DNA of 64,000 nucleotides, taken from NCBI RefSeq assembly GCF_002269385.1, contig NZ_CP022957.1, positions 236,001-300,000 on the forward strand, written 5' to 3'. Shown here in pieces: positions 1 to 64,000 of this stretch; the first letter of the stretch is position 1, and the number at the start of each line of letters is the position of its first letter. The stretch comes from Maribacter cobaltidurans (GTDB taxonomy: Bacteria > Bacteroidota > Bacteroidia > Flavobacteriales > Flavobacteriaceae). The notes below the pieces were generated by a model. It worked only from the letters and a program-made list of their open reading frames with translations, was not told the DNA's origin and searched no databases. The position numbers and the translations under genes are program-made.

Positions 1-1
1 T

Positions 2-874
2 ATAGAGGGACATTTCCAAAAGGATGAAAAAGAAGAGAAAATAGTCTGCAGTCTAAAAAAGGGCAATAAAAAGGTCATCAAGAGAAATGGAAAACCTTAC
101 GAAAGGTTTGCCGATCATATAGGGGTTTTACCTTTGGTAATCATCTCTCCGGCGGACCGGGACCTTATCCTAGAGGGAAGCGATGTACGCAGAAAATTTA
201 TGGACGGTGTCATCTCCCAATCGGACAAGGATTACCTGCAATATTTAATAAATTACAACAAAGTACTTTCCCAAAGAAATGCGTTATTAAAGTATTTTGC
301 CGCCAATCACACCTTTGACAGGGCCACGCTATCCGTCTACAATGACCAGTTGCGAAGCTACGGCACAGAAATATTCAAAAAAAGGGTGAAGTTTTTGGAA
401 GATTTTATTCCGATTTTCAAAGAACAGTATGAGGCTATCACCAACAATACCGAGAATGTAGATCTTACGTATGACAGTAAATTGCTCTCAGAGGACCTTG
501 GTTCCTTACTGGAAAATCATCTGGATAAGGATAGGGCCCTGCAATATACCAGTGTTGGGATTCATAAAGACGACCTGAACTTCACCATAAAGGAATTCCC
601 AATAAAGAAATTTGGAAGCCAAGGCCAGCAAAAATCCTTTTTGATCGCCCTGAAGTTCGCTCAGTTCCATTTTATGAGAAAACTATCTGGCACCAACCCC
701 ATTTTACTCTTAGACGATATTTTTGACAAACTCGATGAAAATAGGGTTTCCCATATTATTTCATTGGTAAACAAGGAAAATTTTGGTCAGATATTTGTTA
801 GCGATACCCATGCCGAACGGACCGAGGAGGTAGTTAAAAAAATTCATCAGACCTATAAAATTTTTAAACTTTAA
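2..874 (+). CDS. recF: DNA replication and repair protein RecF (5' end cut off by the window)
   Basis: Partial: the reading frame is open from base 2, so the N-terminus and Walker A region lie outside the window. RecF is an SMC-like ATPase that binds gapped DNA and helps RecO/RecR load RecA. Visible family marks are the [11 protein letters not shown] region near the left end, the ABC signature-like segment [18 protein letters not shown], and the Walker B/D-loop segment [14 protein letters not shown] close to the C-terminus. The conserved ending region ([11 protein letters not shown]) is also present. A lipoprotein gene and a DciA-like gene follow within 1 bp, a common recF neighbourhood in Flavobacteriia. 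The TTG at 134 is not a credible start because homology extends upstream of it. Confidence 0.95.
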
Positions 875-875
875 T

Positions 876-1292
876 ATGCATAGGATATTGGTTTTAGTCT
901 TGCTCACCATAGTTTCGTGCGCTCGCCGTGTTTCTTCGGAGGATTTTAATCACCTAAATGGGTATTGGGAAATTGAGGAAGTGCAATTCCCCAATGGGAA
1001 CAAAAAAGACTACCCCGTGAATACGGTTGTGGACTATATAAAACTGGAAAATCTTGAGGGATTTCGGAAAAAAATGGTCCCAAGATTCGATGGTACCTTC
1101 GAAACCTCTGATGATGCCGAACCTTTTAGCATTATAGAGAAAAATGGAGTTTTCTATATGAGATACCAAAATCCGTTAAGCGAATGGGAAGAAACCTTGC
1201 TATCTTTATCAAAAGATAAGTTCTCCGTAAAAAATCCGGAGGGAATCATCTATCACTTTAAACGTTTTGAACCCTTAAATATAGCGTTGTAA
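876..1292 (+). CDS. Small lipoprotein, lipocalin-like, function unknown
   Basis: 138 residues. The N-terminus (MHRILVLVLLTIVSCARR) is a short lipoprotein signal peptide with the lipobox cysteine at residue 15, so the mature protein is probably anchored in the envelope. The rest (starting LNGYWEIEEVQFPNG) looks like a small beta-barrel of lipocalin-like type, but I do not recognise a named family. It starts 1 bp after recF and its stop overlaps the next start in a TAATG arrangement, so the three genes are probably co-transcribed and translationally coupled. No catalytic motif is visible. Confidence 0.8.
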   Translation: MHRILVLVLLTIVSCARRVSSEDFNHLNGYWEIEEVQFPNGNKKDYPVNTVVDYIKLENLEGFRKKMVPRFDGTFETSDDAEPFSIIEKNGVFYMRYQNPLSEWEETLLSLSKDKFSVKNPEGIIYHFKRFEPLNIAL

Positions 1293-1588
1293 TGTCCAAA
1301 AGAGAAAATGACCATCAAAGCTTACAGGATGCATTGTCCGCCTTCATTAAAAAAAATAATCTACAGGAAGGAATGGATAAAGTGGACGTAAGGACAGCAT
1401 GGGAAAATCTTATGGGAAATGGAGTTCAAAACTATACCACGGCGGTGGAGTTAAGAAGGGACACCCTATTTGTATCATTGTCTTCCTCCGTTCTCAGGGA
1501 AGAACTAAGTCATGGCAAATCCAAGATAATAAGTATGCTGAACGAAGAGCTTGGGAAAGAACTGATCAAAAAACTGGTGCTCCGTTAA
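1292..1588 (+). CDS. DUF721 (DciA-like) protein
   Basis: 98 residues, a compact DUF721 domain: an N-terminal helical part, then VDVRTAWENLMGNGVQNYT and the strand-rich segment VELRRDTLFVSLSSSVLREEL. In other bacteria DciA is the ancestral operator of the replicative helicase DnaB, and this short form is typical of Bacteroidetes. Its position directly after recF fits a replication or repair role. The start overlaps the previous stop (TAATG). DciA activity is inferred from the family; the sequence itself only shows the DUF721 domain. Confidence 0.82.
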   Translation: MSKRENDHQSLQDALSAFIKKNNLQEGMDKVDVRTAWENLMGNGVQNYTTAVELRRDTLFVSLSSSVLREELSHGKSKIISMLNEELGKELIKKLVLR

Positions 1589-1596
1589 TGTAGGTC

Positions 1597-1625
1597 ATAA
1601 AAAAAACCGGCCCATTGGACCGGTT
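1597..1625 (-). terminator. Rho-independent terminator of ndk
   Basis: Stem AACCGG (1605-1610) pairs with CCGGTT (1620-1625) around a 9-base loop. Read on the minus strand it is followed by a run of T (the A-run at 1599-1606 of the plus strand), which gives the canonical terminator for ndk. The DUF721 gene converges on it from the left and may use it too, although the plus-strand T tract is poor. Confidence 0.75.
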
Positions 1626-1652
1626 CGTATTTGATTTAACTTTTTCTATACC

Positions 1653-2072
1653 TTAAAAAATTTCCCTTCCGGAAAAATGGAATGCACTTTCAATTGCCGC
1701 ATTTTCATCACTGTCGGAACCATGAATGGCATTTTCAGCGATATCCTTGGCGAACATTTTTCGAACGGTCCCCTCGGCAGCTTCAGCAGGGTTTGTTGCC
1801 CCAATTAGAGCCCTAAAATCCTCCACGGCATTTTCCTTTTCTAAAATGGCGGAAACAATGGGTCCCCTGGTCATAAATTCTACCAACTCGCCAAAGAAAG
1901 GTCTTTCCTTGTGTATCGCATAAAATTCTTGAGCGTCCCTAACACTCAATTGTGTGTATTTCATTGCCACAATCTTAAAACCGGCTGCAGTAATTTTTTC
2001 CAAAATTGCCCCAATATGACCGTTTTCAACAGCGTCTGGCTTTATCATTGTGAAAGTTCTATTTGTAGTCAT
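1653..2072 (-). CDS. ndk: Nucleoside diphosphate kinase
   Basis: 139 residues from the chosen start [18 protein letters not shown]. The enzyme moves the gamma phosphate from ATP to NDPs through a phosphohistidine. The active site is visible as NAIHGSDS with the catalytic His at 117, and the nucleotide-binding KPDAV and RGPIV segments are intact. An in-frame extension upstream to 2108 is possible on paper but would run through the promoter -7 box at 2089-2096, so the shorter start is preferred. Single-gene unit, with its own promoter and terminator. Confidence 0.97.
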
Positions 2073-2088
2073 TTTTACGAATTTTGCG

Positions 2089-2118
2089 CAAAAATACGCT
2101 TTTCCCAAAGAACAACAA
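2089..2118 (-). promoter_or_regulatory. Bacteroidetes-type promoter for ndk
   Basis: On the minus strand: TTG (2118-2116), 19 bp, then TATTTTTG (2096-2089), matching the Bacteroidetes consensus TTG-N19/20-TAnnTTTG. The ndk ATG lies 16 bp further on. Confidence 0.75.
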
Positions 2119-2192
2119 CTTTATAAAGCGTTACTAAAAGTGAATTGGGATGAAATTGAATTAAGTAATCTCATCCCTTTCCCATTAAATTG

Positions 2193-2200
2193 TATCTTTG
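2193..2200 (+). promoter_or_regulatory. -7 promoter element of the DHH gene; ATG only 5 bp downstream
   Basis: TATCTTTG matches TAnnTTTG exactly. The ATG of the phosphoesterase follows after five bases, about where transcription should start, so the mRNA may have no leader. No TTG is seen at the usual -33 distance. Confidence 0.6.
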
Positions 2201-2205
2201 CGCCC

Positions 2206-3222
2206 ATGAATTTTGAGCAAGTAAATGCACTAAATAAATTGCTTTCCTCCCAAAAAAGGATTGCCATAGTACCGCACAAGAATCCAGATGGGGATGCTAT
2301 AGGGTCCACCTTGGCACTTTCCCATTACTTATCCAAAAAAGGACATAAAACACATGTTCTTGCTCCAAATGATTTCCCCAAATTCTTAAAATGGATGCCC
2401 GGTGCCCATGAAATATTGAATTTTGAAAGGCATAATACCGAAACAAAAAAATATATTGCGGAAGCTGAATTGATTTTTACACTGGACTTTAACGACTTTG
2501 GCAGGGTTGGACAAATGGCGGGATGTCTGGAAAATGCTTCGGGAGATTTTATCATGATAGACCATCACCAACAGCCATCGGATTATGCTTTAATAACCTA
2601 TTCCGATGTTAGCATGAGCTCTACTTGCGAAATGGTATACACCTTAATAGACTCTTTGGGAGACAATGATTTAATTGATAAGGATATTGCCAATTGTATC
2701 TATACCGGCATTATGACGGATACAGGCTCGTTCAAGTTCAAGGCCACCACCAGCAAAACACACCGGGTTGTGGCCGACCTTATGGACAAGGGAGCAGACA
2801 ATGTGGAAATACACCAGTGGGTGTACGACACCAATTCACCAAGTAGATTGCACCTCTTGGGTTGTGCCCTAAAAAACTTGGTCATCCTTGAGGAGTTCAA
2901 TACGGCCTACATTACTTTGACCCAAGAAGAACTGGACCGTTTCAACTACGAAAAAGGGGATACCGAAGGATTCGTAAACTATGGCCTTACTTTGGATAAT
3001 ATTCGTTTTGCCGTTATTTTTATCGAAAACAAGGAAGAAGGTATTTTTAAAATTTCTTTCAGATCGGCCGGGAGTTTTTCGGTGAATGAATTCGCAAGAA
3101 ATCATTTTGATGGTGGGGGACACATAAATGCCGCTGGAGGTAAAAGCGAAAGACCATTACAGGAAACCATCGACTTTTTTGTATCTCTATTGCCACAATA
3201 TAAAAAAGCGTTGACAGAATGA
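2206..3222 (+). CDS. DHH/DHHA1 phosphoesterase (NrnA-like oligoribonuclease or pAp phosphatase)
   Basis: 338 residues. Domain order: DHH phosphoesterase (NPDGDAIG with metal-binding Asp28 and Asp30, LDFNDFGRVG near 93-102, and the DHH triad at 119-121 in MIDHHQQPSDY), then a C-terminal DHHA1 domain with the substrate-binding GGGH at 303-306. Family members of this size degrade nano-RNAs and convert 3'-phosphoadenosine 5'-phosphate to AMP in the cytoplasm. The frame is open upstream to 2050, but that extension overlaps ndk and the -7 element, so 2206 is chosen. The stop overlaps the gldI start (ATGA), suggesting coupled translation. Confidence 0.93.
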   Translation: MNFEQVNALNKLLSSQKRIAIVPHKNPDGDAIGSTLALSHYLSKKGHKTHVLAPNDFPKFLKWMPGAHEILNFERHNTETKKYIAEAELIFTLDFNDFGRVGQMAGCLENASGDFIMIDHHQQPSDYALITYSDVSMSSTCEMVYTLIDSLGDNDLIDKDIANCIYTGIMTDTGSFKFKATTSKTHRVVADLMDKGADNVEIHQWVYDTNSPSRLHLLGCALKNLVILEEFNTAYITLTQEELDRFNYEKGDTEGFVNYGLTLDNIRFAVIFIENKEEGIFKISFRSAGSFSVNEFARNHFDGGGHINAAGGKSERPLQETIDFFVSLLPQYKKALTE

Positions 3223-3770
3223 GAATAGTTGGATTTCTACTTGTTTTACTGACCGTTTTTGGTTGTGATGGCCCGGAACCCAGAAAACCGGTCCAAAGAA
3301 AAAGTAGTAGTTATTTTAAGGAATCCATTGAAAGAAGCAGGAAATTATTGGAAGCCGAAGAAAAAAGGATACAACAAATCATTAAAAATGATTCCCTTAA
3401 ACATTACACCCACAGTGCCTCTGGCTCATGGTACTATTATTTAAGAGTGAACGATTCAACAGATTACACTCCGCAGACCGACGATATTGTTACCCTAACT
3501 TATAATTTGTTGACATTGGATAATGACACGTTATATTCTGAATCTGAACTTGGGACCTTATCCTACAGAGTGGACAAACAAGAACTTTTTCTTGGATTAA
3601 GGGATGCAATAAAACTATTAAAGAAAAATGAAAAGGCTACGTTTCTTTTCCCCTCGTCCATTGCCTTTGGGTATCATGGAGATAACAATAAGATCGGAAC
3701 CAACGTTCCCTTAAAATCGACAATTACCATATTAAATATTGAAAAACAACAGGATAACTTAGAAGAATAA
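3219..3770 (+). CDS. gldI: Gliding motility lipoprotein GldI (FKBP-type peptidyl-prolyl isomerase)
   Basis: 183 residues. Lipoprotein signal peptide with lipobox FGC (Cys16), a charged helical linker at about 28-60, then one FKBP-type domain: VTLTYNLLTLDNDTLYSE, LGLRDAIKLLKKNEKATFLFP, SIAFGYHG and NVPLKSTITIL. GldI in Flavobacterium johnsoniae is needed for gliding and is thought to fold periplasmic or outer-membrane components of the type IX secretion/gliding machinery. The start overlaps the previous stop by 4 bp, and the next gene, also a PPIase lipoprotein, begins 5 bp after its end. GldI is specific to gliding Bacteroidetes. Confidence 0.92.
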   Translation: MRIVGFLLVLLTVFGCDGPEPRKPVQRKSSSYFKESIERSRKLLEAEEKRIQQIIKNDSLKHYTHSASGSWYYYLRVNDSTDYTPQTDDIVTLTYNLLTLDNDTLYSESELGTLSYRVDKQELFLGLRDAIKLLKKNEKATFLFPSSIAFGYHGDNNKIGTNVPLKSTITILNIEKQQDNLEE

Positions 3771-3775
3771 AAATT

Positions 3776-4918
3776 ATGATCAATAAAATGTATCTATTGG
3801 CAGCTCTGGCCCTAATCATGGCAAGTTGTAAAACCAGTCAAAGAGCAGATCTGGGCGATGGCCTATTTGCTGATATCAAAACCTCCAAGGGCGATATTAT
3901 CGTAAAACTGGAACATGAAAAAACTCCTGTGACCGTTGCCAATTTTGTTTCCTTGGCAGAGGGTAACAGTCCCTTTGTGAGTGAGAACTATAAAGGAAAG
4001 AAATATTATGATGGGCTGACCTTTCACAGGGTCATGAAGGATTTTATGATACAGGGGGGAGACCCTTTAGGAATGGGAACGGGAAATCCAGGCTATAAAT
4101 TCATGGATGAATTCAACGACTCTCTGGTTCATGATAAAAAAGGTATACTTTCCATGGCAAATTCGGGTCCCGCCACCAATGGCAGTCAGTTTTTTATAAC
4201 TCACGCACCAACACCTTGGTTGGATAACCGTCATAGTGTTTTTGGGGAGGTTGTGGAAGGTATGGATGTTGTGGATTCCATAGCCAATGTTAAGGTAACC
4301 GTGGGTAGCAACAAACCCGTTGAACCCGTTACCATGAACACTATTGAAATCATTAGAAATGGTAAGGAAGCTAAGAAATTTGATGCCGTTAAGGTGATGA
4401 CGGAATATTTTGATGGTGAAGAAGAACGTCTTGCGGCAATTGAAAAGGAAAAAGAAAAAAAACTGGAGGAATTAAAAAAAGTCAAGGAGGAATTTATAGC
4501 CGAAACATCAAAACAAAAGGAAGAGGCAAAATCCTTTTCATCAGGGCTTAAATTATTTCCATTACAAAGCGGGGAGGGAGAAAAACCAAAATTAGGACAA
4601 AAAGTTTTGGTTATGTATTCGGGATATCTACCTGATGGTACTTTATTTGAAAGTAATTATGAGGAAGTAGCTAGAAAATATGATATGTTCGATGAACAAA
4701 GACTTCAGGGAGGAGGATACTTCCCAGCACCCATGGATTACAGCCCTGATTCAGGCTTAATCGCTGGCTTTAAAGAAGGTATGCTAACAATGAAGGTGGG
4801 CGATAAAGTTAGATTATTTATTCCTTCTCATTTGGCTTGGGGACCACAAGGTGCTGGCCCTATACCCCCTAACTCTGACGTCATTTTCGATATAGAAATA
4901 ACGGGGATTCAAGAATAG
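3776..4918 (+). CDS. Cyclophilin-FKBP fusion peptidyl-prolyl isomerase, lipoprotein
   Basis: 380 residues with two unrelated PPIase folds on one chain. Lipobox MASC (Cys18). Residues about 30-195 are a cyclophilin: FHRVMKDFMIQGGDP, NGSQFFITHAPTPWLDNRHSVFGEV. Residues about 215-252 are a Lys/Glu-rich coiled-coil linker. Residues about 265-380 are an FKBP domain: LVMYSGYLPDGTLFES, IAGFKEGMLTMKVGDKVRLFIP, LAWG and PPNSDVIFDIEI. Both active-site regions look intact, so it is probably a periplasmic folding factor. It follows gldI by 5 bp and ends in a strong terminator. Dual-family immunophilins of this order are known from Flavobacterium. Confidence 0.92.
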   Translation: MINKMYLLAALALIMASCKTSQRADLGDGLFADIKTSKGDIIVKLEHEKTPVTVANFVSLAEGNSPFVSENYKGKKYYDGLTFHRVMKDFMIQGGDPLGMGTGNPGYKFMDEFNDSLVHDKKGILSMANSGPATNGSQFFITHAPTPWLDNRHSVFGEVVEGMDVVDSIANVKVTVGSNKPVEPVTMNTIEIIRNGKEAKKFDAVKVMTEYFDGEEERLAAIEKEKEKKLEELKKVKEEFIAETSKQKEEAKSFSSGLKLFPLQSGEGEKPKLGQKVLVMYSGYLPDGTLFESNYEEVARKYDMFDEQRLQGGGYFPAPMDYSPDSGLIAGFKEGMLTMKVGDKVRLFIPSHLAWGPQGAGPIPPNSDVIFDIEITGIQE

Positions 4919-4938
4919 ATAAGAATTCAATACATTAT

Positions 4939-4973
4939 AAAGCCGATTGTTGATTCAATCGGCTTTCTTTTTT
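4939..4973 (+). terminator. Rho-independent terminator after the PPIase operon
   Basis: AAAGCCGATTG (4939-4949), loop TTGATT, CAATCGGCTTT (4956-4966), then a T-rich tail: a perfect 11-bp stem. It touches the stop codon of the convergent pepD gene. Confidence 0.9.
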
Positions 4974-6426
4974 AAGGGGTTTGCCTTAAAATTTCCAAAA
5001 GGAACTTCCAGAATTTCTGTACTGAGGATACGCTTACGCGTTCATCAGGGGAATGGGCTCCTTTAATAGTTGGTCCAAAACTGATCATGTCCATATTGGG
5101 ATAGTTTTGTCCCAATATACCACATTCCAATCCGGCATGACAGGCAACTACACGGGGTTCTTCATGAAACAATCGTTCATATACCGATGTTGCGACTTTC
5201 AAAACCCCTGAATCCATATTTGGATTCCAGCCAGGATAAGATCCGGAAAAAGAAACTGAAAATACTCCAAGTTCAAACACAGACTTCAATGTATTCGCTA
5301 AATCCATTTTCCCCGATTCCATAGAGGACCTTGTTAGACAACCAATTTCTATGACTCCATCGGCTACGGTTACCTTGGCAATGTTATTGGATGTTTCTAC
5401 CAAATTTTCCATGCTTGGACTCATCCTATAAACACCGTTATGAAGTCCATAAAGGGTTCTCAGCAACACTTCCTGAGACTCCAATTCCATTAAGTCACTA
5501 AAAGGTTTTTCTAAAACTTCCAACACTATTTCAAGGTTGGGCTCCTTCAATTTGAACTCTGTTTTTATCTTCCTGGTTTCCTCGTTCAAAACTTCCAAGA
5601 AAGAGCTTAGTTGATTTTCCTCTACATTTAATTGACATTTGCTTTCTCTGGGTATGGCATTTCGTAATCCTCCACCACGTAGGGTTGAAATCCTAAAATC
5701 ATATTCGTTACCACAGAATAACAAGCGGTTCATGATTTTATTGGCATTGCCTAGACCTTTATGGATATCCATTCCGCTATGTCCACCAGCCAGCCCTTTA
5801 ACTACTATTTCAACACCAACTTCCCCAGGAATGAACGGGGTAATTCCATAAGATTTGGTAGCTGTAATATCGATTCCCCCCGCACACCCAATGTCAATTT
5901 CATCATCCTCTTCGGTGTCCAAGTTCAGCAAAATATTTCCCTTTAATAATCCGCCCTTAAGTCCAAAAGCACCGGTCATACCGGTCTCCTCATCTATGGT
6001 GAACAATGCCTCCAATGGCGGATGCGCTATATCTGTTGACTCCAACAGGCTCATAATGGCAGCTACTCCCATTCCATTATCCGCCCCAAGTGTGGTGCCC
6101 TTGGCCTTTACCCAATCTCCTTCTTTATACATTTGAATACCTTGCGTATCAAAATCGAAGTTGATATCGGAATTCTTTTGATGCACCATGTCCAAATGGG
6201 ACTGTAGAGTAACCATTTTTCTATGCTCCATACCTGCGGTTGCAGGTTTTCTTATGATCACGTTCCCTACTTCATCCTTAATAGTTTCCAATCCGAGGGA
6301 TTCTCCAAATTGTATCATAAAGGCTATAACCCGTTCCTCCTTTTTGGAAGCCCTGGGAACTGCATTCAGTTTGGAAAAATTCTTCCAAATAGGACTTGGT
6401 TCTAATTCGAGTATCTCTTTATTCAT
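4972..6426 (-). CDS. pepD: Aminoacyl-histidine dipeptidase (M20C family)
   Basis: 484 residues, the usual length for PepD/carnosinase-like M20 peptidases. Zinc ligands are visible in order: His77 in SHLDMV, bridging Asp116 in TLGADNGMG, catalytic Glu146-Glu147 in TIDEETGMTG, then the HSGMD region of the lid domain and a C-terminal GPTIKGAHSPDERV segment with the last His. It hydrolyses Xaa-His and other dipeptides. There is no signal peptide, so it is probably cytoplasmic. It is a single-gene unit converging on the PPIase operon. Confidence 0.95.
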   Translation of the reverse strand: MNKEILELEPSPIWKNFSKLNAVPRASKKEERVIAFMIQFGESLGLETIKDEVGNVIIRKPATAGMEHRKMVTLQSHLDMVHQKNSDINFDFDTQGIQMYKEGDWVKAKGTTLGADNGMGVAAIMSLLESTDIAHPPLEALFTIDEETGMTGAFGLKGGLLKGNILLNLDTEEDDEIDIGCAGGIDITATKSYGITPFIPGEVGVEIVVKGLAGGHSGMDIHKGLGNANKIMNRLLFCGNEYDFRISTLRGGGLRNAIPRESKCQLNVEENQLSSFLEVLNEETRKIKTEFKLKEPNLEIVLEVLEKPFSDLMELESQEVLLRTLYGLHNGVYRMSPSMENLVETSNNIAKVTVADGVIEIGCLTRSSMESGKMDLANTLKSVFELGVFSVSFSGSYPGWNPNMDSGVLKVATSVYERLFHEEPRVVACHAGLECGILGQNYPNMDMISFGPTIKGAHSPDERVSVSSVQKFWKFLLEILRQTP

Positions 6427-6565
6427 TTTAGGTCAAAAAATTATATAGTAAAATTTGGATAAAGTATGTGAAGCTCCGGCGCAACATAAAATAAGTATTC
6501 AGGAAAACTTTAGACAAAATTATCCGGATTATCAGGTAAAAATACATACCAAAAGATCAATTCCC

Positions 6566-6573
6566 TATTTTTG
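6566..6573 (+). promoter_or_regulatory. -7 promoter element of the DUF3810 gene; ATG 5 bp downstream
   Basis: TATTTTTG fits TAnnTTTG and is followed by AGGTC and then the ATG at 6579. A transcript starting at the normal distance would begin at or next to the start codon. Confidence 0.55.
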
Positions 6574-6578
6574 AGGTC

Positions 6579-7646
6579 ATGAAGATGTCCTTAAAAACCG
6601 TTATAGCGGTTTCCTTTATTCCCCAAATCATATTGGTTAAATGGCTGGGGCAAAATACAGAGTTCATTGAAAGGTACTACAGTACAGGAATTTATCCGTA
6701 TATATCCAAATTTTTCCGACTACTATTAGGCTGGGTACCTTTTTCAGTGGGTGACATCCTCTATTTTTTACTCATTTGCAGCGCCGTTATTTATTTATAC
6801 CGAAGTTGGAACCATATCAAAACCCATAAAATAGAATTCCTAAGGGATATCCTAATGGTACTCTCCATTGGGTACCTAACGTTTCATTTGGCATGGGGAT
6901 TTAATTATTATCGCAAACCACTATCGGATAAATTGGCGTTGACCGAAACCAAGGATTATCAAGAATTATTGGATTTCACAGATAGACTGATTCAAAAAAG
7001 CAATGAACTGCAAGAACAAATCGTTGGGGACACACTTCAAAAGGTAAAAATTCCCTATTCCCAAGAAGAAATGTTCAAAATGAGTATCGAGGGATATCAC
7101 AAACTGGCCGAAAAATTCAACTTTTTGGAGTATGAAAACCCTAGTATAAAAACATCACTTTTTAGTACCGGGTTGACCTATATGGGGTATGCCGGTTATT
7201 TAAACCCCTTTACGAATGAAGCCCAAGTAAATGGCATTCTTCCTAATTTTAGATTTCCCATAGTTACCGGGCATGAAATTGGACATCAATTGGGCTATTC
7301 AGCGGAAAATGAAACCAATTTCATTGGCTACTTGGTAACCTCAAGCAATGAAGACCTATATTTTCAATATGCAGCGTATGCCTATGTCCTTGGCTATTGT
7401 CTGAGCGATGTACGCAGAGGAGATATAGAAACCTTTGATCAAATGTTCCAAAACCTTAATCCCGGGGTACGGGGAAATTTTCAGGAAATGGCTCTATTTT
7501 GGGAACGCTACGAAAACCCTTTGGAACCTGTTTTTAAATCCATTTTCAATTCTTTCCTAAAAGCGAATAATCAAGCCCAGGGAATCCAAAGTTATAATGG
7601 GGTGGTAAGCTTATTAATAGCTTATCACAAAAAGTATCCCCTATAG
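6579..7646 (+). CDS. DUF3810 membrane protein with a zincin HExxH motif
   Basis: 355 residues. Three hydrophobic segments near the N-terminus (about 8-22, 48-73 and 90-108) precede a soluble domain holding the zinc-protease signature HEIGH at 232-236 (His232, Glu233, His236) in TGHEIGHQLGYSAENE. The glutamates just after it could supply the third ligand, as in gluzincins. DUF3810 has no established substrate. The domain probably lies outside the cytoplasmic membrane, but topology is inferred. Stand-alone gene with a putative leaderless promoter. Confidence 0.88.
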   Translation: MKMSLKTVIAVSFIPQIILVKWLGQNTEFIERYYSTGIYPYISKFFRLLLGWVPFSVGDILYFLLICSAVIYLYRSWNHIKTHKIEFLRDILMVLSIGYLTFHLAWGFNYYRKPLSDKLALTETKDYQELLDFTDRLIQKSNELQEQIVGDTLQKVKIPYSQEEMFKMSIEGYHKLAEKFNFLEYENPSIKTSLFSTGLTYMGYAGYLNPFTNEAQVNGILPNFRFPIVTGHEIGHQLGYSAENETNFIGYLVTSSNEDLYFQYAAYAYVLGYCLSDVRRGDIETFDQMFQNLNPGVRGNFQEMALFWERYENPLEPVFKSIFNSFLKANNQAQGIQSYNGVVSLLIAYHKKYPL

Positions 7647-7861
7647 GAAACGTGTTTTTTATAAAAAAACGCCACCTGCACCTACCTTACACTTAGTAAT
7701 TCGGTAAAATTTTAAGATTATCGCTATAGAAAGTTCCGTTTTTTAAAAGTTGTGATTTTAGATGTTTAAATCTCTCGTTTCAAGTGTTAAATAAAACTAA
7801 AATCATCTGAAAACAACGATTAAACCTTAATTTTAAAAGGACTAATCAAACAAACTCAAAA

Positions 7862-10816
7862 ATGAAAAAAATTATTTTTTCACTATGCCTATTCTGGTGT
7901 AGTGCCACTCTCATTTCACAAGATTATTTTCCTGAAAATGACGGTGTAAAGGCCAATAACAATAACTATACGGCCTTTATGAACGCTAAAATTTATGTTA
8001 CGCCAACAGAGGTTATTCAAAAAGGTACGCTTTTGATCCAAAACGGAAAAGTGGTCAATGTAGGAAGTTCCGTCAGCCTGCCTCAAAACACCATTATTGT
8101 GGATTTAAATGGAAAATCCATTTATCCTTCTTTTATCGATGTGTATTCCAAGTTTGGTGTAGAACAACCCAAAAGTAGTGGTGGTGGCAGAAGGTCCCCA
8201 CAATTTGAACCTACTCGTGAAGGGTTCTACTGGAACGACCATATCATGCCGGAAAATGATGCCATAGGCAGCTTTAAATACGACGAGAAAGGTGCCAAGG
8301 AATTGATAGAAGCCGGTTTTGGCGCAGTGAACTCGCACATTCAAGATGGTATTGCAAGAGGTACAGGAGTACTCATTGCCTTGAACAATGCCGGTACGGA
8401 CGCCAATCGTATTTTGGATGATCGATCGGCCCAATACTTTTCATTGGAAAAAAGTGTAACCAAACAGCAATCGTATCCAACTTCCTTAATGGGCGCCTTG
8501 GCATTATTACGACAAATGTATAGTGATGCGGATTGGTACGCCAAAGGAAATAGCAAAACGACCGATCGATCTTTGGAAGCACTTAACAGAAACAAGGGAC
8601 TTACCCAAATTTTTGAGGCAAAGGACAAAGGCAACGATTTGCGTGCCGATAAAATAGGTGATGCCAACGGCATTCAATACACCATTTTGGGTGGTGGAAA
8701 TGAATTTGAAAGAATCGACGAAATCAAGGCAACTAATGCCTCTTTTATTATTCCGTTGGATTTTCCCGAAGCCTATGATGTTTCTGACCCCTATCAGGCG
8801 GGATATGTTTCTTTGGAAGATATGCGCTATTGGAACCAAGCACCAACAAACCCAAAGGTATTGGCAGATAATGGTATTATATTTTCACTAACACCATATG
8901 AGTTAAAATCAATGTCCAAATTCAAGGAAAACTTGATGAAGGCCATTGAATATGGGCTGCCAAAAACAAAGGCCCTAGAAGCACTTACGACCGTTCCTGC
9001 CCAGATTTTGGGAAAATCGGCAGAGCTTGGGAATCTTAAAAAAGGGGCCTATGCCAACTTCTTGATCACCTCTGGTGACATATTTGATAAATCCACTACC
9101 TTATATGAAAACTGGGTACAAGGAAATAAAAATGTAATCAACGACAAGGATATTAAGGACATACGAGGTGAATACAACTTAACCTTGGAAGGGAAAACCT
9201 ATGATGTTTCCATTTCTGGAGAAGTTGCCAAACCAAAAGTGGAAGTAAAACAGGATACCGTAAAACTTACCTCAAAGATTTCGTATGACGATAATTGGCT
9301 AACATTTTCTTTTTCTACGGATGAGGGCGATAAAACCTATCGCATGATCGGTGCCGTACTTCCCGAGACCGATAATCTATCCGGTAGATTGATATTACCC
9401 AATGGAACGGAAACTTTTTACACGGCGACTAAAAAATCTGGGTTTGAAGAGAAGTCAAAAAGTGATTCCAATTCTACTGATGTGCCAAAGGTTATGCCCA
9501 TAACTTACCCCAACGTCGGTTATGGATATACCGCCAAACCCACTCAAGAAAACGTGCTTTTCAAAAACGCTACGGTATGGACGAGCGAGGATGCGGGTAT
9601 TTTGGAGAACACGGATGTATTGGTCAAAAACGGTAAAATAGTCAAAATAGGGAAGGATTTAAATGCAGGTGGAGCTAAAGTTATAGATGCCACAGGCAAG
9701 CATCTTACTGCGGGTATCATTGACGAACACAGCCATATTGCCGCATTGGCAATCAACGAGGCCGGACATAATAGTTCCGCCGAAGTTAAAATGGAAGATG
9801 TTGTTGACCCCGAACATATGGGTATATATCATTCCCTCGCCGGGGGTGTTACATCTATACAGTTACTGCACGGATCCGCCAACCCTATTGGAGGACGTTC
9901 GGCCATATTAAAATTAAAATGGGGAGAGGAAGCGGACGGACTCATCTATGACAACTCGCCCAAATTCATAAAATTTGCTTTGGGGGAAAACGTAAAGCAA
10001 TCCAACTGGGACAGTCGTTCACGCTTTCCACAAACGCGTATGGGCGTAGAACAGGTCTTTATGAACTATTTTCAACGGGCCAAGGAATATGATGAGAAGA
10101 AAAAAAGCGGACAACCATACAGATATGACGAGGAGTTAGAAGTTTTGGCGGAAATCATTAATGGAGAACGTTTCATATCGTGCCACTCCTACGTTCAAAG
10201 TGAAATTAATATGATGATGAAGGTTGCCGAAAAATTCGGGTTCAGGGTAAATACCTTTACCCATATTCTTGAAGGGTATAAAGTAGCCGATAAAATGGCT
10301 GAACATGGTGTCGGTGCCGGAACCTTTAGTGACTGGTGGGCCTATAAATTTGAAGTTAACGATGCCATTCCATACAATGCGGCCATCATGCAATCCCAAG
10401 GGGTAACCGTTGCCATAAACAGCGACGACCGTGAAATGATGAGAAGGTTGAACCAAGAAGCTGCCAAAACCATTAAATATGGTGGAATGACAGAGCTTGA
10501 GGCTTGGAAAATGGTCACCATCAATCCTGCGAAGCTTTTACATTTGGATGATCGTGTTGGAAGTATCAAAGAAGGTAAGGATGCCGATTTGGTTTTATGG
10601 TCCGGAAACCCTTTGTCGGTTTACAGTAAAGCCGAAAAAACGATGATCGAAGGTATTACCTACTTTGATTTGGAAAAAGACCGAGCACAAAGGGAAGCCA
10701 TAAAAAAGGAACGTAACGAGTTGATTAAAATGATGCTGGAAGAAAAGGCCGGTGGTAAAAAGACCCAAAGTCCTAAGCAAAGTACCAAACGAAATTTTAC
10801 TTGTGAAAGTCTATAG
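7862..10816 (+). CDS. Secreted double amidohydrolase (N-terminal degenerate, C-terminal intact)
   Basis: 984 residues with a Sec signal peptide ending near ISQ. The protein holds two amidohydrolase-superfamily units. The first (about 38-430) has the usual beta-sandwich start but lacks the HxH metal site, reading IDVYSKFG near residue 92. The second (about 555-950) is complete: DEHSH near 620-625, CHSY, THILEGY and the late Asp in INSDD, followed by the TINPAKLLHLDDRVGSIKEGKDADLVLW segment typical of imidazolonepropionase-like enzymes. Likely a periplasmic metal-dependent amidase or peptidase of unknown substrate. It is followed 26 bp later by a second family member. Confidence 0.9.
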   Translation: MKKIIFSLCLFWCSATLISQDYFPENDGVKANNNNYTAFMNAKIYVTPTEVIQKGTLLIQNGKVVNVGSSVSLPQNTIIVDLNGKSIYPSFIDVYSKFGVEQPKSSGGGRRSPQFEPTREGFYWNDHIMPENDAIGSFKYDEKGAKELIEAGFGAVNSHIQDGIARGTGVLIALNNAGTDANRILDDRSAQYFSLEKSVTKQQSYPTSLMGALALLRQMYSDADWYAKGNSKTTDRSLEALNRNKGLTQIFEAKDKGNDLRADKIGDANGIQYTILGGGNEFERIDEIKATNASFIIPLDFPEAYDVSDPYQAGYVSLEDMRYWNQAPTNPKVLADNGIIFSLTPYELKSMSKFKENLMKAIEYGLPKTKALEALTTVPAQILGKSAELGNLKKGAYANFLITSGDIFDKSTTLYENWVQGNKNVINDKDIKDIRGEYNLTLEGKTYDVSISGEVAKPKVEVKQDTVKLTSKISYDDNWLTFSFSTDEGDKTYRMIGAVLPETDNLSGRLILPNGTETFYTATKKSGFEEKSKSDSNSTDVPKVMPITYPNVGYGYTAKPTQENVLFKNATVWTSEDAGILENTDVLVKNGKIVKIGKDLNAGGAKVIDATGKHLTAGIIDEHSHIAALAINEAGHNSSAEVKMEDVVDPEHMGIYHSLAGGVTSIQLLHGSANPIGGRSAILKLKWGEEADGLIYDNSPKFIKFALGENVKQSNWDSRSRFPQTRMGVEQVFMNYFQRAKEYDEKKKSGQPYRYDEELEVLAEIINGERFISCHSYVQSEINMMMKVAEKFGFRVNTFTHILEGYKVADKMAEHGVGAGTFSDWWAYKFEVNDAIPYNAAIMQSQGVTVAINSDDREMMRRLNQEAAKTIKYGGMTELEAWKMVTINPAKLLHLDDRVGSIKEGKDADLVLWSGNPLSVYSKAEKTMIEGITYFDLEKDRAQREAIKKERNELIKMMLEEKAGGKKTQSPKQSTKRNFTCESL

Positions 10817-10842
10817 AATTCTTAATCCGAAAAAATTATAAA

Positions 10843-12135
10843 ATGAAAAAAGTACTATTAATACTTCTAGCCTTAGCTGTTTTTATACCAGGTTGGGCAC
10901 AACAGACTCCTGCTCCCAAGCAGTCCGAAGCCATAACCATTGAAGGGGCCACAGCCCACTTGGGAAATGGTGATATCATAGAAAGCTCCTTGATCATGTT
11001 CGAGGATGGAAAACTCACTTTTGTAGGCGATTCTAAAATGAAGATCGCACGAAAAGGCAAGGTCATCGATGCCACAGGCAAACATGTATACCCCGGGTTT
11101 ATTGCTCCTGCAAAAACCCTTGGACTTATTGAAATCAATTCCGTTCGTGCCACGGACGATCAGGACGAAATTGGCGAGTTGATTCCCCATGTTAGAAGTT
11201 TAATCGCCTATAATGCAGAATCCAAGGTGGTGGAAAGCATGAGGCCAAATGGGGTATTGATTGGACAAATTGCTCCTTCCGGCGGAAGAATTTCCGGTAC
11301 CTCATCCATAGTACAGTTTGATGCATGGAACTGGGAGGATGCCGCAGTTAAAGTGGATGACGGTGTCCATTTAAACTGGCCCCGAAGTTTTCGTCAAGGC
11401 CGTTGGTGGATGGGCGAAGAAAGAGGATACAGACCCAACAAGGACTACAAAGAGGATGTGGAGACCGTCGTTACATTCATAAAAAATGCTACGGCATATG
11501 GAAAAGGAACCCCTAAAGAGCTAAATCCTGCGTTTGCCGCCATGCAGGGTGTGTTGGACGGATCTCAAAAAATGTATGTTTACGCCGATGGCGAGAAAGA
11601 AATCATAGATGCCGTTAACACATTAAAAAACAATGGTATCAAAGAAGTTGTTCTTGTGGGAGGTTATGAGGCATATAAAATAACCGACTTCCTTAAAAAG
11701 AACAATATTCCGGTGCTGGTTCAGTTCACCCACAACCTTCCGGTATTCGATGATGACGATTATGATCTTCCGTATAAACTACCAAAACTATTGGTCGATG
11801 CAGGTTTGTTGGTTGCCCTTCAAAACAACGAAGCTTCTAACTTCCAAACAAGAAACCTACCTTTTTATGCCGGTCAGGTGGGTCAGCAAGGTCTGGATAA
11901 GGAAAAGGCACTTCAGCTTATCACCGGAAATTCGGCAAAAATTCTTGGAATAGATGATAGTTACGGTACCTTGGAAGTAGGAAAGAGCGCAACGCTTTTC
12001 ATTTCGGAAGGAGATGCTTTGGACATGCGTACCAATAAGCTTTCCCAAGCTTTTATAGACGGCAGGGATATCTCTTTGGAAACCCATCAAACCGAATTAT
12101 GGAAACGGTATATGGGTAAATATGAAGGAGAATAG
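10843..12135 (+). CDS. Secreted amidohydrolase-like protein lacking the metal site
   Basis: 430 residues with a signal peptide (MKKVLLILLALAVFIPGWAQ). It starts with the amidohydrolase sandwich (VIDATGKHVYPGFIAPAKTLG near 72-92) and ends with the GNSAKILGIDDSYGTLEVGKSATLFI segment, so the fold is clear. Where active relatives have HxH it reads IAPAKTLG, and I see no His-His-Asp set further on. It resembles the degenerate N-terminal half of the upstream 984-residue protein. The two genes are 26 bp apart and probably co-transcribed; this may be a non-catalytic partner subunit. Activity is therefore doubtful. Confidence 0.87.
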   Translation: MKKVLLILLALAVFIPGWAQQTPAPKQSEAITIEGATAHLGNGDIIESSLIMFEDGKLTFVGDSKMKIARKGKVIDATGKHVYPGFIAPAKTLGLIEINSVRATDDQDEIGELIPHVRSLIAYNAESKVVESMRPNGVLIGQIAPSGGRISGTSSIVQFDAWNWEDAAVKVDDGVHLNWPRSFRQGRWWMGEERGYRPNKDYKEDVETVVTFIKNATAYGKGTPKELNPAFAAMQGVLDGSQKMYVYADGEKEIIDAVNTLKNNGIKEVVLVGGYEAYKITDFLKKNNIPVLVQFTHNLPVFDDDDYDLPYKLPKLLVDAGLLVALQNNEASNFQTRNLPFYAGQVGQQGLDKEKALQLITGNSAKILGIDDSYGTLEVGKSATLFISEGDALDMRTNKLSQAFIDGRDISLETHQTELWKRYMGKYEGE

Positions 12136-12173
12136 CAACAATTCGTAAAATGAAGATAAAACAGTACATTTAA

Positions 12174-12189
12174 GTCGATAGGTATCGAC
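12174..12189. repeat. Perfect inverted repeat GTCGATA-GG-TATCGAC
   Basis: A 7-bp perfect inverted repeat with a 2-bp centre, 39 bp after the amidohydrolase stop and 31 bp before the terminator hairpin. It shares TCGATA/TATCG with that terminator stem. It could be an operator or an extra 3' hairpin; there is no direct evidence for either. Confidence 0.4.
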
Positions 12190-12219
12190 AAACAGATTTA
12201 CTTCTAGGAAGTAATACAA

Positions 12220-12247
12220 AAAGCTCGATAGTATATCGGGCTTTTTT
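12220..12247 (+). terminator. Rho-independent terminator after the amidohydrolase pair
   Basis: AAAGCTCGATA (12220-12230), loop GTA, TATCGGGCTTT (12234-12244), then T residues. The 11-bp stem has one T-G wobble. It separates the amidohydrolases from the penicillin acylase gene. Confidence 0.88.
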
Positions 12248-12270
12248 AATACCAACTAAACCAATTCCAT

Positions 12271-14673
12271 ATGAAAAAAATAATCCTTTTAGGCGTCTTG
12301 GCCATGATGTTTTCCTGTAAGAAAACCAAAACCTCCGCAGATGGAATACAAATTGCCGGGTTGCAAGAACCTGTAGAGATTGTTCGGGACCAATGGGGAG
12401 TCAATCATATCTATGCCAACAATCAACATGACCTTTTTTTCGCTCAAGGATATGCCGCCGCTGCCGACCGACTCTTTCAATTCGAAATATGGCGTAGGCA
12501 GGCTACGGGCACCGTAGCAGAAATACTCGGGGAACGTGAACTGAAAAGGGATATAGGAACCCGTCTCTTTAAGTTCCGAGGAGATATGGAAACGGAAATG
12601 AACCACTACCATGAAGATGGTGTCGAAATCATAACAGCCTATACGGATGGGGTTAACGCCTACATCGAAGAACAATTAAAAACTCCAGAAAAACTTCCCA
12701 TAGAGTTTAAAATATTGGACATTTTGCCTCAAAAGTGGACTCCTGAAGTGGTCATCTCCAGACATCAGGGATTGTTGGGGAATATTAACGACGAGCTACA
12801 AATAGGAAGGGCAGTGGCCCTTTTGGGGCCGGAAAAGGCCAAGGAACTATTTTGGTTGCACCCCAAGGATCCGGACCTAACGTTGGATAAAAAAATAAAT
12901 CAGGATTTATTGTCCCAAGATATTCTGGAACTCTACAATGCCTATAGAAAATCGGTCAAGTTTACGCCTTCTGATGTACTACCCAAGTATAGGGATGAGG
13001 ATTTAACTATGAGCCTATTTGAAACTCAGAAGGAAAATAGGGATTCCCTTTCCATTGGCAGCAATAACTGGGTGGTAAACGGTTCCCGTACCAAAAACGG
13101 CCACACCTACATGGCGAACGACCCGCACAGGACCATAGCGGTGCCCTCACTACGCTATATGGCTCATCTAGTGGCACCTGGATGGAATGTTATCGGCGGA
13201 GGAGAACCTGAAATTCCAGGTATTTCAATAGGGCATAACGAATATGGTACGTGGGGGCTGACCGTATTTGAAACCGACGGGGAAGATTTGTATGTGTATG
13301 AACTCAATCCAGAAAATTCCAACCAATACAAATATCAGGGCCAATGGGAGGATATGAAAAATATACAGGAAACCATTAAGATTAAGGGACAAAAGGATAC
13401 CATTGTAAATCTTTCCTATACACGACATGGTCCCGTAACCCATGTTGACATGGAAAATAATGTAGCCTATGCCGTTCGTTGTGCGTGGTTGGAACCCGGA
13501 GGTTCCCCCTATTTGGCCTCCCTGCGAATGGATCAAGCCAAAAACTGGGAAGAATTTAGGGAGGCATGTAGTTACAGCCATATTCCCGGGGAGAATATGG
13601 TTTGGGCGGACAAGAATGGTGATATCGGTTGGCAAGCCGTAGGCATTGCCCCTATCCGAAGAAATTTTAACGGGTTGGTACCCGTTCCAGGTGATGGCAG
13701 CTACGAATGGGACGGCTATTTGCCCATTATAGAAAAACCGAACGACTTCAATCCCGAAAAAGGGTTTATTGCTACCGCTAACCAGAATGTGACTCCACCA
13801 GATTATCAACATTGGGACGCCATTGGCTATACCTGGGCGGACCCCTACCGAGGAAATAGAATAGACGAAGTCTTGAAAAACAAATCAGACTTTACGATGG
13901 AGGATTTTAAAAAGTTACAAACCGATTATCTTTCCCTCCCCGCTATGGAGTTGGTGCCCTATTTAAATGCTATTCAACTTGACGAAAAATACGGTCAGGC
14001 CAAAATGAAGTTGCAAGATTGGGATTTTAAGCTAAATCCAAATTCCATTGCCGCGGCGATTTACGTGGCATGGGAAGATGCACTATCGGAGCTTATAGAG
14101 GATAGGTTCATACCTGCGGAAGCCAAAGAAATCATTCCTTATTTACAGTTAAAAAAAATATTGGAAATGGTTGGTAATCCGGATACCACGTTCGGCGGTG
14201 CCGATGCGAAGAGACAACAAGAGGAGTTCTTAAAAAAATCCTTTATGATGGCCATCGACAACCTTGAAAAAAGATTGGGTCCCGATATGGAAAAATGGCA
14301 ATATGGACAACCCAAGAATAAGCACGTTTATATTGAACATGCTTTGGGGGCTGTGGTCAACAAACCAATGAGGGACACCCTTTTCAATTTGGGACCTTTG
14401 CCTAGGGGAGGGAATTCATACACTCCAGGGTCAACGGGAGGCAATCTCAATCAATCCAGTGGTGCATCATTTCGTTTAATTGTAAATACCGGAGATTGGG
14501 ACAGTGCACAGGCCACTAACGGACCTGGTCAATCCGGAAATCCGGAAAGTCCCTTTTACAAGAATTTATTTGAGCCTTGGGCGAAAGACCAGTATTTCCC
14601 GGTCTATTATTCCCGCCAAAAAATTGATTCTGTGGCGGTCAACAAAACAAACCTGCTCCCTCTAAAAAAATAA
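12271..14673 (+). CDS. Penicillin acylase family N-terminal-nucleophile hydrolase, lipoprotein
   Basis: 800 residues. Lipobox MFSC (Cys16). The alpha-subunit region contains QWGVNHIYANN and AQGYAAAADRLFQFEIWRR. The autocleavage site and nucleophile are visible in SIGSNNWVVNG: Ser264 becomes the N-terminus of the beta subunit. Downstream are the oxyanion-region segments MANDPHR and ENMVWADKNGDIGWQ and the late HALGAVV part. Relatives cleave amide bonds of beta-lactams, acyl-homoserine lactones or N-acyl amino acids; the true substrate cannot be read from sequence. Probably periplasmic and membrane-anchored. Confidence 0.94.
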   Translation: MKKIILLGVLAMMFSCKKTKTSADGIQIAGLQEPVEIVRDQWGVNHIYANNQHDLFFAQGYAAAADRLFQFEIWRRQATGTVAEILGERELKRDIGTRLFKFRGDMETEMNHYHEDGVEIITAYTDGVNAYIEEQLKTPEKLPIEFKILDILPQKWTPEVVISRHQGLLGNINDELQIGRAVALLGPEKAKELFWLHPKDPDLTLDKKINQDLLSQDILELYNAYRKSVKFTPSDVLPKYRDEDLTMSLFETQKENRDSLSIGSNNWVVNGSRTKNGHTYMANDPHRTIAVPSLRYMAHLVAPGWNVIGGGEPEIPGISIGHNEYGTWGLTVFETDGEDLYVYELNPENSNQYKYQGQWEDMKNIQETIKIKGQKDTIVNLSYTRHGPVTHVDMENNVAYAVRCAWLEPGGSPYLASLRMDQAKNWEEFREACSYSHIPGENMVWADKNGDIGWQAVGIAPIRRNFNGLVPVPGDGSYEWDGYLPIIEKPNDFNPEKGFIATANQNVTPPDYQHWDAIGYTWADPYRGNRIDEVLKNKSDFTMEDFKKLQTDYLSLPAMELVPYLNAIQLDEKYGQAKMKLQDWDFKLNPNSIAAAIYVAWEDALSELIEDRFIPAEAKEIIPYLQLKKILEMVGNPDTTFGGADAKRQQEEFLKKSFMMAIDNLEKRLGPDMEKWQYGQPKNKHVYIEHALGAVVNKPMRDTLFNLGPLPRGGNSYTPGSTGGNLNQSSGASFRLIVNTGDWDSAQATNGPGQSGNPESPFYKNLFEPWAKDQYFPVYYSRQKIDSVAVNKTNLLPLKK

Positions 14674-14863
14674 TTTTTTGAATTGGTAACAAATCTTTGC
14701 TCATGTATAACCTATCCTTAAAGGCCTATAACTCATAAACCACATTGGGTTATTAAAAGGAGGGATTTTCATATTCCTATCCTTTTAAAACAGGATAAAC
14801 AAAGAATAATGGTTCTTTAAGCGGAAAGAACCAAATCAACCTTCTTTTCTTGGTCCTTAAAAT

Positions 14864-16063
14864 TTATCGAATGTTTACAAATCTGACCAACTCCCCGGTT
14901 TTATAAACTTCCTCCCTGGGTTCCAAGCAAATAAATCCATCTGCCCTGGAAAGACTTGTTAAATCACCGGAACCGTTTTCAACTATCGGGGTTACCTCTA
15001 AACAGTTCGTGTTCCATTTGGACTTCACCTGAATAAATCTGGTCAAGGGAGGCCTTATTTCCAAATCGACCATTAATTTGGCAGATCTTTCTTCCGTTTT
15101 TATATCCCAGGATTTATATAACCAGGGCAAAAAATACAAATGATAGTTGGCATAGGTGGAAACGGGGTTCCCCGGGAAGGAAAAAATCACGGTTTTTGAT
15201 TCCTTATGTACTCCAAACCAAAAGGGCTTTCCTGGACGTTGCGCGACACGATGGAAAATTTTTTCTACGCCCAGATATTCCATTACTTCTGGAATGAAAT
15301 CAAATTTTCCTTTGGAGACTCCCCCACTCAACAACAGTACATCATTCTCTTTAAGGGCACTGGAAAGACCTTTTTCAATACTTTCCTTGTCATCCAATAA
15401 ATGTAAGGAGCTCCCGGTTATACCAAGATTTGATAGGGAAGATAGCATGGTTACACTGTTGGATTTCCTAATTTGGTGAGGCTCTGGTGAAACATGGATA
15501 TCTACCAATTCATTTCCTGTGGCTATACTACAGACTTTCGGAACTTTTTTGACCAATACCTTGGGCTTTCCTACGGAGGCCATAACACCAATTTCTGAAG
15601 GGGTAATCAGGGTTCCCTTTGACAACACCTGTGTCCCTTGAGACTCATCACTACCCTTGTAATGCACATTTTGCCCCTTAGTTACTTCCTTGTTGATTAC
15701 CGCGAATCCCTCATCAATGGTTAAATGTTCATACATGATAACCGTGTCCGTATTTTTAGGGAGAACGGCCCCAGTCATCACCTCTATACAATTCTTATCA
15801 TCCACCAAGGAAAGTTGCTTCATACCTGCACTGGCTACACCCTCAACCTGAAGCTTTTCACCGGTACCGATGGCCCCATCAAAGTTAATTGCAATGCCAT
15901 CTTTGGTTACCCTGTTGAATGGAGGGAAATCCCTATCAGCATAAATGGGCTCGGCCAGATATCGGCCATTACTTTGCATTAGTGGCACTAGTTCATTGCC
16001 CAAATCCAAAGGATGTTCCAAAACTCTGTTTAATGCTTCCTTAAATGTAATCAATGTAATCAT
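14864..16063 (-). CDS. moeA: Molybdopterin molybdenumtransferase MoeA
   Basis: 399 residues, full length. MoeA inserts molybdate into adenylylated molybdopterin. Domain order is visible: N-terminal segment with FNRVTKDGIAINF, the MTGAVLPKNTDTVIMYEHL region, the MogA-like domain with LLLSGGVSKGKFDF and VAQRPGKPFWFG, and the FPGNPVST motif, then a C-terminal barrel domain. It is the last gene of the minus-strand Moco operon, 18 bp after tauE. No separate mogA/moaB-type adenylyltransferase gene is visible in this operon. Confidence 0.95.
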   Translation of the reverse strand: MITLITFKEALNRVLEHPLDLGNELVPLMQSNGRYLAEPIYADRDFPPFNRVTKDGIAINFDGAIGTGEKLQVEGVASAGMKQLSLVDDKNCIEVMTGAVLPKNTDTVIMYEHLTIDEGFAVINKEVTKGQNVHYKGSDESQGTQVLSKGTLITPSEIGVMASVGKPKVLVKKVPKVCSIATGNELVDIHVSPEPHQIRKSNSVTMLSSLSNLGITGSSLHLLDDKESIEKGLSSALKENDVLLLSGGVSKGKFDFIPEVMEYLGVEKIFHRVAQRPGKPFWFGVHKESKTVIFSFPGNPVSTYANYHLYFLPWLYKSWDIKTEERSAKLMVDLEIRPPLTRFIQVKSKWNTNCLEVTPIVENGSGDLTSLSRADGFICLEPREEVYKTGELVRFVNIR

Positions 16064-16081
16064 GGATTCAATAAATTTTAA

Positions 16082-16858
16082 TCATAAAATTCCGAGTCCG
16101 TTCACTAACAAAACCCTTACTCCTACAATAAACACCAGCAATGCCGTTACTCGTTTGATGCCGTTGGCCGAAAGTCGTTTCAGACTGATTCGTATACCCA
16201 ACTGTCCTCCCAAAAGAACTGATATTGCAAGACCAAGGGTCTCCATCCAAGGAAGGGACAATGAATCACTGGAAATCAAACCCAAAAGGCCGGAAACCGA
16301 GTTTACCAAAATAAAAAAACTCGCCAAAGCGGCAATTCTGATGGCCTTATCCCATTTTAAATGATTTAGCACAGGGGCAAGAAAAATACCTCCCCCAATC
16401 CCTACAAGGCCAGACAGAAAGCCTATTCCCGCTCCTAAAAAATAACTTAAGTAGCCTGGATATTCTTTGGTTTCTAATTGGGAACGTTTCCATTTATAAG
16501 TTTGTACAGCCAAAAACGTGGCGGACAAAATGAGGGATATTCCCAGAATTACAAAAAAGATATTTTCCTTTAACCTAAAAGATGCCCCTAAAAATGCAAG
16601 TGGGATACTGGTAAGAATAAACGGCAAAAAGTCTTTTAATTTAGCATGTCCGTTCTTAAAATACAGATAGGTACTTCCAGATACGACCACGAGATTGCAG
16701 ATCAAGGCAATGGACCTAATAGCAAAAAAACTACCCAAGAAAAGTGTCAGTAGTGCCAGATAGCTAGATCCTCCACCAAAACCAACCGAAGAATACAATG
16801 TTGCGACTATAAAAAATCCTAAACACAAGAGTACAAAATGCTCAATAGGTATTTGCAT
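16082..16858 (-). CDS. TauE/SafE family sulfite/anion exporter
   Basis: 258 residues with about eight hydrophobic segments. Two internally similar halves carry the family glycine motifs: YSSVGFGGGSSYLALL near 23-38 and GFLSGLVGIGGGIFLAPVL near 147-165. TauE/SafE proteins export sulfite, sulfoacetate or similar anions across the inner membrane. Its start overlaps the 3' end of the moeB-like gene by 17 bp, so it belongs to the Moco operon. This placement suggests a link to sulfite from the sulfur-transfer steps or to a molybdenum sulfite oxidase elsewhere (inference). Confidence 0.9.
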   Translation of the reverse strand: MQIPIEHFVLLCLGFFIVATLYSSVGFGGGSSYLALLTLFLGSFFAIRSIALICNLVVVSGSTYLYFKNGHAKLKDFLPFILTSIPLAFLGASFRLKENIFFVILGISLILSATFLAVQTYKWKRSQLETKEYPGYLSYFLGAGIGFLSGLVGIGGGIFLAPVLNHLKWDKAIRIAALASFFILVNSVSGLLGLISSDSLSLPWMETLGLAISVLLGGQLGIRISLKRLSANGIKRVTALLVFIVGVRVLLVNGLGIL

Positions 16859-17912
16859 ATGTGTTTATTTGGTTCATTCCTCCGGCAACATTGATAAATT
16901 TCTTGTCCGGAAAAAGTTCTTGTAAGGTTAGGACCGCTTTTTTACTTCGTATTCCGGATTGACAGATAACATACACTGGAGTTTCCATTTCTAATTCCCC
17001 TACCCTCTTTTCCAGCTCGTTCAAAGGAATATTTTTAGCTCCACTGAGGTTATTTACAATAAATTCCTGGGGTGTCCTAACATCTATGAGCGTAACCTTT
17101 TTATCCTTTAACAGGTTTTGAATTCCGATAGCTTCGATGGATTCAATTGGTATCCCGCAATCAAAATCATAGGTATCTTGGATACTGTCCAACTTTAGGT
17201 TTTTGGGATTTAGATTGAATTTCATGCGTTGCATCCGCTGGCTAAGGGTATCAAAAAGCAATAAGACCCCAGAAAGTACACTATCCAAACCGGCTACAAC
17301 TTTCACTACTTCCAAAGCCTGCAAATTTCCAATGATACCAGGAAGAATACCCAATACTCCATGTTCGTTACAATTGGGTACCTCATCGGCTTTTGGCATT
17401 ACTGGGAACAAACAACGATATGTTGGACCGTTTTGGTAATTAAAAACGCTTACCTGTCCTTCAAAACCATGCAAGGCCCCATATACAAACGGTTTTTTTT
17501 GGATAACACAAACGTCGTTTATCAAATATCTAGCAGAAAAATTGTCGGTGGCATCTACGACCAAATCATAATCCTGAATAATTTCGGAAGCATTTGAAGG
17601 TTCCAAAAAAGTTTTATAAACGTGAATATTTGTGCCAGAGTTTTGAGCCTGCAATTGGTCCCTGGCGGCGTCTACTTTCAACTTGCCTACCATGGCCTCC
17701 GTATAAAGAACTTGCCTATGTAAGTTGGATTCCGAAACAATGTCGGCATCAATGATTCCAAGCGTACCCACTCCCATGGCATTGAGATAGGTCAGTACCG
17801 GAACTCCCAAACCTCCAGCTCCTACCACAAGAACCTTGGCCTCTTCCAAAGCCTTTTGCCCCTTTTTACCAAAAGCAGGTAAAATGGTCTGTCTATGGTA
17901 TCTGCCTTTCAT
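16842..17912 (-). CDS. moeB: MoeB/ThiF-type adenylyltransferase fused to a rhodanese domain
   Basis: 356 residues. Residues 1-245 are an E1-like domain that adenylates the C-terminal glycine of MoaD: GAGGLGVPV (31-39), the Arg finger region NLHRQVLY, DATDNFSARY, and the catalytic-type Cys181 in PNCNEHGVLG. Residues about 262-356 are a rhodanese with active-site loop CQSGIRS (Cys318). The arrangement resembles eukaryotic MOCS3/Uba4. The usual paired zinc cysteines of MoeB look reduced: only Cys167 in TYRCLFP and one late Cys remain. The start overlaps the mobA stop by 1 bp. Confidence 0.92.
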   Translation of the reverse strand: MKGRYHRQTILPAFGKKGQKALEEAKVLVVGAGGLGVPVLTYLNAMGVGTLGIIDADIVSESNLHRQVLYTEAMVGKLKVDAARDQLQAQNSGTNIHVYKTFLEPSNASEIIQDYDLVVDATDNFSARYLINDVCVIQKKPFVYGALHGFEGQVSVFNYQNGPTYRCLFPVMPKADEVPNCNEHGVLGILPGIIGNLQALEVVKVVAGLDSVLSGVLLLFDTLSQRMQRMKFNLNPKNLKLDSIQDTYDFDCGIPIESIEAIGIQNLLKDKKVTLIDVRTPQEFIVNNLSGAKNIPLNELEKRVGELEMETPVYVICQSGIRSKKAVLTLQELFPDKKFINVAGGMNQINTYANTY

Positions 17913-18505
17913 TAGGACTCCAATTTTAATATCGCTTCCTTGTACTCCTCTTGGGAATTGGCATTCAATAATACTTCCGTTCTTTCAGGAAAAACCAAGG
18001 CAACCTCGTTATTTATCAAAAACTTGCGTGGACATGTGCCGTTGCCTGCCCCCAGATAAACAATGGAGGAACTAAGAGCACTTGGTTCCCAAATGGCACA
18101 TAAAGGTTCGGGTAAAGGATTTTCCTTGTTGGCATAGGCCGTGGCCAATTTGCTGCTATCCCTCTGGGCAATCAATTCCCTTAGGGCACTTTCATCCATT
18201 AAGGGCAAATCACACGCCAAAACCAGCCACGCGGCATTGGGGTATTCCTTATGTGCCGACAATAATCCGTTATAAGGACCCCGAAATTCATCCTTGTCCA
18301 AAATAGTATTAAAACCAGATTCAATATCTTCCTTCTGGTCTCCTCGTATACTCATAAAAGCTTTATCGCAGACGGTATTCAATATATTGTATAGATATTC
18401 CCTTTGTGGTATACCATGGTAGGATATCAAACCTTTGTCCTGGCCCATTCTGGTACTTTTCCCTCCGGAAAGTACTAATCCATATAATTTATCTTTTGAA
18501 GTCAT
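17912..18505 (-). CDS. mobA: Molybdenum cofactor guanylyltransferase
   Basis: 197 residues. Nucleotidyltransferase of the GT-A type with the GTP-binding motif LSGGKSTRMGQDKGL near residues 13-27, LDKDEFRGPYNGLLSA and the Mg-binding ACDLPLMD segment. It makes the guanine dinucleotide form of Moco (Mo-bisMGD), implying that the cell has DMSO-reductase-family enzymes. It overlaps moaC by 17 bp and moeB by 1 bp, so translation is likely coupled. Confidence 0.93.
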   Translation of the reverse strand: MTSKDKLYGLVLSGGKSTRMGQDKGLISYHGIPQREYLYNILNTVCDKAFMSIRGDQKEDIESGFNTILDKDEFRGPYNGLLSAHKEYPNAAWLVLACDLPLMDESALRELIAQRDSSKLATAYANKENPLPEPLCAIWEPSALSSSIVYLGAGNGTCPRKFLINNEVALVFPERTEVLLNANSQEEYKEAILKLES

Positions 18506-18962
18506 TCTTTCCTCCTGATTTACTTTCGAGTTGTATCGTTGAAATTACAATATCCTGAGAAAGAGCCTTGCACATATCATAAATAGTCAATGCAGCAGTA
18601 CTAACTCCCGTCAAGGCTTCCATTTCTACACCAGTTTTGCCATTGCATTTTACGGTACACGTAATGTGAAATTCATTTTCTCCTGGAACAATGTCCACAT
18701 CAATTTTTGTTAAGTTAATTTGATGGCATAGGGGTATTAATTCGGACGTTTTTTTTACACCTTGTATTCCCGCAATGACTGCAGTTTGTACAATGCCTCC
18801 CTTTTTTCCCAAAAAATCTTGATTTGATAGGACCCTGAAAACTTTTGATGGAAATAATACGCGACCTGATGCCACAGCAATCCTCGAGGTCAACTGTTTT
18901 TCCGAAACATCAACCATAGATGCATTCCCATCCTCATTCACATGCGATAACTTGTTATTCAT
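18489..18962 (-). CDS. moaC: Cyclic pyranopterin monophosphate synthase MoaC
   Basis: 157 residues. MoaC converts the MoaA product (3',8-cyclo-GTP) to cyclic pyranopterin monophosphate. Conserved stretches are seen in order: VNEDGNASMVDVSEK at the N-terminus, KTSELIPLCHQINL, VKCNGKTGVEMEALTGVS and ALTIYDMCKA. The C-terminal SKSGGK segment is also conserved. It starts 1 bp after the moaA stop, so the first two pathway enzymes are made together. Confidence 0.96.
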   Translation of the reverse strand: MNNKLSHVNEDGNASMVDVSEKQLTSRIAVASGRVLFPSKVFRVLSNQDFLGKKGGIVQTAVIAGIQGVKKTSELIPLCHQINLTKIDVDIVPGENEFHITCTVKCNGKTGVEMEALTGVSTAALTIYDMCKALSQDIVISTIQLESKSGGKNDFKR

Positions 18963-18963
18963 T

Positions 18964-19947
18964 CTATCCTCCGATTGATGTCATTGAGTTGGAAAAAACA
19001 TCCTTGTATTTTTCTTGAGCTTCAAAACCAGTTTTAGCCCTGCTTCCAACTGCTTTTAAAACTTGCTCCTTAACCCTATTTTCTGAATCTTCCCCGCGCA
19101 TAATATCCCTAAGATTAGCACTGGCCTTAGCATACAAACAGGTAATTACATCTCCCGTAGCCGAAACCCGTAAACGATTACAGCTTCCACAAAAAGTCCG
19201 ACTAAAAGAGGGTATTACACCAAATGTCCCTTTGAATCCAGGTATTTTATAATTAATGGATGTTGACGTTTTAGGCGAATCCAATTTGTAATAATCTGGA
19301 TACTCTTTTTTGATATGCTCTAAAATATGCTTGTAGTCCCAAGTAATTTTTTGAAATGATTTAGAGCCGCCGTTAAAAGGCATTTCCTCTAAAAAACGCA
19401 CGGATACCGGATAGTGTTTGGCCAGTTCTAGAACAGGTAATATATCTTGTGTGTTCTGTCCGTCCAAGGCGATAAAATTAATCCGAACATTGAATCCTTC
19501 ACTGATTAATCGAATCAGATTATTATGGACTGTATCGTATTGATCCCTTCTTGTAATTCTTTCAAAAGTGGCCTTATTAATGGCGTCCAAGCTTACATTG
19601 ATGTTTTTTATACCCAACGCCTTTAATTCATCGATATATGGCCCTATCAAAGTAGCATTAGTGGTCACGGAAATATCCTTGAGTCCTTCCAAATTGGCCA
19701 AATGCCTTAAAAGATCCATCAAATCCTTTCTCACGAAAGGTTCCCCTCCTGTAATCCTAATCTTATCGATTCCTTGATCGACCAAAATTTCACTCAAAAC
19801 CTTGAGCTCCTCAATGGTGAGCAGCTTATCATTTTTTGCGAAATTTATTCCTTCGGCCGGCATGCAATAGTTACAACGCAGGTTACAACGGTCGGTTACC
19901 GCAAGCCTTAGGTAATTAATTCTTCTATTGTGATTATCTATCAACAT
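18964..19947 (-). CDS. moaA: GTP 3',8-cyclase MoaA (radical SAM)
   Basis: 327 residues. The radical-SAM cluster motif CNLRCNYC is at 21-28 (Cys21, 25, 28), followed by RITGGEPFVRKDL. The second, substrate-binding [4Fe-4S] site is FCGSCNRLRVSATGDVITCL near 254-273. The protein ends in Gly-Gly (TSIGG), as functional MoaA does. It carries out the first step of molybdenum cofactor synthesis. A 72-bp gap without visible signals separates it from moaE upstream. Confidence 0.97.
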   Translation of the reverse strand: MLIDNHNRRINYLRLAVTDRCNLRCNYCMPAEGINFAKNDKLLTIEELKVLSEILVDQGIDKIRITGGEPFVRKDLMDLLRHLANLEGLKDISVTTNATLIGPYIDELKALGIKNINVSLDAINKATFERITRRDQYDTVHNNLIRLISEGFNVRINFIALDGQNTQDILPVLELAKHYPVSVRFLEEMPFNGGSKSFQKITWDYKHILEHIKKEYPDYYKLDSPKTSTSINYKIPGFKGTFGVIPSFSRTFCGSCNRLRVSATGDVITCLYAKASANLRDIMRGEDSENRVKEQVLKAVGSRAKTGFEAQEKYKDVFSNSMTSIGG

Positions 19948-20019
19948 ATTCCTTCAATATAATCTTTAGTGTTGGCAACTCAAAACGTCCTCTAAATTTA
20001 TCTTTTCCATAAACTGGTT

Positions 20020-20436
20020 TTAAGGATGTGCTGAAACCCAGACCGATTTATTTTTGAACATTTCCTTTTTCCAAATGGGCACGGTTTCCTTTAGGGTGTC
20101 TATTAAAAACCGACAAGCTTCAAAACACGCAGTTCTATGGGCCGATGATGCCCCCACGATAACAACCGGGTCCTGCACTTCCTTCTTTCCAACAGCATGT
20201 TTTATAACTACTTTGTTCAAATTCCATTTCTCCAACGCAACGTCGGCCAATTTGTGCATCTCCTTTAGGGCCATGGATTCGTAGGTCTCAAATTCCAGCG
20301 CCATGACCTGTTCATTATTGGTAATCTCCCGCACAGAACCAACAAATACACATATACCACCACTTTGAGGATGGGACAATTCCTGATATACCTTATTGGT
20401 ATCGAGTTCCTTTACTATTTCTATGATTTTGTTCAT
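20020..20436 (-). CDS. moaE: Molybdopterin synthase catalytic subunit MoaE
   Basis: 138 residues. Together with MoaD it puts the dithiolene sulfurs into cyclic pyranopterin monophosphate. Visible marks: GGICVFVGSVRE near 26-37, AVGKKEVQDPVVIVGASSAHR, and the active-site segment VPIWKKEMF holding the conserved lysines. It overlaps the moaD stop by one base (TAATG), which couples synthesis of the two subunits. Confidence 0.95.
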   Translation of the reverse strand: MNKIIEIVKELDTNKVYQELSHPQSGGICVFVGSVREITNNEQVMALEFETYESMALKEMHKLADVALEKWNLNKVVIKHAVGKKEVQDPVVIVGASSAHRTACFEACRFLIDTLKETVPIWKKEMFKNKSVWVSAHP

Positions 20437-20678
20437 TATCCTCCGCTTACCGGTGGTATTATTGCCACCTCATCACTACTTTGCAATTGAACATTATCAT
20501 CGGCATACTCACTGTTAACCGCAACAGCCAAAGAAGACAACTTGGAAAATTCTGGGTACTTATCCTTCAACGCCGATTTTAAATCAGAAACAGACTTTGG
20601 TAACTTTCCTCCAAAATCCATCTTAATTTGGGAGGCACCAACAATATCCTTTGCAATCCCGAAAAAAAGTAGGTCCAT
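20436..20678 (-). CDS. moaD: Molybdopterin synthase sulfur carrier subunit MoaD
   Basis: 80 residues from MDLLFFGIAKDIVGA, with the beta-grasp fold and the essential C-terminal Gly-Gly (PPVSGG) that becomes a thiocarboxylate. An alternative ATG two codons upstream (20684) cannot be excluded. It is the first gene of the Moco operon, and its partner MoaE and activator MoeB are in the same operon. The roughly 100 bp upstream show neither a clear TAnnTTTG box nor a recognisable Moco riboswitch. Confidence 0.92.
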   Translation of the reverse strand: MDLLFFGIAKDIVGASQIKMDFGGKLPKSVSDLKSALKDKYPEFSKLSSLAVAVNSEYADDNVQLQSSDEVAIIPPVSGG

Positions 20679-20780
20679 GAACAATTCATATTTTTGGCCG
20701 AGGCCATAGATTACTCAAAACCCTAAATTACTTATTATTCTGGAAGAAACGAATTAGTTACCTTCCTATTTAACCTTTCA

Positions 20781-21596
20781 TTAAGTTTGGCTCTTACCTT
20801 CAACAAAAACAGCTCCTTCCGGTTTTTGATAAAACCCATTTCTTTTGGGCTTTTCACTTAGTTGTATATTCTCAAAATGTACGGTATTTTTTACTTGCTT
20901 AATTGTTCGTCCTTCGTAATCGTACCACGAAATGGATTTAGGTAAAAGAACATCCGCTACTTTTTTCCAATCATTGTAACGAATCCATTTTATATTATCG
21001 GAATCTTCTCCTGTTCTGTAGGTAACAGTATATCCCAACCAAGCCATTTGATGGGTCTCCGGATCATAATGAAGATAATATTCATCTTTTGGCGAAGTGC
21101 CAATACCATTATCATAAGTAATGCTTATTCCAGGGTAAGACTTCCCTTCAAATTCCAAATCCTCCGTTCCTCCATAGTGTATTCCTTTATCCCCCAGCAC
21201 AAAAGGCATGGCATAAAAATAGAACATGAGGTTATGATAGAAAACGGGATCTCCTTGATAACTATTATCAGGATCTTGTAACCATACTTGGGTACCATCG
21301 AACCCTAATTCCACATTGCCCATTAAAACTACATCCTTTCTGTTATACAGATCAACGGTATGGATTTCCTTGTTCGGTTCTCGTGGAATTTCATAAGTCA
21401 AGGTTCTGTATTTTCCCCAGGCATTTATACCTCCATGGGCATTAAATACTTTTTCCAGCGCCTCCGGATATTTTCTGACAACAGGTTCCGAAACTTCATT
21501 TTTTATAATTTTCATTTCCTTTTCCTTTTCTGAATTATCCTTACAGCTAAATACACTTAGGGCCAAGACTACGAAAGCGATTTTTTTTATCATCAT
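20781..21596 (-). CDS. DUF6503-like lipoprotein
   Basis: 271 residues. Lipobox VFSC (Cys18) after a short signal peptide, then a Glu/Lys-rich linker. The body contains the segment FNAHGGINAWGKYRTLTYEI near 50-69 and the beta-rich stretches DEYYLHYDPETHQMAWLGY and KSISWYDYEGRTIKQVKNTVHFENI. It resembles LolA/LolB-like half-barrels that bind lipid, but the family (DUF6503) has no assigned role. Divergent from the TrmH-type gene. The first two codons are both ATG; the start could be 21596 or 21593. Confidence 0.8.
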   Translation of the reverse strand: MMIKKIAFVVLALSVFSCKDNSEKEKEMKIIKNEVSEPVVRKYPEALEKVFNAHGGINAWGKYRTLTYEIPREPNKEIHTVDLYNRKDVVLMGNVELGFDGTQVWLQDPDNSYQGDPVFYHNLMFYFYAMPFVLGDKGIHYGGTEDLEFEGKSYPGISITYDNGIGTSPKDEYYLHYDPETHQMAWLGYTVTYRTGEDSDNIKWIRYNDWKKVADVLLPKSISWYDYEGRTIKQVKNTVHFENIQLSEKPKRNGFYQKPEGAVFVEGKSQT

Positions 21597-21653
21597 TTTG
21601 AATTTCGATTTTTAGATAGGTCGAAGCTAGATGCAATACTTAACATAAACGAC

Positions 21654-21661
21654 TACTTTTG
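21654..21661 (+). promoter_or_regulatory. -7 promoter element of the TrmH-type gene; ATG 6 bp downstream
   Basis: TACTTTTG fits TAnnTTTG. Six bases (TAACCA) separate it from the ATG at 21668, another possible leaderless start. Confidence 0.55.
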
Positions 21662-21667
21662 TAACCA

Positions 21668-22471
21668 ATGAAGGATGTAAAACATATTAGTAGCCTACAG
21701 AACCCTCTGATAAAAAAGACACTTTTACTCAAGGAAAAATCAAGGGAAAGAAAGAAATCCGGACTCTTTGTTTTGGAAGGTAGAAAAGAGTTTGAGCTTG
21801 CGACCAAAGGAAATTATACTATGGACACCATCTTTTTTTGTCCCGAACTTATCTCAATAGAAGCGTTGAAAGCTTCTTTTAAAATAGAAAATACCCCTTT
21901 GATTTCAGTAAGCCTTGAGGTGTATGGGAAATTGGCCCATAGGGATACCACAGAAGGTATTATGGCCATATCTAAGGCCAAAAACCACGAACTGAATTCA
22001 TTACACCTTACCCAAGCAAACCCACTAATTTTAGTGGCAGAAGCCCCTGAAAAACCTGGGAATATAGGAGCACTTCTTAGAACTGCCGATGCCGCAAACC
22101 TTGATGCCGTTATCATTGCGAATCCCAGAACGGATCTGTATAATCCCAATATTATACGATCGAGTGTAGGGTGCGTATTTTCCAAAATGATAGTTATGGC
22201 AGATACCTCTTCAATAATTTCATTTTTGAAAGAAAAGAGAATAGCAATCTATTGTGCGGCCCTAACGGCATCCAAACCGTATACCTCCATAAATTTCACC
22301 GGACCTACGGCCATAGTGGTAGGTACCGAGCATAGTGGGCTTAGCGAGGAGTGGCTTACCAATTCTACCCAAAACATCATTATACCTATGGAAGGTGCCA
22401 TAGATTCCATGAATGTTTCCGTATCCGCGGCAATACTTATCTTTGAGGCGAAACGTCAACGGATAGGATAA
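21668..22471 (+). CDS. TrmH/SpoU-family RNA 2'-O-methyltransferase
   Basis: 267 residues. An N-terminal substrate-binding domain (about 1-110) is followed by a SPOUT knot domain with the three family motifs: PEKPGNIGALLRTADAANLDAVI (motif 1), VVGTEHSGLSEEW (motif 2) and IPMEGAIDSMNVSVSAAILIFEA (motif 3). It methylates a ribose in rRNA or tRNA; the site is not predictable here. It is followed 37 bp later by an M48 protease gene on the same strand. Confidence 0.93.
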   Translation: MKDVKHISSLQNPLIKKTLLLKEKSRERKKSGLFVLEGRKEFELATKGNYTMDTIFFCPELISIEALKASFKIENTPLISVSLEVYGKLAHRDTTEGIMAISKAKNHELNSLHLTQANPLILVAEAPEKPGNIGALLRTADAANLDAVIIANPRTDLYNPNIIRSSVGCVFSKMIVMADTSSIISFLKEKRIAIYCAALTASKPYTSINFTGPTAIVVGTEHSGLSEEWLTNSTQNIIIPMEGAIDSMNVSVSAAILIFEAKRQRIG

Positions 22472-22508
22472 CAAAACCGATTTTCATTCGTTAATCTCAA
22501 AAGCCAAT

Positions 22509-23741
22509 ATGGACCACACCTTTGTTTTTTATTGCATTCTAGTGATCCTCATAGGGGATTTTATTCTCACCACAATACTAAACCATCTTAATGCCAAGAA
22601 ATTCGGGGACCCTATACCTGAGGATGTTCAAGATGTATATAGCGCAGCGGAATATAAAAAATCACAGGAGTACAAACGAGCCAATTATAAGTTCGGTATC
22701 ATTACCTCCACTTTTTCACTATTACTGATTGTTGGTTTTTTAGTTTTTGGTGGATTCGGTCTTGTAGATTCCATAGTTCGTGATGTTACCGAAAATGAAA
22801 TCCTACGGACGTTGCTTTTTTTTGGAATCATTATGATTGGCAGTGATTTTCTGGGCACGCCCCTCTCCTATTACCAAACTTTTGTGATTGAAGAAAAATT
22901 CGGATTCAATAAAACCACCGTTAAGACTTTTATAATCGATAAAATTAAAAGTTGGCTGATGACCATTGTTATAGGAGGAGTTTTACTTTCTTTGGTCATT
23001 TGGTTCTTTCAAGGGGCCGGTAAAAATTTTTGGGTGTATACTTGGGTATTAATTGCGGCATTTACCATATTCATCAATTTGTTCTACAGCAAATTGATAG
23101 TACCCCTTTTTAACAAGCAGGAACCTCTTGAAGCCGGAACACTAAAACAAAAAATTGAATCCTACGCAAGCAATGTAGGCTTTGAACTTAAAAACATCTT
23201 CGTCATAAACGGCTCCAAAAGATCCACAAAGGCGAATGCCTACTTCTCGGGCTTTGGAAAAGAGAAAAGGGTTACTTTATATGATACTTTGATCAATGAC
23301 TTGGATGAGGATGAAATAGTGGCCGTATTGGCCCATGAAATAGGGCATTACAAGAAAAACCATATCATATTTAATTTGGTATCCTCTATCCTACTTACGG
23401 GCTTTATGTTGTTCATCCTTTCCATATTCATTAATAATCCGAATATATCCCTGGCAGTTGGGGTTGACCAACCCAGTTTTCATGCGGCTTTGATAGGTTT
23501 CGGGATATTGTACAGCCCTATTTCTGAGCTTACCGGTCTGTTAATGAATTACTTCTCCAGGAAATTTGAATATCAAGCGGACGATTTTGCAAAAACCACC
23601 TTTGCTGCGGCTCCCTTGGTTACGTCCCTAAAAAAACTTTCGAAGAACAGTTTAAGCAACCTTACGCCTCATCCCACTTACGTTTTTGTGCATTACTCAC
23701 ATCCTCCATTAGTAGAGAGGGTCAGAAATTTAAAGGCATAA
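22509..23741 (+). CDS. M48 family metallopeptidase (Ste24/CAAX protease 1-like)
   Basis: 410 residues. Several membrane segments (about 5-25, 62-85, 97-115, 150-175, 178-200, 290-315, 325-345) surround the zinc site HEIGH with His276, Glu277 and His280. The third ligand is probably the Glu in KFEYQADDFA near 360. The size and layout match Ste24-type CAAX proteases, which in bacteria act in membrane protein quality control rather than prenyl processing (inference). Located between the TrmH-type gene and relA/spoT. Confidence 0.93.
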   Translation: MDHTFVFYCILVILIGDFILTTILNHLNAKKFGDPIPEDVQDVYSAAEYKKSQEYKRANYKFGIITSTFSLLLIVGFLVFGGFGLVDSIVRDVTENEILRTLLFFGIIMIGSDFLGTPLSYYQTFVIEEKFGFNKTTVKTFIIDKIKSWLMTIVIGGVLLSLVIWFFQGAGKNFWVYTWVLIAAFTIFINLFYSKLIVPLFNKQEPLEAGTLKQKIESYASNVGFELKNIFVINGSKRSTKANAYFSGFGKEKRVTLYDTLINDLDEDEIVAVLAHEIGHYKKNHIIFNLVSSILLTGFMLFILSIFINNPNISLAVGVDQPSFHAALIGFGILYSPISELTGLLMNYFSRKFEYQADDFAKTTFAAAPLVTSLKKLSKNSLSNLTPHPTYVFVHYSHPPLVERVRNLKA

Positions 23742-23785
23742 TTTTTGTTGTCTACCATCTAGGATTATACTAATTTTAAAATAGT

Positions 23786-25990
23786 ATGACACAGGCTGCA
23801 ATAGAAAAGGAGAACAAGTTAATAGCAAAGGAGTACAAAGAGCTCTTGCGGATAAGTTATCAGACCTTATCGGAGGATGACAAAAAATTGATTCGTAGTG
23901 CTTTTGAGGTTGCCGTAGATGCCCATAAGGACCAACGTAGGAAATCTGGAGAGGCCTATGTATTTCATCCCATTGCGGTCGCCAAAATAGTAGCTTCAGA
24001 AATCGGTCTTGATGCCGTGAGTATTGCCTCGGCGCTTTTACATGATGTGGTAGAGGATACACAATACACCTTGGACGACATTGATCGTATGTTCGGTGAA
24101 ACCGTAGCCCGAATCGTGGATGGCCTTACCAAAATATCCCACCTTAAAAAGGATATGAACATCTCCCAACAGGCGGAGAACTTCAGGAAAATGTTATTGA
24201 CCCTTAATGATGATGTTAGGGTAATCATCATTAAAATAGCCGATCGTTACCATAATATGCTCACCATGGACTCCATGCCGGAGCACAAACAGGTAAAAAT
24301 AGCTTCCGAGACCCTTTACATTTATGCTCCTTTAGCACACAGAATTGGCCTCTATAACATTAAGACCGAGCTTGAGGACCTCAGTTTAAAATATACAGAA
24401 CCAGATGTTTACAATGATATAAAAAGTAAAATCGAGGAAAGCAAGGAAGAGCAGCAGGCCTATATTGATGCATTTTCTGAAATCATAGACAATTCCCTCA
24501 AACAGGAAGGTCTCAATTATTACATAAAAGGTAGGATGAAATCCATTTTCTCCATGAGGAGAAAAATGAAAGCCCAAAATGTAGGCTTTGATGAGATTTA
24601 CGACAAGTTCGCAATTCGGATCATTTATAAGTCCGATGCCAAGAACGAAAAGTTTTTGGCCTGGAAAATATACTCCATTGTAACGGACCACTTTACGCCC
24701 AATCCTGTAAGGTTAAGAGACTGGATATCATCACCCAAATCAACCGGTTATGAGGCACTTCACATTACCGTCATGGGCCCAAAAGGAAAATGGGTGGAGG
24801 TACAGATTAGAAGTGAACGAATGCACGAAATTGCAGAAAAAGGGTATGCCGCGCACTTCAAGTACAAACATGGGGACCAAAAGGAACAAGGAATTGAGGT
24901 GTGGCTAAACAAGCTCCAAGAGGCCCTGGAAAATTCCAACTCCAACGCCGTCGATTTTGTGGAGGAATTTAAATTGAACCTATACTCCAAGGAAATCTTC
25001 GTTTTTACTCCAAAAGGGGAATTAAAATCCCTCCCAAAAGGTGCAACCCCACTGGATTTTTCTTTTAATATCCATACCGAGGTAGGCATGCGCACCCGGG
25101 GTGCCAAGGTTAACGGGAAACTTGTACCCTTAAATACGACTTTGCATAGCGGGGACCAGGTTGAGATCATTACTTCGGAGCAGGCAAAACCCAATCAGAA
25201 CTGGTTGGACTATGCCACAACGGCCAGGGCAAGGTCTAAGATTAAATCCGTCTTAAGAGAGGAAAAGAAATCCGTTGCAGAGGAAGGCAAGGAAATTTTA
25301 AGGCGTAAGTTGAAATCGCAGAAAATAACCCTTAACGAGGATTCCATCAACAAGATGGTTACCTATTTTAAGCTCAAAACCAGTTTGGACCTATTCTTTA
25401 GAGTGGGTATTGGCTCTATAGATAACCAGATGATCAGGGATTTCGCTTCGTCATATAGCAATGCGTTCATCAGTTTCTTTAAGAATAAAATCAGAAGATC
25501 CCCTGCTCCCGAGGATGTCAACAGGGAAGAAATTACTTCCAAATTTGACCTTTTGGTTTTTGGCAAGGAAGAGGAAAAATTGGACTATAAACTTTCGCAA
25601 TGTTGCAATCCAATTCCAGGAGACGATGTTTTTGGTTTTGTAAGCGTATCGGAAGGCATCAAGGTTCACAAAAAGAATTGCCCCAATGCCATTTCCTTAC
25701 AATCCAATTATGCCTACCGGATCATCACGGCAAAATGGGTGGATTCATCCCAGGAAGAGTTCAAGGCAGATATTCAATTAACGGGCATAGATAACTTGGG
25801 GTTAGTGAGCGAAATCACTGAAGTTATATCGGACAATATGCACGTGAACATGCGCAACCTCAACTTTAGTACGGATGGTGGAACCTTTACCGGAAGAATA
25901 ACCGTAGTGGTAAAAAATAAGGGAATCCTAAACAGGCTAACGGAAAATCTACAACAGATAAACGGTATAGACAAAGTGACCCGACTTTAG
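23786..25990 (+). CDS. Bifunctional (p)ppGpp synthetase/hydrolase RelA/SpoT
   Basis: 734 residues. Domain order: HD hydrolase (FHPIAVAKIVASE, ALLHDVVEDT near 85-94, DRYHNMLTM), RelA synthetase (YDKFAIRIIYKSD near 273-285, STGYEALH, EVQIRSERMHEIAEKGYAAH), TGS (FVFTPKGELKSLPKGATPLDF), a helical/zinc-finger-like part with QCCNPIPGDDVFGFV, and a C-terminal ACT domain. Both catalytic sites look intact, so it should make and degrade the alarmone. It is upstream of fur and purA; ppGpp inhibits PurA in other bacteria. Confidence 0.96.
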   Translation: MTQAAIEKENKLIAKEYKELLRISYQTLSEDDKKLIRSAFEVAVDAHKDQRRKSGEAYVFHPIAVAKIVASEIGLDAVSIASALLHDVVEDTQYTLDDIDRMFGETVARIVDGLTKISHLKKDMNISQQAENFRKMLLTLNDDVRVIIIKIADRYHNMLTMDSMPEHKQVKIASETLYIYAPLAHRIGLYNIKTELEDLSLKYTEPDVYNDIKSKIEESKEEQQAYIDAFSEIIDNSLKQEGLNYYIKGRMKSIFSMRRKMKAQNVGFDEIYDKFAIRIIYKSDAKNEKFLAWKIYSIVTDHFTPNPVRLRDWISSPKSTGYEALHITVMGPKGKWVEVQIRSERMHEIAEKGYAAHFKYKHGDQKEQGIEVWLNKLQEALENSNSNAVDFVEEFKLNLYSKEIFVFTPKGELKSLPKGATPLDFSFNIHTEVGMRTRGAKVNGKLVPLNTTLHSGDQVEIITSEQAKPNQNWLDYATTARARSKIKSVLREEKKSVAEEGKEILRRKLKSQKITLNEDSINKMVTYFKLKTSLDLFFRVGIGSIDNQMIRDFASSYSNAFISFFKNKIRRSPAPEDVNREEITSKFDLLVFGKEEEKLDYKLSQCCNPIPGDDVFGFVSVSEGIKVHKKNCPNAISLQSNYAYRIITAKWVDSSQEEFKADIQLTGIDNLGLVSEITEVISDNMHVNMRNLNFSTDGGTFTGRITVVVKNKGILNRLTENLQQINGIDKVTRL

Positions 25991-26012
25991 AAAGGGAATT
26001 AAAATTTAACTG

Positions 26013-26020
26013 TACCTTTG
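26013..26020 (+). promoter_or_regulatory. -7 promoter element of the fur-like gene
   Basis: TACCTTTG fits TAnnTTTG. The chosen ATG is at 26039, 18 bp later. The TTG inside the box could start an in-frame extension, but this makes that start unlikely. Confidence 0.55.
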
Positions 26021-26038
26021 CATATTAATGCAAATTAT

Positions 26039-26494
26039 ATGAGTTCCGATAAGAATCAGGAAATAGTAAAAAATGTCTTTACCTCTTTTTTGGAGGATAA
26101 TGGACATAGAAAAACTCCTGAACGGTATGCCATTCTTCAGGAAATTTATGATAGCGACGATCATTTTGATATTGAATCGCTATACATCAAAATGAAGAAT
26201 AAGAACTATCGCGTAAGCCGGGCTACCTTATACAATACTATAGAATTGTTATTGGATTGCAAGTTGGTGCGTAAACATCAATTTGGAAAAAATCAGGCGC
26301 AATACGAAAAATCATATTTTGATCGACAACATGACCACGTAATACTCACTGATACGGGAGAGGTCATGGAATTTTGCGACCCCAGGATACAATCCATTAA
26401 AAAGACGATAGAAGAAGTATTCGATATCAAGATCAACACACATTCACTCTATTTTTACGGAGTAAAAAATAATCCAGAAAACACAAATAATTAA
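26039..26494 (+). CDS. Fur family transcriptional regulator
   Basis: 151 residues. N-terminal winged helix with [17 protein letters not shown] and [21 protein letters not shown] (recognition helix), then a dimerization domain with the metal-site segment [19 protein letters not shown]. The C-terminal CxxC pairs that bind structural zinc in many Fur proteins are absent. It may therefore sense iron, zinc or peroxide; I cannot decide which. purA follows after 18 bp and may be co-transcribed. Confidence 0.92.
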
Positions 26495-26512
26495 TCAAGC
26501 AAGTTTATTTAA

Positions 26513-27784
26513 ATGGCAGTAGATTTATTGTTGGGCCTACAATGGGGGGACGAAGGAAAAGGAAAAATCGTTGATGTACTCACAAAAAATTATGATATTA
26601 TAGCCCGTTTTCAAGGAGGTCCAAACGCAGGCCACACCTTGGAATTTGACGGTATTAAACACGTACTACATACCATTCCATCAGGAATTTTTCATAAAAA
26701 CGCCATAAATGTGGTGGGTAATGGTGTGGTAATAGACCCTGTAATTTTCAAAAAGGAAATTGACAACTTAAAGAAGTTTGACCTGGACATAAAATCCATC
26801 TTGCTTATTTCTAGGAAGGCACATTTAATCCTTCCAACGCATCGATTGTTGGATGCGGCCTCCGAGGCAGCAAAAGGTAAAGCCAAGATCGGTTCCACCC
26901 TTAAGGGAATTGGCCCTACCTATATGGACAAAACAGGTAGGAACGGAATGCGTATTGGAGATTTGGAACTGGACGATTGGAAAGAAAAATATAGGAGCCT
27001 TGCCAATAAACACGAGGCGATGATAAATTTCTATGACGTGGACATCCAATACGATTTGGCAGAACTGGAAGCGGAGTTCTTTAAAGCCGTAAAAGACCTA
27101 AAGGAATTAACATTTATTGATAGTGAGGAATATCTTTATCAAGCCCAAAAGGCAGGTAAAAAAATATTGGCAGAAGGTGCACAGGGTTCATTATTGGACA
27201 TTGACTTTGGAACCTATCCCTACGTAACTTCCTCCAATACCACAGCAGCAGGTGCCTGTACCGGACTGGGCATAGCCCCTAATCAGATAAAGGAAGTTAA
27301 GGGTATTTTTAAGGCGTATACCACAAGGGTAGGAAGCGGACCATTCCCAACGGAACTTTTCGATGAGGTTGGTGAAACCATGGGCCGAGTAGGAAACGAA
27401 TTTGGGGCCACAACAGGAAGACCCAGACGATGTGGATGGTTGGATCTGGTCGCACTGAAATATGCCGTAAGAATTAACGGTGTTACGGAATTGATGATGA
27501 TGAAAGGTGATGTTTTGAGTGGTTTTGAAAAACTAAAAGTCTGCACCGCATATAATTACAAGGGAGAAAAAATAGAACATTTGCCCTTTAATATTGAAGC
27601 TGAAAACGTGACCCCCATTTATACCGAAATGGACGGTTGGGCAGAGGACCTTACTAAAATGGATAGTGAAAATCAATTTCCAAAGGCACTAAAAGAGTAT
27701 ATCACGTTTTTAGAGAAGGAATTGGAAGTACCCATAAAAATAGTTTCCGTTGGGCCGGATAGGACCCAAACAATCCTTCGATAA
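26513..27784 (+). CDS. purA: Adenylosuccinate synthase
   Basis: 423 residues, normal length. It joins IMP and aspartate with GTP to form adenylosuccinate in AMP synthesis. Signature QWGDEGKGKIVD at 10-21, GPNAGHTLEF near 37-46 with the catalytic His, the IMP loop GIGPTYMDKTGRNGMRIGD, the GACTGLGIAP and GSGPFPTEL segments, and the GRPRRCGW loop near the C-terminus. It ends in a strong terminator. Confidence 0.97.
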   Translation: MAVDLLLGLQWGDEGKGKIVDVLTKNYDIIARFQGGPNAGHTLEFDGIKHVLHTIPSGIFHKNAINVVGNGVVIDPVIFKKEIDNLKKFDLDIKSILLISRKAHLILPTHRLLDAASEAAKGKAKIGSTLKGIGPTYMDKTGRNGMRIGDLELDDWKEKYRSLANKHEAMINFYDVDIQYDLAELEAEFFKAVKDLKELTFIDSEEYLYQAQKAGKKILAEGAQGSLLDIDFGTYPYVTSSNTTAAGACTGLGIAPNQIKEVKGIFKAYTTRVGSGPFPTELFDEVGETMGRVGNEFGATTGRPRRCGWLDLVALKYAVRINGVTELMMMKGDVLSGFEKLKVCTAYNYKGEKIEHLPFNIEAENVTPIYTEMDGWAEDLTKMDSENQFPKALKEYITFLEKELEVPIKIVSVGPDRTQTILR

Positions 27785-27805
27785 AACAGAGAATTCATAA
27801 ATTTT

Positions 27806-27849
27806 AGGATAGCGGTACGGACAAAAGTCGGTATCGCTATCCTTTTTTT
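27806..27849 (+). terminator. Rho-independent terminator after purA
   Basis: AGGATAGCG pairs with CGCTATCCT-type sequence, extended by GTACGGAC against GTCGGTAT around an AAAA loop, followed by seven T residues. Confidence 0.9.
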
Positions 27850-27890
27850 ATTAAATTACCATTCAAACCAAAAACCTTCTAAACTTCAAA

Positions 27891-28679
27891 ATGAAATATT
27901 TAAAGTTCCTGCCTGTCCTTTTTTTAATAACGCTATCATGCAAATCCGATAAAAAAGAAGAAAAAACATTGAATTCAGTTGAAAAGGAAGCTTCCGAAGA
28001 ATGGATCGTATTGTTCGATGGTGAAAGTACCCAAGGTTGGCGAGCCTATAATGGAGATGAACTTCCCCCGGGATGGATTGCCAAGGATGGCGCACTCACT
28101 TTTGATACCGAATTGGGATTGGAACAGGATTACACAGGAGGCAAGGACATTATCTACGGTGCCGAGGAGTTTGACAACTTTGAACTGCATATTGAATGGA
28201 AATTACCTGAGGGCGGCAACAGTGGAATTTTTTATCACCTCAAGGAGGGATACGATGGTCCACCTGAAGTGGCTCCGGAATATCAGTTGATAGATGATGA
28301 AAACTATGCGAAAATTCACGACCTCACGGAATACAATAAAAGTCTTGGGTACACTGAAAACCCAGAGGAATTAAAGCCCTTACAACAAACGGGTTCTGAC
28401 TATGCCATGCACGCTGCGGATTCAAGTAAAAAAATATTGCATCCTGTAGGCGAATGGAACACCACAAAGATTGTTTTTACCCCGGAAAAAGTAGAGCATT
28501 GGTTAAATGGACAAATGTTGCTGTCCTTTGTACCGTGGTCAGAAGATTGGTATGAAAGAAAGAATTCGGACAAATGGAAAAATAGCGAGGACTATGGAAA
28601 ATATAAAACGGGCTATATAGGACTCCAAGACCATTCCAGTCCCATCTGGTTCCGTAACATTAAAATAAAAAAACTCTAA
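27891..28679 (+). CDS. DUF1080 (3-keto-disaccharide hydrolase) lipoprotein
   Basis: 262 residues. Lipobox LSC (Cys17). One DUF1080 jelly-roll domain: WIVLFDGESTQGWRAYNG near 38-55, FDNFELHIEWKLPEGGNSGIFYHL, VAPEYQLIDDENYA, GEWNTTKIVFTPEKVEHWLNG and the ending SPIWFRNIKIKKL. Family members bind or cleave glycosides after C3 oxidation. Together with the oxidoreductase 100 bp downstream and ThuA further on, it suggests an extracytoplasmic 3-keto-glycoside pathway. The function is inferred from family and context. Confidence 0.9.
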   Translation: MKYLKFLPVLFLITLSCKSDKKEEKTLNSVEKEASEEWIVLFDGESTQGWRAYNGDELPPGWIAKDGALTFDTELGLEQDYTGGKDIIYGAEEFDNFELHIEWKLPEGGNSGIFYHLKEGYDGPPEVAPEYQLIDDENYAKIHDLTEYNKSLGYTENPEELKPLQQTGSDYAMHAADSSKKILHPVGEWNTTKIVFTPEKVEHWLNGQMLLSFVPWSEDWYERKNSDKWKNSEDYGKYKTGYIGLQDHSSPIWFRNIKIKKL

Positions 28680-28779
28680 CCAAACATATGGAATAAGCCT
28701 AAGTGAACTTTTATTATTACACGGAGTTTTCTTATGCGAATGACAGCTGACCAATAAATTTAAACTCAAAGACTAACAG

Positions 28780-30240
28780 ATGAAAAAAAGGGAATTTTTA
28801 AAAAAATCGGCCATACTTGCCTCATCTACCGCAATCATGCCCTCTATATTTATGGCATGCAAGGAAGAGCAAAAAGAAATGGCCAAAGCTCCGCTTACCC
28901 GTCTTAGAACGGCCCATATTGGCGTAGGTAATATGGGTGGTGAGGATTTAAGGGATATCTCCTCACATGCCAAGGTAGATGTAACCGCACTTTGCGATGT
29001 GGATGCCAACAACCTTGCCGCAGCTAAAAAATTGCATCCCAATGCTAAAACCTATAGTGATTATAGAGTTATGCTGGAAGAAATTGGTGATGAAATAGAC
29101 GCTGTCATTGTAAGTACACCGGACCACACCCATGCACCTGCATCTATGATGGCCATGAACATGAACAAACCTGTATATTGCCAAAAACCCTTGACTCATT
29201 ATGTTTCCGAAGCCAGGTCCATGAAAAAGCTGGCCGAAGAGAAGGGTTTGGTGACCCAAATGGGAATACAGGTACATTCCTTCTATGATTATAAACTGGC
29301 TACGTTACTGATTCAATCCGGCATTATAGGAAAAGTGCACACCGTGCACGCCTGGTCACCTAAAAATTGGGGATATGACGGACCAGAACCAGAAGGTTCA
29401 GATCCGGTTCCAGAGACTTTGGATTGGAATCTTTGGTTGGGTACTTCAGCAGAAAGGCCTTATAAGGAAGGCTTCTATCACCCTGGAAATTGGAGGAAAC
29501 TAGTGGATTATGGCTGTGGGACTTTAGGGGACATGGGGGTTCATATTTTTGACACCCCATATAATGCTTTGGAATTGGACGTACCCAGGACCATTAAAAA
29601 CGAATGTAGGGAACCAACAGGTTTTGGCTTTCCAGAAAAGAATATTGTGACCTACGAATTTCCAGGCACAAAACATACAGCAGAATCCTTGAAATGGATA
29701 TGGTACGATGGACCAGGTGCACCGGAAATGAATGAGGACCTAAAATTACCAAATAGTGCTGCTGCCATGAAAGCAGGTTCCAATTCCGATACCGAGGAAT
29801 CCGTGGAAGACAAAATATCCTTGGACGCGGGCGTTGCAGAAGCAGGGCAACTTCCTGAGCAAGGCGCTATGTTCGTTGGTGACAAGGGAAGGCTTTTGTT
29901 ACCACATTTCATGCAGCTACCACAAAAAATTGTGGATGGTGAATATGTAGACATTTCAGAAGAGATTGCGCAGGTAGAGCAAGCCAATAATATGGGAAAA
30001 CCTATTCGGGATTACGCTTCTGAAGGACCTAAACATTATCATCAATTTGTGGACGCATGTTTAGGTGAAGCCGAAACAAGCGCTCCGTTCTCTTATGCTT
30101 CCAGACTGACCGAAACTATTTTATTAGGTGTGATTGCAGGAAGGTTTCCCAACCAAACGCTCCATTGGGACGCCCAAAATGCCAAATTCGCAGAAGAGGA
30201 GGCCAATCAATATTTAGCAGGTGATTATCGGGATTTCTAA
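28780..30240 (+). CDS. Gfo/Idh/MocA family oxidoreductase, exported lipoprotein
   Basis: 486 residues. The N-terminus KKREFLKKSAILASS resembles a Tat-type leader with Lys-Arg instead of Arg-Arg, and ends in a lipobox FMAC (Cys27). The Rossmann fold has the dinucleotide motif GVGNMGG at 48-54, then VIVSTPDHTHA and YCQKPLTHY, the QKP form of the EKP motif. An exported enzyme of this family probably folds with tightly bound NAD(P), as glucose-fructose oxidoreductase does. Probably oxidizes a sugar, perhaps at C3. Ends in its own terminator. Confidence 0.93.
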   Translation: MKKREFLKKSAILASSTAIMPSIFMACKEEQKEMAKAPLTRLRTAHIGVGNMGGEDLRDISSHAKVDVTALCDVDANNLAAAKKLHPNAKTYSDYRVMLEEIGDEIDAVIVSTPDHTHAPASMMAMNMNKPVYCQKPLTHYVSEARSMKKLAEEKGLVTQMGIQVHSFYDYKLATLLIQSGIIGKVHTVHAWSPKNWGYDGPEPEGSDPVPETLDWNLWLGTSAERPYKEGFYHPGNWRKLVDYGCGTLGDMGVHIFDTPYNALELDVPRTIKNECREPTGFGFPEKNIVTYEFPGTKHTAESLKWIWYDGPGAPEMNEDLKLPNSAAAMKAGSNSDTEESVEDKISLDAGVAEAGQLPEQGAMFVGDKGRLLLPHFMQLPQKIVDGEYVDISEEIAQVEQANNMGKPIRDYASEGPKHYHQFVDACLGEAETSAPFSYASRLTETILLGVIAGRFPNQTLHWDAQNAKFAEEEANQYLAGDYRDF

Positions 30241-30263
30241 GTATGGAATCAGATTAAAACTAG

Positions 30264-30290
30264 AAAAAGCCACTTACCAGTGGCTTTTTT
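30264..30290 (+). terminator. Rho-independent terminator after the Gfo/Idh/MocA gene
   Basis: AAAAAGCCACT, loop TACC, AGTGGC and six T residues. It splits the sugar cluster into two transcription units, 27.9-30.2 kb and 30.3-34.5 kb. Confidence 0.9.
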
Positions 30291-30323
30291 ATATTTATAT
30301 TTAATGGTATTTATATCCAACCA

Positions 30324-33300
30324 ATGAAATTCAAATTTCTTAACAAGTACCTTCTCCCGTTAATTTTACTATTCATTGTGCTTTATTCATGTGAAAAACG
30401 AAAAGCCCCCCTTGTAGAAATTAATCCCAAAAACAGCATTGTTCTTATTGGAAACAACTTAGGTTCCAGAATGCAAAATTTTGGCTTTTTAGAAACCGAA
30501 ATGCATTTGAGGTTCCCCAACGATTCGCTGCAGATTAGAAATATGTGTGATGGTGGAAATACTCCAGGCTTTAGACCGCATTCCGCAAGAAACTCCCCTT
30601 GGGCATTTCCGGGAGCGGAAAAGTTTCAAACCGAATTGGCCCAAAATTCGGGAAGCGAAGGATTCTTTCCTAGTCCGGATGAGTGGTTGACCCAATTAAA
30701 TGCGGATGTAATTATCGGGTTCTTTGGTTACAATGAATCTTTCGAAGGTCCGGAGGGTCTGAAAAATTTCAAGGGAGAGTTGGAGGCTTTTATCCAACAT
30801 ACCAAAAATCAGAGCTATAATGGAAAAAATAGCCCAAAATTGGTACTGGTATCCCCTATTGCCTTTGAAGACCTTTCCAATAAAATGGACCTGCCCAATG
30901 GCAAAAAGGAAAATGAAAATTTAAAACTGTACACCCAGGCCATAAAAGAAATCAGTTTTAACAACCAGATACCCTTTATTGATGTTTTTGCTCCTACCCA
31001 GGAATGGTTTGAGGATGATGAAGACCATACCATAGATGGTTCCCAATTGAATAAAAAAGGATATGAAAAATTCGCAGCATATCTGGCAGAAAAAATAACT
31101 GGAATCTCGAATGTAGGTGGTGGGTCCAAACGTATGGCTATTAACAAAATGGTAAATGAAAAAAACTTTTATTGGCACAACGATTACAAGATCCCCAATG
31201 GGGTGCATGCTTATGGGAGACGTTACGACCCCTTCGGCCCGGACAATTATCCCTATGAAAAAATCAAGGTGAGGGAAATGACGGCCATCCGGGATACCGC
31301 CATTTGGTCTCTCTTACAAAATGAAGATTTTGACATCGCGAAAGCGGATGCCAAAACCACAGTGCTCCCCGAAGTTGAAACCAACTACAATCTCGCTGAC
31401 GAAGGCGAAATAATTACGTATAAATACGGTGAGGATGCTTTGGAAACCCTAACGGTACCCGATGGGTATAAAGTAGAATTGTTTGCTTCGGAAAAAGAAT
31501 TTCCGGATCTTGCAAATCCCGCTCAGATATCCTTTGATAACAAAGGAAGGCTTTGGGTGGCCACTCTACCTTCCTATCCACATTACCGAATTGGGGATGC
31601 CAAACCAAATGACAAATTATTAATTCTGGAAGATACCGATAATGATGGTAAGGCCGATAAGCAAACCGTTTTTGCGGACAGCCTTCACCTTCCCATAGGA
31701 TTCGAGTTTGCCCCAGAGGGCGTATATCTAAGCCAAGGTACCAACCTAAAACTTTTAACGGATACCGACGGGGATGATAGGGCCGATAAACTTGAAATTA
31801 TATTGAGCGGTTTTGACGATCACGATACCCATCACGCCATTTCTGCTTTTTGTGCCGATCCATCTGGAGCTTTTTACATGGCGGAAGGAATATTTCTCCA
31901 TACCAATGTGGAGACCTCTTACGGACCGGTTAGAGCAACCAATGGCGGATTTTATCGCTACAATCCGCAACGAAAAAAATTGGAACGTGCGGTACAAGTG
32001 AGCATTCCTAATCCATGGGGTATTGCCTTTGACGATTGGGGTCAAGATTTTTTCTTGCATACTTCCGGTACCACGGTAAACTGGATGATGCCAAGTACCT
32101 TGAAGTCGATTTATGGAGTAGCTTCCCCCCTTACCGAAGACCTCATAGAGGAGGCCCACCGGGTTAGACCAACCTCGGGGTTAGAATTCATTTCCAGCAG
32201 ACATTTTCCAGATGAAGTCCAAGGAGATATGCTCTTGGCCAATTCCATTGGTTTCTTGGGTATGAAACAACATCAGGTAATGGAAGACGGTACGGGATAT
32301 AGGACAAAACACCGTCAAGACCTCATCAGCAGTACAGATAAAAACTTCAGGCCCGTAGAAATGGAGTTTGCCCCGGATGGTTCCCTATATGTTGTGGATT
32401 GGCACAATGTCCTCATCGGTCACATGCAACACAATGCTCGTGACCCCTTACGGGACCATGTTCACGGAAGGATTTACCGAATCACCTATCCCTCAAGACC
32501 TTTGGTACAACCGGCAAAAATTGATGGTGCCACAATTGAGGTGCTACTGGACAACCTAAAACTTCCCGAATACAGAACCAGATACAGGACCCGAAGGGAA
32601 CTTAGAGCCAGGAATACGGATGAAGTATTGGAGAAACTACAAACATGGGTTTCCAATTTGGATAAAAACGATGAAAATTATGAACACCAGAGATTGGAAG
32701 CGCTATGGGTAACATGGGGTTTAAACAAGGTGGACAAGAAACTTCTTGAGGAACTTCTCCAATCCCAAGATCATCGGGTTCGGGCCGCCTCGGTGAGAGT
32801 ATTGAGGTATATGGGGCATCAACTGGAAAATTCCCAAGAACTTTTGAAAATTGCCGCTGCCGATTCTCATGGGAGAGTGCGTTTAGAAGCCATTACCGCG
32901 GCTTCATGGTTACCGGAAAAAAAGGGAATGGAAATTTTGGAGGTTGCCCGAGAACATCCTTTGGACAGATGGATGGAAGATTCCTTTAAATTCGCCGAAA
33001 CTAGGCTTACCGGAAACTTTTTGAACAAAGACGAAGAAGAAAACCTCATCACTACCCTTGAGGGAGATGATTTAAAAGTATTCGCCCAAGGAAAGAAAAT
33101 TTACGAGACCGAGGGGTACTGTATAACCTGTCACCAAGAAAGTGGGACAGGTCTTCAACAGGCGGGTTATCCCACATTGGTAAACCAACAATGGGTTACC
33201 GGGGATGAAGAGAGACTCATAAAATTGGTTTTACATGGACTGTATGGACCCATGGACGTGATGGGCAATCATTACGAAGGACAAGTTCCCATGATGCCTT

Positions 33301-33479
33301 TTAAGGGACTATTGAACGATGAAGAGGTTGCTGCGGTATTGACCTACGTACGCAATGCCTTTGGCAACAAGTCCTCCGTGATAGAATCTGAGTCGGTTAA
33401 AAAAATCAGGGATGCCACTAAGGACCGAAATGGATTTTATACTCCGGAGGAATTATTGAAGGAACACCCCATGAAATAA
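30324..33479 (+). CDS. Large lipoprotein: SGNH-like domain, sugar-dehydrogenase-type propeller, HEAT-like repeats and cytochrome c (PVC-type heme-binding)
   Basis: 1051 residues. Lipobox YSC (Cys23). Residues about 35-275 look like an SGNH/GDSL hydrolase-like domain (VLIGNNLGSRMQNFGF; FGYNES). Residues about 370-730 are the beta-propeller of the membrane-bound dehydrogenase type (FDNKGRLWVATLPSYPHY; LPIGFEFAPEGVYLSQ; PDGSLYVVDWHNVLIGHM). Residues about 750-900 are helical HEAT-like repeats. The C-terminus is a cytochrome c with CITCH (Cys933, Cys936, His937) and a later MMPF methionine candidate. Similar proteins abound in Planctomycetes and Bacteroidetes near glycan genes. Redox partner of the upstream oxidoreductase is a possibility. 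Confidence 0.9.
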   Translation: MKFKFLNKYLLPLILLFIVLYSCEKRKAPLVEINPKNSIVLIGNNLGSRMQNFGFLETEMHLRFPNDSLQIRNMCDGGNTPGFRPHSARNSPWAFPGAEKFQTELAQNSGSEGFFPSPDEWLTQLNADVIIGFFGYNESFEGPEGLKNFKGELEAFIQHTKNQSYNGKNSPKLVLVSPIAFEDLSNKMDLPNGKKENENLKLYTQAIKEISFNNQIPFIDVFAPTQEWFEDDEDHTIDGSQLNKKGYEKFAAYLAEKITGISNVGGGSKRMAINKMVNEKNFYWHNDYKIPNGVHAYGRRYDPFGPDNYPYEKIKVREMTAIRDTAIWSLLQNEDFDIAKADAKTTVLPEVETNYNLADEGEIITYKYGEDALETLTVPDGYKVELFASEKEFPDLANPAQISFDNKGRLWVATLPSYPHYRIGDAKPNDKLLILEDTDNDGKADKQTVFADSLHLPIGFEFAPEGVYLSQGTNLKLLTDTDGDDRADKLEIILSGFDDHDTHHAISAFCADPSGAFYMAEGIFLHTNVETSYGPVRATNGGFYRYNPQRKKLERAVQVSIPNPWGIAFDDWGQDFFLHTSGTTVNWMMPSTLKSIYGVASPLTEDLIEEAHRVRPTSGLEFISSRHFPDEVQGDMLLANSIGFLGMKQHQVMEDGTGYRTKHRQDLISSTDKNFRPVEMEFAPDGSLYVVDWHNVLIGHMQHNARDPLRDHVHGRIYRITYPSRPLVQPAKIDGATIEVLLDNLKLPEYRTRYRTRRELRARNTDEVLEKLQTWVSNLDKNDENYEHQRLEALWVTWGLNKVDKKLLEELLQSQDHRVRAASVRVLRYMGHQLENSQELLKIAAADSHGRVRLEAITAASWLPEKKGMEILEVAREHPLDRWMEDSFKFAETRLTGNFLNKDEEENLITTLEGDDLKVFAQGKKIYETEGYCITCHQESGTGLQQAGYPTLVNQQWVTGDEERLIKLVLHGLYGPMDVMGNHYEGQVPMMPFKGLLNDEEVAAVLTYVRNAFGNKSSVIESESVKKIRDATKDRNGFYTPEELLKEHPMK

Positions 33480-33497
33480 TATGTAAAAAAGACTGGT

Positions 33498-34487
33498 ATG
33501 ACCCAAATATTCAAGTTGAAACACGTTTTGCTATCCATACTTCTAATGCTTGTTTTTTCCTGTAAGGAAGAAAAAAAACAACCCGAAACCGAAGAAGCAA
33601 AAACTGAAAATCCCCCACATATCGTTTTTGTTACGGGGGATGAGGAATATCGTTCCGAGGAGTCCATGCCCATGCTCGCCTCCATCGCCAAAAGGGAGTT
33701 GAATGCTAAGGTGACCGTTTGCTATGCCTTGGATTCTACGGGTACGATAGACCCGAATAGAACGGACCATATTTCCAACTTGGATGCCCTTGAGGATGCT
33801 GACTTAATGGTCATTTTCACTCGGTTTCGGCAATTACCAAAAGAAGAAAGGGATTATATCTCCAATTATGTAGAATCCGGAAAACCAATTGTAGGGTTTA
33901 GAACGGCCACACATGCCTTTAATTATGAAGATCCTGCTTTGGAATACTGGAACAATGAGTGGCCCACCAAGGTATTCGGCCAACAATGGATTACCCATCA
34001 CGGACATTTTGATGATGGAAAATTTCCTGTAACCGAAATTACGGCCTTGGACTCCACCAATAAAATCCTAAACGGGTTCAAACCTTTTAAAGCATATTCT
34101 TGGCTCTATCATGTAGATGGAGGGGATTGGAGCCTCTATGGGGATTCAGAGCCCATTCTCCTAGGACATTCCTTAAAATCACAACATGAAATCGATGGCA
34201 ACTTGGATAAGTTCCCGCTGACGAACCCAGTAGCCTGGACCAAAAGATATACCGGGAAAAGTGGTAAAAAGGCAAGGGTATTTTTTACTACACTGGGGCA
34301 CCCATATGATTTTAAGCTTCCAGAGGTTAGGAAAATTGCCATGAACGGAATCTTTTGGGCTTTGGGCCAAGAAGATGAAATCCCTGTAAATGGGGTAGAT
34401 GTGACGTTATCGTCTCCATTTGAACCCAACAATTCCGGATTCGGAAAGAAATACAAATTGAATAGAAAGCCACAACCCATTCAATAA
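33498..34487 (+). CDS. ThuA domain lipoprotein
   Basis: 329 residues. Lipobox VFSC (Cys22), a Glu/Lys-rich linker, then a ThuA-like class I glutamine-amidotransferase fold: IVFVTGDEEYRSEESMPMLA near 38-57, DLMVIFTRFRQLPKEERDYI, PIVGFRTATHAF and the late NPVAWTKRYTGKSGKKARVF. ThuA was first described in trehalose use, where it works with a 3-keto-forming dehydrogenase. It lies 18 bp after the heme protein gene, so the two are co-transcribed. Probably acts on keto-sugars in the periplasm (inference). Confidence 0.9.
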   Translation: MTQIFKLKHVLLSILLMLVFSCKEEKKQPETEEAKTENPPHIVFVTGDEEYRSEESMPMLASIAKRELNAKVTVCYALDSTGTIDPNRTDHISNLDALEDADLMVIFTRFRQLPKEERDYISNYVESGKPIVGFRTATHAFNYEDPALEYWNNEWPTKVFGQQWITHHGHFDDGKFPVTEITALDSTNKILNGFKPFKAYSWLYHVDGGDWSLYGDSEPILLGHSLKSQHEIDGNLDKFPLTNPVAWTKRYTGKSGKKARVFFTTLGHPYDFKLPEVRKIAMNGIFWALGQEDEIPVNGVDVTLSSPFEPNNSGFGKKYKLNRKPQPIQ

Positions 34488-34600
34488 TAGCATAGTGTAC
34501 CCATTTGATAGTGGCGACCCTTTAGAATGATGGTCCACCTTGATTCTTTCGAATATATATATCCTAAATTTCAAGTAGGGATTCCTAAAAGTATGCTAAG

Positions 34601-36340
34601 GTGGTGTTGACCTATACTAAAAATCCTATTTTTGGAAAAAAATTTGTGTTGCGTTATATCCTATTAGGAACCTTGTCCATGCTCTTAGCCTTTTCCGGTT
34701 TCTCCCAAGAAACCGATGAAGAACCCAAACAAATCAATATTGTTTATGGGGCGAATTTCACAAAAAACGAAACTGAATATCCCGGAGCTTCCATTTTCAG
34801 TAAAGATGAAAGACAGGTCCAGTTTGAACACCAAGGTGCAGATTTGTGGTGTGACGTGGCTATCTATTTTCAAAAAGAAAATCGTCTCGAGGCCATTGGC
34901 AACGTACTTTTAAAACAAGGGGATTCCGTAGAGATGACCGCAAAAAAGATAAACTATCAGGGGGACGACAAACTAGCAAAGGCCTGGGGGGATGTAGTTC
35001 TAAAGAACGCACAAATGACCCTAAGAACGGACACCTTACGCTTAGACAGAATCAAACAGGAGGCCTACTATCAGGACAACGGTACCGTAATAGATTCCGC
35101 TAATACTTTAACAAGCAAAATAGGTAGGTATTTTATGGAGTTAAAGAAATATCAGTTTTTGGACAGTGTCCATATCGATAATCCGGAGTACATATTGGAT
35201 TCGGAGCAACTTGATTACTATACAACCTCTAAAAACGCCTATATGTACGGTCCTTCAACCATAGTTGGGGAAACCTATAAAATCTATTGTGAAAGAGGGT
35301 TTTACGATACCAAGGTTGAAAGTGGCTACGGTATCAAGAATACGAAAATCAACTACAACAACCGTATCGTGGAAGGCGATAGCGTGTATTTCAACAAGGC
35401 CAGGGAATTTGCCTCGGCAACCAATAACATCACCGTTACGGATACCATAAACAAAGGGGTCATCCGGGCACATTATGCAGAAGTCCATAAAGCAAAGGAT
35501 TCGGTTTTTGCCACAAAAAGAGCGGTCTCGATACTAGTTCAGGAACAGGAACAAGACTCGCTGTATGTACACGGTGATACCTTAATGATTACCGGCAAAC
35601 CGGAAGAACGGATTACAAGGGCCTTTAGAAATGCCAAGTTCTTTAAAAAGGACCTGAGCGGTAAATGCGATTCCATCCATTCCGAGGAAAAAACAGGTAT
35701 TACCCAACTCATAAAAAACCCCATTTTATGGAACGGTGCTAACCAAATGACGGGCGACAGTATACATTTAATTTCAAACTTGGAAACGGAAAAGCTCGAT
35801 TCACTAAAAGTTCTTGAAAACGCCTTCATCATCTCCTTGGACAGTATCAGTAAAAAAGGATATAATCAAGCTAAGGGTATCAATTTGTATGGTCAATTTA
35901 TCGAAAACGAGTTAAAGATTATCGATCTTGTTCAAAACACCGAAGTAATCTATTACATGTACAATGATGACGATGAACTCATCGGGATAGATAAAACGGT
36001 CTGTAGTGCCATCAGAATAACCATGGCCAATAACGATGTGGAGGATCTTACTTTTTTTACCAATCCGGACGGGACTATTTTTACGGAGGCAGAGCTCCCG
36101 GAGAACAGTAGAATCCTTAAGGGTTTTATTTGGCGGGGCGATGAACGCATCCTTACCAAGGACGGTATATTTGATGAGGATGATAATAACATTGAATTGG
36201 TCACCATTAGGGGTATCGATAATCCAATAGATATCGACGCGGAAGAAGAGGAACGGAGTCAAAATAGCAGTGATCCAGTCAACAATATTCCCAATTCCAA
36301 AGCAACGGACCCAAAGGGCAAAAATTCCTCAAAAAAATAA
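34601..36340 (+). CDS. OstA-like (LptA/LptD N-terminal-like) periplasmic protein
   Basis: 579 residues from a GTG start; there is no in-frame ATG before the signal peptide, and GTG, GTG and TTG stand in a row here, so the exact start is uncertain. Signal peptide followed by several OstA beta-jellyroll repeats: EAIGNVLLKQGDSVEMTAKKINY, AWGDVVLKNAQMTLRTDTL and later DSEQLDYYT and VEGDSVYFN. The fold carries LPS across the periplasm in LptA and LptD; this Flavobacteriia-specific form is probably an LPS-transport or envelope factor. The C-terminus is low complexity (Asn, Ser, Lys). An aminotransferase gene follows after 13 bp. Confidence 0.85.
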   Translation: MVLTYTKNPIFGKKFVLRYILLGTLSMLLAFSGFSQETDEEPKQINIVYGANFTKNETEYPGASIFSKDERQVQFEHQGADLWCDVAIYFQKENRLEAIGNVLLKQGDSVEMTAKKINYQGDDKLAKAWGDVVLKNAQMTLRTDTLRLDRIKQEAYYQDNGTVIDSANTLTSKIGRYFMELKKYQFLDSVHIDNPEYILDSEQLDYYTTSKNAYMYGPSTIVGETYKIYCERGFYDTKVESGYGIKNTKINYNNRIVEGDSVYFNKAREFASATNNITVTDTINKGVIRAHYAEVHKAKDSVFATKRAVSILVQEQEQDSLYVHGDTLMITGKPEERITRAFRNAKFFKKDLSGKCDSIHSEEKTGITQLIKNPILWNGANQMTGDSIHLISNLETEKLDSLKVLENAFIISLDSISKKGYNQAKGINLYGQFIENELKIIDLVQNTEVIYYMYNDDDELIGIDKTVCSAIRITMANNDVEDLTFFTNPDGTIFTEAELPENSRILKGFIWRGDERILTKDGIFDEDDNNIELVTIRGIDNPIDIDAEEEERSQNSSDPVNNIPNSKATDPKGKNSSKK

Positions 36341-36353
36341 TAATCCTGATTAA

Positions 36354-37529
36354 ATGAAGGAGGACTTCCTCAAATATCAAGCACAGACTTCCCTGTACCC
36401 ACTTGGCATGGAGATTTCGCATGCCAAGGGCAGCTATATCTATGATGTTCAAGGAAATGCCCATTTGGATTTTGTTGCAGGTGTATCGGCCTGTAGTCTG
36501 GGGCATTGCCATCCAGATGTCGTAATGGCAATACAAAAGCAAGTGGAGGAATATATGCATGTAATGGTTTACGGGGAATATGCGCAATCTCCTGCCACTG
36601 AATACACAAAATTATTGCAACAAAACCTCCCTGCCAATCTTGAAGTGACCTATTTGGTCAATTCGGGAACTGAGGCTATGGAAGGAGCCCTAAAATTGGC
36701 ACGAAGATATACAGGCAGATCGCAAATTATTTCAGCTCATAATGCCTATCATGGTAACACCATGGGCAGTTTGAGCCTCATGGACTATGAGGAAAGAAAG
36801 GCACCTTTTAGACCCTTAATCCCAAATGTGTTCCACATCCGTTTTAACCAAGAGGAGGATATCGCATTGATTACCGAAAAAACTGCCTGTGTGGTTCTTG
36901 AAACCATACAAGGAGGGGCCGGTTTTATTTTGCCCGAAAACGACTACTTGAAAAGAATAAGCGAACGATGCAAAGAGGTAGGTGCTTTATTTATCTTAGA
37001 TGAAATACAACCCGGTTTTGGCAGAACCGGAAAACTTTTTGCTTTTGACCATTTCGATTGTATTCCCGATATTCTAGTTATCGGCAAAGGAATGGCATCT
37101 GGAATGCCCGTTGGTGCCTTTATTGCCAGTCGCACCATTATGGACACTTTGAGCAATGGTCCTAAAATGGGCCATATCACCACGTTTGGGGGAAATCCGG
37201 TGATTGCGGCCGCTAGCTTAGCAACCCTAAAAGTACTTTTGGAATCCTCATTGATTCCAGATACCCTGGAAAAAGAAAAAGTGTTCAGAAAAGAATTGGC
37301 TCACCCTAAAATTAAGGAAATCCGCGGAAAAGGACTTATGCTTGCATTGATCCTGGAAACTCCTGAAATGGTAGATAGACTTGTTCTTGAGGCCAAGGCC
37401 AACAACCTCATTCTTTTTTGGTTGCTATTTGAAAAAAGGGCCGTGAGAATATCCCCTCCCCTGACTATTTCAAAAGAGGAAATTCAAAAAGGCTGTGAAA
37501 TCATCCGTAATATACTGGACGGCCTCTAG
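36354..37529 (+). CDS. Class III PLP-dependent aminotransferase (acetylornithine/ornithine-type)
   Basis: 391 residues. PLP-binding marks: NSGTEAMEGALKLARRYTGR near 102-121, AYHGNTMGSLS, LDEIQPGFGRTGKLFAF with the Asp that holds the pyridine nitrogen, and the Schiff-base Lys245 in VIGKGMASGMP. Relatives include ArgD, RocD and other omega-amino-acid aminotransferases; the substrate is not evident. It is tightly linked to the OstA-like gene. A different ornithine aminotransferase is present at 55.9-57.2 kb. Confidence 0.92.
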   Translation: MKEDFLKYQAQTSLYPLGMEISHAKGSYIYDVQGNAHLDFVAGVSACSLGHCHPDVVMAIQKQVEEYMHVMVYGEYAQSPATEYTKLLQQNLPANLEVTYLVNSGTEAMEGALKLARRYTGRSQIISAHNAYHGNTMGSLSLMDYEERKAPFRPLIPNVFHIRFNQEEDIALITEKTACVVLETIQGGAGFILPENDYLKRISERCKEVGALFILDEIQPGFGRTGKLFAFDHFDCIPDILVIGKGMASGMPVGAFIASRTIMDTLSNGPKMGHITTFGGNPVIAAASLATLKVLLESSLIPDTLEKEKVFRKELAHPKIKEIRGKGLMLALILETPEMVDRLVLEAKANNLILFWLLFEKRAVRISPPLTISKEEIQKGCEIIRNILDGL

Positions 37530-37632
37530 CAATAATTTGTTAACTAATTTGTTAATAATATAGCATGCATTCGGTGAGCTTCGCAACCACAAAAGTTTAA
37601 TTTTAAATACATAGTTTAACCAATAAGTTCCT

Positions 37633-39036
37633 ATGGCGTTAGAATCTAACGAAAAACCTGATAAGCCCATTACCAAGTTTGAATCCATGCTTAAGACTGA
37701 CGATGTCTATTTTTTTGACGCGGAGGATTTTGAGGACATAGTACACCACTATCTAAACAATGGTAAAATATCCCTGGCGAAAAAAGGTATTAAAATAGGC
37801 TTACAACAACATCCCGGTTCCATTGAACTAAAACTTTTGCAGGTGGAGGTCATGGTGTTTGAAAACCACTTGGAAAATGCGGAAAAATTGTTGGATGAAT
37901 TACAGTTGTTGGATGTGAACAATGAAGAAATCTATATCCAAAGAGCCAACATATTTTCTAAAAAGGACAATCATGAAGCCGCAGTATCACTGTTGCACAA
38001 AGCCCTTGAACTAACCTCCGATTCATTTGACATCTATTCCTTATTGGGCATGGAATATCTTTTTATGGACGATTTTAAATTGGCCAAGGAGAGTTTCATG
38101 CGCTGTGTTGAGTTTGACAATGAAGATTATTCTTCCCTGTATAATGTTATTTATTGTTTTGAGTTTTTGGAAGATTACGATGGGGCAATCATTTACCTGA
38201 ACGACTATTTGGACAAGAACCCTTATTGCCAAGTAGCTTGGCACCAATTGGGTAAACAGTATTATGAAAAGCAAATGTACCAAGAAGCCTTAACGGCCTT
38301 TGATTTTGCAATTATTTCAGATGATATTTTTATAGGTGCCTATTTTGAAAAGGGTAAGGTTTTGGAGAAATTGGGTAAATATCAAGAGGCCATTGAAAAC
38401 TATGAAACTACCATCAATATAGAGGACCCTACTTCCCATGCGTTTCTTCGCATTGGAAAATGTTACGAAAAGTTGAAAAACAATGAAATGGCCAAGTACT
38501 ATTTTTACCAAACGGTACATGAAGATCCCCTATTGGATAAGGGATGGCTTGCCATAACCAACTTTTATTACAATAACAAAAATTATGAAAAGGCTCTTTA
38601 CTATATCAACAAAGCTTTGAATATAGACGGTGAAAATCCATTGTATTGGAAAAAATGTGCCAATATCAATTATGCGCTGGAGAATTATGACCAAGCCGAT
38701 TTCGCCTACAAACAAGTAGTGGATTTAGGCAACTATGAATTGGATACGTGGTTAAAGTGGGCCGATGTTGCCCATTTTAACGGAGATACCTTGTCCGCTT
38801 TGCAAATTCTTTCCCAAGGAAGGGAATTTTATCCCAATAATTTAAAAATCATCTACAAATCGGTAGGATTCAATTTAATTTTAAAGGATTACATCAATGC
38901 CAGGATATGCCTTCTTGATGCCCTAAAATTGGACAAAAAACGAAAACAACTACATATTTTCAACAATCAATTCCCCCAATACAGTAATTCCGAATGGATT
39001 AATACTATTTTAGCGAATTACAAAAAAGCTTCTTGA
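37633..39036 (+). CDS. Tetratricopeptide repeat protein
   Basis: 467 residues, no signal peptide. TPR-type helical repeats run almost end to end, for example EIYIQRANIFSKKDNHEAAVSLLHKALEL, GKQYYEKQMYQEALTAFDFAI, KGKVLEKLGKYQEAIENYETTINI and YYNNKNYEKALYYINKALNI. It is a cytoplasmic scaffold for protein-protein contacts; no partner can be named. Starts a run of genes (TPR, two DUF368, aroE) with gaps of 18 and 12 bp and one overlap, so they are probably one operon. Confidence 0.92.
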   Translation: MALESNEKPDKPITKFESMLKTDDVYFFDAEDFEDIVHHYLNNGKISLAKKGIKIGLQQHPGSIELKLLQVEVMVFENHLENAEKLLDELQLLDVNNEEIYIQRANIFSKKDNHEAAVSLLHKALELTSDSFDIYSLLGMEYLFMDDFKLAKESFMRCVEFDNEDYSSLYNVIYCFEFLEDYDGAIIYLNDYLDKNPYCQVAWHQLGKQYYEKQMYQEALTAFDFAIISDDIFIGAYFEKGKVLEKLGKYQEAIENYETTINIEDPTSHAFLRIGKCYEKLKNNEMAKYYFYQTVHEDPLLDKGWLAITNFYYNNKNYEKALYYINKALNIDGENPLYWKKCANINYALENYDQADFAYKQVVDLGNYELDTWLKWADVAHFNGDTLSALQILSQGREFYPNNLKIIYKSVGFNLILKDYINARICLLDALKLDKKRKQLHIFNNQFPQYSNSEWINTILANYKKAS

Positions 39037-39054
39037 CGTTGTACTCCAAGATTT

Positions 39055-39969
39055 ATGGGAAATAGAAATTTTTTAGATTACATATTTGTAACCTTAAAGG
39101 GAATTGCCATGGGTGCCGCTGATGTTGTTCCAGGGGTTTCTGGTGGAACCATAGCATTCATATCAGGAATTTACGAAGAACTTATTACCGCTATAAACAA
39201 CATTAATTTAGGCTTATTAAAGACTTGGAAAACAGCTGGATTTAAAGCCGTGTGGCAAGAAATAAATGGTAATTTTCTAATTGCTCTTTTTACAGGTATC
39301 TTCATTAGTCTCTTTTCGCTGGCCACGCTTGTAAGTTGGTTATTGGAAAATGAACCCGTGTTGCTTTGGTCTTTCTTTTTTGGTCTGGTATTGGCTAGTG
39401 TATTCTTTGTTGGAAAAGAAATAAAGCGCTGGAATTTGGGAATTGTATTTTCACTTTTGTTGGGAGCGGCAGTCGCTTTCTTTATTACGACACTTCCCCC
39501 AAATGAAAACATAGACAGTCTTCCATTTCTTTTTCTATCTGGTGTACTGGCAGTCTGTGCCATGATTTTACCAGGTATTTCCGGTGCATTCATCTTGGTT
39601 CTTTTAGGTTCCTACAAAACTATTTTGGATGCAGTGCACGGAAGGGATATAAAGGTTATTATTACGGTGGGTTTAGGCGCTATTTTTGGCCTTTTAAGCT
39701 TTGCCAGATTGTTAAAATGGATGTTCACCCATTACAAAAATATTACTCTGGCCATACTAACCGGTTTTATTTTAGGGTCCTTAAATAAAATTTGGCCTTG
39801 GAAACGTATTTTAGAAACAAAGGTTTACGGAGATAAAACCGTAATAATAGACACAAATACTTCCCCGTTCAATTATGACGGAGATCCTCAAATATTATAT
39901 GCCTCAGTAACGGCACTCATAGGTTTTTCCCTTATTTTTATCTTGGAAAAAACAGCTTCCAAAAAGTAA
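39055..39969 (+). CDS. DUF368 membrane protein (polyprenyl-phosphate transporter family), copy 1
   Basis: 304 residues, about eight or nine hydrophobic segments. The family signature GIAMGAADVVPGVSGGTIAFISGIYEEL lies at 14-41, and the second half repeats it as MILPGISGAFILVLLGSYKTIL. DUF368 (PopT) proteins have been shown in other bacteria to recycle undecaprenyl phosphate across the inner membrane, which cell wall and O-antigen synthesis need. A second paralogue follows 12 bp later. Confidence 0.92.
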   Translation: MGNRNFLDYIFVTLKGIAMGAADVVPGVSGGTIAFISGIYEELITAINNINLGLLKTWKTAGFKAVWQEINGNFLIALFTGIFISLFSLATLVSWLLENEPVLLWSFFFGLVLASVFFVGKEIKRWNLGIVFSLLLGAAVAFFITTLPPNENIDSLPFLFLSGVLAVCAMILPGISGAFILVLLGSYKTILDAVHGRDIKVIITVGLGAIFGLLSFARLLKWMFTHYKNITLAILTGFILGSLNKIWPWKRILETKVYGDKTVIIDTNTSPFNYDGDPQILYASVTALIGFSLIFILEKTASKK

Positions 39970-39981
39970 GCGAAGTCCCAA

Positions 39982-41001
39982 ATGAACGATTCTAGAACTT
40001 TACTGGACAAACTATTTTTAGTAGTCAAAGGGTTATGCATGGGCGCTGCCAATAAAGTTCCTGGAGTTTCAGGTGGTATAGTTGCCTTTGTGGCCGGATT
40101 TTACGAAGAGTTCATCTACTCCCTTCAAAAAGTGAATATAAAGGCGTTTAAGTTGCTCATTAGCGGCAGGTTCAAAAGTTTTTATAGATACATCAACGGA
40201 CCGTTTCTTACACTGTTGATTTTTGGTATGTTGATAAGCTACTTCAGCGTTTCCAAGGTGCTAGATTACTTTTTAGTAAAAAAAGAATTATATGTTTGGT
40301 CCGCCTTTTTTGGTATGATACTGGGTTCGATTTATTATATAGGCAAGGATTTTGGGCATTGGACAAAAAAAACAATACCGGCAGCCCTTATAGGTCTTAC
40401 CGTAGGAATCGCAATCAGTTTTTTAAGTCCTGCAAAGGAAAACGACAATCTGTTTTTTATTTTCTTTTGCGGAATGATCAGTGTTTCGGGAATGACGCTA
40501 CCAGGGTTATCTGGCTCATTTATTCTTATTTTACTTGGAAATTATGTACTGCTTTTGGTAGATTCCGTTAATGCCCTTTATGATACTTTTTCAGAAATTA
40601 TAGTGGGTGATTTTAGCTTTACTTCGAACGCAGAGCGTTTGAGGACCTTGAAAATATTGGCCGTATTCACTTTGGGATCTGCGACGGGCCTAGTGACCTT
40701 GTCCCATATTCTCAGTTATGTACTTAAACATTATCATCACATTGCCACGGCCGTAATACTAGGTTTTATTACCGGTTCTTTAGGGGTTGTATGGCCTTGG
40801 AAAAAGACCATTTTTAAAGAGGATATAAACGGTAATATTCTTTTCGATTCCAACGGAAAGGAAATTATTAGGAATTACGAGCGCTATCTTCCTGATCTAA
40901 ATACTTCCGAAACTTGGTGGGCGTTCTTCTTTGTACTTTTTGGGATAAGCATTTTATTACTTTTGGATTGGTATGGAAAAAACAGAAAAAGAGTTGCTTA
41001 A
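39982..41001 (+). CDS. DUF368 membrane protein (polyprenyl-phosphate transporter family), copy 2
   Basis: 339 residues. Same architecture as the preceding gene: GLCMGAANKVPGVSGGIVAFVAGFYEEF near 14-41 and MTLPGLSGSFILILLGNYVLLL in the second half, with similar C-terminal WPWKKTIF segments, so the pair arose by tandem duplication. The copies have diverged widely outside these motifs, and copy 2 has a longer loop in the middle. Its last 29 bp overlap aroE. Confidence 0.92.
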   Translation: MNDSRTLLDKLFLVVKGLCMGAANKVPGVSGGIVAFVAGFYEEFIYSLQKVNIKAFKLLISGRFKSFYRYINGPFLTLLIFGMLISYFSVSKVLDYFLVKKELYVWSAFFGMILGSIYYIGKDFGHWTKKTIPAALIGLTVGIAISFLSPAKENDNLFFIFFCGMISVSGMTLPGLSGSFILILLGNYVLLLVDSVNALYDTFSEIIVGDFSFTSNAERLRTLKILAVFTLGSATGLVTLSHILSYVLKHYHHIATAVILGFITGSLGVVWPWKKTIFKEDINGNILFDSNGKEIIRNYERYLPDLNTSETWWAFFFVLFGISILLLLDWYGKNRKRVA

Positions 41002-41725
41002 GTTTGGCTTGGTAGGTAGAAATATTTCCTATTCCTTTTCTAGAGGGTATTTTGCCAAAAAATTCCAAGAACTTGGCCTTGACAATTGCAGTTACGTAAA
41101 TTTTGATATTGAATCCATCCATGGATTCAAGAACATTATTTCCAATACGGAAAACCTGAAAGGCCTAAATGTTACTATTCCCTACAAGCAAGAAGTAATT
41201 CCATATTTGGATCATTTAGATGACACTGCCAGTCAAATAGGGGCGGTAAACACCATAAAACTTGAGAACGGGAAATTAATCGGCCATAATACAGATGCCT
41301 ATGGGTTTCAAAAATCCTTGGAACCTTTCCTTAAGAAGCATCATAAGAGGGCATTGATTCTAGGAACCGGAGGTGCTTCAAAAGCTATTGCCCATGTATT
41401 GGACACTTTGAACATTACCTATTCCTTTGTTTCCAGAAAACCTCATACAAAAGGTATTACTTATGAAGAACTTACAGAAGATTCAATTGTTAATCACCTC
41501 TTGATCATCAATTGCACCCCTTTGGGCACCTTCCCTAAAATTGAGAAAAAACCGGACCTACCCTACCAATATCTGGGAAAGGACCATCTGCTTTTCGATT
41601 TAATCTACAATCCAGAAAAGACCTCTTTTTTAAAGATGGGTGAAGAAAAGGGAGCTACCTTAATCAACGGACAAAGAATGTTAGAGCTACAAGCTGAAAA
41701 AGCTTGGAAAATCTGGAATTCCTAA
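40973..41725 (+). CDS. aroE: Shikimate dehydrogenase
   Basis: 250 residues. It reduces 3-dehydroshikimate with NADPH. Substrate-site motifs: NISYSFSRGYFAKKF near 17-31, LNVTIPYKQEVIPYLD with the catalytic Lys, GAVNTIKLENGKLIGHNTDAYGF, then the Rossmann GTGGASKAIAH and CTPLGTFP. The ATG lies inside the end of the second DUF368 gene (29-bp overlap). No later Met gives a full domain, so the overlap is real. Translation of the two is probably coupled. Confidence 0.94.
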   Translation: MEKTEKELLKFGLVGRNISYSFSRGYFAKKFQELGLDNCSYVNFDIESIHGFKNIISNTENLKGLNVTIPYKQEVIPYLDHLDDTASQIGAVNTIKLENGKLIGHNTDAYGFQKSLEPFLKKHHKRALILGTGGASKAIAHVLDTLNITYSFVSRKPHTKGITYEELTEDSIVNHLLIINCTPLGTFPKIEKKPDLPYQYLGKDHLLFDLIYNPEKTSFLKMGEEKGATLINGQRMLELQAEKAWKIWNS

Positions 41726-41818
41726 AAATAAATAGCACTAATGTTTGGAAAAACCTCAAAATTAGAATCACTTTCACGGTTCTAAAAAGAAATCCCATAT
41801 ACTTTGCAATTATATTGG

Positions 41819-41848
41819 TTGTTACTATCTTGTAAACACCTAATTTTG
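41819..41848 (+). promoter_or_regulatory. Bacteroidetes-type promoter of the DUF349 gene; ATG 4 bp after the -7 box
   Basis: TTG (41819-41821), 19 bp, TAATTTTG (41841-41848): both elements match the consensus with correct spacing. Only GAAG separates the -7 box from the ATG at 41853, so a leaderless or nearly leaderless mRNA is likely. Confidence 0.72.
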
Positions 41849-41852
41849 GAAG

Positions 41853-43850
41853 ATGTCTGAAGAAAGCGAGAAAAAAATACCCGAAAATAAAGAAGCCGAG
41901 GTAAATCCCGAAGTGGTAAAGGTGGAAGATTCCGTTGAAGAGGAACATGATTCACAAGAACTCCCAAAAAATTCCAAAAGCAATGAGGAAGAAGAAAAGG
42001 AAGTCGACGTCCTAGATGAAATTGACGAAAGTAATGCCGAGGATGCCGAGGATACCGAAACTCAAAAAAGACACGAAATCCCTTTCTTGGATTACCACTC
42101 CATGTCCATGGAGAACCTTGTTGGAGAACTACAACGCCTTGTAAGAAATGAAAAGGTACAGGCTATCAAGAAACATGTTGATAGTATAAGGGATGAGTTT
42201 AATCTAAAGTTTCAGGATTTTATTGAACAAAAGAAAGAAGATTTTGTCGCTAATGGAGGAAACGAAATTGATTTCAAATATAACTCGGTCACGAAAAGGC
42301 AGTTCAATGAGGTTTATACAGATTATCGGGAAAAAAGAAATCAGCACTATAAAAACCTAGAAAAAAACCATAAAGAAAATCTAGCATACAGACTGGAACT
42401 TATTGAGAATCTTAAAGGCTTGGTGAACATAGAGGAAGACATGAACACCACCTACAAGACTTTTAAGGAAATTCAGGAAAAATGGCGAAACGCCGGACCC
42501 ATTCCTAGGGCGGAATACAACAATGTTTGGCGTACCTATCACCACCACATAGAAATTTTTTACGATTTCCTCCATTTGAATAGGGAGCTAAGGGACTTGG
42601 ACTTTAAGCACAATTTGGAAGAGAAATTAAAAATTGTGGAACAAGCCGAAGCACTTGCCGTTGAGCCCGATTTGAACCGAGCTTTTAGGGAATTACAGGT
42701 GCTCCATAAAATCTGGAAAGAAGAAATAGGCCCCGTTGGAAAAGAACATAGGGAAGAGGTATGGGAACGTTTTAGCAGTGCCACTAAAAAAATACATGAA
42801 AGAAGGCAGGAGCATTTCAAGGAATTGGACAAACTAAGCGAACAAAATCTTGAAAGAAAAAATGAGATTATCCAAGAAATTGAAAACCTGTCCAACAATA
42901 TTGCCAATAACCATAGGGCATTACAGAAACAGATTAAAAAATTAGAGGATTTAAGGGAATTATTTTTTAAAGCAGGTAAAGTTCCACAAAAGGACAATGA
43001 AAAGACTTGGAGCGCTTTCAAAAGTGCCGTAAGGTCATTTAATAGAAATAAAAATGCCTTCTATAAAAATCTTAAAAAGGATCAACAGGACAATCTGGAC
43101 AAGAAAAGGGCCTTATTGGAAATTGCCATTTCCCTAAAGGATAGTGAAGATTTTGACTCCGCCACCAATGAGATGAAGCGCATCCAAAGTGAATGGAAAA
43201 AAATTGGTCATGTCCCAAGAAAATACTCTGATAAATTATGGAAGGACTTTAAAGAGGCCTGCAACCATTATTTTGATCGTTTACATGCCTCTAAAAATGA
43301 CTCCTATAAAGAGGAACTGGATAACTTGAATAAAAAAGAGGATATCATTTCAAGATTGAAGGATTTTAAGCTTAGCGGAAAAAAAGAGGAGGACGTAAAG
43401 CAAATTCAAAGGTTTATGGAAGAGTGGAAAGTAATTGGCCATGTTCCGTTCAAGCAAAAAAACATCAATCAGAAATTCAGTAAAATTATCGATGCGCTTT
43501 TCAATAAATTAAATATAACTCCACAGGAATCCGAGTTGTTGAAGTATGGAAATAAGATTCAAAAGCTTAAGGAAGAAGATAATCAAGAACGGGCCATTCA
43601 ACAGGAGCGCAGCTTCATCAAGAAGAAAATAGAGGAAAGCAAAAACGAGATTAGGCAATTGGAGAATAACCTTCAATTTTTCTCAGGTGATTCTGAAAAC
43701 AATCCTTTGGTACAAGATGTTATAAGCAGGGTCGAAAAGCACAAAGAGGCTTTGGACTCTTGGAAAACAAAGCTTAAAAAACTTAATATCCTTAGGAATA
43801 ATCTAGAGAAGGAAACCCTAGAAGAAACCGATAACAACGAAGAGGAATAA
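41853..43850 (+). CDS. DUF349 repeat protein
   Basis: 665 residues. The first 75 residues are highly acidic and probably disordered. At least four, probably five DUF349 helical repeats follow, recognised by the recurring W-(K/R)-x-(I/A)-G-x-(V/I)-P core: EKWRNAGPIPR, KIWKEEIGPVG, FFKAGKVPQ, SEWKKIGHVPR and EEWKVIGHVPF. The C-terminal 100 residues are predicted coiled coil. No enzyme motif. DUF349 proteins are widespread in Flavobacteriia without a firm role. It is transcribed on its own. Confidence 0.9.
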   Translation: MSEESEKKIPENKEAEVNPEVVKVEDSVEEEHDSQELPKNSKSNEEEEKEVDVLDEIDESNAEDAEDTETQKRHEIPFLDYHSMSMENLVGELQRLVRNEKVQAIKKHVDSIRDEFNLKFQDFIEQKKEDFVANGGNEIDFKYNSVTKRQFNEVYTDYREKRNQHYKNLEKNHKENLAYRLELIENLKGLVNIEEDMNTTYKTFKEIQEKWRNAGPIPRAEYNNVWRTYHHHIEIFYDFLHLNRELRDLDFKHNLEEKLKIVEQAEALAVEPDLNRAFRELQVLHKIWKEEIGPVGKEHREEVWERFSSATKKIHERRQEHFKELDKLSEQNLERKNEIIQEIENLSNNIANNHRALQKQIKKLEDLRELFFKAGKVPQKDNEKTWSAFKSAVRSFNRNKNAFYKNLKKDQQDNLDKKRALLEIAISLKDSEDFDSATNEMKRIQSEWKKIGHVPRKYSDKLWKDFKEACNHYFDRLHASKNDSYKEELDNLNKKEDIISRLKDFKLSGKKEEDVKQIQRFMEEWKVIGHVPFKQKNINQKFSKIIDALFNKLNITPQESELLKYGNKIQKLKEEDNQERAIQQERSFIKKKIEESKNEIRQLENNLQFFSGDSENNPLVQDVISRVEKHKEALDSWKTKLKKLNILRNNLEKETLEETDNNEEE

Positions 43851-43932
43851 TTTGCTTATAGCGCTTTTAGTTTTCGATATTCAAGAATCTTTTTTGTTTT
43901 TGTAACGGTCATTTTTCCTTAAATGAAAGAAT

Positions 43933-44457
43933 ATGAAAAACCTTATTTCCTATTGCGTAGTTCTTTCTCTTTGCATATCTGCAATAAGTTGTAATTCCAA
44001 TAAGACAAAATACGAGGAACCAATATCCAAAATAGATTGGAGCCATAAGGAAATTAATCTAAATCAAAAGGATTCCTTAATCGCTGGCACTTCATACTTG
44101 TCCGTTTATTCCCAGATTTATAGCTATACCGAGCATACGTCCATAGATTTAACAGCAACGGTTAGTATGAGAAACCCAAATATGGATATCCAAGCCTATT
44201 TGCTAAAGGCCAATTACTTTGATACCGAAGGCAATCAAATACATTCTTACATAGATAATCCTATAGCACTTTCACCCATGGAAACCTTAGAAATAGTTAT
44301 TGCCGAGTTTGACAAAAAAGGAGGTACAGGAGGCAATTTCATTTTTGAATGGGCAATTGAACCTGATAGTGTCGAACCTATTTTTGAATCGGTTATGATT
44401 TCAACATATGGCCAGCAAGGGCTATCATTTACCACCCAAGGACATCGAATAAAGTAA
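43933..44457 (+). CDS. DUF3124 lipoprotein
   Basis: 174 residues. Lipobox ISC (Cys20). The body is a DUF3124 domain, visible in SLIAGTSYLSVYSQIYSYTE, IDLTATVSMRNPNMDIQAYLLKANYFD and the end GGTGGNFIFEWAIEPDSVEPIFESVMISTYGQQGLSF. The fold is probably an immunoglobulin-like sandwich; function is unknown. The next gene, 92 bp downstream on the same strand, encodes a one-heme protein. Confidence 0.85.
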   Translation: MKNLISYCVVLSLCISAISCNSNKTKYEEPISKIDWSHKEINLNQKDSLIAGTSYLSVYSQIYSYTEHTSIDLTATVSMRNPNMDIQAYLLKANYFDTEGNQIHSYIDNPIALSPMETLEIVIAEFDKKGGTGGNFIFEWAIEPDSVEPIFESVMISTYGQQGLSFTTQGHRIK

Positions 44458-44549
44458 TCTGTATAAGATACATTGCAATGCCAGTTTACTATAAACTGTA
44501 AAATATTAATTGACCGTTCAAAGGTTTTTCATATCGCGTAATTACCACT

Positions 44550-44894
44550 ATGTTTAGTTCCTATCTTTTCATTTTAAACGTACTGGCACTTCTAACATTT
44601 TCAGAATTTACATCACTGGAACCTGTACAACGAATAAGTTCGCAGAATACCGTTTCCGAACAAGATTCCTTTAAAAAGAATGCTTTTAATGTTCTGGAAA
44701 AAAAATGTAATGTATGCCATGTATCTAAAAAAAGGGTTCAAAATTTTACCCTTCAGAATATGGATAGCCTCTCTAAAGAAATCAACAAACAGGTGTTTGT
44801 AAAAAAGAAAATGCCAAAGGGCAATAAAATAGCCCTATCAGTAGAGGATATAGAAACCTTAAAACTATGGCTTAGGAACTTGGATAAAAAATAA
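44550..44894 (+). CDS. Small c-type cytochrome-like protein (single CxxCH)
   Basis: 114 residues. An N-terminal hydrophobic segment (about 3-20) exports or anchors the protein. The only motif is CNVCH (Cys53, Cys56, His57), which should bind one covalent heme. A later Met (KKKMPKG near 89-95) is a candidate sixth ligand, as in small class I cytochromes, and the C-terminal helix SVEDIETLKLWLRNL fits. Electron partner unknown. The stop codon lies inside the terminator stem. Confidence 0.82.
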   Translation: MFSSYLFILNVLALLTFSEFTSLEPVQRISSQNTVSEQDSFKKNAFNVLEKKCNVCHVSKKRVQNFTLQNMDSLSKEINKQVFVKKKMPKGNKIALSVEDIETLKLWLRNLDKK

Positions 44895-44923
44895 GAGGGA
44901 GCTGAAAGGCTCCCTCTTATTTT
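44887..44923. terminator. Bidirectional terminator between the cytochrome gene and rny
   Basis: AAAATAAGAGGGAGC pairs perfectly with GCTCCCTCTTATTTT around a 6-base loop. A-run and T-run on the two sides make it work for both convergent genes. Confidence 0.9.
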
Positions 44924-44938
44924 AATATTTCATGCTTA

Positions 44939-46507
44939 TTACTTGGCTACATTAACTGCTCTGGTTTCCCTAATTACAGTAACCTTTACTTGCCCAGGAT
45001 AGGTCATATCCGTTTGTATTTTTTGGGAAATCTCAAATGAAAGTTGTGCAGCCTTTTCATCACTTACCTTTTCACTTTCCACAATTACTCTTAGCTCCCT
45101 ACCGGCCTGTATGGCATATGCTTTTTGCACGCCTCCAAAACCAAAGGCAATTTCTTCTAAATCCTTAAGTCGTTGGATATAGGAATCCAAAACCTGTCTC
45201 CTTGCCCCAGGACGTGCACCACTGATCGCATCACAAACCTGTACAATAGGTGAAATGAGTGTTTTCATTTCAACCTCGTCGTGGTGGGCCCCAATGGCAT
45301 TGCATACCTCTGGTTTCTCTCCGTATTTCTCCGCCCACTGCATACCTAAAATTGCATGCGGAGTTTCTACCTCAGCTTCCGTGTTGGGTACTTTTCCTAT
45401 ATCATGTAACAGTCCGGCCCTTTTAGCAATTTTTGGGTTAAGACCCAATTCCGAAGCCATGACACCGCAGAGCTTGGCAACTTCACGGGAATGCTGCAAT
45501 AGGTTCTGACCATAAGACGAGCGATATTTCATTCTTCCAACGGCCTTTATCAATTCTGGATGTAGTCCATGAATTCCCAGATCTATTACCGTCCGTTTCC
45601 CGATTTCCACGATTTCCGCCTCAATTTGCTTTTCGGTCTTTTTAACGACTTCCTCTATTCTTGCCGGGTGTATTCTACCGTCCGTCACCAACTTGTGGAG
45701 CGATAATCTAGCCACTTCCCTTCTAACGGAATCAAAGCATGACAATATGATGGCCTCTGGCGTATCATCTACAATAATTTCTACACCAGTAGCAGATTCC
45801 AAGGCCCTTATGTTTCTTCCTTCCCTACCTATGATTCTACCTTTAACGTCATCGGATTCTATATTGAAAACCGAAACACAGTTTTCAACAGCTTCTTCCG
45901 TACCTATTCTTTGAATGGTATTGATTACTATTTTCCTAGCTTCCTGCTGGGCAGTAAGCTTTGCTTCTTCCAAAGTAGTCTGGATATAGCCCATGGCATC
46001 CGTCTTGGCGGTATCCCGAAGACTTTCAATCAACTGACTTTTTGCCTCCTCCGCCGATAATCCGGAAATAACTTCCAATTGCTGAACCTGACTTTTATGA
46101 AGCTTATCGACTTCTGCCTGTTTCTTTTCAAAGAACTCTTGCTTATGCTCAACCTCCTTGATCTTGTTCTCCAGTTGGGAATTCAATTGTTTGTTTCTTG
46201 CCAGCTCACTACTCACTTGGGATTCCTTATCCCTTGTTCGCTTTTCCGCTTCATTGATTTTCTTGTCCTTTCCTATTATTACTTTTTCATGTTCTGCCTT
46301 TAACTCCAGGAACTTTTCTTTTGCCTGTAGAATCTTATCTTTCTTTATGTTCTCACCTTCAACCTTGGCCTCCTTTAAAATTTGGGCCGCATCCTTCTTC
46401 GCATTTGCTATTGTTTTGGAGGCCTTGCCTTTCTCCATAAACTTGGCAATGCCAAAACCAATGGCCAAACCCACAATACCCGCTATTATAATCATTGTAC
46501 TATCCAT
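44939..46507 (-). CDS. rny: Ribonuclease Y
   Basis: 522 residues. Endoribonuclease that starts mRNA decay at the membrane. Order: one N-terminal membrane helix (about 4-22), a long coiled coil (about 25-200), a KH domain ([30 protein letters not shown]), and an HD domain with [12 protein letters not shown] and the AHHDEVE segment. All catalytic residues are seen. It is the last gene of the coiled-coil/zapA/6S/rny run; its ATG is 14 bp downstream of the U-tract of the 6S RNA. Confidence 0.97.
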
Positions 46508-46521
46508 AGTTTTATATATTT

Positions 46522-46692
46522 AAAAAAAAGCCCACATTGGAGAAGTTTTGTACAAACTCCGATAAACAGGTTTAGGGCTAACAGGCTGATCAAGGATCCT
46601 TATACTAGTAAGGCATGCTTTTACAACCTAAACTCACCCTTTTTAACTTAATTAATGTTGAGTTCGTCAAAAGGTATTACCAATGTGGGCAG
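46522..46692 (-). ncRNA. ssrS: 6S RNA (Flavobacteriia type)
   Basis: The closing stem is perfect: GCCCACATTGG (46690-46680 on the minus strand) pairs with CCAATGTGGGC (46540-46530), followed at once by eight U residues. Inside are a large asymmetric bubble, a 7-bp stem (CCTAAAC at 46627-46633 with GTTTAGG at 46570-46576, plus-strand coordinates), and an apical hairpin CCTTA/TAAGG near 46598-46612. About 165-170 nt, a long rod with a central bubble: the 6S shape that mimics an open promoter and sequesters RNA polymerase. The location next to zapA matches 6S genes elsewhere. Ends are approximate; no canonical promoter is visible. Confidence 0.85.
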
Positions 46693-46719
46693 TAACTTAA
46701 TGTATTTAAAAGAACGTAT

Positions 46720-47016
46720 TTATTTTGAGGCAAGCTGTAGGTTCACCAATTCCGTTAGGGCCTTTAAACGCTCCTCCGCTTCCAAGGTGCCATTTGTCCT
46801 TTCTATGCCTTTCTGTTCTATTTTGGAGGCAAACTGCAAGGCACACATGGCCAATACATCCTGCTTGTCCCGAACGGCATAGTTCTGCTCAAATTTTTTG
46901 GCCAACTGTTCAATATTTTTGGCTGCTTTTCGCAATCCCTCTTCTTGACTAGGGTCTATTGTCAATGGGTAGACCCTATCAGCGATCGAGAGCTTTATTT
47001 TGAGCTTTTCAGACAT
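46720..47016 (-). CDS. zapA: Cell division protein ZapA
   Basis: 98 residues. ZapA bundles FtsZ filaments at the division ring. The N-terminal strand-helix domain (MSEKLKIKLSIADRVYPLTIDPSQEEGLRKAAKNI) is typical, and the second half is the coiled coil used for tetramerization (DVLAMCALQFASKIEQKG). It is 11 bp after a coiled-coil gene and directly upstream of the 6S RNA, an arrangement shared with distant bacteria. Confidence 0.9.
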   Translation of the reverse strand: MSEKLKIKLSIADRVYPLTIDPSQEEGLRKAAKNIEQLAKKFEQNYAVRDKQDVLAMCALQFASKIEQKGIERTNGTLEAEERLKALTELVNLQLASK

Positions 47017-47027
47017 GGTATTCTACA

Positions 47028-47318
47028 TTATTCCGAAAGTTGTGCTATGCAATAGTCCAACTCTCTTATCAATGTATTTATTTTAAGCTTAGCTTCTGTT
47101 TTATTCGTATTACTGCCAAGCATTGAATTTGCAAGTTTGAGCGAATTATATTTTTCCTCCCATTCAGAAACGGTTCTCCGTGTACTTTCATGATTGGATT
47201 TTATTTGATTTAATTCATTCTCCAACGTCTTATTAGCCTTGTTAAGAACTTCCATTCTATGGAGTAACTTGCTAATTTTATTCTCTAAGGAATCAACGAT
47301 TTGAATTAATTCGCTCAT
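47028..47318 (-). CDS. Small coiled-coil protein upstream of zapA
   Basis: 96 residues, almost entirely heptad-like (ENKISKLLHRMEVLNKANKTLENELNQI), ending in a conserved-looking C-terminal part (INTLIRELDYCIAQLSE). No signal peptide. By size, coiled-coil nature and position it may be a ZapB-like division partner of ZapA, but sequence alone does not prove this. It heads the operon and has a consensus promoter. Confidence 0.82.
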   Translation of the reverse strand: MSELIQIVDSLENKISKLLHRMEVLNKANKTLENELNQIKSNHESTRRTVSEWEEKYNSLKLANSMLGSNTNKTEAKLKINTLIRELDYCIAQLSE

Positions 47319-47341
47319 ACAAAAATTCGATGCGATTTACA

Positions 47342-47372
47342 CAAAGTTAACATTCGTTTATAGACTTAGCAA
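47342..47372 (-). promoter_or_regulatory. Bacteroidetes-type promoter of the coiled-coil/zapA/6S/rny operon
   Basis: Minus strand: TTG (47372-47370), 20 bp, TAACTTTG (47349-47342). Both elements match the consensus with ideal spacing; the ATG is 23 bp downstream. Confidence 0.78.
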
Positions 47373-47440
47373 TACTTTTAATAAATATTCTTTTACCATC
47401 CTAAAAACATGTGTAAACATAGGTGTTAAGGTAATTCACA

Positions 47441-47448
47441 TATTTTTG
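47441..47448 (+). promoter_or_regulatory. -7 promoter element of the M23 peptidase operon
   Basis: TATTTTTG fits TAnnTTTG and lies 61 bp before the ATG at 47510. No good TTG at -33 is seen. Confidence 0.45.
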
Positions 47449-47509
47449 GCAACCTTGGCTTTCATGAATTGAAGCCTATTATTTATTTTCGTATTAACTT
47501 AACGCCCCT

Positions 47510-49207
47510 ATGAAGAGATTTAACCTAGCGATTATATCCATTTTGTTATTTTCGATTTTGATTCATGGCCAGGAGAGCTATCCTCAGGATGCCTTTAGAT
47601 CACCTTTGGACATTCCTCTTATTTTGGCCGGTACATTTGGGGAATTGCGCTCCAATCATTTTCATGCAGGAATAGACATAAAGACACAACAACGGGAAGG
47701 CCTACCGGTATATGGAGTTGCGGACGGCACCATAACAAGAATAAAAGTATCACTTTGGGGCTACGGCAAGGTGCTTTATATAGCGCATCCCAATGGTTAT
47801 ACATCGGTATATGCTCATCTACAAAAATTCTCTCCAAAAATAGAAGAATATGTAAAAAAGCTTCAGTATGATAAAAAATCCTATGAAGTAGAAGCTTTTC
47901 CCAATTTTGGGGAATTAAAAATCGAAAAGGATGAGCTTATAGCCTATACTGGAAATACTGGAGGTTCGGCAGGCCCTCACCTTCATTTTGAGATACGCAG
48001 CAGTATATCCGAAAAACCGACAAATCCCTTATTATACGGTATCGATGTTCCAGATGCCACCAATCCGACACTAGAAAAACTTTTTGTCTACCCACTTACT
48101 GAAAACTCCCAAGTAAACCAAAGCGGTGACAAGATTCAGGTAAACTTTAGTCGGCAACCAGACGGTACCTATCTGGCCAATACGGTTCATGCCTTGGGAA
48201 AAATTGGGATAGGATATGTAGGTTTCGATAGACTGGACATGGCCGCTAACAAAAATGGGGTCTATGCGGTATCGCTTTCTGTAAATGGGAAGGTCTATTG
48301 CTCCTATGATTTTGAATCCTTCTCTTTCGGGGAAACAAGATATATCAATACTCTGATAGATTACGATTACTACGGACGTTATAGGGATAGAATCCAAAAA
48401 TTATTCAAATCCCCTGGAAATTATCTTAGCATTTACAATGAACTTTATAACAACGGTATTATAGAAGTTCGTGAAGGGTTAAGCTACAACCTTCAATTGT
48501 TGATTTCTGACCTAAAGGGAAATAAAGTGACGTTGAATATTCCCGTGGAAGGAAAAAATGAAGAGGTCAAAATTAAAAAAGAGGACGACAAAACGGATTA
48601 TTATATCGTCGCCAAAAAACCGAATAACTTTGACTTAGGCGGAGCTAAGGTTTTTTTTCCAGAAAATACCTTTTACGAGGACTTTTATATGAATTTGAAA
48701 AAGGGTATGGACACCGTGACCATTCATAGGAACACCGTTCCGGCACACCGCAATTTTACTATCACTTTTGATGTAGATAAATATTCGGAAGAAGAAAAAA
48801 AACAAATGTTTATTGCCAGGTTGGATGAAAGGCTCAACCCTAGCCATTTAAACACCTACAAAAGAGGAAATACCTTCACGGCCAGGACAAGGAACCTTGG
48901 TACTTACACCTTAGCGAAGGATACCATACCACCGGCCATAAGAACTAAAAACTTCAAGGAAAAACAATGGTTGAACAATTACAGATATCTTAGTGTACAC
49001 ATTTCAGATGACCTCACCGGAGTCAATACATACTCAGCTACCCTTAATGGCGAATGGATCTTAATGGAGTATGAGCCCAAAACAAATACGCTTACCTATA
49101 ATTTTGACGATAAGATTTTGGATAAAAAGCAATGTGTCCTTGAAGTTACCGTTACTGATAATGTGGGGAATAAAAGTACCTTGTCCACACCTTTTTATAG
49201 AAACTAA
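47510..49207 (+). CDS. M23 (LytM) family metallopeptidase
   Basis: 565 residues. Signal peptide (about 1-20, ending HGQ). The LytM domain comes first: zinc ligands in HFHAGIDI near 52-59 and HLHFEIR near 158-164, with SVYAHLQ between them. The last 370 residues are beta-rich with no recognised domain (perhaps immunoglobulin-like modules, for example SVHISDDLTGVNTYSATLNG). The zinc residues are complete, so it probably cleaves peptidoglycan cross-links. A TonB receptor gene follows after 5 bp and a periplasmic protein after that. Confidence 0.92.
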   Translation: MKRFNLAIISILLFSILIHGQESYPQDAFRSPLDIPLILAGTFGELRSNHFHAGIDIKTQQREGLPVYGVADGTITRIKVSLWGYGKVLYIAHPNGYTSVYAHLQKFSPKIEEYVKKLQYDKKSYEVEAFPNFGELKIEKDELIAYTGNTGGSAGPHLHFEIRSSISEKPTNPLLYGIDVPDATNPTLEKLFVYPLTENSQVNQSGDKIQVNFSRQPDGTYLANTVHALGKIGIGYVGFDRLDMAANKNGVYAVSLSVNGKVYCSYDFESFSFGETRYINTLIDYDYYGRYRDRIQKLFKSPGNYLSIYNELYNNGIIEVREGLSYNLQLLISDLKGNKVTLNIPVEGKNEEVKIKKEDDKTDYYIVAKKPNNFDLGGAKVFFPENTFYEDFYMNLKKGMDTVTIHRNTVPAHRNFTITFDVDKYSEEEKKQMFIARLDERLNPSHLNTYKRGNTFTARTRNLGTYTLAKDTIPPAIRTKNFKEKQWLNNYRYLSVHISDDLTGVNTYSATLNGEWILMEYEPKTNTLTYNFDDKILDKKQCVLEVTVTDNVGNKSTLSTPFYRN

Positions 49208-49212
49208 AGTCT

Positions 49213-51678
49213 TTGAAGCTTAGGAACATCATTTTCGTCCCAATACTGCTTTTTTGCATTATTGGGGCTGCCCAAACTGCCTCCATAACAGGAATTGTGT
49301 TGGATGGGGAAAATAATCCCCTGCCCAATACTGAAATTAGCTCTGGCACAACAAGGACCTTTTCGGATGATACGGGTTTCTATCTAATGGAACTGGTTTC
49401 CGATGTTGAAACGACCATCATTTTTTCGCATATAGGCTATCAAAAGGTGATTCTGGAAAATTTACTACTGAACACAAACGAAACCTTAGAATTCAACCCT
49501 GTTTTAAAATCCAATGCACTTCAGGTAGATGAAGTTACCATCACGGCCAATGGAAATAGAAAGCCAATGGAAGTCCTGTCCATTTCCCCGGAAAAAATTC
49601 GAAAAATACCGGGAGCCAATGCCGGTGTCGAGAACATTCTAAAGCTTTTACCTGGTGTGACGTCAAACAACGAATTGAGCACACAATATTCAGTGCGTGG
49701 TGGAAATTATGACGAGAATTTGGTCTATATCAATGAAATTGAAGTGTACAGACCGTTTCTTATTCGTTCCGCCCAGCAAGAAGGACTCAGTTTTGTAAAC
49801 AGTGATCTGGTACAGGATGTTATGTTTTCCCCAGGCGGATTTCAAGCCAAGTACGGGGACAAACTTTCTTCCGTATTGGATATAACCTATAAAATTCCTA
49901 CTAGTAAGAGTATAAAAGGAGATTTTAGTTTCTTGGGTGCGAATATCTCCATGGATACGCGATCCAAAAACAAGAAATTGAGTTCCACATCAGGTTTTCG
50001 CTATCGGAATAATTCGCTTTTACTGAACAGCCTTCAAACCCAGGGTAGCTTAAAGCCCTCCTTTACAGATTTTCAAAGTTATGTCACATATCAGGTTACC
50101 AATAAATTCAGTCTCAATTTCTTGGGAAACCTTTCCATTAACAATTATAAAAATGAACCGGGACGAAGACAGACCAATTTTGGAACAATAGCAGACCCTA
50201 GGGCATTGACCATTTTCTATGAAGGAAAGGAAAACAATCGTTTTGCTACCGAATTGGGCGCTCTCAAGGCAAACTATTTTGTAAACGAAAATACCACCCT
50301 AAAACTAATTTCATCCCTATATCACACCACTGAGGAAGAATATTCGGATATAATAGCAAGTTATGCACTTGGTGAAGTGGATAGCGACTTGGCGAGTGCA
50401 AACTTTGGGCAGTCAACTAATAATAGGGGCGTCGGGTCTCAATTCAATAGGGCACGAAATGATTTGGATGCGCTTATTTTTAATTTGACGCACAAGGGAA
50501 CCCATCAAAAAGACAAAACCTTATGGGAATGGGGAATAAAGTACACGCATGAGGATATTAGGGACCAATTAAGGGAATCAGAATTTATAGACTCCGTAGG
50601 GTTTTCCATTAGGCCTCCCAGAACTCCTTTTACCAATAACCAACCAGAAGAACCTTTTGTGGCCCCCTTGGAAGCTTATCAGAGTATTAACGCTTTAAAT
50701 TTTGTAAAAACAAATCGGTTTTCAGCTTTTTTACAAATGGGGACACGAACAGAATGGAAATCCAATTTACTCTACTACAATCTGGGAATAAGGGCCCAAC
50801 ATTGGACGGTTAGCGGTCAGAATGTAGAGAAGATATCACAAACAATCATAAGTCCCAGGGCACAATTTGCCATTAAACCCAAATGGAAAAGGGACATGTT
50901 GTTTAAAATTGCCACGGGTTTATACCAACAACCCCCTTTTTACAGGGAGTTGAGGGATAGCACCGGAACCATTAATCCCCGTGTCGATGCTCAAAAATCC
51001 TTTCATATTGTGGCCGGAAACGAATATAGTTTCTTACTTTGGGATCGTCCATTTTCCTTAACAAGCGAAGGGTATTATAAAAAACTGACACAGGTAAATC
51101 CCTATACTTTGGAAGATGTACGTATTAGATACGGCGCCAATAATAATGCCGAAGCTTATGTATACGGAGCCGAATTTAGATTAAACGGGGCATTTGTCCC
51201 TGGTACCGAATCTTGGGTAAGTTTGGGCTATATGGAAACGAAAGAAAACAGGGATAACCGAGGCTATATTTCCAGACCGACCGATCAAAGGTTAAAATTG
51301 GGTATTCTGTTCCAGGACTACATTCCCAATATTCCTGATTTAAAGATGTATTTAAACCTGGTTTACAGCACAGGCGTACCAGGAGGCTCACCAAGTTATG
51401 CCGACCCCTATATTTTTCAGAATAGATTAAGAGATTATAAACGTGCCGATTTAGGAATTTCCTATATTTTTGCAGATAAGAATAAGACTTTTGACCCAAA
51501 TCATTGGTTACATTCTTTTAAGGAACTTAGTGTTGGTTTTGAAATTTTTAATTTGTTCAACAATCAAAATTCTATAACCAATACATGGGTGAGGGACGTA
51601 GACAGCAAGAATGAATATGCCGTTCCCAATTATCTCACCTCCAGGGTTCTTAATTTAAGATTACAAATGAGATTGTAA
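49213..51678 (+). CDS. TonB-dependent outer membrane receptor with N-terminal carboxypeptidase-regulatory domain
   Basis: 821 residues from a TTG start; the signal peptide (MKLRNIIFVPILLFCIIGAAQ) begins right there. Order: CarboxypepD_reg-like domain (about 24-105, SITGIVLDGENNPLPNTEI), plug (about 120-230, IPGANAGVENILKLLPGV, YSVRGGNYDENLVYINEI), then a barrel of about 22 strands ending in LNLRLQMRL. There is no SusD partner. Co-transcription with the M23 peptidase (5-bp gap) suggests a housekeeping envelope or metal/cofactor uptake role rather than glycan uptake (inference). Confidence 0.92.
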   Translation: MKLRNIIFVPILLFCIIGAAQTASITGIVLDGENNPLPNTEISSGTTRTFSDDTGFYLMELVSDVETTIIFSHIGYQKVILENLLLNTNETLEFNPVLKSNALQVDEVTITANGNRKPMEVLSISPEKIRKIPGANAGVENILKLLPGVTSNNELSTQYSVRGGNYDENLVYINEIEVYRPFLIRSAQQEGLSFVNSDLVQDVMFSPGGFQAKYGDKLSSVLDITYKIPTSKSIKGDFSFLGANISMDTRSKNKKLSSTSGFRYRNNSLLLNSLQTQGSLKPSFTDFQSYVTYQVTNKFSLNFLGNLSINNYKNEPGRRQTNFGTIADPRALTIFYEGKENNRFATELGALKANYFVNENTTLKLISSLYHTTEEEYSDIIASYALGEVDSDLASANFGQSTNNRGVGSQFNRARNDLDALIFNLTHKGTHQKDKTLWEWGIKYTHEDIRDQLRESEFIDSVGFSIRPPRTPFTNNQPEEPFVAPLEAYQSINALNFVKTNRFSAFLQMGTRTEWKSNLLYYNLGIRAQHWTVSGQNVEKISQTIISPRAQFAIKPKWKRDMLFKIATGLYQQPPFYRELRDSTGTINPRVDAQKSFHIVAGNEYSFLLWDRPFSLTSEGYYKKLTQVNPYTLEDVRIRYGANNNAEAYVYGAEFRLNGAFVPGTESWVSLGYMETKENRDNRGYISRPTDQRLKLGILFQDYIPNIPDLKMYLNLVYSTGVPGGSPSYADPYIFQNRLRDYKRADLGISYIFADKNKTFDPNHWLHSFKELSVGFEIFNLFNNQNSITNTWVRDVDSKNEYAVPNYLTSRVLNLRLQMRL

Positions 51679-51686
51679 TAAAGAAA

Positions 51687-52337
51687 ATGCAAAAATTCAT
51701 CCTTTACCTTTTCCTTCTTGGGGCCATTGCCTTAAATGCCCAAAAAAATATTTACGAAAACCCTCATTTCGATGAATTGAGCGATGATCATAGGGTATTG
51801 GCCATTCTGCCTTTTTTGACCAATTTGGACTTAAAGGATAATGCTTCTGAAGGGGACATACAATCCTTGGAGGAAAAAGAAGGTTACGCAGTTCAGGATG
51901 CCTTTGAAACCTATTTCTCAAAAAGAAAGAAAAAAAAGAAATTCCCGGTCAACTTTCAAAATATTAAGGATACCAAGGCCATCCTTGCCCAAAATAAAAT
52001 TGATTATAATAATATAGACGTTTACACCACAAAACAATTAAGTGAAATTTTAGGAGTGGACGGCATTATTAGTGGAACCTTGGACTTAAATGTCCTATTG
52101 TCCAAAGGAGTTTCTACGGATTTTGATATAACCGATTATTTTTCAGGGGATGCAAATTATGGAAGAATCGGTGTAAAGATAAGTGACGGGGATACCGGCA
52201 AACTTCTTTGGAAGTATGAAAAGGAAATCAATAAAAAAACAGGCAAGAACACAGATGACCTTATAGACAGGATGATGAGACTTGCCATACGGAAGTTCCC
52301 GTACGAAAGAGAACGCAAAAAAGACAGAAAGGACTAG
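51687..52337 (+). CDS. Periplasmic protein of unknown function, CsgG/GNA1162-like region
   Basis: 216 residues. Signal peptide (MQKFILYLFLLGAIALNAQ). The segment HRVLAILPFLTNLDL followed by a helix and LSEILGVDGIISGTLDLNVLL resembles the nucleotide-free Rossmann-like fold of CsgG, LpoB and GNA1162 lipoproteins, but the similarity is weak. The end is strongly basic. Third gene of the M23-TonB operon, 8 bp after the receptor; possibly an accessory factor for it. Confidence 0.78.
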   Translation: MQKFILYLFLLGAIALNAQKNIYENPHFDELSDDHRVLAILPFLTNLDLKDNASEGDIQSLEEKEGYAVQDAFETYFSKRKKKKKFPVNFQNIKDTKAILAQNKIDYNNIDVYTTKQLSEILGVDGIISGTLDLNVLLSKGVSTDFDITDYFSGDANYGRIGVKISDGDTGKLLWKYEKEINKKTGKNTDDLIDRMMRLAIRKFPYERERKKDRKD

Positions 52338-52349
52338 ACGTAATAAATT

Positions 52350-53498
52350 TTATTGGCACGCAAATTCCTTAAGTACTTCAATAGTGTAATCAATTTCCTC
52401 CTTTGTATTATATTTTGAAAATGAAAACCGCAATGATGGTTTTTTAAGGTCTTTATCGCCAAGAATTTCGTTGAGTACGTGGGAACCTGCATCACTACCG
52501 GATTGACAAGCACTTCCCTTTGAACAAGCAATCCCCTTTATGTCCAAGTGGAAAAGGAGCATCAACCCTTTTTCCGGAGTTACGGGTAGACATACATTGG
52601 CCAAGGTGTAGGTACTTTTATCCAAGCTTCCGGAAAGGCCATTGAACTTGGCCTCAGGTATCTCCTTTTTTAGCTTTTCCACAAAATATCCCTTTAAATC
52701 TTTTACATATCCCTGCTCCTTTTCAAGATTGTCGTAGGCCAACACAAAGGCTTCCTCCAAGCCAACAATATTGTGAAAGGATTCGGTACCGGCCCTAAAA
52801 CCTCGTTCTTGGGAACCACCCGAAATCATACATTTAAGTCCGGAGTTTCTTCGAATGAAAGCAAAGCCAATTCCCTTGGGACCATGAAACTTATGTGCGG
52901 CAGCGGCCAGAAAATCAACCGGAACTTCCTTTACGTCCCATGGATAATGTCCAATGGATTGTACAGAATCCGAATGAAATAAGGCCCCATGTTCCTTACA
53001 GACTTTGGACACCGAGGAAATATCCAATAAGTTTCCTATTTCATTGTTCACATGCATAAGGCTCACCAATTTCTTGGTGGAATCCTTTTGAAGCAATTGT
53101 TTGAGATGTTCCAAATCTGGGTTCCCTGCTTCATCCAGATTTACATATGCCAAATGAATAAGTCCAGATTCTTCCATTTCCTCTACCGTATGTAACACCG
53201 CATGGTGTTCAATCTTGGATGTTATAATGGTTTCAACGCCCAAATCCCTTACAGCACCCCTCAAGATCATGTTATCCGCCTCCGTACCTCCAGAAGTAAA
53301 GATTATCTCAGACGGATGCGCATTAAGATATTTCGCTATAGTTTTTCTAGCACTTTCAATAGCCGTTTTGGCCGTTCTTCCAAAACTGTGCGTAGAAGAA
53401 GGATTGCCGTAATGATTGGCCAATGCCTCCTGCATTTTAGAAATTACCTCATCCCGTACCCTTGTGGTAGCGGCATTATCAAGATAAACATGTTTCAT
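52350..53498 (-). CDS. Cysteine desulfurase (NifS/IscS family)
   Basis: 382 residues from MKHVYLDNAATTR. PLP enzyme that takes sulfur from cysteine for Fe-S clusters, thiolation and perhaps Moco. Marks: FTSGGTEADNMIL, HHAVLHTVEEM, LMHVNNEIGNLLDI, the Schiff-base Lys in AAAHKFHGPKGIGF, and the persulfide Cys in the loop GSACQSGS. The reading frame extends to 53546, but that region holds the -7 promoter box, so the shorter start is chosen. No other isc or suf gene is nearby. Confidence 0.93.
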   Translation of the reverse strand: MKHVYLDNAATTRVRDEVISKMQEALANHYGNPSSTHSFGRTAKTAIESARKTIAKYLNAHPSEIIFTSGGTEADNMILRGAVRDLGVETIITSKIEHHAVLHTVEEMEESGLIHLAYVNLDEAGNPDLEHLKQLLQKDSTKKLVSLMHVNNEIGNLLDISSVSKVCKEHGALFHSDSVQSIGHYPWDVKEVPVDFLAAAAHKFHGPKGIGFAFIRRNSGLKCMISGGSQERGFRAGTESFHNIVGLEEAFVLAYDNLEKEQGYVKDLKGYFVEKLKKEIPEAKFNGLSGSLDKSTYTLANVCLPVTPEKGLMLLFHLDIKGIACSKGSACQSGSDAGSHVLNEILGDKDLKKPSLRFSFSKYNTKEEIDYTIEVLKEFACQ

Positions 53499-53523
53499 GG
53501 GCCTTACAGTATTTTTGAAACCC

Positions 53524-53531
53524 CAAAAATA
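53524..53531 (-). promoter_or_regulatory. -7 promoter element of the cysteine desulfurase gene
   Basis: Minus-strand TATTTTTG, 25 bp before the ATG at 53498. It lies inside the upstream extension of the frame and so argues for the shorter protein. Confidence 0.55.
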
Positions 53532-53555
53532 ATTGAAATAAAGCAAACCACCTTA

Positions 53556-53575
53556 GAGATAGATCATGATATCTC
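53556..53575. repeat. Inverted repeat GAGATA-N8-TATCTC upstream of the desulfurase promoter
   Basis: A 6-bp inverted repeat with an overlapping palindrome ATCATGAT inside, 24 bp upstream of the -7 box on the minus strand, a position suited to a repressor or activator. Candidate operator only. Confidence 0.35.
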
Positions 53576-53779
53576 AAAGCCTGCGTAAACCTATCATTGC
53601 AGTATCCAAGTACTTTAATTCCTGTACACGATTTTATTTTATACCTAAGAGGTCATAAAACCTTTGAATCATATCCGATAAATTCCGTTAAATTTGGCAT
53701 CAGTAATTTGCTTTGGTAACTCGTGAACCCACCAAAATTTCCTAAGCTCAATTACTTCGTAACTGTAAAATCTAAATAG

Positions 53780-54286
53780 ATGAAAAGATATATAGCCTGT
53801 GCCCTTTGCATAATCTTCCTTTCCTGCGATGACGGAAATTTGGAAATTGAAACACTGGATTTTGATAGCATTACCGCTGTCCAAAATTGTGGCGGGGTCT
53901 CCGTTACCACATCCAATATACTATTCAAAATCAATGGGGATGAAGCCTTAATTCTAGAACTACCCGCTGAATCCATTAAAAATGAGGTAACAACGGAGGA
54001 TATTGCTATTAACGTAAACGAATCCGGGTCGGTTATCTATAGAATATTTTCCGGTACGGTTTCCTCGAATTATTTCTGTGCTGATGTTCCCCCTATAGAA
54101 CCTGTGGTTACGAAGGAAATTACCGCCCAAGATGGAATAATTTATATTACCACTACCACACAAGATGCAGTAACGTATCAACATACGATACGTTTAAGCG
54201 GTATTTCTTTGGTCACGGAAAATGAAAGTAGAATAACGGATTTACGGATTAACGAATTTGGTACGGTTACTACAACAACTCCCTAA
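53780..54286 (+). CDS. Lipoprotein of unknown function
   Basis: 168 residues. Lipobox LSC (Cys16), then a mature part rich in beta-strand and Thr/Ile/Glu, with two cysteines (VQNCGGVS and SNYFCADVP) that could form a disulfide. I do not recognise the family. It ends 2 bp from the convergent Smr-domain gene without a terminator between them. Similar small lipoproteins with Cys in the same places occur at 58.8 kb (DUF6452-like), but I cannot establish homology by eye. Confidence 0.75.
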   Translation: MKRYIACALCIIFLSCDDGNLEIETLDFDSITAVQNCGGVSVTTSNILFKINGDEALILELPAESIKNEVTTEDIAINVNESGSVIYRIFSGTVSSNYFCADVPPIEPVVTKEITAQDGIIYITTTTQDAVTYQHTIRLSGISLVTENESRITDLRINEFGTVTTTTP

Positions 54287-54288
54287 CT

Positions 54289-54831
54289 TTAATAATTCTG
54301 ATATATGTAAACCTCCGTGGCGCCCAGTCCGTATTTTTGATAATCTGCATCATAGTAATTTACATTATCATACTTCCGGAAAAGGGAATATAGCTCTTCC
54401 CGCAAAATTCCTTCACCAACTCCATGTATGAAAACCACTTTTTGAATTCGCTTTCCTATTGCAAAATCCAATTGCCTTTTTGCCGTTTCCAATTGCAGGT
54501 TGAGCATATCAAAATTGCTTAGTGATTTGGGGTTCTTGACCAATTGGTTAATATGCAGGTCCACCTCCAATTTTGGAAGATTTCTCTCTTTAGGTTTTAC
54601 TGCCTTTCTATTCTTTCTTTTGGGTATTTCCTTTTCCTTTTTTACTAGGGCCACTTCATAATTGCTCACATGGATATCCCCGGCCGTTTTAACCAGTTCA
54701 TTCTTTTGGAATTGCATCGGAAATCCATCATCAGTAACTATCGTAATCTCTGTCCCCTCTATTTGAGACACCTTACCTTTGATCACATCGTCCATAGTCT
54801 CTACCCTATCCCCTATTTTAAAATGAGCCAT
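54289..54831 (-). CDS. Smr domain protein (DUF2027 + Smr)
   Basis: 180 residues from MAHFKIGDRVETMDDVIKGK, an SH3-like N-terminal half of DUF2027 type. The basic middle (PKRKNRKAVKPKERN) links to a C-terminal Smr domain: LDFAIGKRIQKVVFIHGVGEGILREELYSLF, with the HGxGxG motif of MutS2-type Smr nucleases. The frame reaches 54852, but that would overlap the -7 box, so 54831 is chosen. Role in nucleic acid processing is likely; the substrate is unknown. Confidence 0.9.
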   Translation of the reverse strand: MAHFKIGDRVETMDDVIKGKVSQIEGTEITIVTDDGFPMQFQKNELVKTAGDIHVSNYEVALVKKEKEIPKRKNRKAVKPKERNLPKLEVDLHINQLVKNPKSLSNFDMLNLQLETAKRQLDFAIGKRIQKVVFIHGVGEGILREELYSLFRKYDNVNYYDADYQKYGLGATEVYIYQNY

Positions 54832-54849
54832 AATTTTGTTTTGATTACC

Positions 54850-54857
54850 CAAAAATA
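54850..54857 (-). promoter_or_regulatory. -7 promoter element of the Smr-domain gene
   Basis: Minus-strand TATTTTTG, 18 bp before the ATG at 54831, which supports that start codon. Confidence 0.55.
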
Positions 54858-54890
54858 ATGGTAATTTTCAGCTTGTGAATTATTAGCACC

Positions 54891-55196
54891 ATGCAAGTAT
54901 CGGCCCTTTTGTATTTTATAAATGTTGAAAAGTTCATGCTTCCCTGTTTTTCCAAGCAAATTTTTGGCTTTGACTGTCCTGGATGTGGACTTCAACGATC
55001 AGTCCTTTTTTTAATTAAAGGAGAATTTGTGGAAGCCTTTAACATGTATCCGGCCATCTACCCGATGATTCTGCTTTTTTGTTTTTTATTGTTTGGAAAG
55101 ACGATAAAAACAAAATATTCAAATAATATAACCAACATGTTAATGTTGACTACCGTAGCCTTCATTTTGATCAATTATACACTTAAATTTATATAA
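54891..55196 (+). CDS. DUF2752 membrane protein
   Basis: 101 residues. The family motif CPGCGLQRSVLFLIKGEF lies near 26-43, followed by two hydrophobic helices (about 52-68 and 82-100). Both cysteines are conserved in DUF2752, but their role is unknown. It starts 39 bp after the divergent Smr gene region and is followed after 16 bp by two related membrane genes. Confidence 0.85.
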   Translation: MQVSALLYFINVEKFMLPCFSKQIFGFDCPGCGLQRSVLFLIKGEFVEAFNMYPAIYPMILLFCFLLFGKTIKTKYSNNITNMLMLTTVAFILINYTLKFI

Positions 55197-55212
55197 CCAA
55201 ACCTTTTAAATT

Positions 55213-55545
55213 ATGGAACAACAAAAATTACCCAATGTTACTATAGTTATCGTATTATCGATTATAGGATTCGTATGCTGCTGTTTTGCAGGTTTACCTG
55301 GAGTCCTTTTTGGAGGAATAGCTTTATTTCTTGCTCTAAAGGATGAAAAACTATACAAACAGAATCCAGAAAACTATTCTAACTATAGCACATTAAAAAC
55401 CGCAAAGACTATTTCTATAGTAGTGCTTGCTCTAGGCGTGCTTTATTTGCTATGGTCAATCTATTCCATTATGTCCATGGGTGGCTGGGATGCCTATATG
55501 GAACAATCCAGGGAAATGATGGAACAATGGGGAATTGAGGAATAA
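55213..55545 (+). CDS. Small membrane protein with CCC motif, copy 1
   Basis: 110 residues, two hydrophobic helices (about 8-45 with a short break, and 60-82) and an acidic, Met-rich C-terminal tail. The first helix carries VCCCFAGLPGVLFGGIAL near 20-37, and the cytoplasmic loop has ENYSNYSTLKTAKTISIVVL. These two features recur in the next gene. No function is known. The family is annotated in some Flavobacteriia as CCC-motif membrane protein. Confidence 0.82.
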   Translation: MEQQKLPNVTIVIVLSIIGFVCCCFAGLPGVLFGGIALFLALKDEKLYKQNPENYSNYSTLKTAKTISIVVLALGVLYLLWSIYSIMSMGGWDAYMEQSREMMEQWGIEE

Positions 55546-55551
55546 TTGGAT

Positions 55552-55857
55552 ATGAGTACACAACCACTACCAGGCGCCAGTAACGCCCTTACCTTTGGCA
55601 TTTTGTCCATTGTTTTAACGATTTTCTGCTGCGGTCCCTTTGGAGCCATCTTTAGCTTCATTGGATTGAGCAATGCCAAGAAAGCGGAAAACATATTTCA
55701 ATCCGACACGGAAAGCAGCTATAGCGGCTACGAAAATGCCAAAACCGGTAGAATCCTATCCTACATCGGATTGGGATTGGCACTGGTCTACCTGATATTT
55801 ACCATCATTTATTTCGGGGCCATCGTAGCTATTATTATGTCCTCAGGTAATTTCTAG
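55552..55857 (+). CDS. Small membrane protein with CC motif, copy 2
   Basis: 101 residues from the ATG (a TTG six bases earlier is less likely). Same layout as the previous gene: IFCCGPFGAIFSFIGLSNA near 25-43, then YSGYENAKTGRILSYIGL and a second helix, so it is a tandem paralogue. Only 6 bp separate them, and a strong terminator follows. Confidence 0.82.
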   Translation: MSTQPLPGASNALTFGILSIVLTIFCCGPFGAIFSFIGLSNAKKAENIFQSDTESSYSGYENAKTGRILSYIGLGLALVYLIFTIIYFGAIVAIIMSSGNF

Positions 55858-55880
55858 AAGTAGGGCCAAAACTATATAAA

Positions 55881-55910
55881 AAATCCCCGAGGCATCTCGG
55901 GGGTTTTTTT
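55881..55910. terminator. Bidirectional terminator between the CCC genes and rocD
   Basis: CCCCGAG, loop GCAT, CTCGGGG with flanking A- and T-runs (seven T on the plus strand). It touches the rocD stop codon and serves both convergent units. Confidence 0.92.
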
Positions 55911-57189
55911 ATTTCTTAAAATTGGAAAGTGTCCTTTTGATAATATCAACGCAATCCAGCAGCTGCTCCTTGGTCATCACCAAGGGCGGAGCAAACCTTA
56001 TAATATTTCCATGGGTCGGTTTTGCCAACAAGCCATTTTCCTTCAATGCCATACAGATATCCCAAGCGGTGGAACTTTCTTCTCTATCATTGATCAAAAT
56101 AGCGTTTAGCAATCCTTTTCCTCGAACCGAAGTGACCAAATCGCAATGTGGAATAAATTCATTCAACTCAGAACGGAACAGTTCCCCCAACTCTTGGGAA
56201 TTTTCGGCCAAACGCTCCTCCTTTATTACATCCAAAGCAGCCATAGCTATGGTAGCGGCAACTGGGTTGCCCCCAAAAGTACTTCCATGGTTACCGGGTC
56301 TAATCACTTCCATGATTTCGTTGTTTGCCAAAACTGCAGAAACAGGGTAAGCCCCTCCAGACAATGCCTTTCCTAATATCAGAATATCGGGTTTTACCTC
56401 CGGGGTGCCACTGCAATGTTTATCCGGACAAGAGCAGTTGCCACAGGTAGCCAAAAGTCTTCCTGTACGTGCAATACCGGTCTGCACTTCATCTGCAATG
56501 AACAATACATTGAACTTTTCGCACAGTTCCTTGGCCTTTTTAAGATAACCTTCGGATGGAACATATACCCCTGCTTCTCCTTGTATAGGTTCCACTAAGA
56601 AACCAGAAACATTAGGGTTATTGGTTAAGGCCTCCTCCAAGGCTTTAAGATTATCATATTCGATTTTGATGAATCCCTTGGTGTAGGGGCCAAAATTCTT
56701 TCTCGCCACAGGGTCGTTGGAAAACGATATTATAGTAGTGGTCCTCCCATGAAAATTATTTTCGCACACTATAATTTCCGCCTCGTTCTCTGCAATGTTC
56801 TTTTTTTCATAGGCCCATTTCCTACAGATTTTTAAGGCGGTCTCTACGGCCTCAGCCCCGGTATTCATAGGCAAGAGCTTGTCAAAACCAAATGTTTCGG
56901 TGGCATACTTCTCAAAAGCTCCCAGTTTATCGTTGTAAAATGCCCTGGAAGTGAGCGTTAATGTCTGTGCCTGCTCCATCATGGCACCGACGATTTTAGG
57001 ATGACAATGGCCTTGGTTTACCGCAGAGTAGGCAGAAAGAAAATCATAATATTTTTTTCCTTCCACATCCCAAACAAATACACCTTTACCCCTGCTCAGA
57101 ACAACAGGTAATGGATGATAATTGTGGGCACCGTACTTGTCCTCCAATGCAATGGCATCTTCAGAAGTGATGTTTTCTAAAACTGACAT
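55909..57189 (-). CDS. rocD: Ornithine aminotransferase with a cysteine-rich insertion
   Basis: 426 residues. Converts ornithine and 2-oxoglutarate to glutamate semialdehyde and glutamate. Marks: NTGAEAVETALKICRKWAYEKK, NNFHGRTTTIISFSNDP, FLVEPIQGEAGVYVP, ADEVQTGIARTGRL and the PLP Lys in ILGKALSGGAYPVSAV. Between TGRLL and the PLP Lys loop is an insertion, CGNCSCPDKHC (residues about 249-259), absent from the human enzyme. It may bind a metal. Single-gene unit. Confidence 0.95.
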   Translation of the reverse strand: MSVLENITSEDAIALEDKYGAHNYHPLPVVLSRGKGVFVWDVEGKKYYDFLSAYSAVNQGHCHPKIVGAMMEQAQTLTLTSRAFYNDKLGAFEKYATETFGFDKLLPMNTGAEAVETALKICRKWAYEKKNIAENEAEIIVCENNFHGRTTTIISFSNDPVARKNFGPYTKGFIKIEYDNLKALEEALTNNPNVSGFLVEPIQGEAGVYVPSEGYLKKAKELCEKFNVLFIADEVQTGIARTGRLLATCGNCSCPDKHCSGTPEVKPDILILGKALSGGAYPVSAVLANNEIMEVIRPGNHGSTFGGNPVAATIAMAALDVIKEERLAENSQELGELFRSELNEFIPHCDLVTSVRGKGLLNAILINDREESSTAWDICMALKENGLLAKPTHGNIIRFAPPLVMTKEQLLDCVDIIKRTLSNFKK

Positions 57190-57309
57190 GATAAAAAATT
57201 ACTTTAAATAAGACTTTAGCAATTCCTTCTGTACCTTTATCCTTTCTAAATCCCAATGGGCATTGGGACGAAAATTCAGCGTGGGAGAGAAATCATCCCT
57301 GTAGAGCTT

Positions 57310-57317
57310 CAAATGTA
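57310..57317 (-). promoter_or_regulatory. Possible -7 promoter element of rocD
   Basis: Minus-strand TACATTTG fits TAnnTTTG, but the ATG at 57189 is about 120 bp away and no TTG is at -33. Tentative. Confidence 0.35.
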
Positions 57318-57411
57318 CAAATAATCCATCTTAGTTTAAAGCCTATTTTAACTATGTAAAAACGCATGTTAATACTATCATTATCCTACCTATCAATCCA
57401 AAGAAACCTAT

Positions 57412-57419
57412 TATTTTTG
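57412..57419 (+). promoter_or_regulatory. -7 promoter element of rlmD; ATG 4 bp downstream
   Basis: TATTTTTG fits TAnnTTTG and is followed by CCGC and the ATG at 57424. Candidate leaderless transcript. Confidence 0.6.
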
Positions 57420-57423
57420 CCGC

Positions 57424-58836
57424 ATGCGGAAAAACAAAAGGAGACTGGTTTTTGAAAATGTGGAGGTCATAGATGCCGGTGCCAAAGGCAAAACGATTGG
57501 TAAGGCATCGGACGGTAGGGTCATTTTCTTAACGAACGCCGTACCTGGCGATGTAGTCGATGTACAGACCACTAAGAAAAGAAAGTCATATTTCGAGGGG
57601 GTTGCTACCAATTTTCACAAACGATCAGAAAAACGGGTAGAACCGGAATGCCAGCATTTTGGGGTTTGTGGTGGCTGCAAGTGGCAAGATATGGGCTACG
57701 ATCACCAACTTTTTTACAAACAAAAAGAGGTCGAGAACAATCTCCGGCGAATAGGCCATTTGGAGCTTCCGGAAATAAATCCAATACTAGGTTCAAAAAA
57801 ACAATACTTCTACAGAAACAAAATGGAGTTTTCCTTTTCAGATAGTCGATGGCTAACGCTTGATGAAATTAAATCAGAAAAAGAAATAGAAGATAAAAAT
57901 GCCTTAGGTTTTCACATTCCAGGTATGTGGGACAAAATACTGGACATAAAGAAATGCCATCTTCAGCGAGACCCTTCCAACGCCATAAGATTGGAAACGA
58001 AAAACTTTGCAATTAAAAATAGGCTCACTTTTTTTAACCCGCGAAATCAACATGGCCTACTTCGTACATTGATGATTAGAACCTCCTCAACAGGAGAACT
58101 TATGGTACTGATCCAATTCTTTGAAAACGACAAACAGAAAAGAGAGCTCCTTCTTGAGCATTTAAAGGAAAAATTCCCCGAGATAACTTCCCTGCTCTAT
58201 GTAATCAATGAAAAACAAAATGACACCATCTATGACCAAGAGGTGGTTTGTTTTTCCGGAAGGGATCACATCTTTGAGGAAATGGAAGGGCTTCAATTTA
58301 AGATAACGGCAAAATCATTTTACCAGACCAATTCAGAACAGGCATACGAGCTTTACAAAGTCACCCGTGACTTTGTAAAGCTTCAAGGAAATGAATTGGT
58401 ATATGACCTGTATACAGGTACTGGCACCATTGCCCAGTTTGTTGCGAAAAATGCAAAAAAGGTCATCGGGATTGAATCGGTCCCAGATGCCATACTGGAT
58501 GCAAAAGCAAACGCCGCACATAACCAGATTAAAAACGTGGAATTCTTTGTAGGGGATATGAAAAATGTGCTAAACGATGACTTCATCAAACAACATGGAG
58601 AACCTGATATAATAATTACAGATCCTCCAAGAGACGGAATGCATAAGGATGTTGTACAGCAAATTCTGAACGTTTCCCCAAAAAGAATAGTCTATGTGAG
58701 TTGTAATAGTGCCACACAGGCCAGGGACCTGGAGCTAATAAAGGATATATATGATGTGGTCAAGGTACAACCCGTGGATATGTTTCCTCAGACACATCAT
58801 GTTGAAAATGTCGTACTTTTGGAAAAGAAAAATTAG
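57424..58836 (+). CDS. rlmD: 23S rRNA (uracil-C5)-methyltransferase RlmD-like
   Basis: 470 residues. N-terminal TRAM domain (about 10-64), an iron-sulfur motif CQHFGVCGGCKW (Cys76, 82, 85) with a fourth ligand in DIKKCHL, then a Rossmann methyltransferase: YDLYTGTGTIAQFVA, DPPRDGMH and the catalytic Cys427 in YVSCNSATQ. It makes 5-methyluridine in 23S rRNA (RlmD) or a related site (RumB/TrmA family); the exact site is not fixed by sequence. It heads a three-gene unit with two envelope genes. Confidence 0.92.
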   Translation: MRKNKRRLVFENVEVIDAGAKGKTIGKASDGRVIFLTNAVPGDVVDVQTTKKRKSYFEGVATNFHKRSEKRVEPECQHFGVCGGCKWQDMGYDHQLFYKQKEVENNLRRIGHLELPEINPILGSKKQYFYRNKMEFSFSDSRWLTLDEIKSEKEIEDKNALGFHIPGMWDKILDIKKCHLQRDPSNAIRLETKNFAIKNRLTFFNPRNQHGLLRTLMIRTSSTGELMVLIQFFENDKQKRELLLEHLKEKFPEITSLLYVINEKQNDTIYDQEVVCFSGRDHIFEEMEGLQFKITAKSFYQTNSEQAYELYKVTRDFVKLQGNELVYDLYTGTGTIAQFVAKNAKKVIGIESVPDAILDAKANAAHNQIKNVEFFVGDMKNVLNDDFIKQHGEPDIIITDPPRDGMHKDVVQQILNVSPKRIVYVSCNSATQARDLELIKDIYDVVKVQPVDMFPQTHHVENVVLLEKKN

Positions 58837-58837
58837 C

Positions 58838-59344
58838 ATGCGGAAATTAAATCGAGTGATTTTCACCTTCTTGCTTACCATTACCCTAACTTCATGCGAA
58901 AAGGATGACATTTGCGTAGAAGGAAATACCCCCTTGCTTGTCCTTGAGTTTTTTAACGTAGCCGATACCACAGCCGTTAAAAACGTAACCGCTCTTAGAA
59001 TTGTGGGCGAAGGACAGACCGTAACTGTGAACACATTTACGGACCGATCAAATCTAAGCAGTGTTGCCATTCCGTTAAGAACGGAGGAAAACTCAACTAC
59101 CTTTTACCTAATTTCAAATTCAGCCTCCAATGATAATGGGCAGGAAACCGGTAATATTGATACATTGACCTTTAATTACGACCGGATTGAAGATTTTAAG
59201 TCCCGAGCTTGTGGATTTGTAGTCAATTATGATAATGTATCCACGGAACTACAAACGGGTTCCGGTAATTGGATTGCAGATATAGAAGTCATTAGGGCAA
59301 GCGTTACAAACTCAGATTCTACCCATGTTAAGATATTTCATTAG
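58838..59344 (+). CDS. DUF6452-like lipoprotein
   Basis: 168 residues from MRKLNRVIFTFLLTITLTSC (lipobox TSC, Cys20), beginning 1 bp after rlmD. Mature part is beta-rich with Cys in EKDDICVEG and FKSRACGFVVNY, a likely disulfide. The family is known only from Flavobacteriia, next to rlmD and a DUF6048 gene. A longer frame starting inside rlmD is possible but lacks a signal peptide. It overlaps the next gene by 20 bp. Confidence 0.85.
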   Translation: MRKLNRVIFTFLLTITLTSCEKDDICVEGNTPLLVLEFFNVADTTAVKNVTALRIVGEGQTVTVNTFTDRSNLSSVAIPLRTEENSTTFYLISNSASNDNGQETGNIDTLTFNYDRIEDFKSRACGFVVNYDNVSTELQTGSGNWIADIEVIRASVTNSDSTHVKIFH

Positions 59345-60077
59345 TACTTTTTTCCTCTTTAGTCTGATGCAAAGCTTTTCCCAAAGCAAGCCCATTGACA
59401 CCCAACCCAAGGATACGGTGGAGTACAGACAGGCCTATGGACTTAGGGCAGGAATTGATCTAAGTAGGCCCATAATAAGCTCCTTGGACGATAATTACAC
59501 CGGTTTTGAAATAGTGGCCGACTATCGAATAACGGATAGACTTTACATCGCGGCAGAACTAGGTACAGAAGACAAGACAAAGCAGGAAGACCTATATAAT
59601 TTTACCACTACCGGAAGTTATTTGAAAATTGGGATAGACAACAACACCTATGAGAATTGGTATGGGGAGCAAAATCTCTTGTTTTATGGTGGTCGTTTGG
59701 CATTTAGTAGCTTTAGCCAGACATTGAACAATTACCAATATTTTAATTCAAATAGATACTGGAACCCGGAGGGTTTTGCCGAAGGTTCCAATATTTCAGA
59801 GGAATTTTCAGGTCGGTCCGCGGTTTGGATAGAGGCACTTTTTGGAACTAAAGTGGAACTCTTTGCCAACATTTTTTTGGGAGCTAGTGTCCGGTTAGGC
59901 ATTCTGGTTTCCGACTCAGATGGTGGTGATCCCCGTTTTCCCAATCTTTGGATACCAGGATTCAATAAGGTTACGGGCGGAAGCAGATTTGGTGTAGGCT
60001 ACAATTATTCCATCTCCTACTTCATACCCCTTTACAAAAAGAAGAAAAAGCCCGTGGAACAGGAAAATGAACAATAA
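59325..60077 (+). CDS. DUF6048 outer membrane beta-barrel protein
   Basis: 250 residues. Signal peptide (about 1-20), then alternating amphipathic strands (ITDRLYIAAELGTED; NLLFYGGRLAFSSFS; ELFANIFLGASVRLGI; RFGVGYNYSISYFIPLY) of an eight-strand-type barrel. A Lys-rich tail follows. The family, DUF6048, is paired with the DUF6452 lipoprotein just upstream, so the two may form an outer membrane complex (inference). Translation is coupled by a 20-bp overlap. Confidence 0.85.
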   Translation: MLRYFISTFFLFSLMQSFSQSKPIDTQPKDTVEYRQAYGLRAGIDLSRPIISSLDDNYTGFEIVADYRITDRLYIAAELGTEDKTKQEDLYNFTTTGSYLKIGIDNNTYENWYGEQNLLFYGGRLAFSSFSQTLNNYQYFNSNRYWNPEGFAEGSNISEEFSGRSAVWIEALFGTKVELFANIFLGASVRLGILVSDSDGGDPRFPNLWIPGFNKVTGGSRFGVGYNYSISYFIPLYKKKKKPVEQENEQ

Positions 60078-60308
60078 TCAGATTTCCTTAAACCCCTTTA
60101 AAAATACCCACTTCATCATGAGTTTTTCCTTTCCTTCTATGCGAGCAACGGCGAACTTGGGGGCGATGACCATTGCAATAATAGCAGATGTTATGGAAAT
60201 ATAAATCGGTTTAATTTCCAAAAAATAGGCCAGGCCAAATCTTGCCATTATAAAAACTACGGCAAAGCTAAAAAAGTTATACAATAGGGCTTTTTGTTTA
60301 GGCTTCAT
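60078..60308 (-). CDS. Small membrane protein of unknown function
   Basis: 76 residues from MKPKQKALLYNFFSF; a longer start at 60362 would overlap the methyltransferase. Two hydrophobic helices (about 8-28 and 33-52), then a basic tail ending MKWVFLKGFKEI. No recognised family. It follows the THUMP methyltransferase by 10 bp on the same strand and converges with the DUF6048 gene with no gap. Confidence 0.72.
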   Translation of the reverse strand: MKPKQKALLYNFFSFAVVFIMARFGLAYFLEIKPIYISITSAIIAMVIAPKFAVARIEGKEKLMMKWVFLKGFKEI

Positions 60309-60318
60309 TGAATTTTTT

Positions 60319-61476
60319 TTAGTGATTATATTTGGCTTTTTTACTCCCCTCGTACATCTCATATTTCACCAATCTCGATTCCAAGTGACTGTTAAAGACC
60401 TTAATTTTTCTAGAAGGCCTAAGACCTACAAATTTAAGGGCATCCAGATTGGAGGTAATTAACCAGGCATTGGTTCCCGGGTATCCTTGTTTAAGGGTGT
60501 CCCCTATGGAGGCATAAAAGTTCTGCATATCTATATCCAACCTTTCCCCGTAAGGAGGGTTAAAACACATATGTAAAGGGCCCTCTGTTTCCTTTTTAGT
60601 CTTAAAAAAGTTTTCCCTACTAATATCTATATATTCGGTGAGATTGGCATTTTCTACATTTTCAATAGCCTTTCTAACTGCGGAAGGGGCTTTGTCAAAA
60701 CCTATTATTTTATGATGAAATTCCCTTGTTTTTTTTAGACTGGAGTCTACAATCTTATCATAAAGTTCCGCATCAAAATCCGGCCATTTTTCAAAGGCAA
60801 AACCCTTGCGATTAATGTTAGCGGGAATATTAGAGGCAATCATGGCCGCTTCCGTAAGCATGGTGCCACTACCGCACATAGGGTCCATAAAATCGCATTG
60901 TCCATCCCAGCCGCTCAATAAAAGAAGACCTGCGGCCAACACTTCATTGATAGGGGCAATATTGGTCGCAATCCTATACCCCCTATGGTGCAGGGAAGCT
61001 CCAGAACTGTCTAAGGAAACATTACAGTCGTTTTTGTGAATATGGATGTTGATTCGTAAATCAGGGGATTTTACATCCACATTGGGCCGCTTACCATCAG
61101 TTTCGCGAAATTTGTCGGCAATGGCATCCTTAGTCTTCTGGGAAACATATAATGAATGTGTAAAGTTATCGGAGAAAACGGTAGCATCAATTGCAAAGGT
61201 ATCGTCGACCGATAAATACTCCGCCCAATCCATTCGATAGATTTTTCTGTATAAATCATCTTCATTGGAAACTTGGAAAGAGCTAATGGGTTTAATAATT
61301 TTTATTGCGGTACGTAAACACAGATTGGCCTTATACATAAACCCATTATCCCCATCAAACGCAACGTTCCTCACTCCAACTTCAACATTTCCGCCCCCTA
61401 GGTTTCTAAGTTCTTTTGCCAATATTTCCTCAAAGCCAAAAAGAGTTTTGGCTATCATTCTAAAATTATTACCCAT
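60319..61476 (-). CDS. THUMP domain RNA methyltransferase (RlmL-N/RlmKL type)
   Basis: 385 residues. A THUMP domain (about 60-160) binds RNA; then a UPF0020-type methyltransferase with FMDPMCGSGTMLTEAAM near 196-212 (SAM motif I) and the N6-guanine or adenine type motif FNPPYGERL near 309-317. It is a member of the RlmL N-half family that methylates a guanine N2 in 23S rRNA; the target site is not proven. Start 61476 is chosen because the -7 box lies 20 bp upstream. Confidence 0.92.
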   Translation of the reverse strand: MGNNFRMIAKTLFGFEEILAKELRNLGGGNVEVGVRNVAFDGDNGFMYKANLCLRTAIKIIKPISSFQVSNEDDLYRKIYRMDWAEYLSVDDTFAIDATVFSDNFTHSLYVSQKTKDAIADKFRETDGKRPNVDVKSPDLRINIHIHKNDCNVSLDSSGASLHHRGYRIATNIAPINEVLAAGLLLLSGWDGQCDFMDPMCGSGTMLTEAAMIASNIPANINRKGFAFEKWPDFDAELYDKIVDSSLKKTREFHHKIIGFDKAPSAVRKAIENVENANLTEYIDISRENFFKTKKETEGPLHMCFNPPYGERLDIDMQNFYASIGDTLKQGYPGTNAWLITSNLDALKFVGLRPSRKIKVFNSHLESRLVKYEMYEGSKKAKYNH

Positions 61477-61496
61477 AAACGATATTAAGTATACAG

Positions 61497-61504
61497 CAAA
61501 AATA
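61497..61504 (-). promoter_or_regulatory. -7 promoter element of the THUMP methyltransferase, facing the ZIP promoter
   Basis: Minus-strand TATTTTTG, 20 bp before the ATG at 61476. A TTG 17 bp upstream is slightly too close. It lies 3 bp from the plus-strand -7 element. Confidence 0.5.
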
Positions 61505-61507
61505 CGT

Positions 61508-61515
61508 TAATTTTG
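61508..61515 (+). promoter_or_regulatory. -7 promoter element of the ZIP gene
   Basis: TAATTTTG fits TAnnTTTG, 49 bp before the ATG at 61565. With the minus-strand element it forms a near-palindrome. Confidence 0.5.
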
Positions 61516-61564
61516 GTGCAGCAAAGAGAGGGCACTCTCGATTCCGTACTAAACCCTGATTTTA

Positions 61565-62236
61565 ATGATCTATATTCTGCCTATTCTTGGCGTGCTTTTG
61601 AGTTTTCTTTTTGTGTACCTCTACAAACCCAATAAAAAAGAGCATTTTAGGTTATTGTTGGCTTTTAGTGGTGCCTTCCTTTTGGCATTGACCATTTTTG
61701 AATTGTTACCGGAGGTTTACGAAGATCATAGTGGGAAGCATATTGGCATATATATCATGCTAGGAATTTTGCTGCAAATCTTCTTGGAGTTTTTTTCAAA
61801 AGGGGCGGAACATGGGCATGTACATTTATCCAATTCAAACACTAACTTCCCTTGGTTATTACTAGGAAGTTTATCGCTCCATGCATTACTGGAAGGTGTA
61901 CCCCTTTCAGAAAACAATAGTCTGATCTATGGTATCTTGGTTCATAAAATTGCAATCGCCATAATTCTCAGCATATTTCTAATGGGTTCTAAGTTAAAAC
62001 TCACTACCTCCATAATATTTATCCTCCTATTTTCTGTTATGACGCCATTAGGCACTTATTTGTCGCAATCCATGAATTTTATAATGGATAATCTTGTTTT
62101 TATCAATGCCATGGTAATTGGTGTGTTACTGCATATTTCTACCATAATTCTATTTGAAAGTTCGGAAGGGCATAAATTCAACCTTCGAAAATTAACGGTC
62201 ATTTTGTTCGGAATAATTATAGCCTATTTTCTATAA
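61565..62236 (+). CDS. ZIP family metal transporter
   Basis: 223 residues with about eight hydrophobic helices. A His-rich loop (EHGHVH near 80-85) precedes the metal-path helices, which carry HALLEGVP near 100-107 and HKIAIAIIL near 121-129 in place of the usual HNxxDG and HExxHE motifs. ZIP proteins import zinc, iron or manganese. The divergent promoter overlaps that of the THUMP methyltransferase. A DUF4268 gene overlaps its stop (TAATG). Confidence 0.86.
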   Translation: MIYILPILGVLLSFLFVYLYKPNKKEHFRLLLAFSGAFLLALTIFELLPEVYEDHSGKHIGIYIMLGILLQIFLEFFSKGAEHGHVHLSNSNTNFPWLLLGSLSLHALLEGVPLSENNSLIYGILVHKIAIAIILSIFLMGSKLKLTTSIIFILLFSVMTPLGTYLSQSMNFIMDNLVFINAMVIGVLLHISTIILFESSEGHKFNLRKLTVILFGIIIAYFL

Positions 62237-62661
62237 TGTTTAGTAAAGAGGAGTCACGAAAATTAAGAGAGGAATTCTGGATTTCATTTGGAAAATCCTA
62301 TCCACGGAAATGGATTATGTATAAAACAAAAATTAAAGGGCTTAGTTTTAAATTTCATTTCGATACTAAAAAGGCCATGGTATCCATAGATGTGGAAGGA
62401 GAATTAGAACAGCGAATTCAGCTTTGGGAAAAATTGGAATCGCTAAAAAGTATATTGATCAATGAATTCTTGCCAAACGCAATTTTTGAAGACTGTTTTA
62501 TTTTGGAGAATCAGAAGGAAATTTCAAGAATTTATATTTCTCTTAATGACGTTTCAATACATAATAAAAATACTTGGCTTCAAACTATGCAGTTTTTGAG
62601 TAAAAAAATGATTAAGATGGAAGAGTTTTTTATTAATTATAAAGATATTCTTCAACCCTAA
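62236..62661 (+). CDS. DUF4268 protein
   Basis: 141 residues. Starts RKLREEFWISFGKSYPRKWIMYKTKIKGLSFKFHFD, then short strands (AMVSIDVEGELEQRIQLWEKLESL) and a helical C-terminal end. This is a DUF4268 domain, which has the PD-(D/E)xK-like nuclease associations in some proteins, but no nuclease motif is seen here. No signal peptide. Translation is coupled to the ZIP gene by a TAATG overlap. Confidence 0.85.
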   Translation: MFSKEESRKLREEFWISFGKSYPRKWIMYKTKIKGLSFKFHFDTKKAMVSIDVEGELEQRIQLWEKLESLKSILINEFLPNAIFEDCFILENQKEISRIYISLNDVSIHNKNTWLQTMQFLSKKMIKMEEFFINYKDILQP

Positions 62662-62669
62662 CTAGTTCC

Positions 62670-62688
62670 AAGAATAAGGTTTATTCTT
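62670..62688. terminator. AT-rich hairpin between convergent DUF4268 and SDR genes
   Basis: AAGAATAA, loop GGT, TTATTCTT. Weak stem without GC, T-rich on both sides. It may act as a terminator for either gene. Confidence 0.35.
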
Positions 62689-62696
62689 ATTGTTAT

Positions 62697-63515
62697 TTAG
62701 ACTCCTGAAAAAGAATTAAACCCACCATCAACGTCATAACACACCCCTGTTACAAAACTGGAGGCATCGCTTAATAAATAATGTATCATCCCATTCAATT
62801 CAGAGGCATCTCCAAACCTTCCCATTGGCGTATTGCTTATTATTTTATTTCCGCGTTCCGTAAATGAACCATCTTCGTTCGTCAACAATTTCCTGTTTTG
62901 ATTACCAATAAAAAAACCTGGGGCAATTGCATTGACCCTTATTTTGTCCGTAAACTTTGAAGCCATTTCATTGGCCATCCATTGTGTAAAGGTGTCCACT
63001 CCGGCCTTGGCCATAGAATAGCCCAATACTCGTGAAATAGCTTGTTTTGAAGCCATGGAAGATATGTTTATTATGGAACCATAGCCTTGTCTAGCCATTA
63101 TTCCGCTTAACACAATAGTTGGGATTACTGTCCCAAAAAGGTTAATATCCAATACTTTCTGCGTATCCGATAACGCTATATCATAAATACTTTGATCAGC
63201 ACTCAGCGTGGCACCTGGAATGTTTCCTCCGGCCAGATTTATCAATCCATCCAATGTGTTAAATTTAAGTGAGATTTCTTCCCTAACCTCGTTAAGAGCC
63301 TCTTCATTTAAAACATCCACCTCGTAAGTAAAAGTACTACCCTCAGAAATAGCGTCAAGTTCATTTTTTTTGTCCCTCAATTTCTTCGTAGACCTACCAA
63401 GCAAAATAACCTTTGCATTTTGCTCTACAAGATATTTAGCAATAGAGCCACCCAAAGTTCCAGTACCACCTGAGAGAGCAAAAATTTTATCTTTCAACGA
63501 AAATAAATCACTCAT
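62697..63515 (-). CDS. SDR oxidoreductase, probably D-mannonate/fructuronate reductase type
   Basis: 272 residues from MSDLFSLKDKIFALSGGTG. Cofactor motif SGGTGTLGG near 14-22, NLAGGN in place of NAG, catalytic Ser in NISSMAS and the YxxxK pair in GYSMAKAG, then the PG-type APGFFIGNQNRKLL. Closest family by eye is the SDR D-mannonate oxidoreductase of Bacteroidetes, used for glucuronate or alginate breakdown. The frame extends to 63560, but the shorter start gives the typical N-terminus. Next to a ThuA-like gene, suggesting a second sugar locus beyond the edge. Confidence 0.85.
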   Translation of the reverse strand: MSDLFSLKDKIFALSGGTGTLGGSIAKYLVEQNAKVILLGRSTKKLRDKKNELDAISEGSTFTYEVDVLNEEALNEVREEISLKFNTLDGLINLAGGNIPGATLSADQSIYDIALSDTQKVLDINLFGTVIPTIVLSGIMARQGYGSIINISSMASKQAISRVLGYSMAKAGVDTFTQWMANEMASKFTDKIRVNAIAPGFFIGNQNRKLLTNEDGSFTERGNKIISNTPMGRFGDASELNGMIHYLLSDASSFVTGVCYDVDGGFNSFSGV

Positions 63516-63714
63516 AAATAATATAAAATTGAATAATTGGATTAAATCATATTTTACCAACTCCTAAGAATCAACTAAAAAAAGCTGGTATTTTGAATTG
63601 GTCAAAAATAAGATTTTCATGACTTTTATACTATCATACAAGGACTTATTCAGTATATTAAATTAACTTACTTTATACAATAATGTCTATAAAAAAACTG
63701 GATATTAAAGAATT

Positions 63715-64000
63715 ATGAAATATTATCTATATTTAGCCTGCCTATTGATTCCCGTTTTCTGGATATATTCTCAAGATTTAGAACCATTTGAACTAACAGA
63801 TGAATGGACTCATTCTATAATCTCGAAATTACCTGAGGATTATCCCCGATTGGAAACCAAAAAAAATATCCTGATTTTTTCCCTTTTTACAGGTTTTGAT
63901 CATTGGACTGTTCCACACACCGAAGCCGTAATCAAAGGCATAGCTGAAAAAAGCGGAAATTTCAATATTACCACCTCCAATGATATTGAAATGTTTAATG
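63715..64000 (+). CDS. ThuA-like secreted protein (3' end cut off by the window)
   Basis: Partial: 95 codons are visible. N-terminal signal peptide (MKYYLYLACLLIPVFWIYSQ) without a lipobox, so it is secreted rather than lipid-anchored. After a 30-residue linker the ThuA fold begins: NILIFSLFTGFDHWTVPHTEAV, typical of the first strand and loop. It is divergent from the SDR gene across 199 bp with no clear TAnnTTTG box. Probably the first gene of a sugar-use operon to the right (inference). Confidence 0.8.
   Translation, partial: MKYYLYLACLLIPVFWIYSQDLEPFELTDEWTHSIISKLPEDYPRLETKKNILIFSLFTGFDHWTVPHTEAVIKGIAEKSGNFNITTSNDIEMFN

Follow-up and report, generated by a model that had tools for sequence, protein, structure and literature searches.

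A boxA-type element ahead of 6S RNA in the zapA-rny interval of Flavobacteriaceae

The window analyzed here, a 64,000-nucleotide stretch of the Maribacter cobaltidurans genome, carries on its minus strand a compact series of features that ends in the gene for RNase Y (rny, 44939..46507, with RNase_Y_N, KH_1, and HD domains). The series opens with a predicted operon promoter (47342..47372), made up of a TTG at 47372-47370 and the -7 box TAACTTTG at 47349-47342, which lies 31 nt before the ATG of orf96 (47028..47318). This gene encodes a 96-aa protein for which no Pfam family was matched, and it precedes zapA (46720..47016; PF05164, 67.2 bits), in the place that zapB has in gammaproteobacteria (PMC7641849). 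Just 3' of the zapA stop lies a boxA-type element, GTTCTTTTAAATA (46703..46715), followed by a 6S RNA gene, a U-tract of 8 T (46522..46529), and a 14-nt spacer without TAnnTTTG (46508..46521); the region from the end of zapA to rny is untranslated. From the sequence we propose that these features form a single module with the order promoter, orf96, zapA, boxA, 6S RNA, U-tract, and rny.

A preliminary description of this DNA had placed a 6S RNA of the divergent Flavobacteriia type after zapA and ahead of rny and had suggested a covariance search as a check, and that search bears the assignment out: positions 46690-46522 correspond to 6S-Flavo RNA (RF01685), with a score of 105.7 bits against a gathering score of 85 (E value of 1.2e-17), and this was the sole Rfam match in the window at the gathering threshold. 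The core as Rfam models it spans 46554..46663, and the model stops short of the closing stem, in which the 5' strand GCCCACATTGG (46690-46680) pairs with the 3' strand CCAATGTGGGC (46540-46530). The earlier reading of this stem as a perfect 11-bp helix holds in the letters, as does its account of eight U residues at 46529-46522 followed by 14 nt and the rny ATG at 46507; the inner stem that it gave as 7 bp is present in the predicted fold but is longer, with 13 pairs and one bulge (5' strand at 46660..46672, pairing with 46559-46546). The 171-nt RNA folds with a predicted energy of -55 kcal/mol, compared to -34.4 ± 4.2 kcal/mol for 200 shuffled sequences, none of which folded as well (z score of -4.9). 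Across the 101 loci used for stem counts, the closing stem has a mean of 10.9 of 11 pairs, and the 50 distinct stems among them have a mean of 10.84 pairs; swapping the 3' strands among loci lowers this to 7.70 ± 0.30 (maximum of 8.96 in 2,000 swaps). Because this covariation goes beyond that of swapped partners, we regard the stem as real rather than a product of chance. An RNAalifold analysis of 15 sequences retained the long closed hairpin with its central bubble, with 47 pairs, 21 of which have changes on both sides; judged by these alignments, the Rfam model omits a covarying closing stem that runs into the U-tract. A TACT directly 5' of the closing stem (46691-46694) is present in 86 of the 101 loci and is unpaired in the predicted fold, and it perhaps marks the 5' end of the 6S RNA or a cut site.

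This arrangement is a conserved feature of the Flavobacteriaceae. RF01685 gave a match in 247 of the 249 sampled genomes of the family, 232 of them scoring over the cut-off, and in 42 of 60 genomes of relatives (34 over the cut-off), and we read 130 loci from these matching genomes, a few of which are shared between the two sets. The neighbors include rny at 128 of these loci, zapA at 129, and orf96 at 129, and the 6S gene lies between zapA and rny at 127. Leaving out L018 (where the contig ends near the 6S gene), L072 (lacking an rny match), and L116 (lacking a zapA match), the Rfam core starts 45 to 75 nt past the zapA stop and ends 44 to 259 nt ahead of the rny ATG (127 loci). The spacer from the U-tract to the rny ATG has a median length of 21 nt (range, 12 to 224 nt) and is 30 nt or shorter at 110 of 128 loci; the 16 spacers longer than 45 nt (46 to 224 nt, among them those of L048, L049, L051, L066, L067, L069, L076, L089, L090, L110, L111, and L129) contain hairpin-like repeats by eye and no TAnnTTTG. 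A contig scan placed 108 of 119 6S stretches, among the matches listed, after zapA and/or before rny, and the other 11 next to neither. Two individual loci deserve mention: L072, a single case from a 1.2-Mb genome (G202), has no rny match within 2 kb after the 6S gene, and its box and U-tract look eroded too, while in L026, from an incomplete genome (G009), the best rny match covers residues 1 to 250 only, perhaps owing to a frameshift or an assembly error.

The block after the zapA stop has the general form GTTCTTTaAAaTA. Among the 129 loci with a zapA stop, GTTCWTTDAMATA with at most two mismatches was found in 110, compared to 0.8% of windows of equal length from these loci, and the stricter rRNA pattern GTTCATTDAMATA was found in 102, compared to 0.25% of control windows, although these loci are related by descent and are therefore not independent cases. 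The other 19 mostly have a form that is one base longer or shorter, and no box was recognizable by eye in about 6 of the 129 (L072, L114, L115, L117, L119, and L125) or in L116, which falls outside this set. The same element recurs in ribosomal RNA operons of the family: all eight Flavobacteriaceae genomes compared have GTTCATTAACATA or a near form (at most one mismatch) in the 16S leader, approximately 120 to 160 nt before the 16S gene, and seven of these eight have GTTCATTGACATA in the 16S-23S spacer, the spacer of the window genome being without such an element. The 16S leader of the window genome carries GTTCATTGAAATA, which differs from the window's 6S box at 2 of 13 positions. Because it follows the rrn -7 box TATATTTG in the 16S leaders, the element is transcribed there. 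Three more distant genomes of the order yielded no exact leader copies and one leader copy with one mismatch, together with spacer copies with zero, one, and two mismatches. The element before the 6S gene thus agrees with the rRNA boxA of its own lineage. The sequence also puts it between a promoter and the 6S RNA, on the strand that is transcribed; a NusB gene is also encoded. The motif is not enriched genome-wide, with 83 sites (at most one mismatch) in the window genome, one of them the 6S box, compared to 76 for the reversed pattern; seven other copies had no Rfam match at the gathering threshold, and the motif alone is therefore not diagnostic.

We examined where the locus could be transcribed from by searching for TAnnTTTG, the flavobacterial sigma-A -7 box (PMC9723704), in 99 loci that have all the needed anchors; this set comprises 1 of the 30 loci from the set of relatives, which avoids near-copies, and 100 others, minus those without anchors. 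All 99 have the box within 250 nt upstream of orf96, and in 97 its distance to the orf96 ATG is 25 to 45 nt and a conserved TTG stands approximately 23 nt further upstream, whereas shuffled sequence would be expected to place one in the 60 nt before orf96 in 9.1 of 99 loci. These positions point to one position-conserved sigma-A promoter, upstream of orf96. Exact boxes are scarce within the genes themselves (orf96, 3 of 99 loci; zapA, 2; 6S, 13, of which 10 sit at the U-rich 5' arm of the inner helix) and occur in none of the 99 zapA-to-6S gaps up to the closing stem, none of the 99 6S-to-rny spacers, and none of the 99 3' halves of the 6S gene. We accordingly rejected an exact sigma-A -7 box in either interval as the driver of 6S or rny; with the box upstream of orf96 and absent from both gaps, neither 6S nor rny shows a dedicated promoter. 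The main reservation comes from a near-consensus site within the 5' half of 6S.

Sites with one mismatch to the -7 box are distributed differently. They are commoner than in shuffled sequence in the 5' half of the 6S gene (94 of 99 loci compared to 70.7), with one near the 5' arm of the inner helix at 92 loci, and are not above it in the 3' half (67 compared to 73.8), and a TTG lies 16 to 26 nt before the first such site at only 2 of the 99 loci. At the inner-helix arm (approximately 46676-46669) the window has TACCTTTT, and TATTTTTT or TTTTTTTG is found elsewhere; this run could reflect promoter mimicry by 6S RNA, a weak promoter, or the chance yield of a U-rich strand. The 99 3' halves contain 58 occurrences of TAAACTTG, at which place the window has TAAACCTG. 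We read these near-consensus runs inside 6S as conserved letters of the RNA, but the inner-helix-arm site and TAAACTTG could also act as weak internal promoters for rny. The preliminary claim that the zapA promoter can serve rny only by read-through of the 6S terminator is upheld in part: with no exact sigma-A box in any of the 99 spacers or 6S 3' halves, rny seems to need read-through, and the possible weak promoters inside 6S are the weak point. The feedback loop proposed in the same description, for the case that RNase Y processes the transcript, is a conjecture.

The end of the 6S gene would have to allow such passage. The G+C-rich 11-bp closing stem is followed directly by the U8 tract, as in an intrinsic terminator (the tract is 4 to 11 T long in the 129 loci where it was marked), but the stem encloses 139 nt, in place of the short loop of an intrinsic terminator. 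A local short-loop terminator before the U-tract was considered and rejected, since a simple scan of this strand returned no such hairpin with a T-run, and the U-tract is therefore served by the long-range closing stem. Stem and tract together may work like a terminator, though not a standard one. For Flavobacterium psychrophilum, termination that is only partial, so that some transcripts extend further downstream, has been given a class of its own (PMC9723704).

Outside the family, the canonical 6S model RF00013 matched none of 34 class and phylum relatives, and we therefore built a new model, R1. Trained on some of the loci that it finds again, R1 placed a 6S gene in 46 of 148 Bacteroidia genomes, one in each, and the lack of a match in the other 102 is not read as absence. 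Among the 41 loci outside Flavobacteriaceae, the 110 nt before 6S contain the core GTTC[TA]TT in 22, against a background of 2.4% (248 of 10,236 windows), and TAnnTTTG lies within 30 nt before 6S in 9, against a background of 1.4% (142 of 10,236). Ten loci have neither core nor adjacent TAnnTTTG; three of these (L229, L255, and L257) have box variants, which leaves seven without box, box variant, or adjacent promoter. In L229, L237, and L253, TAnnTTTG lies 78 to 83 nt upstream. Both zapA and rny flank the 6S gene in 19 of the 41 loci, 16 of which have the core, and no zapA or rny match was found in the locus in the other 22, 6 of which have it. Some of these relocated loci (L233, L247, and L264; no control) have TAnnTTAG upstream of the box, which is the order seen in rRNA operons. 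The core is also present in 7 of 10 16S leaders outside the family (30 genomes queried, 11 with a 16S match). The order zapA, box, 6S, and rny is kept in L145 and L146, and likewise in L148 with a box variant. In seven loci where zapA adjoins rny without 6S, no core was seen by eye in the stretch that follows the zapA match and leads up to rny, and the scripted range that includes zapA gave one core, in L152. Twelve deep-branching members of the phylum have a 6S-like stretch before rny whose Rfam support is below threshold, and a GTTCTTT box is visible upstream, by eye, in five of the 12 (L197, L203, L204, L206, and L208). Three phylum-level loci (L195, L196, and L198; f28) have a 6S-like stretch before rny with no boxA and no clear U-tract by eye.

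The presence of a boxA-type element before the 6S gene suggests that 6S RNA may be made much like ribosomal RNA. On balance we favor the view that 6S RNA arises from boxA- and Nus-assisted, rRNA-like transcription of the zapA operon and that rny is expressed by read-through, a reading of function that we infer from arrangement and conservation. As RNA polymerase leaves zapA, NusB-S10 would bind the box, and the Nus complex would hold the nascent 5' end of 6S at the polymerase while protecting the untranslated RNA against Rho. In this way the closing stem's 5' strand would stay close by until its partner emerges approximately 140 nt later, as has been proposed for rRNA; the closed stem and U-tract would then end most transcripts and set the 3' end of 6S, cleavage of the zapA message close to the conserved UACU would create the 5' end, and polymerases reading on would make the rny message. 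Nus factors at rRNA are said to act mainly in folding, by looping the boxA RNA to the polymerase (PMC5725501), and the same reasoning would apply to a stable RNA whose two ends have to come together across 140 nt. More tentatively, and as a proposal that is less likely than not, the mechanism may extend to much of the Bacteroidota, with Nus factors at boxA tethering the 5' strand so that the helix with its 140-nt loop closes in time to serve as a terminator, and with 6S release and rny read-through as two outcomes of a single folding event.

A different account would keep the block as a genuine boxA whose only task is to prevent Rho termination across the untranslated 6S region and thereby secure the rny message, with no role in 6S folding. 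That boxA counteracts termination by Rho is established (PMC5725501), and the untranslated interval from zapA to rny would give it scope, but we consider this account unlikely given that the box also precedes the six relocated 6S genes without an rny match in the locus. A smaller chance still attaches to the idea that 6S or rny has its own promoter, of another sigma factor or with a degenerate box that a search for TAnnTTTG would miss, and that the block is a part of that promoter rather than boxA. Alternative sigma motifs do exist in flavobacteria (PMC9723704), nine of the class-level 6S genes have a promoter directly in front, and the one-mismatch sites inside 6S are recurrent; however, the same block lies within the transcribed part of rRNA leaders, sites with at most one mismatch in the zapA-to-6S gap are rarer than in shuffled sequence (11 of 99 loci compared to 30.2), and the box core and a TAnnTTTG within 30 nt occur together in none of the 41 class-level loci. 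It is improbable that the block is instead a processing signal common to rRNA and 6S precursors, such as a cut site (perhaps for RNase Y, which is encoded next door) rather than a NusB-S10 site, because although the block is rich in A and U and close to where the mature 5' end is expected, with TACT directly before most closing stems, its common form fits the gammaproteobacterial boxA pattern GYTCTTTAANA (PMC5725501), and the box-to-stem distance varies from approximately 9 to approximately 100 nt, a spread easier to reconcile with a tether than with a cut site.

If boxA- and Nus-assisted transcription of 6S is borne out, it would tie a global transcription regulator, the machinery of ribosome synthesis, and RNase Y dosage to one transcript, and an rRNA-type boxA before 6S in many Bacteroidia, even away from zapA and rny, would link two global systems. 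In Escherichia coli, 6S RNA lowers transcription when growth stops; boxA and the Nus factors, for their part, are components of ribosomal RNA synthesis. The element also bears on the expression of a 6S gene that shows no promoter and on the source of the rny message. In the open-licence PMC literature we found no link of 6S RNA to boxA or NusB and nothing on 6S RNA with zapA in flavobacteria, and we regard the novelty of the association as provisional.

Several known systems offer points of comparison. The ssrS gene of E. coli has its own promoters, and no boxA was seen by eye in the zapA-ssrS gap of E. coli K-12. The gammaproteobacterial zapA-ssrS arrangement (E. coli K-12; PMC7641849) resembles the present one in that 6S lies directly after zapA on the same strand, but as described there ssrS is followed by fau (ygfA) or EVE genes and not by rny. 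The published 6S-Flavo RNA (RF01685; Weinberg et al. 2010, PMC2864571) is alike in core sequence and structure. To that core description, the present analysis adds the closing stem, the U-tract, boxA, and the promoter layout. The supplements of Weinberg et al. 2010 reportedly list flanking genes. A suggested 6S counterpart of the Bacteroidales type, RF01693 (annotated in Rfam as "6S-Bacteroidales RNA suggested"), was also matched by R1; its loci (L210 to L214) differ from the window in having an adjacent promoter, with TAnnTTTG 22 to 28 nt before the stem, no box, and a locus in which neither zapA nor rny was matched. Product RNAs (pRNAs) have been reported for the 6S RNA of Bacteroides thetaiotaomicron (PMC7366714). 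The boxA search described in PMC5725501 covered only the regions ahead of protein genes, in gammaproteobacteria, and by its own account left out noncoding RNAs. The boxA/Nus system of rRNA operons (PMC5725501) is alike in the sequence of the element, in its place before a stable structured RNA, and in the long-range closing of that RNA, whereas here the boxA-type element is attached to a 6S RNA.
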